DNA from: an uncultured Ruminococcus sp.
Lineage (GTDB): Bacteria > Bacillota > Clostridia > Oscillospirales > Acutalibacteraceae
NCBI GenBank assembly: GCA_905233145.1
Contig: CAJODI010000004.1
Location: 1-34,780 of the forward strand
Reading direction: 5' to 3'
DNA length: 34,780 bases
The position numbers and the translations under genes were made by a program. Position 1 is the stretch's first letter, and each line of letters starts with the position of its first letter. Shown here one piece after another: positions 1-34,780 of the stretch. The notes below the pieces were generated by a model. It was not told the origin of the DNA. It did no database searches and saw only the letters and a list, made by a program, of their open reading frames with translations.

Positions 1-6
1 CTCTCT

Positions 7-167
7 TATACTAAATTCAAATAAAAAACAGACAATCTTTGCGGTCTATTTTCCGCAATACTTCGTTGTCGTCCTTGCAAGGCGACAGTCTTGCGGCGTC
101 CTTCGCCTCGTCTTGCGAAAAATATCCTCGCAAATCTTTGTCCACTTTTTATCTGAGATTAGTATTA
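7..167. repeat. Imperfect palindromic element (~160 bp), MITE-like
   Basis: The left end TACTAAATTCAAATAAAAAA and the reverse complement of the right end share the ordered blocks TACTAA, ATAAAAA, GACAA, TTTGCG, TATTTT and CGCAA. The left arm (7-72) recurs in inverted orientation at 3632-3697. The element lies directly upstream of the antitoxin promoter. No coding capacity was recognised. Confidence 0.7.
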
Positions 168-221
168 GCGGCGTAACAGAGATAACCTTTGCAGCAAATA
201 AATACGATCAGATAAAAACGC

Positions 222-250
222 TTGACATAATTAATCAATTTCTTTATAAT
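222..250 (+). promoter_or_regulatory. Consensus sigma-A promoter of the type III antitoxin RNA
   Basis: TTGACA (222-227) and TATAAT (245-250) are both perfect matches with exactly 17 bp between them. The predicted start is near 257, just upstream of the 35-nt repeats. Such a strong promoter fits a type III antitoxin RNA, which must be made in excess over its toxin. Confidence 0.9.
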
Positions 251-282
251 AATAATGAAAAACGAAGATTGCTCGTTTTATT

Positions 283-378
283 GGTGCTCACCACCATAAA
301 GCGCAGACGTAGTTATCGGTGCTCACCGCCGCAAAGTGCAGACGTAGTTATCGGTGCTCACCGCCGCAAAGTGCAGAC
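283..378 (+). repeat. Tandem 35-nt repeats of the antitoxin RNA (2.75 copies)
   Basis: The unit begins GGTGCTCACCGCCGCAAAGT and ends CAGACGTAGTTATC. Copy 2 (318-352) and the first 26 nt of copy 3 (353-378) are identical. Copy 1 (283-317) differs at three or four positions. There are no unique spacers between copies, so this is not CRISPR. Confidence 0.95.
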
Positions 379-393
379 TGTAAGCAATCACGG

Positions 394-424
394 GAGGAAG
401 GAGACAGCTCTCCTTCCTCTTTTT
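394..424 (+). terminator. Intrinsic terminator between antitoxin RNA and toxin gene
   Basis: An 11-bp perfect stem (394-404 with 409-419) closes a CAGC loop and is followed by five T residues. Its place between repeats and toxin gene is a hallmark of type III loci, where it sets the RNA-to-toxin ratio. Confidence 0.92.
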
Positions 425-504
425 GTTATCATTCGGTGTATGTAATAATGCTCATTCAAGGGTAAACAACGCAAAATAAGCAACGTTGGTTTAAGGAGAT
501 CTGT

Positions 505-1017
505 ATGATTTTTGAACCTAATACAAAAACAGATTTTTTCTATGTCGATGGTGAATATATTGACTATCTAAAAAGGACCGAAGAAAACAGCCGCAGCTTT
601 ACATGTGTGCCAAACGTGCATTACTGGAACACAAACAAATTTGTTTTTGGTGCGGTTTTGCTGATTAACGAAATACCTTATTTTGTTCCGGTCACATCTT
701 ATTCCAAACCACAGCAGGATTTGCTGTTGCTACGAGATAAAAAGGACAATAAAATTTTGAGTTCATTACGATTTAACTATATGATACCCGTTCCGATTAA
801 ATGCTTGCGTAAGCTTAACATTGCCGAGCTTTCAACAGCACAAAGCAGAGCACACGCCTCAAAGGAATTGGCATTTTGCCGTCGAAACCGTGACAAAATT
901 TATAAGCGTGCAAAGAATACATATATGCGTGTTTTAAGCGGAAAATACCCCGAATTAACAAGGAACAGCTGTGATTTCCGATTGTTGGAGGAAGCGTATA
1001 CTTTATATTCTAAATAA
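505..1017 (+). CDS. toxN: Type III toxin-antitoxin system ToxN/AbiQ family endoribonuclease
   Basis: This 170-aa protein has the length and layout of ToxN/AbiQ toxins. These are sequence-specific endoribonucleases that cleave cellular and phage mRNA and process their own repeat RNA. Visible family features are an N-terminal FFYVDGEYIDYLKR segment, a core strand pair GAVLLINEIPYFVPVTS, T64-S65 followed by K68 (family active-site pattern T-S-x-K, here with one extra residue), FNYMIPVP near residue 90, and a basic C-terminal helix region ending in FRLLEEAY. The start has a strong AAGGAG 8 nt upstream. The gene sits behind the repeat RNA and terminator, the canonical order. It is AT-rich compared with the housekeeping genes nearby, which suggests horizontal acquisition. 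Abortive-infection activity is a reasonable inference from the family but is not shown here. Confidence 0.87.
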   Translation: MIFEPNTKTDFFYVDGEYIDYLKRTEENSRSFTCVPNVHYWNTNKFVFGAVLLINEIPYFVPVTSYSKPQQDLLLLRDKKDNKILSSLRFNYMIPVPIKCLRKLNIAELSTAQSRAHASKELAFCRRNRDKIYKRAKNTYMRVLSGKYPELTRNSCDFRLLEEAYTLYSK

Positions 1018-1092
1018 AGCTTGCGAAGCAAATTTAGCTCCATCGGAATTTAGCGCAGCGAAAGCTGCATTTAGCTCGCGCAGCGAATTTAG
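1018..1092. repeat. Short intergenic repeats around AATTTAGC
   Basis: Between the convergent toxN and HAD-like genes, the motif GCGAAGCAAATTTAGC and its variants recur about four times, with small hairpins such as GCAGC-GAAA-GCTGC. It could act as a weak bidirectional terminator. No clear U-tract was found. Confidence 0.5.
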
Positions 1093-1746
1093 CTACAATA
1101 CCGACAGCTTTGTTTGTATCTCATGCGCCGAGTTAAGATAGGCTCTGCAATAGTACCTTTTTGCCTCTTCCTTGCTCCTAAAGCCCCAGCCGTAAAGCGC
1201 GGCGGCAAAATCCACTCCGGCTTCTCTCGCGCCCTCGGCGTCAACATAGCTGTCTCCCACAACAATAGCTTCATCTTTCGGAGTTTTCAGGGTTTCACAT
1301 GCCTGCAAAATCATGTCGCGCTTATTCATATATGTATCAACGTCGGTCGCGCACACAAAATCAAAAAGCTTGCCGATTTCAGGATAGGTTGTGAGCATGT
1401 TGGTGATATATTTTCTGTGCTGCTGCGTAGCGATCGCAAGCTTGCAGCCGTTTTGCTTGAGACCTTCAAGGCATTCCTGAACGCCGCTATAGAACATGAG
1501 CATTTCTTCGCCCTTCATGGAATAAAGCTTGCTGTAATTGTTTACAGCATATTCAATTTCGTCCTCCTTCATTCCGTAGAGCCTGCGAAAGCCCTGTTCA
1601 AGCGGAATTCCGATCACGCCGTAGAGCGACTCGTGCGGAACCGGAGAATACCCCATAGAAAGCGCGGTTGTATTAAAGCAGAACAGAATCCCGGGCGAGG
1701 TATCTACAATAGTTCCCTCAAATCCAAAAATAAATAGCTTTTTCAT
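1093..1746 (-). CDS. HAD-superfamily protein with degenerate catalytic motif I
   Basis: This 217-aa protein has the phosphoglycolate-phosphatase-like HAD fold. It keeps motif II (IATQQH, T107), a plausible motif III Lys (NKRD, K142) and motif IV (VVGDSYVDAEGA, D165 and D169). Motif I, normally DxDGT, reads FIFGFEGTIVDT: the nucleophilic Asp is Gly8 and the general acid/base Asp is Glu10. HAD hydrolases need the first Asp to form the phospho-aspartyl intermediate, so the protein is predicted to be inactive as a phosphatase. It may act as a binding or regulatory pseudoenzyme. The RBS GGGGG lies just upstream of ATG. The other HAD gene in this window (18372-19046) keeps an intact DLDGT. A sequencing error is unlikely because two separate codons are changed in an intact frame. 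Confidence 0.85.
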   Translation of the reverse strand: MKKLFIFGFEGTIVDTSPGILFCFNTTALSMGYSPVPHESLYGVIGIPLEQGFRRLYGMKEDEIEYAVNNYSKLYSMKGEEMLMFYSGVQECLEGLKQNGCKLAIATQQHRKYITNMLTTYPEIGKLFDFVCATDVDTYMNKRDMILQACETLKTPKDEAIVVGDSYVDAEGAREAGVDFAAALYGWGFRSKEEAKRYYCRAYLNSAHEIQTKLSVL

Positions 1747-1822
1747 TGTTTCCCCCGTCAGCCAAGGCTGATTCTTTTTTTTAGAAATTTGTGTGCTTAT
1801 TCAGTGCAAATTGTTCAAAGTA

Positions 1823-1851
1823 ATTATAACATCCAAAATCAATAATTACAA
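1823..1851 (-). promoter_or_regulatory. Promoter for the HAD-like gene
   Basis: On the minus strand, TTGTAA and TATAAT are separated by 17 bp and placed about 75 bp upstream of the ATG at 1746. Confidence 0.6.
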
Positions 1852-1880
1852 TAGTTTTGAAATAATTATAACGCTCCCGA

Positions 1881-1909
1881 TTGACAACCGCACTATTAAG
1901 ATATAAAAT
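1881..1909 (+). promoter_or_regulatory. Promoter for the O-antigen-ligase-like gene
   Basis: TTGACA (1881-1886), a 17-bp spacer and TAAAAT (1904-1909) lie about 45 bp upstream of the ATG at 1955. A small hairpin, ATTTGC-TAG-GCAAAT, follows in the leader. This promoter is divergent from the one at 1823-1851. Confidence 0.65.
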
Positions 1910-1954
1910 GTATTTGCTAGGCAAATAACGATTATTTAAAATTGAGGATTTTAC

Positions 1955-3658
1955 ATGAACGAAACAAACAACAATAATCAGTCTCAGGCAGGAGATTCGC
2001 CCCAAAAGGCTGTAATAAAGCTTTTTGTCATTGCGATGCTGACCCTGTTTCCGCTTTTTCTTTGCGTTACCTTTTCCGGCAGCTTTCCTTTTTTGAGCCT
2101 CAGCGACGGATTTTTCAGTATTCGTCACGACAAATACACGCTTTTTCTCGCGCTGACCGGAATTGCCGTGATCGCCGAGATTTTGCTTTTTGTCACCCAA
2201 AACCCGCAGGACAGGCAGAATAGCCGGATTAACCTTCGCGAATTGCTGCGCCTGAGTATTACCGATATGGCTGTTTTTGCGTTTTGGCTTGTCTGCGCTG
2301 TTTCAACCCTGCTTTCGCATTACACCGAAACCGCATTCTTCGGAGAACCCAACGGCAGAAACAACGGCCTTTTGCTCATGACCTTTTATCTGCTCGCCTA
2401 CCTTTTGGTAACGCGGTTTTTTGAAGAAAGCAAGCTTATTCCAAGGGTATTTGCCGGCGCGTCCGCGATTATTTACCTGCTCGCGGTGCTCAACGGCTTT
2501 CATATCGACCCTTTGCAAACCTTTGTTTATCTAAGAGATCATTTTGTTGAGACCTTCACCTCGACCATAGGCAACATTGACATGATGTCAAGCTTTATCA
2601 GCGTGAGCCTGCCTGTTTTTGTCGTTATGTCCTGTGCGGCAGGCAAAAAACCGGAGCGCGCGCTATATATTTCCGCTTCTTCGCTTGGCTTTATGGCTCT
2701 TTTGTGTTCAGGAAGCGATTCGGGAATTTTGGGGCTTGCGGTTTTTCTTTTGATTTATTTTATTGCGTACTCGCAAAACCTGATGAAGCTCAGAAGGCTT
2801 ATGCTTACCCTCACAATTATGCTGGCTTCTTCACGCCTTTTGCTGCTGCTTTCAGCTGCCACAGGCGACTACCACAAGGAGCTCAGCGTTATTCAAACCG
2901 CGCTGATATACTCAAATTTCATCTATATTCCCATTGTAATATGCGCCGCCTTGACCGCCGCGCTATATCTTATCACCGTCAAAAAGTGCCGGAGAGCGCT
3001 CTCGCCTGCCTCTCCGAACAGCTCTGATAACAATAACCTTGTTCATAAAAAGCCGAATTTAAAGCTGCCCAAGGCAGCAACCATTGCGCTTGGCTGCCTT
3101 GCGCTTGCGGTTATCGCCGCGGTTTTGGGCGCGTTCGTTTATTTCAGCGCGATCGACACCAAAACCGACCTCGGCAGCCTTGAAAAGCTTTTGCGCTTTA
3201 ATGAACGCTGGGGAACTCACAGAGGATTTTTCTGGATAAAGTCATTTGAGATCTTCAAAAGCTCCGATTTTATTCACAAGCTTTTCGGTATGGGACCCGA
3301 CACGTTTTACTATGCTTTCAGCCCATATTTTGACGAGCTTACCAAGTACGGCGACAGCTCGACGACCGCGGCACACAACGAATATATCAACTATCTTATC
3401 ACCATAGGCGCCGCCGGACTTGCGGCTTATCTCTGCGCGATAAGCGGCGCGGCTGTCAGGGCGTTTAAATACGCAAGGGAAAGCATGTTTGCCCAGGCGT
3501 GTATCGCAGCGGTAATCTGCTATGCGGTTCAGGCATTTGTAAACATTGCCCAACCGATAACGACTCCGATTTTTATAATTCTTGCGTCGATCTGCGAGGC
3601 TATGGCAAGAAGCTGTGAACCGCGGCTAATAACGACAACGAAGTATTGCGGAAAATAG
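1955..3658 (+). CDS. O-antigen ligase / Wzy-like polytopic membrane protein
   Basis: This 567-aa protein has roughly 12 hydrophobic segments starting near residue 20. A short hydrophilic stretch near 350-370 precedes a long extracytoplasmic loop at about 395-475. The loop and the following segment contain GMGPDTFYYAF and AHNEYINYLITIGAAGLAAY, which match the G-x-GPxTF and HNxYLxxLxxxGxxGL pattern of the O-antigen ligase/polymerase family (Wzy_C). Such proteins join or polymerise lipid-linked glycans at the outer face of the membrane. In a Gram-positive lineage the substrate would be a capsular or wall polysaccharide (inference). No glycosyltransferases are adjacent. The last nine codons lie inside a repeated element (3632-3697), so the native C-terminus may have been altered by insertion. 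Confidence 0.8.
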   Translation: MNETNNNNQSQAGDSPQKAVIKLFVIAMLTLFPLFLCVTFSGSFPFLSLSDGFFSIRHDKYTLFLALTGIAVIAEILLFVTQNPQDRQNSRINLRELLRLSITDMAVFAFWLVCAVSTLLSHYTETAFFGEPNGRNNGLLLMTFYLLAYLLVTRFFEESKLIPRVFAGASAIIYLLAVLNGFHIDPLQTFVYLRDHFVETFTSTIGNIDMMSSFISVSLPVFVVMSCAAGKKPERALYISASSLGFMALLCSGSDSGILGLAVFLLIYFIAYSQNLMKLRRLMLTLTIMLASSRLLLLLSAATGDYHKELSVIQTALIYSNFIYIPIVICAALTAALYLITVKKCRRALSPASPNSSDNNNLVHKKPNLKLPKAATIALGCLALAVIAAVLGAFVYFSAIDTKTDLGSLEKLLRFNERWGTHRGFFWIKSFEIFKSSDFIHKLFGMGPDTFYYAFSPYFDELTKYGDSSTTAAHNEYINYLITIGAAGLAAYLCAISGAAVRAFKYARESMFAQACIAAVICYAVQAFVNIAQPITTPIFIILASICEAMARSCEPRLITTTKYCGK

Positions 3659-3697
3659 ACCGCAAAGATTGTCTGTTTTTTATCTGAGATTAGTATA
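3632..3697. repeat. Inverted half-copy of the palindromic element at 7-167
   Basis: About 66 bp match the reverse complement of 7-72 almost perfectly (ACGACAACGAAGTATTGCGG and on). The far end TTTTTATCTGAGATTAGTAT is closer to the right end of the first element (about 147-166). It overlaps the 3' end of the O-antigen-ligase-like gene and supplies its stop codon. Confidence 0.8.
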
Positions 3698-3735
3698 GGC
3701 AATCCGCGCACCAGAATTATGCGGTGTTGCCTATA
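3694..3735. repeat. 42-bp member of the TAAGGCAA-type MITE family
   Basis: TATAGGCAA at the left and TTGCCTATA at the right form a perfect 9-bp inverted terminal pair around CCGCGCACCAGAATTATGCG. It abuts the element ending at 3697. It is the smallest class of the dispersed family. Confidence 0.7.
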
Positions 3736-3802
3736 AAATAACGCCTTGATAAAAAAATCAAAAAATCTGTCTGATTGGAAACAAAAACCGTCGGAAAATC
3801 TA

Positions 3803-3831
3803 TTGTACTTCCTGTGTTTATGTGTTATAAT
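3803..3831 (+). promoter_or_regulatory. Promoter for the PAP2 phosphatase gene
   Basis: TTGTAC (3803-3808), 17 bp, TATAAT (3826-3831). The leader is about 115 nt and includes a GGCGCG...CGCGCC hairpin shortly before the RBS. Nothing else was recognised between the repeat at 3735 and the gene. Confidence 0.65.
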
Positions 3832-3950
3832 GATTCATAAGACGATACCGCACAGCTTTTGTTATGCGGATATCACAGTAAGTTTATTCTCAGACCGGTC
3901 AAACAGGCGCGCCGAAAATCGCGCCGTTGCCTTGCTTTTTATTGGAGTTA

Positions 3951-4499
3951 ATGAATATGTTTGGCAGAATTCAGAACCTTGACAATCGGGTTCTTGACAA
4001 TATCGGCAGGATCCACAGACCTGCGCTGAACAAAATAATGATTACCGCGTCGCGTTCCGGCAACCTAGGGATAATCTGGTGGGTGATTTGCACACCGTTT
4101 TTGATTCGTCCGGTATGGCGTATGACAGGGCTTAACTTTGTTTTGGCTCTCGCGCTTGCCCACCTTGCGGGCGAGATTATTATAAAGCATATCGTCAAGC
4201 GGGAGCGGCCGTGTCACAGCTTGGGCGACGAGGAACAGCTTATTGACAGACCGAGGTTTTACTCGTTTCCGTCGGGACACACAACCTCATCGTTCGCGAT
4301 GGTCGGCGTAGCGCTTCTCAGGTGCAAGCTGATAACCTTTTTTCCTATTTTGCTGCTTGCAACGCTGATCGGCTTTTCGAGGATGTATCTGAGGGTGCAT
4401 TATCTGACAGACGTTGTGTTCGGAGCGTTGCTGGGCTTTACCTGCGGAGTTTTGTCGGTGGGGCTGTTTGACGCGATCGTTTCGGCACTCGGCTTTTAA
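3951..4499 (+). CDS. PAP2-superfamily membrane phosphatase
   Basis: This is a 182-aa membrane protein with all three phosphatase motifs of the type 2 phosphatidic-acid phosphatase/bacitracin-resistance family: K-x6-RP (KHIVKRERP), PSGH (FPSGHTTSSFA) and SR-x5-H-x3-D (SRMYLRVHYLTD). Hydrophobic helices surround the motifs. Family members dephosphorylate undecaprenyl diphosphate or phospholipid phosphates; the substrate cannot be told here. The start is either ATG 3951 or ATG 3957, which share GGAG at 3943-3946. The stop TAA (4497-4499) is also the first three bases of the left terminal repeat of the following MITE, so insertion may have defined the 3' end. Confidence 0.9.
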   Translation: MNMFGRIQNLDNRVLDNIGRIHRPALNKIMITASRSGNLGIIWWVICTPFLIRPVWRMTGLNFVLALALAHLAGEIIIKHIVKRERPCHSLGDEEQLIDRPRFYSFPSGHTTSSFAMVGVALLRCKLITFFPILLLATLIGFSRMYLRVHYLTDVVFGALLGFTCGVLSVGLFDAIVSALGF

Positions 4500-4818
4500 G
4501 GCACCACCGAACACTTCACACATTTTGTTAGTGTGAAGTTTGGAGTGTGGAGTGTGGAGTTATTGTCGTGAAGATTGAATTAATCTATAAAAAACGTTTT
4601 TATTCCCGACCGGATAAATATGGATATAGTATTCCTTTTTAGGTCGTCCTAAGACTGTTTTCGGAAAACTATAGCAATAATAATACAGTCGGGCAGAAAA
4701 GTCTTTTCCAAATCAACCTATCTGCCCGACCGAAACTCCACACTAAAAAACTTCGCTGCCGCTATGACTAAAATTTGACTGCGCAATCCGCACAAACGAA
4801 TTATGCGGTATTGCCATA
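4497..4818. mobile_element. MITE-like element, left copy flanking sigG
   Basis: The element runs from TAAGGCACCACCGAACACTT to GAATTATGCGGTATTGCCAT, which are imperfect inverted terminal repeats. Internal modules are a GTGTGAAG hairpin, 7-bp AGTGTGG tandem units near 4544-4561, and a hairpin around CGGTCGGGCAG. It has no open reading frame. Its reverse complement is nearly identical over long stretches to 5799-6150 on the other side of sigG. Confidence 0.8.
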
Positions 4819-4845
4819 AAACTGAATATTATTTGCCGCCCGGGC

Positions 4846-4870
4846 AATACTTTATGTGAAATAAAGTATT
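4846..4870 (+). promoter_or_regulatory. Hairpin in the sigG leader
   Basis: AATACTTTAT (4846-4855) and ATAAAGTATT (4861-4870) form a perfect 10-bp stem with a 5-nt loop. GGGGG and a run of eight T lead into the TTG start at 4888. It could modulate sigG transcription or translation. No clear SigF-type promoter could be assigned upstream. Confidence 0.5.
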
Positions 4871-4887
4871 TGTTCGGGGGCTTTTTT

Positions 4888-5670
4888 TTGCAATACGGAA
4901 AAGTTGAAATCTGCGGAGTAAACACATCTCAGCTTGAGGTGCTTAAGGAGAGCGAAAAGCAGGAGCTGCTAAAAATAATAAAAACCGGTTCGCCGGCTGA
5001 AAAAAAGCGTGCGCGCGACAAAATGATCAACGGCAATTTGCGGCTTGTGCTGTCGGTGATCCAGAGGTTCAGCAACAGAGGAGAGAATCCGGACGATTTG
5101 TTTCAGGTGGGTGTAATCGGGCTGATAAAAGCCATTGATAATTTTGATCCCGATTTGGACGTGCGTTTCAGCACCTACGGAGTTCCGATGATTATAGGAG
5201 AAATTCGCCGTTATCTGCGCGACAACAACGCCGTGAGGGTATCAAGATCAATGCGCGACACTGCATACCGGGCTATGCAGGTCAAGGAACAGCTGACTAC
5301 CCAAAACAACCGCGAACCCAGCGTTGAGGAAATAGCGAAAATTATGGAGGTTCCAAAGGAAACGGTCGTGATCGCGCTTGAAGCTATTGTAGACCCGGTC
5401 TCGCTGTATGAGCCGGTTTTTTCCGACGGAAGCGACACGATTTATGTTATGGATCAGATCGGAGACTCCAACGACGACGCAACCTGGCTTGAAGAGCTGG
5501 CGTTCAAGGAAGCTGTAGCCGGATTGTCTGACAGGGAAAAACGAATTCTCTCGCTCAGATTCTTTCGCGGCAAAACTCAAATGGAGGTTGCAAGCGAGAT
5601 CGGAATTTCTCAGGCACAGGTCAGCCGCATAGAAAAGGGCGCGCTCGACACGATCAAAAAGAATATTTAG
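4888..5670 (+). CDS. sigG: RNA polymerase sporulation sigma factor SigG
   Basis: The product is the forespore-specific sigma factor that directs late gene expression after engulfment. The 260-aa product equals the length of Bacillus SigG. It shows the diagnostic N-terminal KVEICGVNTSQL (CsfB/anti-sigma contact region), region 2 (NGNLRLVLSVIQRF, DDLFQVGVIGLIKAIDNFD, FSTYGVPMIIGEIRRYLRDN), region 3 and region 4.2 (GKTQMEVASEIGISQAQVSR). TTG 4888 was chosen over the in-frame TTG 4870 because it gives QYGKVEICGV, aligning with the family start, and has GGGGG 7 nt upstream. In many Bacilli and Clostridia sigG follows sigE; here it stands alone between inverted MITE copies. It indicates a spore former. 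Confidence 0.95.
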   Translation: MQYGKVEICGVNTSQLEVLKESEKQELLKIIKTGSPAEKKRARDKMINGNLRLVLSVIQRFSNRGENPDDLFQVGVIGLIKAIDNFDPDLDVRFSTYGVPMIIGEIRRYLRDNNAVRVSRSMRDTAYRAMQVKEQLTTQNNREPSVEEIAKIMEVPKETVVIALEAIVDPVSLYEPVFSDGSDTIYVMDQIGDSNDDATWLEELAFKEAVAGLSDREKRILSLRFFRGKTQMEVASEIGISQAQVSRIEKGALDTIKKNI

Positions 5671-5685
5671 CAGCACAACGGTTCT

Positions 5686-5798
5686 TTTAGTGTGGAGTGT
5701 GGAGTGTGGAGTTTCGGTCGGGCAGAAAGGTTTTGTTTTGAAAAAACGTTCGTGCCCGGTTGTATTAATATTGCCATAGTTTTCTAAAACAAAAGTTA
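5686..5798. repeat. MITE-derived fragment with AGTGTGG microsatellite
   Basis: It starts with about three AGTGTGG units (5688-5713), then a degenerate TCGGTCGGGCAGAAA...CGTGCCCGG hairpin and an ATTGCCATAGTTTTC block. These are modules shared with the full element that immediately follows. It appears to be a truncated copy. Confidence 0.65.
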
Positions 5799-6150
5799 TA
5801 TAGGCAATACCGCATAATTCCGGTGCACGGATTGCGCAGTCAAATTTTAGTCATAGCGGCAGCGAAGTTTTTTAGTGTGGAGTGTGGAGTGTGGAGTGTG
5901 CAGTTTCGGTCGGGCAGATAGGTTGATTTGGAAAAGACTTTTCTGCCCGACTGTATTATTATTGCTATAGCTTTCCGAAAACAGTCTTAGGACGACCTAA
6001 AAAGGAATACTATATCCATATTTATCCAGTCGGGAATAAAAACGTTTTTTATAGATTAATTCAATCTTCACGACAATAACTCCACACTCCACACTCCACA
6101 CTCCAAACTTCACACTAACAAAATGTGTGAATTGTGCGGTGTTGCCTATA
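5799..6150. mobile_element. MITE-like element, right copy flanking sigG (inverted)
   Basis: The element is bounded by TAGGCAATACCGCATAATTC at the left and GAATTGTGCGGTGTTGCCTA at the right. It carries a GTCATAGCGGCAGCGAAG block, AGTGTGG tandem units near 5876-5902, the CGGTCGGGCAGA hairpin and a second tandem array near 6080-6110. The central ~150 bp match the reverse complement of the left copy almost base for base. Confidence 0.8.
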
Positions 6151-6198
6151 GTATAAGCTTTACAGTAATTCTCAAAAAATCCGACATCTGGCAAAAAT

Positions 6199-6243
6199 AA
6201 AGCCGTAACGATAAGTCTTTTCGGACAGATTCGTTACGGCTTT
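6199..6243. terminator. Bidirectional intrinsic terminator
   Basis: AAAGCCGTAACGA (6199-6211) and TCGTTACGGCTTT (6231-6243) form a perfect stem with A- and T-rich flanks. It lies between the convergent sigG and glgB genes. Confidence 0.85.
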
Positions 6244-6299
6244 GACTTGTTTTTTAAGCTATTGCCTTAGTATTTGTAGGAACAACTATTTAAATTACA

Positions 6300-6410
6300 A
6301 AAGACTATAGCAATAGTAATACATTCGGGAGCAAAGGTGTTTTTTAGATAAATTCTATCTTCACGACCGAAACTCCACACTCCACACTCCAAACTCCACA
6401 CTAATAAGGT
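6300..6410. repeat. MITE-derived fragment next to the glgB 3' end
   Basis: It contains ACTATAGCAATAGTAATACA, an ATTCTATCTTCACGACC block and inverted AGTGTGG units (ACTCCACACTCCACAC), in the same module order as the inner part of the sigG-flanking elements but without the terminal repeats. Confidence 0.65.
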
Positions 6411-6422
6411 GCTGTCAGCGGA

Positions 6423-8534
6423 TTATTCCGCTGCCTCTTTCTTTTCTTCAACCGGAGCTTCGGCAGGCTTTTCTTCTGCTGTTTCAGCTTTTTTGGTTGT
6501 TTTTCTTGTTGTTTTTTTCGCGGTCGTTTTCTTTTCCGCAGTTTTGGTCGTCTTTTTTGCGGCTGCTTTTTTTGCCGGCTTTTCTTCGGTGCTTTCCCCG
6601 GCTGCCTTTTTGGTTGCTCTCTTTCTGGGAACAGCCATTTTCTTTTTGAGCTTATAGTAGGTTACGCCGAGAGGAGGAAGTGTGATCTCTATGCTGAAAT
6701 CAAGGTCGTGGTCAGGCTCTTTGAGCGACTTGATGTCGCCGCTGTTTTTGATTCCGCAGCCGCCGAACTCCTCGCTCTCAGAGTTGAACACCTCTTCGTA
6801 AACGCCGTATACGGGCACGCCGATCCTGTAGTTTTCTCTTGTAACCGGCTGGAAGTTGCATACGCAGATGATTTCGCTTCCGTCAAGCGCGATCCTGCGG
6901 AAGGCGATAACGCTCTTTTGATAGTCGTCGAGCGCGATCCAGCGGAAGCCGTTCCAGTCATAGTCGTTTTGGTGCATTGCCGGGGTGTCACGGTAAAATT
7001 TGTTTGCCTCGGCAAAGAAATGATTGAGCTGACGGTGCTTTTCATACTCCAGCAAATTCCACTGGAGCTGCTCGTTTGCGTTCCATTCGTCGAACTGACC
7101 CAGCTCGCTGCCCATGAACATAAGCTTTTTGCCGGGGTGCGCCATCATATAGGTTATAAAGCCCCTCACGCCCTGGAATTTCATGTCGTAGTCGCCGGGC
7201 ATTTTGTTGATGAGAGAGCCCTTGCCGTATACGACCTCGTCGTGAGAGATCGGAAGCATAAAGTCCTCCGAGAACGCATAAACCATGCTGAAGGTGAGGG
7301 TGTCGTGGTGATAATTTCTCCACAGCGGATCGAGCGAGATATACGAAAGCATGTCGTTCATCCAGCCCATGTTCCACTTGTAGTCAAAGCCAAGTCCCAT
7401 GCCCTCGATCGGATATCTTGTTACGTTCGGCCAAGCGGTGCTTTCCTCGGCGATCATCATAGCCTCGGGATGGAACATATGAACGGTGTTGTTGAGCTTT
7501 TGCAAAAAGTCAACCGCAACCAGATTTTCGCGTCCGCCGTAGGCGTTGGGGATCCACTCGCCGTCCTTGCGGTTATAGTCAAGATAGAGCATTGATGCAA
7601 CCGCGTCAACACGGATTCCGTCGATATGGTACATGTCGAGCCAGAACATCGCGGACGAGAGCAAGAAGCTTGTTACCTCGTATCTGCCGTAATTGAAGAT
7701 ATAGGTGCCCCATTCCTTGTGCTCGCCGATCCTCCAGTCCTCATATTCATAACAGCCTGTGCCGTCAAAGCGCGCAAGACCGTGGGCGTCCTTTGGAAAA
7801 TGTGCCGGAACCCAGTCGAGGATTACTCCGATTCCTGCCTTGTGACATTCGTCAACAAAATACATCAAATCCTTTGGCTCGCCGTAGCGCGAGGTTGCCG
7901 CGAAATAACCGGTAACCTGATAGCCCCAGCTTCCGTCAAACGGGAACTCAGTAATCGGCATAAACTCAATGTGGGTATAGCCCATTTCCTTTACATAGGG
8001 AATAAGCTCCTCGGCAAGCTTTCTGTAGCTGAAAACATTGCCGTCCTCATATTTTCTCCAGGAACCGGCATTGATTTCATAAACGTTGATCGGCATCGAG
8101 TGATGAGGATGCGCTTTTTTGTATTCAAACCATTCCTCGTCGTGCCATTCATAGCCGTCGATATTGTAGACCCGCGAAGCGTTTTCGGGTCGGGTCTGGC
8201 AATGAAAAGCGTAGGGATCGGTTTTGAGCCTGCGCTCACCCCATGAGGTTTCCACACAGAATTTGTAATTCGCAAACTCCCAAACGCCTTCGATAAACAG
8301 CTCCCAAACTCCCGAATCAAGGATCCTGTACATGAAATTTGCGTCCTGATCCCAGTCGTTAAAATCGCCGACAACCGAAACGGAAAGTGCGTTTGGAGCC
8401 CAAACTCTGAACACAACGCCGTCGCGGCCGTCCCAGTTTACAAAGTGCGAACCCAAAAACTCATACGCCCTGACAGACTCACCTGCCAAAAACTGATCGA
8501 GAGGATATCTTTCGTCATTTAAAGTAATTGCCAT
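6423..8534 (-). CDS. glgB: 1,4-alpha-glucan branching enzyme with histone-H1-like C-terminal tail
   Basis: This GH13 glycogen branching enzyme cuts alpha-1,4 chains and rejoins them as alpha-1,6 branches. It has an N-terminal CBM48 region (about 20-120), the GH13 barrel with the catalytic triad D310 (GIRVD), E363 (MIAE) and D432 (ISHDE), and a C-terminal beta domain ending near residue 628 (LPPLGVTYYKL). Residues ~630-703 form an added tail rich in Lys, Ala, Thr and Glu, with PAKKA and KKTT patterns resembling histone H1. Such a tail is not part of the usual enzyme. It could bind nucleic acid or polyanions, or be a solubility or anchoring segment (inference). No other glycogen genes are nearby. 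RBS AGAGG precedes ATG 8534. Confidence 0.93.
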   Translation of the reverse strand: MAITLNDERYPLDQFLAGESVRAYEFLGSHFVNWDGRDGVVFRVWAPNALSVSVVGDFNDWDQDANFMYRILDSGVWELFIEGVWEFANYKFCVETSWGERRLKTDPYAFHCQTRPENASRVYNIDGYEWHDEEWFEYKKAHPHHSMPINVYEINAGSWRKYEDGNVFSYRKLAEELIPYVKEMGYTHIEFMPITEFPFDGSWGYQVTGYFAATSRYGEPKDLMYFVDECHKAGIGVILDWVPAHFPKDAHGLARFDGTGCYEYEDWRIGEHKEWGTYIFNYGRYEVTSFLLSSAMFWLDMYHIDGIRVDAVASMLYLDYNRKDGEWIPNAYGGRENLVAVDFLQKLNNTVHMFHPEAMMIAEESTAWPNVTRYPIEGMGLGFDYKWNMGWMNDMLSYISLDPLWRNYHHDTLTFSMVYAFSEDFMLPISHDEVVYGKGSLINKMPGDYDMKFQGVRGFITYMMAHPGKKLMFMGSELGQFDEWNANEQLQWNLLEYEKHRQLNHFFAEANKFYRDTPAMHQNDYDWNGFRWIALDDYQKSVIAFRRIALDGSEIICVCNFQPVTRENYRIGVPVYGVYEEVFNSESEEFGGCGIKNSGDIKSLKEPDHDLDFSIEITLPPLGVTYYKLKKKMAVPRKRATKKAAGESTEEKPAKKAAAKKTTKTAEKKTTAKKTTRKTTKKAETAEEKPAEAPVEEKKEAAE

Positions 8535-8640
8535 ATTTAACCTCTTTTCCGGATTTAGGAAGCTATGGGCGAAACAACGAATGGCTGCCTAAGCTTCACT
8601 TTTCCAAGTAGTATTTTCCCAATCATAAAGTACTAAATAT

Positions 8641-8669
8641 AGTATAATACATTTTAGCTAAATATACAA
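8641..8669 (-). promoter_or_regulatory. Promoter for glgB
   Basis: On the minus strand, TTGTAT and TATACT are separated by 17 bp, giving a leader of about 100 nt. No known riboswitch was recognised in the leader. Confidence 0.6.
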
Positions 8670-8827
8670 GAGGTAAATTGAAATTTTCTGTAAATATTTT
8701 TACCTGAATATGGCGCAGACATAGTAACGCTTATATTCGCAATTGTATGATATCACTATAAATAATCTGTCAGAAGCGTATTTTTTAGATATATATATGA
8801 ATTTAGGCAATCAACTTCAAAATATTC

Positions 8828-8856
8828 TTGACAACCCATTTTCGGAGTGCTATATT
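8828..8856 (+). promoter_or_regulatory. Strong promoter for the secreted coiled-coil protein
   Basis: TTGACA (8828-8833), 17 bp, TATATT (8851-8856). A full AGGAGG (8909-8914) sits 9 nt before ATG 8924, so expression is predicted to be high. The rest of the intergenic stretch 8670-8827 is AT-rich with nothing recognised. Confidence 0.75.
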
Positions 8857-8923
8857 AAATGTATGTTAAGTGTTTAACTAAATAGGTACACTAATTCATA
8901 AACAGTTCAGGAGGTACATATAT

Positions 8924-10414
8924 ATGAAAAAGAAAAACTTAAAAACCAGAATCCTTGCTGTTACTATGTCTGTTATCACAGCATGTTCAGTCGGCATGGC
9001 GACAGTGACTTCGGCAAATGCCGCAACCTTCAGTTTTGGAGACGAATATGTTGACGCCGTGTATAACGCCGAGTATCAGTGCGGCTTAGGCCTTATCAGT
9101 GAGTTTGTTCCCGGCGGTCAGGCAATTTCGGGTATCATTGATTCTTTGGTAGGCTCTTTTTCCGACAAGGGACCTTCTTTGAGCGATATAAGCAAAAGTA
9201 TATCTGATTTTCGTGAGGATGTGTCCAGACAGTTTAACGATGTAAAAAATGAACTCAAAACAATACAAAATCAAATAGTAGCATCCGAAACTTCAATACG
9301 GTCGGATATTGAAAAAAAGACTCAGCAAATGGAACAGCAGATCGTCGATCAGACTGTGATCGCTAACAAGGGCTCAGACTTTGACGGTCTGATGACAGCT
9401 CTAAAGGAAACATCTCGCCAAATAGAGATCATCAGCAAAGACAATACGCTGAGCGAACAAGGCAAAGCCGTTCAAATCGCAATGCTGATGGGCAGAAACG
9501 ACAAGTGGAACAGCTCAGACAACCTCTATTTCAACTATATGAGTTATCTGAATTCACTGACAAGCCCAACCTTCTGCGCAACAGGTGATCATGACGTTTT
9601 CTATTATGTCTACAACTCAAATATTCCGTATGCTATGTTCTCAAAGGACGCCAAGGATTTTTCAAAGCCCTATGTTGAGCGTTTGTCGCAGTTGGGTCTC
9701 TATGCCTACAGCATAATGGCGGAGTGTCTTGACGCCGCCCAAAGAGTAGCCTCTTTTACGGCGGAGGATATTGCACAGCTTAACGAAGATGATGTTGCCC
9801 ATTACCATGAGATAAAGTCTTTGAAAAGCGTTGTAGACGGAACATTTGCATATCTGAACAAAAAAGTATTCGACGCCGGTTCCCCTGACAGCGTTGCTTC
9901 TCACCTGAAAAGCTTTAACAATATAAACAACTGTGTTTATATCAATAAAGGCACTGTCAATATTCCTCTCCAAGCCTCTGTTATAATGGATTCAAACCAT
10001 ATTCTCGGAAACGAATACGGAATAAAAAACTACGATCTCCAAGGCGGAAAAAACATCCTCAACAAGCTGCAAAACAACAGTCCGCTTTCCTTTGAAGATA
10101 ACAGAAGAATAGCTTCTTATGTAAAGTCAGTTTATCCCGGCAAATCATTAGCCGACTATTTTATGGCGATTGGTTTTGATAATGAGAATCTCCGCAGCGT
10201 CCACTGGCGTAGGCACCAGCTTTATTTGATGACAGGCGAAGCGTCGGTAGATTATTCCGGAATCTCTTCACGACTCGTTTACAGCGGAGTTGACGTACAT
10301 GATACCAAGGTTGACAGCACAAAAGTTTCTTCGACGTATCTTCCGGACAGAACAAGAGAATACGGACAGTCAGGAAGCGACTACGTTTTGTTCTTTGTCG
10401 CAGACAAAACTTGA
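8924..10414 (+). CDS. Secreted coiled-coil protein of unknown function
   Basis: This 496-aa protein has a clear Sec signal peptide: KKKNLKTR, then a hydrophobic core, with likely cleavage after ANA at residue 33. The mature part starts with an amphipathic, glycine-rich stretch (about 52-78, GLGLISEFVPGGQAISGII). A strong predicted coiled coil follows at about 88-143 (DFREDVSRQFNDVKNELK and on). The rest is a mixed alpha/beta region with many aromatic residues. There is no LPxTG anchor, no catalytic motif and no family I can name. The helical N-terminal layout is loosely like alpha-helical pore-forming toxins, but this is only a resemblance. It is monocistronic, with a strong promoter, a consensus RBS and its own terminator, so it is probably abundant. 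Confidence 0.8.
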   Translation: MKKKNLKTRILAVTMSVITACSVGMATVTSANAATFSFGDEYVDAVYNAEYQCGLGLISEFVPGGQAISGIIDSLVGSFSDKGPSLSDISKSISDFREDVSRQFNDVKNELKTIQNQIVASETSIRSDIEKKTQQMEQQIVDQTVIANKGSDFDGLMTALKETSRQIEIISKDNTLSEQGKAVQIAMLMGRNDKWNSSDNLYFNYMSYLNSLTSPTFCATGDHDVFYYVYNSNIPYAMFSKDAKDFSKPYVERLSQLGLYAYSIMAECLDAAQRVASFTAEDIAQLNEDDVAHYHEIKSLKSVVDGTFAYLNKKVFDAGSPDSVASHLKSFNNINNCVYINKGTVNIPLQASVIMDSNHILGNEYGIKNYDLQGGKNILNKLQNNSPLSFEDNRRIASYVKSVYPGKSLADYFMAIGFDNENLRSVHWRRHQLYLMTGEASVDYSGISSRLVYSGVDVHDTKVDSTKVSSTYLPDRTREYGQSGSDYVLFFVADKT

Positions 10415-10444
10415 TTATGCCGTAACAATAATAATCCGAATTGA

Positions 10445-10496
10445 TTCGGTCGGGCAGGTCCTGTATGGATCTGCCCGACCGAAATTTTTCTTTTTT
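10445..10496 (+). terminator. Terminator of the secreted-protein gene
   Basis: TTCGGTCGGGCAG (10445-10457) and CTGCCCGACCGAA (10471-10483) form a perfect 13-bp stem followed by ATTTTTCTTTTTT. The stem sequence CGGTCGGGCAG is the same module found inside the MITE-like elements, so a MITE hairpin may have been co-opted as a terminator. Confidence 0.9.
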
Positions 10497-10540
10497 GGAA
10501 TTAAAGAGTGCAGCTTTTTGTGCTGACTGATGCTAACACT

Positions 10541-10706
10541 TAAGGCAACACCGCACAATTCTGGCGCACGCCTTGCTTGCATATTATTCCGTCAGAGTGC
10601 CCAAAAATCAGCATCCATACGTCAGTATGCACGCTGATTATTTGTGCACTCTGGCGAAAAATCTGACTGCGCAATCCGCGCACCAGAATTATGCGGTATT
10701 GCCTTA
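10541..10706. mobile_element. MITE-like element (~166 bp) overlapping the tmcAL 3' end
   Basis: It runs from TAAGGCAACACCGCACAATT to AATTATGCGGTATTGCCTTA, which are near-perfect inverted terminal repeats. Inside is a second inverted pair, CGTCAGAGTGC / GCACTCTGGCG, with a further ATCAGC/GCTGAT pair. The tmcAL reading frame runs into it from the right and stops at 10622. Confidence 0.85.
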
Positions 10707-11824
10707 ATAATCTGCGCACAAAAATCCTCTCCGCACGGTCTGACATTTTCATAAGCGATTGCCGCGATATCGGCAGCAAGAATGTCTTTTTTGATAAATT
10801 CGGCGTTTTCTCCGCAAATTCCCTTTGCCGCAGAGGTGACTATCTCAAATTCGCAGTTCTTCAAAAGCCTTGCGCCCTCTTCGCTGAAGCCGAGAACGCG
10901 GCAGTAGCTTGATTTTCTTGATTGCAGCTCTTCGGTGATACCCAGCAGCGCGCAGGTCAAAATTCTTCTTATTCGAGCGTGCGTGTACCGCTTGGTCTTT
11001 ACCGCCGAAATTATTTCTTCCGCTGTCACGGCTGTTTTCGCCGCCGCAAGGATCCGGTTTTCAAGCCCCTCGCCCACCTCGGGCAGAGCGCGCAGCTCCT
11101 GAGCCGAAATGGTTCTCATTTTGTAAAGCAGGGCAGTATCGAGCCTTTGAGGATAAGTTATTTCTTTCGGGATTTCGGGCAAAAATCCCTGAGCTGATTT
11201 TCCGTTTCTGAGAAGTTCCCTGATATGTGAAGCGGAAGCAAATTTACCGCTGAGCTTTTGGCTGTTGTGAGCAGCGCCGATTCGTTTAACCGGTAGCGGC
11301 TTGATTCTTTTGTCAAGCTGCCTTAGATATTCCGCCGCGAGAATATTGTTCGGCGTTTTCAGAAAATCAGCCGTTTCGTCTCCCAAAGCCTCTCTCACAG
11401 CGTTTTTCAATGCCCTTGGATAATAGTCGCCCTGCTGCATTTTTTTCTTTATCAGCGACTGAACGCGCAAATCAGACGGAGCCGCAGCCGCCCTTTTGAG
11501 CAGCGAGATATCGTCGCTCTCGCAGCCGAACGCAAGATAATTCACGCCTTTGAGCGCGTTTGCTATTCTTGCTCCGCCGCCTGCAAAGCGCTGCGCGTTT
11601 GCAACGGCATAAACCGCGGGAAGCTCGATCACAAGCGACGCTCCGTTCCCGAGCGCGGCTCTTGTTCGTTCAAGCTTGTCTGTTACAGCCGGCTCTCCGC
11701 GCTGGACAAAGCTTCCGCTCATAATGGCAACCACCGGTTCGCCCGTGATCCTTCGGGCGGTTTCTATTATATACTTATGGCCGTAGTGAAAGGGATTAAA
11801 CTCACAAATGACGGCAACCGCCAT
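10622..11824 (-). CDS. tmcAL: tRNA(Met) cytidine acetate ligase TmcAL
   Basis: TmcAL (YlbM family) uses ATP and acetate to form N4-acetylcytidine at the wobble position of elongator tRNA(Met). The 400-aa product begins MAVAVICEFNPFHYGHKY, with the nucleotidyltransferase HxGH motif, then IMSGSFVQRGEPA and a SLVIELP segment typical of the family. The in-frame GTG/ATG region further upstream (to 11857) was rejected because the family starts at MAVAVICEFNP, with GGTGGG just upstream of ATG 11824. The last ~25 codons (from about IIKAIPHNSGARIAQSDF) are encoded by the MITE at 10541-10706, so the native C-terminal end was replaced or extended by insertion. The catalytic part is intact. Confidence 0.92.
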   Translation of the reverse strand: MAVAVICEFNPFHYGHKYIIETARRITGEPVVAIMSGSFVQRGEPAVTDKLERTRAALGNGASLVIELPAVYAVANAQRFAGGGARIANALKGVNYLAFGCESDDISLLKRAAAAPSDLRVQSLIKKKMQQGDYYPRALKNAVREALGDETADFLKTPNNILAAEYLRQLDKRIKPLPVKRIGAAHNSQKLSGKFASASHIRELLRNGKSAQGFLPEIPKEITYPQRLDTALLYKMRTISAQELRALPEVGEGLENRILAAAKTAVTAEEIISAVKTKRYTHARIRRILTCALLGITEELQSRKSSYCRVLGFSEEGARLLKNCEFEIVTSAAKGICGENAEFIKKDILAADIAAIAYENVRPCGEDFCAQIIKAIPHNSGARIAQSDFSPECTNNQRAY

Positions 11825-11865
11825 ATATCCCACCGCCTTTTTTATATTATTTGGCAAAAAAATAC

Positions 11866-11894
11866 TTGAAATTTGTTCGATATTGCGGTATAGT
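11866..11894 (+). promoter_or_regulatory. Promoter for ackA
   Basis: TTGAAA (11866-11871), 17 bp, TATAGT (11889-11894), about 70 bp upstream of the ackA ATG. The ackA RBS is GAGAGGA. Confidence 0.7.
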
Positions 11895-11969
11895 AGTAAT
11901 GTTATTGTACACTAAAAAATCACCGGGCGCAATACTCACCGGTAAAATACATGAGAGGAATGTTTATCA

Positions 11970-13178
11970 ATGAATGTTTTAGTTATTAATGCCGGAAGCT
12001 CGTCGCTCAAATATCAGCTTATTGATATGAGCAGCGAGACCGTGATGGCAAAGGGTAATTGTGAGAGGATCGGCACAGACGGCGCGTTTATCGGCTTTAA
12101 GACCGAGGACGGTCAGAAAATCGAGCGCAAGACTCCGATGCACAACCACACCGAGGCGTTTGAGGCAGTAAAAAATGTTCTTATCGACCCCGAATACGGC
12201 GCGATCAAGGAGCTGTCCGAGGTCGCGGCGATCGGTCACAGAATTGTTCAGGGCGGCGCGTACTACGACAAATCAGTTTTGATCGACGACGTTGTTCTGG
12301 AAAAAATCAGGGAACTGTCTCCGCTTGCTCCGCTTCATAATCCTGCTCATATTCAGGGCATTGAGGCGTGTACAAAGGTGTTTGGAGAAAAAATCCCTCA
12401 GGTTGCGGTTTTTGACACTGCGTTTCATCAAACAATGCCCGAAAAAGCCTATATGTATGCCGTTCCCTATGAATACTACGAAAAATACGGCGTGAGAAAA
12501 TACGGCTTTCACGGCACATCTCACCGTTATGTTTCCGAAAAAATGGCTGAGCTCATGGGCAAGCCCAAGGAAGAGTTAAAAATCATCACCTGCCACATCG
12601 GAAACGGCTCGTCAATCACCGCGATAGACGGCGGCAAGGTTATCGACACCACAATGGGTCTTACTCCGCTGGGCGGCTTTATGATGGGTACACGCTCAGG
12701 CTCGCTTGACCCGTCTGTTGTTACCTTTGTCGCGGAAAAAGAAAATCTCAGCATTGACGACGTTAATACAATTCTCAACAAAAAGTCCGGTTTGCTGGGT
12801 GTTTCGGGCGTTTCTTCGGACGACCGCGACGTTACCAAGGCAGAGGAAGAGGGCAACGCGCGCGCAAAGCTTGCTCACGACATGCTCTATTATCAAATCG
12901 CTCAGTACATCGGCAGCTACTATGTTGCAATGGGCGGCTGCGACGCGATCGTATTCACGGCAGGTCTGGGCGAAAATCAGCCTATTCTCAGAGAAAAGGT
13001 TTGCGATTACCTAAAGTGTCTCGGAGTTGAGCTTGACAAGGAGTTCAACAACAAGGCAAGGCTCGGCGTTACCGGTACTCTCTCAAGTGCAAGCTCAAAG
13101 ATCCGCGTTGAGCTTATCGCGACAGACGAGGAAATGGTTATCGCAAGAGATACAAAGGCAATTGTTGAGGCTTTGTGA
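11970..13178 (+). CDS. ackA: Acetate kinase
   Basis: The enzyme converts acetyl phosphate and ADP to acetate and ATP, the last energy-yielding step of acetate fermentation, in the cytosol. The 402-aa product has the acetate kinase signatures MNVLVINAGSSSLKYQL at the N-terminus, and GHRIVQGG, VFDTAFHQTMP, RKYGFHGTSHRYVS, CHIGNGSSI, TMGLTPLGG, GTRSGSLDPS and FTAGLGEN along the chain. Catalytic and binding residues (Asn7, Arg in GHRIVQGG, Asp in VFDTAFH, Arg in GTRSG) are all present. The usual partner pta is not adjacent. A hairpin terminator lies at 13347-13385. Confidence 0.98.
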   Translation: MNVLVINAGSSSLKYQLIDMSSETVMAKGNCERIGTDGAFIGFKTEDGQKIERKTPMHNHTEAFEAVKNVLIDPEYGAIKELSEVAAIGHRIVQGGAYYDKSVLIDDVVLEKIRELSPLAPLHNPAHIQGIEACTKVFGEKIPQVAVFDTAFHQTMPEKAYMYAVPYEYYEKYGVRKYGFHGTSHRYVSEKMAELMGKPKEELKIITCHIGNGSSITAIDGGKVIDTTMGLTPLGGFMMGTRSGSLDPSVVTFVAEKENLSIDDVNTILNKKSGLLGVSGVSSDDRDVTKAEEEGNARAKLAHDMLYYQIAQYIGSYYVAMGGCDAIVFTAGLGENQPILREKVCDYLKCLGVELDKEFNNKARLGVTGTLSSASSKIRVELIATDEEMVIARDTKAIVEAL

Positions 13179-13217
13179 TTCTGCTCGTACTAAAAAAGCC
13201 AATTTCCCAATGGGATA

Positions 13218-13346
13218 CATTGTCGGGCATTTGATGTTTACTAAAAAAGGTTATTTCTAAATGTAGGCATTGTCGGGCATTTGACGTTTGATTCTTAATC
13301 AATCTATCTACTCGGACTAAAAAACTCGGACTAAAAAACTCGGACT
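13218..13346. repeat. 3'-flanking direct repeats after ackA
   Basis: CATTGTCGGGCATTTGATGT occurs twice (about 13218 and 13266, one change). Three tandem 14-bp units of the type ACTCGGACTAAAAA follow (about 13310-13350). A diverged version (GGCATTTTCGGGTACTTATT then CTCGGATTAAAAAACTC) lies downstream of the DUF896 gene at about 15296-15355. This is probably a dispersed gene-end repeat. Confidence 0.6.
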
Positions 13347-13385
13347 AAAAGGGTTGCTTCAAAAACAAGAAGCAACCCTTTTTGG
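13347..13385. terminator. Bidirectional terminator between ackA and the DUF378 gene
   Basis: AAAAGGGTTGCTTC (13347-13360) pairs with GAAGCAACCCTTTT (13369-13382) around an 8-nt loop. It has T-rich and A-rich flanks and serves both converging genes. Confidence 0.9.
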
Positions 13386-13408
13386 TTTTTGCAGATGAAC
13401 AAAGCGGG

Positions 13409-13636
13409 CTATGCCCTCGTCGTTACCGATTCGTCGAGCATGGTATCCTTTGTGTCTCTGAAAAGCAGAGTTACACACCAGATTGCCGCCAAGCCGACTA
13501 TAATATAGATAATTCGGCTGAAAATTCCCGTCTGTCCGCCGCCGATAAACGCCACCAGGTCAAACTGGAATATGCCTATACTTCCCCAGTTTAGGCCGCC
13601 GATAACAAGCAGCGTCAACGCTATTTTATCAAGCAT
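13409..13636 (-). CDS. DUF378 family small membrane protein
   Basis: This 75-aa protein has two hydrophobic segments (about 4-25 and 40-62). Its MLDKIALTLLVIGGLNWGSIG start is typical of the DUF378 (YuzA-like) family. Its function is unknown. ATG 13636 was chosen because AAAGGAGG lies 7 nt upstream; the longer in-frame reading has no RBS. It overlaps no neighbour and follows the Zn-ribbon gene on the same strand. Confidence 0.85.
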   Translation of the reverse strand: MLDKIALTLLVIGGLNWGSIGIFQFDLVAFIGGGQTGIFSRIIYIIVGLAAIWCVTLLFRDTKDTMLDESVTTRA

Positions 13637-13712
13637 TTTAAAACCTCCTTTTAAAAAGCTATGATTAGTGTTGACGCTTTTTTTTAAATTATTAAAAATA
13701 TCCGAAAATAAA

Positions 13713-14093
13713 TCAGGCGTTGAAAAAAAACAAAAAGCCCATAATCGCAAAGCCAAACATGATCACCGCTAAGCCCACGATCCTGGTCACGTTTCTGGCT
13801 TTTTTGAGCTTGAATTTTCTGATCATGCTGTCGGTCGGAAACGGCAGAAAAACCAGAAGAATTCCGAGGATCATGCAGCAAACGGAAGCGATTGTAGCTC
13901 CGACAACCTTTGAAAAAGAGAACAAAAAAATGCCTACCGGTATACCGAAAACACAAATCACGTTGACAATTGAAAAAAATATTCCGTACTTGTCAAGCGT
14001 TTCCTGATAGCGGTTATGACATTCCTGACATTCCTCGCTGCAAAACCGGTCAAAATATGAGATTTCCTTTGCGCAATACTCGCATTTTTTCAT
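13713..14093 (-). CDS. Small membrane protein with N-terminal zinc ribbon
   Basis: The 126-aa product begins MKKCEYCAKEISYFDRFCSEECQ, a C-x2-C...C-x3-C zinc ribbon of the DUF2116 kind. About three transmembrane segments follow (roughly 38-60, 63-82 and 105-125), with a basic linker (FKLKKARNVTR). Its function is unknown. Proteins of this design are often regulatory or structural membrane proteins. A GTG at 14135 would add 14 residues, but it lies within the promoter region, so ATG 14093 was chosen despite a weak RBS. Confidence 0.7.
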   Translation of the reverse strand: MKKCEYCAKEISYFDRFCSEECQECHNRYQETLDKYGIFFSIVNVICVFGIPVGIFLFSFSKVVGATIASVCCMILGILLVFLPFPTDSMIRKFKLKKARNVTRIVGLAVIMFGFAIMGFLFFFNA

Positions 14094-14125
14094 AAAATCA
14101 GTCCGTTTCTTATTTTTCTTATAAT

Positions 14126-14154
14126 ATTGTATCACAAAATACAGAATTTTTCAA
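14126..14154 (-). promoter_or_regulatory. Promoter for the zinc-ribbon membrane protein
   Basis: On the minus strand, TTGAAA and TACAAT are separated by 17 bp, about 30 bp upstream of the chosen ATG. Confidence 0.6.
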
Positions 14155-14254
14155 ATTTTTTAATCCGAGCAGACAGCTCGGCAAAGCTTTATGCGACGGC
14201 TGCCCGAAAATGCCTGCATCTGAAAAGAACGTTTTTGGGAGCATTCATATTTTA

Positions 14255-14350
14255 TAGGCAACACCGCACAATTCACGGCGCACGCCTTGCTTGAATATTG
14301 TTTCGTCAGACTGCGCAATCCGCACACCTGAATTATGCGGTATTGCCTTA
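14255..14350. mobile_element. MITE-like element (~96 bp)
   Basis: It runs from TAGGCAACACCGCACAATTC to GAATTATGCGGTATTGCCTT. Internal blocks GGCGCACGCCTTGCTTG and GTCAGACTGCGCAATCCGCA are shared with the 166-bp copy at 10541-10706. It is non-coding and lies between divergent genes. Upstream of it, 14160-14250 holds an AGCAGACAGCTCGGC hairpin and a partial copy of the CCCGAAAATGCC...AACGTTTTTGG unit seen as an array at 19692-19912. Confidence 0.85.
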
Positions 14351-14361
14351 ATTCAATTGAT

Positions 14362-14397
14362 AATTGTCAATCGTCAATTGAGTTAAGGTTGACAATT
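14362..14397 (+). promoter_or_regulatory. Possible BirA operator upstream of bioY
   Basis: AATTGTCAATC (14362-14372) and GGTTGACAATT (14387-14397) form an 11-bp inverted repeat with one mismatch and a 14-bp spacer. This resembles the TTGTTAACC-N14-16-GGTTAACAA BirA site of Firmicutes. It overlaps the -35 box of the bioY promoter, as expected for a biotin-responsive repressor. Caution: similar AATTGTCAAT strings occur in a common intergenic repeat. Confidence 0.5.
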
Positions 14398-14417
14398 TGA
14401 TGATTTGGTGTTACAAT
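14389..14417 (+). promoter_or_regulatory. Promoter for bioY
   Basis: TTGACA (14389-14394), 17 bp, TACAAT (14412-14417). The RBS AAAGAGG lies shortly before ATG 14449. Confidence 0.8.
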
Positions 14418-14448
14418 GTAAACACAAAACACGAAAGAGGTTGACAAT

Positions 14449-15021
14449 ATGTCTCAAAAAGCTGTGACCAATTCAAAAACAAATCTACTTGCAATGGCTC
14501 AGATCGCGGTCTGCGCCGCGCTACTGTGTGTTTCGGCGTTTATAACGATCCCGATTCCGTTTTTGCCTGTTCCGTTTACAATGCAGGTTTTGGCGGTGCT
14601 TTTGGTCGCGCTGATTTTAAAGCCGACTCACTCGCTCGCCGCCGCGCTGATCTATATTCTGCTAGGAATTGTCGGGCTTCCTGTTTTTTCGGGCGGCAAG
14701 GGCGGCTTTGGCGTTATCCTCTCGCCCACCGGCGGCTTTATCATCGGTTTTTTATTCGCGGCGTTTTTTGTAAGCCTTGCCAAAGGAAAAACCGGCAGCC
14801 TGCCGCGATACATTCTTTCTGCCGTTTTGGTGGGAATCCCCTGCATTTATATTCCCGGGATCGCGATGTATATGCTCTATGCCAACGCCGATCTTTGGAC
14901 TGCCGTGACAACGCTCACCTCGGTTTTTATCCTGGTTGACCTTGCAAAGTGCGTGATTGCCTCGCTCCTCGCGATTATGATTCGCAAGGCGCTTTTGAGA
15001 GCAGGGCTCTTGGCTGCTTGA
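14449..15021 (+). CDS. bioY: Biotin transporter BioY (ECF S component)
   Basis: BioY is the substrate-binding membrane subunit that takes up biotin, in Clostridia usually with the shared ECF energy module (EcfA, EcfA', EcfT), which is not in this window. The 190-aa product has about six membrane helices and the family landmarks IPIPFLPVPFTMQ, GLPVFSGGKGGFGVILSPTGG and GIPCIYIPG, plus a conserved D-x-x-K near the end (VDLAKCVIA). A possible biotin operator overlaps its promoter. Confidence 0.95.
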   Translation: MSQKAVTNSKTNLLAMAQIAVCAALLCVSAFITIPIPFLPVPFTMQVLAVLLVALILKPTHSLAAALIYILLGIVGLPVFSGGKGGFGVILSPTGGFIIGFLFAAFFVSLAKGKTGSLPRYILSAVLVGIPCIYIPGIAMYMLYANADLWTAVTTLTSVFILVDLAKCVIASLLAIMIRKALLRAGLLAA

Positions 15022-15062
15022 CCTTTTGTGATGTTTGTGATATTATTCTATCGGGTGATATT

Positions 15063-15284
15063 ATGGACAAAGCAATGCTGAACAGGATAAACGAGCTTGC
15101 CAAAAAAAAGCGCGAGCAGGGACTCAGCGCAGACGAGCTTGCCGAGCAAAAGAAGCTATACAAGCTTTATCTCGGAGAGATCCGCGCACAGTTTGACAAC
15201 ACGCTCGATAATGTGAGCGTAAAGGAAAAGGACGGAAGCGTTGTTCCGTTCAAGCAGGCTTACGGAAAAAAGACAGACAAATAA
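15063..15284 (+). CDS. DUF896 family protein
   Basis: This 73-aa protein has the pattern of the DUF896 (YnzC/UPF0291) family: INELAKKKREQGLSADELAEQKKLYKLYL, a small two-helix, highly charged protein. Its function is not established. Bacillus homologues are under stress/SOS-related control in some cases. ATG 15063 has GGGTGA upstream and lies 42 bp after the bioY stop, so co-transcription with bioY is possible. Confidence 0.88.
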   Translation: MDKAMLNRINELAKKKREQGLSADELAEQKKLYKLYLGEIRAQFDNTLDNVSVKEKDGSVVPFKQAYGKKTDK

Positions 15285-15352
15285 GTGATGATAGGCATTT
15301 TCGGGTACTTATTGTTTGACTCCCATACAACCTTTCTTCTCGGATTAAAAAA

Positions 15353-15405
15353 CTCTGAAAACTTTCGCCGACGACTCGCGGCAGCAGTTTTCAGAGGTTT
15401 TTATT
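15353..15405. terminator. Bidirectional terminator between the DUF896 gene and the symporter gene
   Basis: CTCTGAAAACT (15353-15363) and AGTTTTCAGAG (15386-15396) form a perfect 11-bp stem with a 22-nt loop followed by GTTTTTATTC. An A-rich stretch precedes it. Confidence 0.85.
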
Positions 15406-15419
15406 CTTTTATAGAATTT

Positions 15420-16844
15420 TCATTCCGATTTCCAGAAATGCAGGCTTGATTCGTCAAGTCCGATATCCCTTGCGTGGAAAACCGGGTTGAGCCTGCGTTT
15501 TTTCTGCCGTTCAAAATCCCTGAGAGCCTTGATCGCGACGCCCGAAAGGATCATACAGCAGGGAATATTTATCAGCGTCATACAGCCCATTGTGATATCC
15601 GCCAACGCCCACGCCAAATCCATTGGAGTGACCGCGCCGACAAAGATCACGGCAACACAGACAACATAGAAAGCAGTCATGAACTGCTTGGACGGACGGC
15701 GTTTTTTGTTGAGGTAAGCAAGCGCGTTGTCAACATAATACAGATTGCCGATCAGCGTTGTGAACGCAAACAAAACCATTGCCACGGTGATGAAAATAGG
15801 TCCAAAGTCGCCGAACACCGTAGAAACCGCGTTTTGAACATAGGGAGCGCCGGAAACCGCATCGCTTCTCTCAACGCCCGAGGTCAGGCACATAAGCGCG
15901 GTGGCGGTGCAAAGCAGCATTGTGTCGATATAAACCGATACAGTCTGAACCAGCCCCTGCTTGACGGGATGGGTAACATCCGCCGAAGCCGAAGCGTTTG
16001 GGGCGGAGCCTACGCCGGCTTCGTTGGAAAACAGTCCGCGCTTGATTCCAAGCACCATACACGAACCGCTGAAGCCGCCGAAAATTGCACGAAAGTCAAA
16101 GGCGTCCTTAAAAATTTCAACAAAGGTCTGCGGAATCAGAGTTACATGCGCAAAGATGATCACCAAAGAAATCACAACATAGGCAACGCCCATAACCGGT
16201 ACAACCTTTTCGGTCAGCTTTACAATTCGCTTGCCGCCGCCCATAACGCAGAAGCCGACAGCCAGCGCAAGGATCGCGCCGATGATGATGGGAGTCCAGG
16301 TTTTGTCATAAAAGCCGGTATAGGTCTGGAACGAGGACTGCAAATTGTAGGAGCAAAGCAGGTTGAAGCCTATGGCGTAGGTCGCAATCAGGAATACGCA
16401 GAAAACCGCCGCGATAACAGGCTGCTTCAGGGCTTTTTCTATGTAATAGGCAGGACCGCCAAAGCTGTGGCCTTCCTTGTCCCTTTGCTTAAAAATCTGA
16501 GCAAGAGTACTCTCGATGAACGCAGAGGACGCGCCGATAATGCACATCAGCCACATCCAAAAGCACGCGCCGGGACCTCCGAGGCAGATCGCGGTTGAAA
16601 CCCCGACGATGTTTCCTGTGCCCACGCGCGAGGCTGTGGACACCATAAGAGCCTGAAACGACGAAACCTTTTGAGCCGAGGCAGGCTTTTCGACAATGAG
16701 CTTGCAGGCTGTGCCGAAAAGACGAATTTGTACGCCGCGCGTGCGAAGGGTAAAAAACAAACCCGCCACAGCCAAAACTATGATAAGCACGGGGTAGTAC
16801 ATGATATCGTCAACGGAATTAAAAAAATCTAAAATCGCATTCAT
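15420..16844 (-). CDS. Sodium:alanine symporter family protein (AGCS)
   Basis: This 474-aa polytopic transporter of the alanine/glycine:cation symporter family takes up alanine or glycine, and sometimes glutamine, with Na+. Family landmarks are SSFQALMVSTASRVGTGNIVGV near residue 60, GGPGACFWMWL, GHSFGGPAYYIEKAL and GLFSNEAGVGSAPNASA in mid-chain. About eleven hydrophobic segments are visible. ATG 16844 with GAGAGGG upstream is preferred over 16859. It starts only 29 bp after the HEPN gene, on the same strand and with no visible terminator, so it may be read from the MNT-HEPN promoter. Confidence 0.94.
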   Translation of the reverse strand: MNAILDFFNSVDDIMYYPVLIIVLAVAGLFFTLRTRGVQIRLFGTACKLIVEKPASAQKVSSFQALMVSTASRVGTGNIVGVSTAICLGGPGACFWMWLMCIIGASSAFIESTLAQIFKQRDKEGHSFGGPAYYIEKALKQPVIAAVFCVFLIATYAIGFNLLCSYNLQSSFQTYTGFYDKTWTPIIIGAILALAVGFCVMGGGKRIVKLTEKVVPVMGVAYVVISLVIIFAHVTLIPQTFVEIFKDAFDFRAIFGGFSGSCMVLGIKRGLFSNEAGVGSAPNASASADVTHPVKQGLVQTVSVYIDTMLLCTATALMCLTSGVERSDAVSGAPYVQNAVSTVFGDFGPIFITVAMVLFAFTTLIGNLYYVDNALAYLNKKRRPSKQFMTAFYVVCVAVIFVGAVTPMDLAWALADITMGCMTLINIPCCMILSGVAIKALRDFERQKKRRLNPVFHARDIGLDESSLHFWKSE

Positions 16845-16873
16845 TGTTTTCCCTCTCATTCCCTTTTGTAGAT

Positions 16874-17296
16874 TTATTCGGTATCATTATCCTCCTCACC
16901 GTAAATCGGTTCAAGATAGTTTTGAATATCGTTTATCATTTTCTTGACCTTTGGGATCATATCATCAAGATCTTCTTTATCTATCGGAATATAATCATCG
17001 TAATCGCTGTCATGACGCATTAAAGATATTGTTGCGATTATACTTGAAACTGTCCTGTCAAAAACTCCTGTTTTTACATACAGCTTTCTAAACTCGGAAA
17101 TGATCCCGCTGTGATGCTTTCTGTCAATGCCGTCCAACGCCAAGACCGCTCTCATAGCGTGAAATGCACTGAAATACAATCTGCTGGCAGCACTTCTGTA
17201 TCTTCCCTCATTATACAGCGCAACCGAATCGCCGAAAAATTCAACTGCACGCTCCAGTCTGACCTTTGATATTGATTTCCAATCCTCAGCTTGCAT
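16874..17296 (-). CDS. HEPN domain protein of an MNT-HEPN pair
   Basis: This 140-aa all-helical protein has the HEPN signature region RSAASRLYFSAFHAMRAVLAL (about 34-54) and a C-terminal RHDSDYDDY (94-102). In type VII (HEPN-MNT) toxin-antitoxin modules the HEPN partner is a ribonuclease silenced by adenylylation from the MNT partner. Here the canonical R-x4-6-H nuclease motif is not present: after R94 there is DYDDY rather than His. It may therefore be a non-nuclease HEPN variant, or use another motif. It overlaps the MNT gene by 11 nt, which implies translational coupling. Confidence 0.83.
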   Translation of the reverse strand: MQAEDWKSISKVRLERAVEFFGDSVALYNEGRYRSAASRLYFSAFHAMRAVLALDGIDRKHHSGIISEFRKLYVKTGVFDRTVSSIIATISLMRHDSDYDDYIPIDKEDLDDMIPKVKKMINDIQNYLEPIYGEEDNDTE

Positions 17297-17624
17297 ACTT
17301 TATTCCCTCTCTTACAACGTTCTGATAAAACGGCAGCACATCAATCAATCGCTCAAATTGCTCGGCAGGCTTTACGCTGATTGAAACAGTAATATCATGC
17401 TCCAAGCTCAGATTGCTTGACAACTCGGCAATGTCCGAACGATGACCGGAGATCACCGACTGAGGCTGCTCTACTGTCAGAAGAATATCCACGTCTGATT
17501 CCTCATGATAATCGCCTCTGGCATACGAACCGTAGAGATACGCTGCTTTAACATCTCCGAAAACTGCCAAACAGCCCTCATAAACCTCACGCAGAATAAT
17601 CATAGCTTCATTTTTTGTACACAT
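17286..17624 (-). CDS. MNT-type nucleotidyltransferase of an MNT-HEPN pair
   Basis: The 112-aa product carries the minimal nucleotidyltransferase motif GS-x10-D-x-D (G32-S33, D44, D46 in YGSYARGDYHEESDVDIL). Known MntA-type antitoxins transfer AMP to a tyrosine of the HEPN toxin. ATG 17624 follows GGGAGG at a good distance; a GTG three codons earlier is less likely. It is the first gene of the MNT-HEPN(-symporter) unit. A role as antitoxin is inferred from the pairing. Confidence 0.88.
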   Translation of the reverse strand: MCTKNEAMIILREVYEGCLAVFGDVKAAYLYGSYARGDYHEESDVDILLTVEQPQSVISGHRSDIAELSSNLSLEHDITVSISVKPAEQFERLIDVLPFYQNVVREGIKYAS

Positions 17625-17666
17625 ACAAGCCACCTCCCACGATCAATCGGAGTTTTACTATTCCCT

Positions 17667-17696
17667 ATCATACCATAAAATGCAATAAAATTTCAA
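17667..17696 (-). promoter_or_regulatory. Promoter for the MNT-HEPN unit
   Basis: On the minus strand, TTGAAA and TATGAT are separated by 18 bp, about 40 bp upstream of ATG 17624. Confidence 0.6.
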
Positions 17697-17728
17697 TAGA
17701 ATAAAAGAAAAATTAATGCATATTTTTG

Positions 17729-17757
17729 TTGTATCCGCTTGTTTTGTGTGTTATAAT
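17729..17757 (+). promoter_or_regulatory. Promoter for the cyclase-HAD-queH operon
   Basis: TTGTAT (17729-17734), 17 bp, TATAAT (17752-17757). The RBS GGGGAGGG follows directly, so the leader is very short. Confidence 0.7.
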
Positions 17758-17776
17758 TTCTTGGGGAGGGATAGGA

Positions 17777-18370
17777 ATGTATATTCACGATATTTCGCGC
17801 GACGTTTTGAGCACGCCTGTTTATGAGGGCGACCCGGAGACGCGCGTTGAGTTTATAAAAAAAATCGACGACGGCGACGAGTTCAATCTCTCGGCAATTT
17901 CTATGTGCTCGCACGCAGGCACCCATATTGACGCGCCGCTGCATTTTTGTGAGGACGGAAGCCCGGTTGACCAAATCAGGCTCAACACCTTTTACGGCAA
18001 GTGTACGGTGATCTCGGTTGAGGGGATTTTGACCGGCGAAGATATGGACAAGCTTCTTCCCTACTGCAAGCGCAGGATTTTGTTTCACGGCGAGGGCAAA
18101 ACCTTTTTGTCTCATTCGGCTGCAATCGTTTTGGCTTCCAGCCGGGTCGTGCTTGTGGGTACGGACGCCGATTCTATCGCGCCGTCATTTGACGAGGAGC
18201 GCACCCACCGCGAGCTAGCGCGCGCAGGGATCGTCGCGCTCGAAAATCTGAATCTCTCCAATATTTCGGACGGAGAGTACGACCTCTGCGCGTTTCCTCT
18301 AAAGGCGTGCGGACTTGAGGCTGCGCCGTGCAGAGCGATTTTGTTTGAACAGGAAAAAGGAATTAATTAA
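17777..18370 (+). CDS. Cyclase family protein (kynurenine formamidase-like)
   Basis: This 197-aa metal-dependent hydrolase of the cyclase/KynB family has the metal-binding signature H-x-G-T-H-x-D-x-P-x-H (SHAGTHIDAPLHF, about residues 53-65) and the second-shell region GTDADSIAP...THRELARAGI. Family members open N-formylkynurenine or related amides; the substrate here is unknown. ATG 17777 is preferred because of the GGGGAGGG RBS. It is the first gene of a tight three-gene operon: the next ATG is 1 bp after its stop codon. Confidence 0.88.
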   Translation: MYIHDISRDVLSTPVYEGDPETRVEFIKKIDDGDEFNLSAISMCSHAGTHIDAPLHFCEDGSPVDQIRLNTFYGKCTVISVEGILTGEDMDKLLPYCKRRILFHGEGKTFLSHSAAIVLASSRVVLVGTDADSIAPSFDEERTHRELARAGIVALENLNLSNISDGEYDLCAFPLKACGLEAAPCRAILFEQEKGIN

Positions 18371-18371
18371 T

Positions 18372-19046
18372 ATGTTTAAGATTGCGGTTTTTGACCTTGA
18401 CGGAACTCTTGCGGACTCGCTCACAGACCTTGCGGTTTGTGTAAATCTGGGACTTGCGGCGGCAGGTCTGCCCGAAAAACCAATCAAAAATTTTAACACC
18501 TATGTCGGAAACGGACGCGCAAAGCTGATTTGGCGAGCCATGGACGGAGTTAAGGACGAGCGGCTGTTTGAAACGGTTGAGAATACCTTTAACAAAGAAT
18601 ACGCCCTGCGCTGCACCGACAACACAACAGTGTATAATGGCTGCGCAGAGCTGCTTGACGGGCTAAAACGCCGCGGGATCATGACCGCCGTGCTCTCTAA
18701 CAAGCCCGATGAATTTGTCGAACGGATTTTGCGCAAGCTTTATCCGAGCCACAGCTTTGCCGCTGCCTGGGGCAAAAAGCCGGAATTCAAGCCCAAGCCC
18801 GACGGCGAAGCCCTGAACGCGCTGCTGAAGCTCTGCGGAGTTGATGACAAGAGCGATTGCATATACATCGGCGACAGCGACGTTGACGTGTTCACCGCGC
18901 AAAACGCAGGCGTTGCCATGGCAGGCGTTGAGTGGGGCTTTCGCGGCAGAGACGAGCTGATTTCCGCCGGCGCGCCGTTTGTGGCGGCAAGCGCGGACGA
19001 GCTTTTTGAATACATTTGCGACGGCGGTGCAAAACAAAATGAATAA
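18372..19046 (+). CDS. HAD family hydrolase (phosphoglycolate phosphatase-like)
   Basis: This 224-aa HAD phosphatase has all catalytic motifs intact: DLDGTLADS (nucleophile Asp8), SNKPDE (motif II), KPKPDG (motif III Lys) and IGDSDVDVFTAQNAG (motif IV). A helical cap occupies about residues 15-80. It most resembles Gph/PgpB-like small phosphate hydrolases; the exact substrate is not readable. It is coupled to the cyclase gene upstream and overlaps queH by 8 nt. Confidence 0.9.
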   Translation: MFKIAVFDLDGTLADSLTDLAVCVNLGLAAAGLPEKPIKNFNTYVGNGRAKLIWRAMDGVKDERLFETVENTFNKEYALRCTDNTTVYNGCAELLDGLKRRGIMTAVLSNKPDEFVERILRKLYPSHSFAAAWGKKPEFKPKPDGEALNALLKLCGVDDKSDCIYIGDSDVDVFTAQNAGVAMAGVEWGFRGRDELISAGAPFVAASADELFEYICDGGAKQNE

Positions 19047-19683
19047 AATCAATTATCAAAGGCTGCTCGACGGTATTATTGACAAGCATCAAAAAAACGG
19101 CGAAGTCCCCACGCTTTTGCTTCACGTGTGCTGTGCGCCGTGCTCGAGCTATTGTCTTGAATATCTGTCTGAATTTTTCAGGATTACGGTTTTTTATTAC
19201 AACCCAAATATTTCTTTAAAAGAAGAATATTTTCATCGTCTTGAGGAAGAAAAACGGCTGATCTCCGAAATGCCTTTTGCAAATCCCGTTACGATCACCG
19301 AAAGCGTATACGACTCAAAGGAGTTTTTTGACCTTGTAAAAGGGCTTGAAAACGAGCCTGAGGGCGGCAAACGCTGCGAAAAATGCTTCCGTCTGCGCCT
19401 GAGCGCGTCGGCACAAAAAGCAAAGGAGCTTGGAGCGGATTACTTTACGACTACCCTGACGATCAGTCCGCTGAAAAACGCCGCGCTGCTCAACCAAATC
19501 GGCGAGGAAGAAGCGGCAAAACACGGCGTAAGCTGGCTGCCCTCGGACTTTAAAAAACGCGAGGGCTACAAGCGTTCGATCCAACTTTCCGCGCAACACA
19601 ACCTCTACCGACAAAACTACTGCGGTTGTATTTTTTCTACTCCGAGTTTTTTAAGCCGAGCAGATAGCTCGGCGCGGAATTAA
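19039..19683 (+). CDS. queH: Epoxyqueuosine reductase QueH
   Basis: QueH performs the final reduction of epoxyqueuosine to queuosine in the tRNA anticodon and is the non-B12 alternative to QueG. The 214-aa product shows the conserved cysteine sets HVCCAPCSS near residue 30, RCEKCFRLRL in mid-chain and NYCGC near the end, which hold the iron-sulfur and metal sites. The start ATG 19039 overlaps the HAD stop (ATGAATAA), giving strong coupling. The last ~15 residues (TPSFLSRADSSARN) are encoded by a hairpin-forming repeat (GCCGAGCAGATAGCTCGGC) and look like an insertion-extended tail. Confidence 0.92.
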   Translation: MNKINYQRLLDGIIDKHQKNGEVPTLLLHVCCAPCSSYCLEYLSEFFRITVFYYNPNISLKEEYFHRLEEEKRLISEMPFANPVTITESVYDSKEFFDLVKGLENEPEGGKRCEKCFRLRLSASAQKAKELGADYFTTTLTISPLKNAALLNQIGEEEAAKHGVSWLPSDFKKREGYKRSIQLSAQHNLYRQNYCGCIFSTPSFLSRADSSARN

Positions 19684-19691
19684 AACAACGG

Positions 19692-19912
19692 TAGCCCGAA
19701 AATGCCGACATATGGAAATAACGTTTTTGGAAACGTTGGTTTTAATCAGCCCGAAAATGCCGTCATCTAAAAATTACGTTTTTGGAAACGTTGATTTTAA
19801 TCAGCCCGAAAATGCCAACATATAGAAATAACGTTTTGGAAACGTTGGTTTTAATCAGCCCGAAAATACCAACATATCGAAATAACGTTTTTGGAAACGT
19901 TAGATTTTAAAA
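19692..19912 (+). repeat. Four-unit tandem array of 54-55 bp hairpin repeats
   Basis: Units begin at about 19692, 19747, 19802 and 19856 with AGCCCGAAAATGCC. Each contains AACGTTTTTGGAAACGTT, a 7-bp stem with a 4-nt loop, followed by GGTTTTAATC. Copies differ by a few bases and one has a one-base deletion in the T run. A lone diverged unit sits at about 14205-14240. Each stem is followed by a short T run, so the array may be stacked weak terminators after queH. Confidence 0.85.
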
Positions 19913-19927
19913 TATTCTTAAAGAAAC

Positions 19928-19963
19928 ACCGCACGGTTCACATTTCGGAATCGTGCGGTTTTG
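19928..19963. terminator. Intrinsic terminator between queH and the XRE gene
   Basis: ACCGCACGGTTC (19928-19939) pairs with GAATCGTGCGGT (19948-19959) through one G-T pair, followed by TTTTGACTTTATT. It can serve both converging transcripts. Confidence 0.8.
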
Positions 19964-19966
19964 ACT

Positions 19967-20176
19967 TTATTCAAAATAAAATAGCTCCTCGAATTTTTTG
20001 TCAAGTGCTACGCACAAAATCAGCGCGAGCTTTGCGGTTGGACTGAACTGACCGGTTTCGATCGAGCTGATCGTATTTCTCGACACGCCGACCAGCTTTG
20101 CAAGCTCAGACTGCGACAAGTGCTTTTCCTTTCTTGCCGAAGCAAGGTTGTTTTGCAAAACTAATTCACTGTCCAT
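19967..20176 (-). CDS. XRE-family transcriptional regulator
   Basis: This 69-aa protein is a single helix-turn-helix: NNLASARKEKHLSQSELAKLVGVSRNTISSIETGQFSPTAKLAL. It resembles short Xre/YozG-type repressors whose tail ends in FEELFYFE. ATG 20176 lies 1 bp after the stop of the upstream membrane protein gene, so the two are translationally coupled. An in-frame GTG at 20188 is possible. The two palindromes on the shared promoter (20529-20542 and 20564-20577) are likely binding sites for autorepression. Confidence 0.88.
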   Translation of the reverse strand: MDSELVLQNNLASARKEKHLSQSELAKLVGVSRNTISSIETGQFSPTAKLALILCVALDKKFEELFYFE

Positions 20177-20177
20177 A

Positions 20178-20504
20178 TCAAGCCACACCCATTAGCTGCA
20201 TTATCCATCTTGCAAGCATTGACAGCGCGGTTATTCCCAATAAAATCGCGATCACAAGCTCGTGACGTTTTCTGAGACGGATATATTTTGTCACGAACAA
20301 TGCGCAAATCATTGAAAACAGCACAAAATCCGCGCCTCTGTTGACATAATGCAGCACCGCGCCGTTTACTATATCAACAATCAAGAGCAAGATCACCCCT
20401 ACAGTATAGGCGATCCACGCGCCGCTTCTCTGCGCCTCCAGATCGGGCAGATCCTTTTCCTTGCCCTCGTTTTGCGCCATTGATAAGATTTTATCTTTAT
20501 TCAT
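20178..20504 (-). CDS. DUF6442-like small membrane protein
   Basis: This 108-aa protein has an N-terminal hydrophilic segment (NKDKILSMAQNEGKEKDLPDLE) and three or four hydrophobic helices (about 28-48, 55-73 and 83-106). Length, the K-x-x-I-L...ENK-like start and pairing with a short XRE regulator fit the DUF6442 family, to the extent I recognise it. Its function is unknown. It is the first gene of the XRE unit, with AAAGGAGC before ATG. Confidence 0.7.
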   Translation of the reverse strand: MNKDKILSMAQNEGKEKDLPDLEAQRSGAWIAYTVGVILLLIVDIVNGAVLHYVNRGADFVLFSMICALFVTKYIRLRKRHELVIAILLGITALSMLARWIMQLMGVA

Positions 20505-20528
20505 TGCAAAAGCTCCTTTCTGTTTTTG

Positions 20529-20542
20529 CCAAGTTTACTTGG
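20529..20542. promoter_or_regulatory. Operator palindrome 1 of the XRE unit
   Basis: CCAAGT-TT-ACTTGG is a perfect 6-bp inverted pair. It lies just downstream of the predicted transcription start, 35 bp from operator 2. Confidence 0.75.
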
Positions 20543-20551
20543 TACACTCAG

Positions 20552-20580
20552 ATTATAGCATTGCCAAGTTTACTTGTCAA
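20552..20580 (-). promoter_or_regulatory. Consensus promoter of the membrane protein-XRE operon
   Basis: On the minus strand, TTGACA and TATAAT are both perfect, with a 17-bp spacer. The operator palindromes cover the -35/spacer region and the early transcribed region. Confidence 0.88.
20564..20577. promoter_or_regulatory. Operator palindrome 2 of the XRE unit
   Basis: CCAAGT-TT-ACTTGT differs from operator 1 at one base and overlaps the -35 box and spacer of the promoter. Confidence 0.75.
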
Positions 20581-20644
20581 GTACTTTTGCAAAGTTTTGT
20601 TGGCATTTTTATATTCACCCTCAGCTAAAGCACGCCGTTAAAAT

Positions 20645-20752
20645 TGTTTTATAAAACTCCGACAATACTAATACAGTCGGGAACAAACGTATTTTTTTAA
20701 CAAATTCTATCTTCACGACCAAAATTGTCCATTGTCATTTGTCCATTGTCAA
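20645..20752. repeat. MITE-derived fragment with ATTGTCC tandem units
   Basis: CAATACTAATACAGTCGGGA, TTCTATCTTCACGACC and a terminal tandem of ATTGTCCATTGTCATTTGTC follow the same module order as 6300-6410, with the AGTGTGG array replaced by a different tandem. It overlaps the last few codons of tcdA. Confidence 0.6.
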
Positions 20753-21445
20753 TTTTAAAAAATCCTTTATGACCTCGCCTGCCATGATCAGCCCCATCAC
20801 AGAGGGCACGAACGCCGCGCTGCCCACGGTTTTTTCGCCCTCGATCTTGTACGGCGGATTTTTTGGCTTTTCGGTTGAATAAACTACCTTAAGCTTGGTT
20901 ACTCCGAGCTTTTTCAGGCTTTGGCGCATGATCCTTGCCAGCGGACAAACGCTGGTTTTAAAAATATCGCTCACCTCAAAGCGTGTCGGGTCAAGCTTGT
21001 TTCCTGCGCCCATTGCGGCGATCATCGGGATATTTTTATCAAAAGCGGTCTTGGCTAGGATCAGCTTAGCCTTTACGTCGTCAATCGCGTCAACAATATA
21101 GTCATAGCTGTCAAAGCTGATACCCCGCGCGGTTTCTTCGTTAAGAAAAAAACAATTCGCGCCGACCACGGCGTTCGGGTTGATGTCGAGAATTCGTTCC
21201 CTCATGACCTCTGCCTTTGCACGTCCCACCGTTGAGCCGAGCGCGACGATCTGGCGGTTGATATTGGAAAGCGCGACAACGTCTCCGTCAAACAAATCCA
21301 TCTCTCCCACTCCGCTTCTTGCCAAAGCCTCGCACACATGACCGCCCACGCCGCCGATCCCGAAAACCGCGACGCGCGCGCGGCTTAGCTTTTCAACTGC
21401 TTCCTCACCGAACAAAAGCGAGGTTCTGATAAATCTTTCGTCCAT
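20735..21445 (-). CDS. tcdA: tRNA threonylcarbamoyladenosine dehydratase TcdA
   Basis: TcdA (YgdL/CsdL) is an E1-like ATP-dependent enzyme that cyclises t6A37 to ct6A in ANN-decoding tRNAs. The 236-aa product has the nucleotide-binding GIGGVGGHVCEALARSG, the adenylate region DGDVVALSNINRQIVA, VDAIDDVKAK and the catalytic-cysteine neighbourhood TSVCPLARIMR. It starts MDERFIRTSLLFGEEAVEKL as in the family. The last residues come from the repeat at 20645-20752. Confidence 0.93.
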   Translation of the reverse strand: MDERFIRTSLLFGEEAVEKLSRARVAVFGIGGVGGHVCEALARSGVGEMDLFDGDVVALSNINRQIVALGSTVGRAKAEVMRERILDINPNAVVGANCFFLNEETARGISFDSYDYIVDAIDDVKAKLILAKTAFDKNIPMIAAMGAGNKLDPTRFEVSDIFKTSVCPLARIMRQSLKKLGVTKLKVVYSTEKPKNPPYKIEGEKTVGSAAFVPSVMGLIMAGEVIKDFLKLTMDK

Positions 21446-21518
21446 ATTTTTATTTCCTTTTCATATTAATTTTTTTGCCGGGCAAGATAATAACAAACAC
21501 AAAAAGCGAGGTTTTTTT

Positions 21519-21773
21519 ATGGTATCAGTAAGCTTAATGCTCGACAAAAACATCGGCTTTACGCCGTATCTTGCCTCGGCAATGGAAAAATATCCCTGCT
21601 CCGTCAAGCTGCTCCACAACGGTAACGACTACAACGTTAAGAGCGTGCTCGGGCTTGCCGCCGCCGGAAAAGGCGAGGGTAGATATGAGCTTGTGTGTGA
21701 CGGAGAAGAGGAGCTTTGCGCCCTCAGAGAAGCCGAAAAGCTTATTTGCGGTTTAGGCTCACTCTGCGTTTGA
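21519..21773 (+). CDS. HPr-like protein without the phosphorylatable His (Crh-like)
   Basis: The 84-aa product aligns along its length with HPr: N-terminal strand, active-site loop, NGNDYNVKSVLGL and EEELCALREAEKLI. The phosphotransfer motif G-x-HARPA is replaced by GFTPYLAS, so the catalytic His15 position is Thr15 (T in GFTP). The regulatory Ser46 region is kept as VKSVLGL (S42). Bacillus Crh shows the same combination (no His15, intact Ser46) and acts only in carbon catabolite control, so a regulatory role is inferred. GCGAGG precedes the ATG. Its 3' end overlaps the convergent Crp/Fnr gene by 32 bp. Confidence 0.78.
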   Translation: MVSVSLMLDKNIGFTPYLASAMEKYPCSVKLLHNGNDYNVKSVLGLAAAGKGEGRYELVCDGEEELCALREAEKLICGLGSLCV

Positions 21774-22368
21774 CAGATGAGATCACTCCCTCGGCGTTGA
21801 GCTGCTTTAGCTCGCGCATCATTGCGCTTCGGTCAACCGCAAGGTAGTCCGCGAGATCGGTGTACGGCATCGGAAGCGTAAAGCTGCCGCCCGAATCCTC
21901 GCTGAGATATTCAAACATTGTCAGCAGCTTGCCGCGCAGGGTGCGCTGAGAAATTATGTCAACATGTCTCACGGCTTTTTTCAGCGCGTCCTCGCCGTAG
22001 GCTTTGATCATGCGCATGTGCTTTTTGCACTGCTTTTCGCAGCAAGCCAAGAGCTTTTCTTTTTGAAACATATTGATTATGCAGGCGGTTTTTGCTATAA
22101 TATAAAACGCGCGGTCGTCTCCGCCCGGCTCGGGCAAAGTCATCAGCTCGCCCTGAGAGTAGTATTCCAGTATCCGTCTTTGTCCCTCGTAGTTGATTGT
22201 GGAGAGATATGCCGTTCCGGATTTAATTATTCCAATTGTGTTATTTTCAAATGAATTTATTGTAATAATTTCACCCTTGTCAAACGACCTTTCAACCGGC
22301 TTGAAACACTCGTTTAGTCCCATTAATTCTGAGCTTGCAAGCCCCGGATGGGTTTTGTAATCAAACAT
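21742..22368 (-). CDS. Crp/Fnr family transcriptional regulator
   Basis: This 208-aa regulator has an N-terminal cyclic-nucleotide-binding-like beta barrel (about 20-120, with IITINSFENNTIGIIKSGTAYL and EGQRRILEYYSQGEL), a dimer helix, and a C-terminal helix-turn-helix (YTDLADYLAVDRSAMMRELKQL). Cysteines at C109, C110 and C114 (ACCEKQC) could bind a ligand or sense redox state, but they do not match the FNR cluster pattern. ATG 22368 follows GAGGTG; 27 extra in-frame codons upstream were rejected. A symmetric site just downstream of its promoter suggests autoregulation. Confidence 0.88.
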   Translation of the reverse strand: MFDYKTHPGLASSELMGLNECFKPVERSFDKGEIITINSFENNTIGIIKSGTAYLSTINYEGQRRILEYYSQGELMTLPEPGGDDRAFYIIAKTACIINMFQKEKLLACCEKQCKKHMRMIKAYGEDALKKAVRHVDIISQRTLRGKLLTMFEYLSEDSGGSFTLPMPYTDLADYLAVDRSAMMRELKQLNAEGVISSVKRRVSLNRK

Positions 22369-22386
22369 TTTGAGCACCTCATAATG

Positions 22387-22410
22387 TGTGTTGATTATTC
22401 CTTCAACACA
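22387..22410. promoter_or_regulatory. Candidate operator of the Crp/Fnr gene
   Basis: TGTGTTGA (22387-22394) and TCAACACA (22403-22410) form a perfect 8-bp inverted pair with an 8-bp spacer. The 24-bp span is typical of Crp/Fnr sites. It lies just downstream of the predicted start, a repressing position. Confidence 0.7.
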
Positions 22411-22420
22411 ATATATTGTT

Positions 22421-22449
22421 ATTATATCATAAAACTGTTGCGAGTGCAA
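22421..22449 (-). promoter_or_regulatory. Promoter of the Crp/Fnr gene
   Basis: On the minus strand, TTGCAC and TATAAT are separated by 17 bp. A GTTGC-GAGT-GCAAC hairpin overlaps the -35 region. Confidence 0.65.
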
Positions 22450-22500
22450 CAGTATTTTTTTATTTTTTATTGTATAATGTGCCGTAGGGTGCCGGTGGGG

Positions 22501-22974
22501 TGCCGGTGGGCACTTCTATCCGCCTTTTGAAAAGTTTTGCTTTACAATAAGCATCATCAACGGCGGGGCAAAAGTCGAGATATTTGTAACCTCAAAATAA
22601 CATCACGGTTTTTGTCGGGCATCCGTCACATATCATTAATCCGCACTTTATTCCCGTTGTAAAAAATGCCGGTGGGCACTTCTATCCGCGTGCCGGTGGG
22701 CACTTCTATCCGCCTTTTGAAAAGTTTTGCTTTACAATAAGCATCATCAACGGCGGGGCAAAAGTCGATATATTTATAACCTCAAAATAACACCGCGGTT
22801 TTTGTCGGGTATCCGCCACATATCATTAATCCGCACTTTATCCTCGACTTAAAAGAATCTTCAACGGCGGGGCAAAGGTCGATATATTTGTAACCTCAAA
22901 ATAACATCGCGGTTTTTGTCGGGTATCCGCCACATATCATCAATCCGCACTTTATCCTCGACTTAAAAGAATCT
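22501..22974 (+). repeat. Three direct repeats upstream of nrdD
   Basis: Unit A (22501-22672) and unit B (22691-22860) are about 170 bp each, 190 bp apart and nearly identical. Unit C (22861-22974) repeats only the last ~114 bp, from TCAACGGCGGGGCAAA. Units A and B open with TGCCGGTGGGCACTTCTATC, a GTGCC-GGTG-GGCAC hairpin, which also occurs alone at about 22673 and in part at 22480-22500. No coding frame or known riboswitch was recognised. Confidence 0.8.
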
Positions 22975-23042
22975 TCACGACAATAACTCCACACTCCACA
23001 CTCCAAACTTCACACTAATAAGAATTGTGCGGTGCTGCCTTA
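22975..23042. repeat. MITE-derived right-end fragment
   Basis: TCTTCACGACAATAACTCCA, inverted AGTGTGG units, AACTTCACACTAATAAG and GAATTGTGCGGTGCTGCCTT match the right half of the element at 5799-6150. Confidence 0.75.
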
Positions 23043-23066
23043 ACACAAGCAATAAAAATAATAATG

Positions 23067-23088
23067 ATATATAACACATATATAACAC
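23067..23088 (+). promoter_or_regulatory. Tandem 11-bp repeat before nrdD, possible NrdR half-sites
   Basis: ATATATAACAC occurs twice head-to-tail (23067-23077, 23078-23088). Its reverse complement GTGTTATATAT resembles one half of the NrdR box consensus (ACACWATATATWGTGT-like). The position close to the RBS and the direct orientation are not typical, so the assignment is weak. Confidence 0.35.
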
Positions 23089-23110
23089 GAAAGAAAGGAA
23101 GGTTAGGATA

Positions 23111-25306
23111 ATGAAAATCATCAAGCGCAACGGTTCGGAAGAAGATTTTAATATTGAAAAAATAATAAACGCCGTAAGAAAGGCAAATAACTCTGCCGAC
23201 AATCCGTTTTTAACGGAAGAGCAGATTATGGATATCTCCGAATATGTTGAGTACAAATGCAACAAAATCAACCGTGCCGTATCCGTTGAGGAAATTCAGG
23301 ATATGGTTGAGGATCAGCTCATGGCAAAGGGTGCGTTTGAGCTTGCAAGGCGTTATGTGCGCTATCGCTACAACCGCTCGCTTATCCGCAAGGCAAACAC
23401 CACCGACAACCGTATCCTCTCGCTGATCGAGTGCAACAACGAGGAAGTAAAGCAGGAAAATTCAAATAAGAATCCAACAGTAAACAGCGTTCAGCGCGAC
23501 TATATGGCAGGAGAGGTAAGCCGCGACCTTACCAGAAGGATGCTGCTGCCGCCGGACGTTGTTGAGGCTGACAAGCAGGGAATCATTCATTTTCACGATT
23601 CCGACTATTTTGCTCAGCACATGCACAACTGCGATCTTGTAAACCTTGAGGATATGCTCCAAAACGGCACTGTTATCAGCGACACGCTGATTGAAAAGCC
23701 GCATAGCTTTTCTACCGCCTGCAATATCGCAACACAGATCATCGCCCAGGTTGCCAGCAATCAGTACGGCGGTCAGAGCATCAGCCTGACTCACCTTGCG
23801 CCGTTTGTTCAAATCTCGCGCGAAAAAATTCGCAAGGAAACCATTGCCGAATTCAGCGAGATCGGCATAGAAGCTTCCGAGGAAAAAATCAACGAGGTCG
23901 TTGAACGCCGCCTGCGCCTTGAGGTGAACCGCGGAGTTCAAACGATTCAGTATCAGGTCGTTACCCTGCTCACCACCAACGGTCAGGCTCCGTTCGTAAC
24001 GGTTTATATGTACCTTAACGAAGCCGAGGACGAGCAGCAAAAGGCTGACCTCGCAATGATTATTGAGGAGACCTTAAAGCAGCGTTATCAGGGCGTCAAA
24101 AACGAAGCCGGCGTTTGGATCACTCCGGCGTTCCCAAAGCTTATTTACGTGCTTGAGGAGGACAATATTACCGAGGACAGCAAATACTGGTACCTTACCG
24201 AGCTTGCCGCAAAGTGCACCGCAAAGCGCATGGTGCCCGACTACATATCCGAAAAGGTGATGCTCGAGCTAAAGGGCGACGTTTACACCTGCATGGGCTG
24301 CCGCAGTTTTTTGACTCCCGACCGCTTTACCGACGCAGGGATCGGCAACATCGCAAACGCCAAGAACTATGTTGAGGGCAAGCACAAATATTACGGTCGC
24401 TTTAACCAGGGCGTTGTCACCGTAAATCTGGTTGACATCGGCTTGAGCGCGAACCGCGACATTGAAAAATTCTGGAAAATTTTTGACGAACGAATGGAGC
24501 TTTGTCACCGCGCGTTGCAGGCTCGTCACGAGAGATTAAAGGGTACTCTCTCGGACGCCGCGCCTATTCTTTGGCAGTACGGCGCGCTCGCGAGGCTTGA
24601 AAAGGGAGAAAAAATCGACAAGCTGCTCTTTAACGGCTACTCAACGATTTCGCTGGGCTATGCCGGACTTTGGGAGTGCGTATACAGTCTTATCGGCAAA
24701 AAGCTCACCGAAGAAGAGGGCAAGGAGCTTGGACTTACGATCATGAAAAAGCTCAACAGCTACTGCGCAAAGTGGAAGGCTGAGGAAAACATTGACTACA
24801 GCATCTACGGCACTCCGCTGGAGAGCACGACTTATAAATTCGCAAAATGTCTGCAAAAACGCTTTGGCATAATCAAGGGCGTTACAGACAGAAACTACAT
24901 CACAAACAGCTATCACGTTCATGTTTCGGAGAAGATCAACGCCTTTGACAAGCTAAAGCTTGAATCCGAGTTCCAGGCTCTGTCTCCGGGCGGCGCGATA
25001 AGCTATGTTGAGGTTCCGAACATGCAGCAGAATATCCCGGCGGTGCTGCAGGTGATCAAGTATATCTACGACAACATTATGTACGCCGAGCTCAACACCA
25101 AGAGCGACTACTGCCAGGTTTGCGGCTACGAGGGTGAGATCGCGATCGTTGAGGACGAGGGCAAGCTCGTTTGGGAGTGTCCAAAATGCCACAACCGCGA
25201 TCAGGACAAAATGAACGTTGCGCGCAGGACCTGCGGCTATATCGGAACGCAGTTTTGGAATCAGGGCAGGACCCAGGAAATCAAGGAAAGGGTGCTCCAC
25301 CTCTGA
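23111..25306 (+). CDS. nrdD: Anaerobic ribonucleoside-triphosphate reductase
   Basis: This class III glycyl-radical enzyme makes deoxyribonucleotides from NTPs without oxygen. The 731-aa product has an N-terminal ATP-cone (KRNGSEEDFNIEKIINAVRKAN, about 1-95). The barrel contains HFHDSDYF and the cysteine-bearing CMGCRSFLTPDR. A C-terminal zinc site has C-x2-C (CQVCGYEG) and C-x2-C (CPKCHNRD). The glycyl radical loop is RRTCGYIG, with Gly at about 709. The start has GAAAGGAAGG upstream. The stop overlaps the nrdG ATG by one base (TGATG). Confidence 0.97.
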   Translation: MKIIKRNGSEEDFNIEKIINAVRKANNSADNPFLTEEQIMDISEYVEYKCNKINRAVSVEEIQDMVEDQLMAKGAFELARRYVRYRYNRSLIRKANTTDNRILSLIECNNEEVKQENSNKNPTVNSVQRDYMAGEVSRDLTRRMLLPPDVVEADKQGIIHFHDSDYFAQHMHNCDLVNLEDMLQNGTVISDTLIEKPHSFSTACNIATQIIAQVASNQYGGQSISLTHLAPFVQISREKIRKETIAEFSEIGIEASEEKINEVVERRLRLEVNRGVQTIQYQVVTLLTTNGQAPFVTVYMYLNEAEDEQQKADLAMIIEETLKQRYQGVKNEAGVWITPAFPKLIYVLEEDNITEDSKYWYLTELAAKCTAKRMVPDYISEKVMLELKGDVYTCMGCRSFLTPDRFTDAGIGNIANAKNYVEGKHKYYGRFNQGVVTVNLVDIGLSANRDIEKFWKIFDERMELCHRALQARHERLKGTLSDAAPILWQYGALARLEKGEKIDKLLFNGYSTISLGYAGLWECVYSLIGKKLTEEEGKELGLTIMKKLNSYCAKWKAEENIDYSIYGTPLESTTYKFAKCLQKRFGIIKGVTDRNYITNSYHVHVSEKINAFDKLKLESEFQALSPGGAISYVEVPNMQQNIPAVLQVIKYIYDNIMYAELNTKSDYCQVCGYEGEIAIVEDEGKLVWECPKCHNRDQDKMNVARRTCGYIGTQFWNQGRTQEIKERVLHL

Positions 25307-25842
25307 TGAACTACGGAGAGATAAAAAACTTTGATATTGCAAACGGCGAGGGCGTTAGGGTCTCGCTGTTTGTTTCGGGCTGTACCCACCGGTGCGAAAA
25401 CTGCTTTAACAAAGAGACCTGGGATTTTGGCTTTGGAAAGTCCTTTACTGCCGAAACAGAGGAAATGCTGCTAAAGGAGCTTGCGCCGGAATATATCAGC
25501 GGACTTTCGCTTTTGGGCGGAGAGCCGTTTGAACCGCAGAATCAGCGCGCTTTGCTTCCGTTTATAAAAAAGGTAAAATCAAAGTATCCGCGCAAAACCA
25601 TCTGGTGCTATACCGGCTATCTTTTTGACAAGGAGCTTTTGGAACAAAGCCGCGCAAGGTGCGAATGTACGGACGAAATGCTCTCGCTGATCGACGTGCT
25701 TGTTGACGGAGAGTTTGTTCAAAGCCTGTACGACATCAGCCTGCAATTCAGAGGCTCGTCAAATCAGCGTATAATCGACGTTCAAAAATCCCTGTCATCG
25801 GGAGAGATTGTTTTGTACGAACCGGCTTCGGGCAAACCGTAA
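25306..25842 (+). CDS. nrdG: Anaerobic ribonucleoside-triphosphate reductase activating protein
   Basis: NrdG is the radical SAM activase that generates the glycyl radical on NrdD. The 178-aa product has the cluster motif C-x3-C-x2-C (CTHRCENCFN), a SAM-binding LLGGEPF, and the conserved WCYTGYLFD and DVLVDGEFV segments. ATG 25306 overlaps the nrdD stop, ensuring coupled synthesis. A terminator follows at 25857-25893. Confidence 0.96.
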   Translation: MNYGEIKNFDIANGEGVRVSLFVSGCTHRCENCFNKETWDFGFGKSFTAETEEMLLKELAPEYISGLSLLGGEPFEPQNQRALLPFIKKVKSKYPRKTIWCYTGYLFDKELLEQSRARCECTDEMLSLIDVLVDGEFVQSLYDISLQFRGSSNQRIIDVQKSLSSGEIVLYEPASGKP

Positions 25843-25856
25843 CACAATACCAAATC

Positions 25857-25893
25857 AAGCCCTTCTGATTTTTATGGAAGGGCTTTGTTTTTT
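25857..25893 (+). terminator. Terminator of nrdDG
   Basis: AAGCCCTTC (25857-25865) and GAAGGGCTT (25877-25885) form a perfect 9-bp stem with an 11-nt loop and a T-rich tail. It sits 14 bp before the next start codon, so the downstream pair either has a promoter overlapping it or depends on read-through. Confidence 0.85.
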
Positions 25894-25906
25894 AAAGGAC
25901 AGAAAT

Positions 25907-26713
25907 ATGATAATAGATTTTCACACCCACACCTTTCCCGATAAAATAGCGGAAAAAACCATCGCACACCTGACCAGAGTCGGCGGCATAAAGCCCTACC
26001 GTGACGGCACGCTCGGCTCATTGAAGGAATCCATGCGCAGGGCAGGAGTTGACATCAGCGTGGTTCTGCCGGTCGCGACCAACCCAAGGCAGGAAAAGAC
26101 CATTAATCAGCTTTCGGCAAAGCTGAGCGGAAAAGAGGGTATCATCTTTGCCGGAGCGATCCACCCCGACTGCGAAAACGTTGAAGAAACGCTTGACTAC
26201 ATAAAAAACGCAGGACTGTTCGGGATCAAGCTTCACCCCGACTATCAGGGCGTTGAGTTTGACGACCCGAGATACCTCAAAATAATCAGCGAAACCGCAA
26301 AGCGAGACCTTATCGTTGTGACCCACGCAGGAGTAGACGTTGCCTTTCGCGACCATGTTCACTGCACCCCGGATATGATCCTCAGGGTGCTTGACAGGCT
26401 TGGAAGCGAAATCGAAAACAAGCTTGTGCTCGCGCATTTGGGCGGCTATGAGCTGCCCGACGAAGCGCTCAAAAAGCTGGTCGGCAAGCCGGTTTATATG
26501 GACACCGCGGCGGTTTTGAAGCTCTACCCCGAAAAATGCCGGGAGATAATCGCACGCCACGGCACAGACAAGATACTGTTCGCCACCGATTCGCCCTGGG
26601 ACAGCCAAAGTGATTACATCAAAATAATAAAAGGCTTCGGCTTCACCCCAGAGCAGGAGGAGCAAATTTTCTGCAAAAACGCACAAGGGTTGCTCAGACA
26701 GGAAGTGATTTAG
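25907..26713 (+). CDS. Amidohydrolase family protein (TIM-barrel metal-dependent hydrolase)
   Basis: This 268-aa protein of the amidohydrolase-2 family has metal ligands visible in order: H-x-H in IIDFHTHTFPD, HPDY after GIKL, H in VVTHAGVD, H in LAHLGGYE and D in FATDSPWDS. Family members include decarboxylases and lactonases; the substrate is not evident. ATG 25907 with AAAGGA upstream was chosen over a longer frame that overlaps nrdG. The next gene starts immediately after its stop. Confidence 0.9.
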   Translation: MIIDFHTHTFPDKIAEKTIAHLTRVGGIKPYRDGTLGSLKESMRRAGVDISVVLPVATNPRQEKTINQLSAKLSGKEGIIFAGAIHPDCENVEETLDYIKNAGLFGIKLHPDYQGVEFDDPRYLKIISETAKRDLIVVTHAGVDVAFRDHVHCTPDMILRVLDRLGSEIENKLVLAHLGGYELPDEALKKLVGKPVYMDTAAVLKLYPEKCREIIARHGTDKILFATDSPWDSQSDYIKIIKGFGFTPEQEEQIFCKNAQGLLRQEVI

Positions 26714-27718
26714 TTGAAAATAGAAATCGGCGAATCGTTGTTTTACTCTTGGCTTAGGCACGTTAAGGTCTGCCAAATCGTGCAGACAAACTGGACGACC
26801 TCGACAATCTGGGAATTACAGCATGAAGATGAGCTTCAAAAAATCATGAATGAAACCGCTCGGTTTTTTGAAGAAAACTACGGGTATAAAATATACAAGA
26901 AAAACGCTTCCTTGTCTCAAATTTTGAAGCAGGCAGAATGCGACGTAATAGGACTTTCGTTTCATAACGGCACAGAAAATGTTTATGCCGTTGACGTTGC
27001 TTTCCATGAGAGCGGCTTAAATTACCTGGACAGAAAAACAACCGTAATGAAAATCATAGCCAAATGTCTCAGAACAGCCATGTGCATCTACGGTTATTTG
27101 GATAAAAAAGAAGCCGAGATTATTTTTGCATCGCCCAAGGTCAGCCGCAGTATTCTGAACGACGTAACTCCCTGCATAAAAAACATGCAGGAAATTATGG
27201 ACAGCTTGAGCTTTGACTTTCAGTTTCGTATTATTGCAAACGAAGATTTCAAAAAACTTGTTATCGACCAAATCGAATTTGCAAGCGAGGGTGTTTCCGA
27301 CACCAATGAATTATTCATGCGCAGTTACCAAATGACAAAAATGTTTGACGGTAACAAGGGTGACTCGGGAAAAGCTTATGAAATCTCTGATTTGTTTGAC
27401 AAAAAAGCGTACACAGAATTAAAAATCGGAAAGCTCGCCCAGCTTGTAATGGGCAGACTTTTGACGGAAGGCTACGTTAGCAATGAAGAAATAAAACAGC
27501 TTCAAGGCAAGGAATATTCAAAAAAAGTCCTGGGCTTGAATTTTCCTGCACTTGTTGATGTTGACGGAAGCTATGATGAAATGCGATATTATAAAGCTCC
27601 GCTTAAAATTCGCGGCAAAAGCTATCGTCTTTGCTCTCAGTGGAGCGAAAGCAAAGGAAACAACGATCGACCATACCTTTTGGCATGGATCGAAAATCAC
27701 AATCAAAAAAGCAAATAA
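26714..27718 (+). CDS. Conserved uncharacterised protein, coupled to the amidohydrolase gene
   Basis: This 334-aa soluble protein is not assigned to a known function. It begins KIEIGESLFYSWLRHVK and contains ECDVIGLSFHN...VYAVDVAFHESGLNY (about 75-105), whose acidic residues on adjacent strands recall a nuclease-like fold. That is only a resemblance, since no canonical D/E-x-K triad is clear. Further segments are KIIAKCLRTAMCIYGY and KEAEIIFASPKVS. The start is TTG directly after the upstream TAG, with AGGAAG as RBS, so it is translationally coupled. It is more AT-rich than the amidohydrolase, suggesting different ancestry. Confidence 0.7.
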   Translation: MKIEIGESLFYSWLRHVKVCQIVQTNWTTSTIWELQHEDELQKIMNETARFFEENYGYKIYKKNASLSQILKQAECDVIGLSFHNGTENVYAVDVAFHESGLNYLDRKTTVMKIIAKCLRTAMCIYGYLDKKEAEIIFASPKVSRSILNDVTPCIKNMQEIMDSLSFDFQFRIIANEDFKKLVIDQIEFASEGVSDTNELFMRSYQMTKMFDGNKGDSGKAYEISDLFDKKAYTELKIGKLAQLVMGRLLTEGYVSNEEIKQLQGKEYSKKVLGLNFPALVDVDGSYDEMRYYKAPLKIRGKSYRLCSQWSESKGNNDRPYLLAWIENHNQKSK

Positions 27719-27721
27719 AGC

Positions 27722-27760
27722 AAACCCGAAATCCAACTTATCCGGATTTCGGGTTTTTTT
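27722..27760 (+). terminator. Terminator after the uncharacterised 334-aa gene
   Basis: AAACCCGAAATCC (27722-27734) and GGATTTCGGGTTT (27744-27756) form a perfect 13-bp stem followed by TTTT. Confidence 0.92.
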
Positions 27761-27843
27761 CGTCAGCTAAGGTACGTCGGTTAATCAGCGTGATTTATAA
27801 TATATTCACTATCTTTATTTCGCTTCACGTATGGAATTTTGCG

Positions 27844-28281
27844 TCAGGCAATAAGAGTGTTTTCCTTGTAGCACAAGGCGAGGTAGCTTCTCGGCTGATA
27901 GTAAAAATCGGTGTTATAGTCGCAGATCCCATCGCTTACCCAAGAGTTGTACACCTTGATAACATGAGAAATAAGCTCTTCGTCCTCAAGAGTGTCCTCA
28001 ATAAGTCTTTGATAAACCTTGCCTATTGTCCAATGGTCGGGAACCGTATATTTGCAGCTTGATATGTTGTCGTAGTCACCGCCGGGAATGTTGAGATATT
28101 CGATATATTCGTCCGAAATCTTTTCTATCGGCTCACAGTGGAGCACCTCGGCTTGTTTGTAAATTCGTCTGATATGCTTTTCTCCTAGAAGATTCACAAC
28201 GTACCTGCGTTCCAGCTTTTGCTTTCTGCCAATATATTCGATCAGGCTGCAAAGGTAAAATAAATCTGAGCTGTTAATCAT
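27844..28281 (-). CDS. Partner protein of the DUF3990 gene (DUF3791-like N-terminus)
   Basis: In this 145-aa protein, residues ~1-65 (FYLCSLIEYIGRKQKLERRY...IYKQAEVLHCEPIEKISDEYI) resemble the DUF3791 partner usually encoded next to DUF3990. The C-terminal part (TVPDHWTIGKVYQRLIEDTL...VYNSWVSDGICDYN) is a second conserved region with no known function, so this may be a fusion of two usual partners. It overlaps the DUF3990 stop by 8 nt. It could be the antitoxin or a regulator of the predicted ADP-ribosyltransferase (inference). Confidence 0.65.
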   Translation of the reverse strand: MINSSDLFYLCSLIEYIGRKQKLERRYVVNLLGEKHIRRIYKQAEVLHCEPIEKISDEYIEYLNIPGGDYDNISSCKYTVPDHWTIGKVYQRLIEDTLEDEELISHVIKVYNSWVSDGICDYNTDFYYQPRSYLALCYKENTLIA

Positions 28282-28738
28282 AAGAAGTTACCTCCTTGCC
28301 CTCAACAAAACAAAGCGTTGTAAGAGAGGCTTCGGTATTAAAGCAGATTTGGTGAGTGGGATGTTTGAATTTTGCAAGCTCCCAAAAAGCCTCGCGTGAG
28401 ATTCTTCCGTCAAGAAAATCTTCAACGTAGTTAAAAATCGTATCGTCAGCCATTGGACCCTCAACAATATCGTAATTATGCGGAGTGCCGTTTCTGCAAG
28501 CTGCAATAAAATCTAGCCATTCTTCTGTCATTTCAGAAAAAGACAATATTTTGAGAGACGGATTGGGTGTGTATTCATATTTGTTAATTACCCCTTTCCC
28601 CGTAACTCTGGTTGCCCATCGAATAGCCTGTGCTTCTAACAAGGTGCAGTAAAAACCGTAATAGAAGTCTTTATTGTATTTTTCTATAAGTATCTTTGGT
28701 TTTTGGACATAAACCTTACTTCCGTGATAAAGAATCAT
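28274..28738 (-). CDS. DUF3990 family predicted ADP-ribosyltransferase-like protein
   Basis: This 154-aa protein has the DUF3990 layout. It opens MILYHGSK (first ART-like motif), then DFYYGFYCTLLEAQAIRWA (second motif), YDIVEGPMADD and a late THQICFNTEASL. DUF3990 is placed in the ADP-ribosyltransferase fold group and is commonly paired with DUF3791 in predicted toxin-antitoxin-type modules. The target is unknown. ATG 28738 with GGTGGTG upstream was chosen over the in-frame ATG at 28753. The gene is AT-rich relative to dnaE, in keeping with a mobile module. Confidence 0.75.
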   Translation of the reverse strand: MILYHGSKVYVQKPKILIEKYNKDFYYGFYCTLLEAQAIRWATRVTGKGVINKYEYTPNPSLKILSFSEMTEEWLDFIAACRNGTPHNYDIVEGPMADDTIFNYVEDFLDGRISREAFWELAKFKHPTHQICFNTEASLTTLCFVEGKEVTSYD

Positions 28739-28757
28739 TTTCACCACCACCATTACT

Positions 28758-28786
28758 ATCTTAACTCAAATTAAGAATAAAATCAA
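28758..28786 (-). promoter_or_regulatory. Promoter of the DUF3990 module
   Basis: On the minus strand, TTGATT and TAAGAT are separated by 17 bp, close upstream of ATG 28738. Confidence 0.45.
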
Positions 28787-28844
28787 TTGTGATTAGGTCG
28801 TAAATATGAGTGCGACCCTACAAAATATCACATAAAAGCTATTG

Positions 28845-28887
28845 TTAAGGCAATACCGCATAATTTGGGTGTGCGGTGTTGCCTTAA
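28845..28887. mobile_element. 43-bp MITE-family palindrome at the dnaE 3' end
   Basis: TTAAGGCAATACCGCA and TGCGGTGTTGCCTTAA form a 16-bp inverted pair with one mismatch around AATTTGGGTG. The dnaE stop codon (28884-28886) lies within the right end. It may be a minimal form of the family or a hairpin used as a transcript end. Confidence 0.8.
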
Positions 28888-31800
28888 TAAACCACCGCGA
28901 CGTTTTTTTCTCCGAGCTGGTATTTCAGCTCCTTTATCATCACGTCGTTGAGCGACACCCACATTGTTGCAGGGGCTTTGACCTTTCGGTTGGTATTGGT
29001 CAGGTAAAAAATAACAGGCGTTTTTCCGTCAAATATATCGAGCACACGCTTTGCGCGGCGGTAGAGGTCGGTTTCAAGGTCGTCGATCCTCAGGCACAGA
29101 GCCGAGGGCGCGGCACTGCGGCGCGGATTGCTGTTTTCGTATCGCTTTGTCTGAGCCGAGACCGCCGAACGCGCCGCCAAAGCCTCGAGCCTGCGCGTGT
29201 CCATCTGAGCGACCTCGTCGTTTGAGCGCGCTTTTTCGACAGAATCGCAAATAAGCTTGGGCTCCTCCTCGTCCTTAAAGTTCAGCGAGCCGCGAAGCAC
29301 AACCACACCGGCTTCGGTGAGGTTTATAGCGTATCTGTCATAAATGTTGGGAAACACCACGACCTCCATTGCGCCGAAGCGATCCTCAACGTTAATAAAC
29401 GCCATTAGCTTGTTGTTTTTGGTAAGCTGAGTTTTGATTTTGGTTATAACGCAAACCAGAGTAACCTTTTTTCCGTCAAAAAACGCTCCGCCGCGGTTTG
29501 AGAGGATATCGCCGATATTGTCCGACCTGACAAGCTCGGAAAACCTTGAATATTCGTCCATAGGGTGACCGCTGAGATACATTCCGGCGATCTCGTTTTC
29601 CATGAACAGCAGATCCTCGCGCGAAAACTCCGGCATATCGGGTATCTCCGGCTCGGGAGCCTCTGCCGCCGGAACGTCGCCGTCCATTTCAAAAATATTA
29701 ATCTGTCCCCTTATGTTGCGCCTTGCCTCATATTCAAGGTCGTCGATCACTGTCTTGCACACCGTCAAAAGCTGTCGGCGGTTCGCGCCCAAGCCGTCGA
29801 ACGCGCCGCATTTTATCAGGCTTTCGATCGCGCGGATGTTCATGTTTTTGCCGTAAAGCCGCTTGCAAAAATCGTAGAACGACTTGTAGAGCCCCAGGCT
29901 TCTTTCGCTGATTATGCTGTCAATAAACTGCCTGCCCAGATTTTTGATCGCCAAAAGTCCGTAGCGGATATTGCTGCCGCTCACGGCAAAGTCAAAGCTG
30001 CTTTCGTTTACGCTCGGAGGCAGCACGCCGATCCCCATGCGCCGGCACTCGGCAATATATCCGGCGAGCTTGTTTTGGTTGTCGAGCACGCTTGACAGCA
30101 GCGCGGACATGTATTCTCCCGGATAGTGACATTTGAGCCAAGCGGTTTTGTAAGAAATATTCGCGTATGCCGCCGCGTGAGACTTGTTGAAAGCGTAGCG
30201 CGCAAAGTTTTCCATTTCGTCATAGATTTGGTTCGCGGTCTTTTCGTCAACTCCGCGCCTGAGACAGCCGTCAACAGTCACGTTTCCGTCATCGTCGGTC
30301 AAGCCGTGAATAAAAATTTCGCGCTCGCGCTCCATAACATCATGCTTCTTTTTGCTCATTGCCCTGCGGACAATATCAGCCCTGCCTAAGCTGTAGCCCG
30401 CAAGCGTGCGCAAAATCTGCATTACCTGCTCCTGATAAACCAAACAGCCGTAGGTCACGTTAAGAATGCTTTCCAAGAGCGGATGCTTGTAGCGAATGTG
30501 CGAGGGATTGTGGCGGCAGTCGATATAGGTCGGGATGCTTCCGCTGTCCATAGGTCCGGGGCGGTAAAGCGAGGTCACGGCGATAAGGTCCTCTATGCAG
30601 TCGGGCTTTAGGCGCATGAGAACGTTTTTCATGCCCTGGCTCTCAAACTGAAATACGCCGTCGGTGTGCCCCTTGGACATCATTTCAAAAACTCTTGGGT
30701 CGCGCTCGTCAATATTTTTCGGGTCATATCCGGGGTTTTTGAGCCTGATAAGCCGCTCGGCGTCGTGGATAACGGTGAGGTTTCTCAGCCCGAGAAAATC
30801 CATTTTGAGCAGTCCCAGCTCCTCGAGCGTGGTCATTGAAAACTGAGTTACAACGTTGTCGTCGTTTTTGGAGAGCGGAACGTAATCCGAAACCGGCTTG
30901 TCGGTGATTACGACTCCGGCGGCGTGCATTGTCGCGTGGCGCGGCATACCCTCGATGCTCATGGCAACGTCGAGCAGCCGCCTTGTGGTTTCGTCGTCGG
31001 AATAGCGATTTTTGAGCTCGGTGCTGATTTCAAGTGCCTTTGAAATAGTCATATTAAGCTCCATCGGAACGAGCTTCGCGATCACGTCAACCTGAGCGTA
31101 GGGTATCGCCAGCGCCCTGCCAACGTCGCGGATCGCGCCCCTGGCAGCCATTGTGCCAAAGGAAATTATCTGCGCTACCCTGTCCTCGCCGTATTTGCGC
31201 ACAACATAGTCGATAACCTCGCCGCGGCGTTTTTTGCAAAAATCAATATCAAAATCCGGCATACTTACGCGCTCGGGATTGAGAAAGCGTTCAAAAAGCA
31301 AATTGTATTTTATAGGGTCTATATCCGTGATGCCGATGCAGTAGGCGCACAGCGAGCCCGCGCCCGAGCCTCTGCCGGGTCCCACCGGGATATCGTTGGC
31401 TTTTGCGTACTGAACAAAGTCGTTTACGATCAGATAGTAGTCCACAAAGCCCATTTTTGAGATCGTATCAAGCTCATATTCAAGACGGTCTTTAAGGCTT
31501 TGAGGAGGATTTTCTCCGTAGCGGCGGTAAAGTCCGCTGTAGCAGCTTTCTTTAAAAAATTCCGCGTGATCGCGGTTATCCGGCACCTCAAAGCGCGGAA
31601 GCTTGCGAACGCCGAATTCAAATTCCACAGAGCACCTTTCGGCGATTTTCGCCGTATTGTCGACTGCCTGAGGATAAGCGCTGAAAACCGCGCGCATTTC
31701 TTCTTCGGTTTTCAGGTAAAACTCGTCGGTCTGAAACTCCATTCGGTTTTCGTCCTCAACGGTTGAGTTGGTCTGAATACAAAGCAGGATCCCGTGGGTG

Positions 31801-32453
31801 GAGCTGTCGTCTTTTTCGATATAATGGCAGTCGTTGGTGGCAACCAAGCCCACGCCGATTTCCTGCGAGAGCCTTGCAAGCTCGGGGATTATTCTCTTTT
31901 GCTCGGAAATTCCGTGATCCTGAAGCTCAATAAAAAAATTATCCCTGCCGAACAAATCGCGGTAATACTCCGCCCTTTTTTTTGCGCCGGTATAGTCGCG
32001 GTTCAAAAGCAGCTGAGGAATTTCTCCGGCAAGACAGGCTGAAAGACAAATCAAGCCCTCGTGATATTGCTCCAAAAGCTCGTCGTCGATCCTCGGCTTT
32101 GAATAAAACCCTTCGGTAAAGCCCTTTGATACCAGCTTGATCAGGTTTTGATAGCCGGTGTTATTCTCGCACAGCAAGACCATATGATAATAACGCCCGT
32201 AGCCGGTTGTTTTGTCAAAACGCGAGCCGGGCGCGACATAGACCTCGCAGCCTATGATCGGCTTAATGCCCTCTTTTTTGCAGGCACGGTAAAAATCAAC
32301 CACGCCGTACATAACGCCGTGGTCGGTGATCGCAAGGGAAGTCATCCCCTTTTGCGCTGCGGCTGCGGCTATTTTTGAGATTCTGCACGCGCCGTCAAGC
32401 AAGCTGTATTCCGTATGAACGTGTAAATGTGTAAATGCCAAACCGATCGCCAT
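28884..32453 (-). CDS. dnaE: DNA polymerase III subunit alpha
   Basis: This replicative DNA polymerase of the DnaE1 type has 1189 aa. The N-terminal PHP domain (THLHVHTEYSLLDG) is followed by VPFDIDFC-like catalytic residues in MPDFDIDFC (about 398-405), the GPGRGSGAGSLCAY palm motif, a helix-hairpin-helix region (LPPSVNESSFDF and on) and an OB-fold region near 980-1060 (VCVITKIKTQLTKNNKLMAFINVEDRFG). The C-terminal segment ends EKNVAVVY. The start is ATG 32453 with AAAGG very close upstream; a TTG 12 bp inside is an alternative. It follows xseA on the same strand with a 77-bp gap. Confidence 0.97.
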   Translation of the reverse strand: MAIGLAFTHLHVHTEYSLLDGACRISKIAAAAAQKGMTSLAITDHGVMYGVVDFYRACKKEGIKPIIGCEVYVAPGSRFDKTTGYGRYYHMVLLCENNTGYQNLIKLVSKGFTEGFYSKPRIDDELLEQYHEGLICLSACLAGEIPQLLLNRDYTGAKKRAEYYRDLFGRDNFFIELQDHGISEQKRIIPELARLSQEIGVGLVATNDCHYIEKDDSSTHGILLCIQTNSTVEDENRMEFQTDEFYLKTEEEMRAVFSAYPQAVDNTAKIAERCSVEFEFGVRKLPRFEVPDNRDHAEFFKESCYSGLYRRYGENPPQSLKDRLEYELDTISKMGFVDYYLIVNDFVQYAKANDIPVGPGRGSGAGSLCAYCIGITDIDPIKYNLLFERFLNPERVSMPDFDIDFCKKRRGEVIDYVVRKYGEDRVAQIISFGTMAARGAIRDVGRALAIPYAQVDVIAKLVPMELNMTISKALEISTELKNRYSDDETTRRLLDVAMSIEGMPRHATMHAAGVVITDKPVSDYVPLSKNDDNVVTQFSMTTLEELGLLKMDFLGLRNLTVIHDAERLIRLKNPGYDPKNIDERDPRVFEMMSKGHTDGVFQFESQGMKNVLMRLKPDCIEDLIAVTSLYRPGPMDSGSIPTYIDCRHNPSHIRYKHPLLESILNVTYGCLVYQEQVMQILRTLAGYSLGRADIVRRAMSKKKHDVMEREREIFIHGLTDDDGNVTVDGCLRRGVDEKTANQIYDEMENFARYAFNKSHAAAYANISYKTAWLKCHYPGEYMSALLSSVLDNQNKLAGYIAECRRMGIGVLPPSVNESSFDFAVSGSNIRYGLLAIKNLGRQFIDSIISERSLGLYKSFYDFCKRLYGKNMNIRAIESLIKCGAFDGLGANRRQLLTVCKTVIDDLEYEARRNIRGQINIFEMDGDVPAAEAPEPEIPDMPEFSREDLLFMENEIAGMYLSGHPMDEYSRFSELVRSDNIGDILSNRGGAFFDGKKVTLVCVITKIKTQLTKNNKLMAFINVEDRFGAMEVVVFPNIYDRYAINLTEAGVVVLRGSLNFKDEEEPKLICDSVEKARSNDEVAQMDTRRLEALAARSAVSAQTKRYENSNPRRSAAPSALCLRIDDLETDLYRRAKRVLDIFDGKTPVIFYLTNTNRKVKAPATMWVSLNDVMIKELKYQLGEKNVAVVY

Positions 32454-32460
32454 AGCCTTT

Positions 32461-32510
32461 CAGCCCACACACAGTCTTTTACACTACAACCTTACCGTGG
32501 GCTGGTAAGG
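32461..32510 (-). other. Alternative hairpins between xseA and dnaE
   Basis: CAGCCCAC (32461-32468) with GTGGGCTG (32497-32504), and CCTTACC (32490-32496) with GGTAAGG (32504-32510), cannot form fully together because they share the GTGGGCTG region. It might be an attenuator or mRNA-processing site between the two genes. No U-tract follows. Confidence 0.35.
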
Positions 32511-32530
32511 CGTAAATGACAATATAATAC

Positions 32531-33745
32531 TTATTCTCCTGCCGCGGTTGCCCTTAGCTCTCCGTCCGAAAGCCGCAGCGTAAAGTCGTCGCCCGGCTTT
32601 AGCTGAGTTATCGAGCTGATTATTTCTCCGTCCTTTTCGGCGATCGAATATCCTCTGGAAAGCACCGCGATCGGATTTAGCTCCTCAAGCTTTGACGCCA
32701 GTGCCTTGAGCGCGCCGGATTTTGAATAGACGGTCTGCGACATAAGCTTGTCCGTCACCGCAGCGATAGTCGCATAACGCTCGGCATACCGGGCGATTTT
32801 TTCCTGCGGAGAGGCAACGGAAAGCCTGCGCCTTAAATTCAAATTTAGATTTGCCGCCGCTCTGAGCTTTGAGTCCATCGCATATCTCACATAACGCAGC
32901 TGAGATTCATAATAAGACATCAGCTCGCTTTTGTCCGGCACAGCAAGCTCCGCCGCTGCCGACGGAGTAGGCGCGCGCATATCGGAAACAAAATCACAGA
33001 TCGTAAAGTCGGTTTCGTGACCGACAGCCGAAATAACCGGAATCGGGCAATCATAAATAGCATAGGCAAGCTCCTCGCTGTTGAAAGCCCAAAGATCCTC
33101 TGCCGAGCCGCCTCCTCTGCCGATAATAATAACGTCGCAAAGCCTGTATTTGCCGAGCCGCTTTACCGCGCTGACAAGCTGAGCCGGCGCGTCCTCGCCC
33201 TGGACAAGCACCGGACACATAACGATATCAACGCCGGGAAATCTGCGGAACAATATGTTTCGGATATCCTGAACCGCAGCGCCGGTGGGAGACGTGATCA
33301 CGCCGACGGTTTTTGGGAATTTCGGAAGCGGTTTTTTGCGGCTCTGCTCAAACAGGCCCTTTGCGGCAAGCGAGTTTTTGAGCTGCTCAAACGCTATCGC
33401 GAGCTCGCCCACACCGTCGGGCTGCATGGCTTCGATATAGAGCTGATAATGCCCCGAGGGTTCGTAAACGCCGACATGCCCCCGACAGATGACCTTCATT
33501 CCGTTTGCCGGACGAAAGCGCAGCCTTCGGGCGTTGCCGGCAAACATAACGGCGTTTATCACCGAGCGTTCGTCCTTGAGAGAAAGATAAATATGTCCGC
33601 TGCTGTAGTGGTCCTTAAGATTTGATATCTCGCCGGTCATAAAAACAGTGCTGAGATGAGGGTCGTTGTCGAGCAGCGACTTGATATAAAAATTGATCTG
33701 AGAAACCGAGTAGACCCTCGGTTTATTAAAGGCAGGTGTGTACAT
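32531..33745 (-). CDS. xseA: Exodeoxyribonuclease VII large subunit
   Basis: XseA with XseB degrades single-stranded DNA from both ends. The 404-aa product has an N-terminal OB-fold (VYSVSQINFYIKSLLDND...FMTGEISNLKDHYSSGHIYLSLKD). The catalytic region has VGVITSPTGAAVQDI, GRGGGSAEDLWAFN and GHETDFTICDFVSDMRAPTPSAAAE. A coiled-coil tail runs from about 280 to 370, ending in LSRGYSI. No xseB lies in the 77 bp before dnaE. Its start overlaps the stop of the Kae1-like gene by 20 nt. Confidence 0.96.
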   Translation of the reverse strand: MYTPAFNKPRVYSVSQINFYIKSLLDNDPHLSTVFMTGEISNLKDHYSSGHIYLSLKDERSVINAVMFAGNARRLRFRPANGMKVICRGHVGVYEPSGHYQLYIEAMQPDGVGELAIAFEQLKNSLAAKGLFEQSRKKPLPKFPKTVGVITSPTGAAVQDIRNILFRRFPGVDIVMCPVLVQGEDAPAQLVSAVKRLGKYRLCDVIIIGRGGGSAEDLWAFNSEELAYAIYDCPIPVISAVGHETDFTICDFVSDMRAPTPSAAAELAVPDKSELMSYYESQLRYVRYAMDSKLRAAANLNLNLRRRLSVASPQEKIARYAERYATIAAVTDKLMSQTVYSKSGALKALASKLEELNPIAVLSRGYSIAEKDGEIISSITQLKPGDDFTLRLSDGELRATAAGE

Positions 33746-34780
33746 TTTTGAATTTCCTGTAGGTTAAATACGCGACGCCCGCGGCGTTGTCAGAGGAAAA
33801 CGCCGGAGAAGCGAACACCGCGTCGTATTTTTCTTTAAACGAATTTTGAATTATAGAGTCGGACATAACTCCGCCGGCATAAACCAGCGGAAGCCTGCCG
33901 TATTTTTCAATCAGCCTGTCCGTCATATTTTCAAGCGTTGCCCTGATGTATTCAATACAAAAGGCGGCGACATATTCGGGCGGCTTTTGCTCGTCAATAA
34001 GCCTGCGGCAAAGGTTTTCAACACCGCTGAGACAGCAGTCGCAGCCCTTGAGCGTAGGCTTGGTTTTGATTTTTTCGTTGCAGCTGAGCGCGAGTCTTTC
34101 GAGCTCGATCCCACAAGGAAAACTCAGACCGAGCATAAGCCCCACTCTGTCTATTGCCTGACCTGCGTTTAGGTCCAGAGTTTTTGCCGCGGGCTCAACC
34201 GAAAAGCCGTCGCCGCAGCCCTTGGCGCGCACAGCCTCGGTCGTGCCTCCGCTGACGTGAAAGGCAAGAAATTCCTCCGAAAACAAATCGGCTCTGCCCG
34301 AATCAAAAAGCGCGGCGGAGATATGCCCCTCCTGGTGAGAAAAGGTGAATAGCCTGCGCTTTAGAGCGGAGGATATAATTTTTGCCGTGTTCTCTCCGAC
34401 AGTAAAACACGGCATATAAGAGCCTTCGACCGGGCGCGGTCTTGAGGACGCGCCGACGGCGGCGATTTTTGAGGTATCAACGTCTTTTACAAGCTTTGAA
34501 AACAGCTCGTGGAGCTGAGCGGTATGATGAAATACCGCGTCGCTTTGGCGAAGTCCAAGCTGCCCTGCCTTTACGGGGTATTCCTCTGGTGAAGGACGGA
34601 GTTCCATTTCCCATGACTGATGCTCATATTGCCATGCTTTCACCCTGCTGGCAATGGGCTCCATGAAGCTACTCAAGTGTCTGTAAGCAGCTGACCATCC
34701 GTCGGGGAAAGTCACCGTGAGCACCAAGCCGGAACTGCTGTTGACCTGTATGCGAGAGATGTAGCCATCGGCAATGGCAC
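33726..34780 (-). CDS. Kae1/TsaD-like (M22) protein with an M23-peptidase-like N-terminal segment; partial, probably chimeric
   Basis: The frame is open to the window edge. From about LGLRQSDAVFHHTAQLHELF onward (upstream end near plus-strand 34570) it is a Kae1-like ASKHA-fold protein common in Clostridia, with the metal motif H-x3-H in FSHQEGHISAAL, FHVSGGTTEAV and VYAGGVMSDS. It lacks the N-terminal strands expected of the family (a GIDTSNYTTS-like start). In their place are ~70 codons (ADGYISRIQVNSSSGLVLTV, YRHLSSFMEPIA, WQYEHQSWEMELRPSPEEY) that look like the metallopeptidase M23 domain of Bacteroidetes-type proteins. The switch falls at VKAGQLG, where both families have a V-K-x-G-Q/E pattern. 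An assembly chimera is the most likely cause. The true 5' end of the Kae1-like gene is therefore missing. Confidence 0.75.
   Translation of the reverse strand, partial: AIADGYISRIQVNSSSGLVLTVTFPDGWSAAYRHLSSFMEPIASRVKAWQYEHQSWEMELRPSPEEYPVKAGQLGLRQSDAVFHHTAQLHELFSKLVKDVDTSKIAAVGASSRPRPVEGSYMPCFTVGENTAKIISSALKRRLFTFSHQEGHISAALFDSGRADLFSEEFLAFHVSGGTTEAVRAKGCGDGFSVEPAAKTLDLNAGQAIDRVGLMLGLSFPCGIELERLALSCNEKIKTKPTLKGCDCCLSGVENLCRRLIDEQKPPEYVAAFCIEYIRATLENMTDRLIEKYGRLPLVYAGGVMSDSIIQNSFKEKYDAVFASPAFSSDNAAGVAYLTYRKFKNVHTCL

Follow-up and report, generated by a model that had tools for sequence, protein, structure and literature searches.

Positions 222..1017 of the analysed window (the whole stretch of 34,780 nt, from a contig of an uncultured Ruminococcus sp.) almost certainly constitute a chromosomal toxin-antitoxin system of the ToxIN class (type III). 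The leader and the trailer of its predicted antitoxin RNA carry complementary hexamers, which very probably form a genuine helix around the antitoxin units (referred to below as the outer helix); both statements, taken jointly, are still highly probable. The type III (ToxIN/AbiQ-like) assignment had been proposed in an earlier reading of the DNA (the original prediction), and is supported by the family profile, the predicted fold, the gene order and the covarying pseudoknot units. The description of the locus given there stands in its parts; the leader-trailer helix was not mentioned in it.

Organization of the locus and the toxin

The following features were distinguished:

222..250, + strand: sigma-70-type promoter TTGACA-17-TATAAT (12/12 consensus bases)
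260..278, + strand: 5' leader hairpin, stem AAACGA (260-265)/TCGTTT (273-278), 7-nt loop (266-272); from sequence, fold and covariation
267..272, + strand: 5' strand of the outer helix, GATTGC, within the leader-hairpin loop; from pairing over 18 loci
278..312, + strand: antitoxin repeat 1, pseudoknot core 282-306, stem 1 282-286/292-296; from repeat search and unit scan
313..347, + strand: antitoxin repeat 2, pseudoknot core 317-341; from repeat search and pattern scan
348..382, + strand: antitoxin repeat 3, pseudoknot core 352-376, with the trailer in place of a linker; from repeat search and pattern scan
384..389, + strand: 3' strand of the outer helix, GCAATC, in the trailer between the last repeat and the terminator; from pairing over 18 loci
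392..425, + strand: intrinsic terminator between antitoxin and toxin (13 pairs, then a T-run)
493..498, + strand: ribosome-binding site (RBS) AAGGAG; from sequence
505..1017, + strand: toxN, encoding a 170-aa ToxN/AbiQ-family toxin, predicted endoribonuclease

The succession of promoter, tandem nucleotide repeats, terminator and toxin ORF is the order used as a criterion in PMC5086642 and PMC8860590, and every part of the series named in the original prediction, from promoter and repeats through terminator and RBS to the ORF, is present at 222..1017. The promoter, described there as perfect, indeed matches the consensus throughout; the terminator, described as an 11-bp hairpin, has arms of 11 nt (394-404/409-419) that are 100% complementary; and the AAGGAG site was found at its place. 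For the RNA spanning 251-430, the predicted fold is more stable than that of each of 200 dinucleotide shuffles (z -3.66). A comparison of window positions 1-1100 with Rfam gave three matches, none of them convincing (best E 2.5), which is weakly informative, because the ToxI_Pa locus (L102) likewise lacks an Rfam match at E <= 0.1. Masking of the RBS by the 3' arm of the terminator (404-415 vs 493-504, 92% complementary over 12 nt) was considered and set aside, as its conservation in relatives was not apparent by eye and a long fold leaves the pairing unused.

The 170-aa protein, originally described as ToxN/AbiQ-like, matches the family profile PF13958 with 106.8 bits (cut-off 25), and its predicted fold is that of ToxN. 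The motif T-S-Y-S-K was read correctly in the original prediction (residues 64-68), but it is not the oddity it was taken for: the corresponding stretch of AbiQ is S-S-Y-K-K, and the pattern [ST]-S-[YFKN]-x-[KRH] is seen in 21 of 23 rows of this toxin type.

A tree of 71 ToxN proteins places the window within a 12-row clade, A1 (support 99/95), which holds none of the seven plasmid and phage references L101-L107 (relatives are given by L numbers). A second group, A2, comprises L008, L009, L011, L012, L015, L020 and L026 (90/60), and forms a clade with L018 and L021 (100/97). The start codons of the relatives' ORFs were chosen automatically, and some N-termini are unsure.

Of the active-site residues K33, T52, S53 and K55 (PMC8860590 numbering), the first three are kept in the alignment as K45, T64 and S65; K55, W57, Y110 and Q117 of the E. 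coli enzyme ToxN_Ec are replaced by S67, P69, S114 and E121. According to PMC8860590, K55A, W57F and Q117A abolished the toxicity of ToxN_Ec, so that S67, P69 and E121 occupy sensitive places, and a toxin inactivated or weakened by the replacement of RNA-binding and catalytic residues might be suspected. Against this, the equivalents of K33, T52 and S53 are retained, K68 adjoins S67, and a glutamate at the Q117 place together with the missing W57 tryptophan is common to A1 and A2 relatives that have full-length ORFs and arrays; we consider a defective toxin improbable.

Antitoxin units and their predicted action

Tandem Repeats Finder (TRF) reports an array with a period of 35 and 2.9 copies at 278-378, and a repeat search resolves it into three 35-nt copies (278-312, 313-347 and 348-382) with 100, 86 and 74% identity to the first. 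Since the three copies align at these values, the cores are taken to be complete in all three, with divergence in the last linker only; the original prediction had counted 2.75 repeats of 35 nt.

The original prediction had named an H-type pseudoknot as the fold to look for in the repeat unit. As far as sequence can tell, such a fold is present: stem 1 shows compensation, and both stems lie in register in many relatives (pattern scan). Compensation in stem 1 was followed in 30 units, coming from 12 of the 14 loci supplied, that have at least 4 of 5 pairs. Pair 1 is TA in 23 units, CG in 4, TG in 1 and unpaired in 2; pair 4 is CG in 11, TA in 7, TG in 5, AT in 4, GC in 2 and unpaired in 1, the two unpaired cases at pair 1 and the two GC cases at pair 4 being units of L020 in a shifted register. 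The filter, which also demands a C, misses units (it passes none of L015 or L026 and one of three in L012), and a failure rate of stem 1 is not measurable from these counts. Within the window's own array, pair 1 of stem 1 goes from U-A to C-G. In stem 2, changes on both sides were seen by eye in some relatives, as in L049, with ACUGC/GCAGU and ACCGC/GCGGU. In the window's subgroup, the stem 2 loop CUCAC is invariant and the middle stem 2 pair is broken in unit 1, so that stem 2 has no support from covariation there.

The promoter would give a short RNA of three pseudoknot units, ending at the terminator, and occasional read-through of the terminator would yield ToxN. To judge from the family, ToxN would cut the RNA between the units, and the units would keep the enzyme inactive, probably in a ring built of three toxin and three RNA molecules; if antitoxin synthesis stopped, the RNA would decay and free ToxN would cut cellular RNA.

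The helix between leader and trailer

A hairpin directly before unit 1 was seen by eye in most loci of this toxin type (L028 and L052 are the exceptions). Its inner 4 bp (262-265/273-276 in the window) are paired in 18 of 18 loci (72/72 cells), with changes on both sides at all four positions, and the leader folded by itself gives -4.7 kcal/mol. In these 18 loci, the window included, the hairpin loop carries G[AG]UU[AG]C (GAAUAC in L026), and the complement of this hexamer follows the last unit. For this group, whose members were initially chosen by eye because they carry the motif, and whose strands were located by the motif pattern, 106 of 108 cells of the loop-trailer helix are paired, in comparison with 6-45% in slid registers, and both-side changes occur at positions 2 and 5 of 6. 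The two mismatches fall in L026 and L056 (one each), both of which have broken toxin ORFs; a broken toxin does not always go with a broken helix, however, as the toxin is broken and the helix intact in L024 and L053. Antitoxin units are likewise kept beside broken toxin ORFs in L076; these five loci (L024, L026, L053, L056 and L076) may hold solitary antitoxins.

When the eight distinct strand combinations were shuffled, which ignores relatedness, a fraction of 0.0011 reached the observed pairing, and the number of positions with both-side changes was not unusual (for the same eight combinations, 0.22). At position 2, the A-U/G-C change is found in both sub-branches (in L020 of A2 and in L049 of A1, as well as in L056, which is absent from the tree), and the G-C/A-U change at position 5 sets the window's subgroup apart; mapped onto the toxin tree by eye, these would amount to about three independent double changes.

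The longest leader-trailer match reaches at least 6 nt in 17 of the 18 group loci, whereas 22 of 23 loci outside the group do not exceed 5 nt, and these include ToxIN_Pa, AbiQ and an E. coli ToxIN. In L026 it is only 5 nt and lies elsewhere than the helix site, while the 8-nt match of L006 is at a different place in the leader; outside the group, L021 shows a match of 8 nt in which its own terminator arm takes part. The outer helix is absent from L018 and L021, sister to sub-branch A2. This comparison covers the loci that remained after setting aside near copies (L005, L047, L072-L074, L076 and L108), L002 (no array found), L050 (upstream region masked as N), L019 and L022 (array unclear) and distant loci.

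The locus might be an ordinary ToxIN system whose leader-trailer match is an inherited coincidence without function. Six-base matches are short, and although the single-locus shuffle gives p <0.05 in 11 of 18 loci, it gives p >=0.05 in the other 7, with values up to 0.47. The double compensatory changes at a fixed place across 18 loci argue against coincidence, as does the scarcity of matches above 5 nt in the other loci, and we regard it as very improbable. About as improbable is a DNA-level inverted repeat, for example a site bordering the array that serves binding or recombination, in place of an RNA helix. Covariation by itself cannot separate DNA from RNA, and L003-L007 resemble the window within the cassette only; yet all 18 loci have the 5' copy in the loop of a hairpin that covaries and belongs to the predicted transcript, and the array between the two copies ranges from 28 to 136 nt.

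In the window, the hairpin stem (262-265/273-276), 1 loop nt, the 6-bp helix (267-272/384-389) and 0 nt follow one another, a spacing compatible with an H-type pseudoknot. Leader and trailer thus have, by their predicted pairing, the layout of such a pseudoknot, the last loop of which would hold the three antitoxin units. In the window's branch, the loop of the leader hairpin would accordingly pair with the trailer before the terminator to form a pseudoknot around the three units.

Under nested-only folding, the window's outer helix has a probability of 1.00, 9 of 18 loci reach at least 0.5, and the hairpin is preferred in L007, L020 and L026. Because the favoured structure differs between loci, a folding switch agrees with these results no less than a standing knot does; in such a switch, the leader hairpin would form first and be opened by the trailer, thereby setting terminator read-through and toxin dose. 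In the window, 2 nt separate the end of the trailer strand from the 13-pair stem of the terminator, and in nested folding hairpin and outer helix exclude each other, which favours this reading. On the other side, an unsystematic look noticed no conserved competing anti-terminator, and the lengths of the loops would permit hairpin and outer helix at the same time; we find the switch doubtful, though worth keeping in mind.

As to the role of the standing pseudoknot, the likeliest is that the outer helix would join the ends of the unprocessed precursor, slow its decay and offer three units at once to ToxN, a proposal with a reasonable chance, if below even, of being correct. It is favoured because the characterised ToxIN ring has three units (as described in PMC5086642 and PMC8860590) and because both ends of the RNA take part in the helix. 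The degradation of type III antitoxin RNA, and hence toxin release, is called not completely clear in a 2016 review (PMC5086642); a conserved helix joining the precursor ends would give a testable handle on both.

The known systems differ in this respect. ToxIN_Pa (pECA1039, L102) and the E. coli ToxIN (L105 for the DNA, 7d8o for the structure, which may not be one cluster) have by eye no leader hairpin, their first repeat following closely after the -10 box, and their leader-trailer matches are 5 and 4 nt, respectively. AbiQ/antiQ (pSRQ900, L101), whose toxin shares 33% identity with that of the window, also lacks the hairpin by eye, and its longest match is 3 nt. In Clostridiales and Leptotrichia, structured candidate RNAs that precede ToxN (HMP2_3156, HMP2_5421 and HMP2_14852) were proposed as ToxI in PMC8040213, the main text of which uses the word "pseudoknot" 0 times; these RNAs may overlap with the leader-trailer helix. 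In the accessible text of PMC5086642, PMC8860590, PMC5772629, PMC4627078, PMC10853763, PMC8040213 and PMC13356809, neither a leader hairpin nor leader-trailer pairing is mentioned. The type of system is already known; within this searchable literature, we did not see the enclosing leader-trailer helix described.

Linkers, distribution and genomic neighbourhood

The linkers of the window, AGACGTAGTTATCG, contain no A-run, unlike the A-rich sites cut by characterised ToxN enzymes, as given in PMC5086642 and PMC8860590; ToxIN_Bt (4ato) has an A-rich cleavage site according to the former, and the GAAAUU linker of ToxIN_Pa and E. coli ToxIN is A-rich as well. Among 32 rows of the wider toxin type, the longest A-run in the linker is 3 in L016 and L052 and 1-2 in 29 rows (1 in the window), L021 being unsplit. 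Of six other loci, five reach A-runs of 3-5, and the sixth, L101, was anchored with its A-rich stretch outside the "linker". Since UUAU precedes each of the window's three units, we predict, by analogy with E. coli GAA/AU, that the window ToxN cuts at GUU/AU. UUAU is not universal in the group (UUCU in L009, GGAU in L048). A new specificity group, as suggested in the original prediction, is plausible from the sequences, because clade A1 is free of the references L101-L107 and the window linkers are free of A-runs. Whether A-rich cutting holds throughout the family could be examined in a ToxN branch whose linkers are poor in A. The combined picture, in which the outer pseudoknot closes the precursor into a ring around the three inner ones and so pre-forms or times the three-fold toxin-RNA ring, with a ToxN that has exchanged its A-rich cleavage site for a U-rich one such as GUU/AU, is tentative and on the unlikely side.

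Relatives were collected as 44 loci in assembled genome contigs, 30 of which have a 34-39-nt tandem array at most 700 nt upstream (TRF). With the own genome counted, a toxin match at E <= 0.001 occurs in 20 of 398 genomes of the family, 32 of 391 of the class and 15 of 398 of the phylum, and the own genome has one ToxN and one antitoxin array. The phylum search gave no new member of the 18-locus group by eye; in the families of G459 (9 genomes), G590 (70) and G494 (349), 3, 3 and 5 genomes have a match, the sole group member (by eye) belonging to the genus of L012/L015, already counted. The toxin matches 41 of 72,556 plasmid records and 2 of 50,697 annotated phage records (at 39.9 and 29.0%). 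Scanned with the toxin, viral contigs yielded 20 pattern stretches, without any relative among them, and two exact repeat patterns, covering those antitoxin forms only, gave 0 stretches each. ToxN relatives with arrays on mobile elements are present in Clostridioides phage ES-S-0107-01 (L104, 40%; an unannotated phage record) and on a 3.8-kb plasmid of E. faecium (L103, 34%).

DNA similarity between the window and L003 covers 221-428 and 491-1015, with no flank. In 11 loci of the same genus with the HAD gene that neighbours the cassette in the window (the best listed, from 60 genomes searched), ToxN is absent from up to 1.5 kb on each side, and the HAD-ligase pair is kept in 8 of 11 among the matches listed. 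The cassette is therefore accessory, because its similarity lacks flanks and HAD loci of the same genus lack ToxN. L002 shares the downstream genes with the window, and not the array: it encodes a 94% identical toxin followed by the same genes, no array was seen in the 478 nt (1-478) that reach to the contig edge, and the DNA upstream of the RBS is different, which may reflect an orphan toxin, a displaced antitoxin or an assembly fault. In L003, the cassette promoter is preceded, at a distance of about 90 nt, by a tRNA gene (2612-2685).

Several other repeats were observed in the window: (i) a dispersed repeat of about 160 bp at 1-168, inside which the contig edge falls (positions 1-222 used as a query give 49 matches in the own genome, itself included); (ii) tandem arrays at 19693-19910 and 22500-22977, with four 55-nt units and with overlapping 190- and 114-nt units, respectively; and (iii) short tandem runs of the heptamers AGTGTGG or ACTCCAC at 4530-4560, 5689-5712, 5874-5904, 6079-6116, 6372-6402 and 22986-23016.
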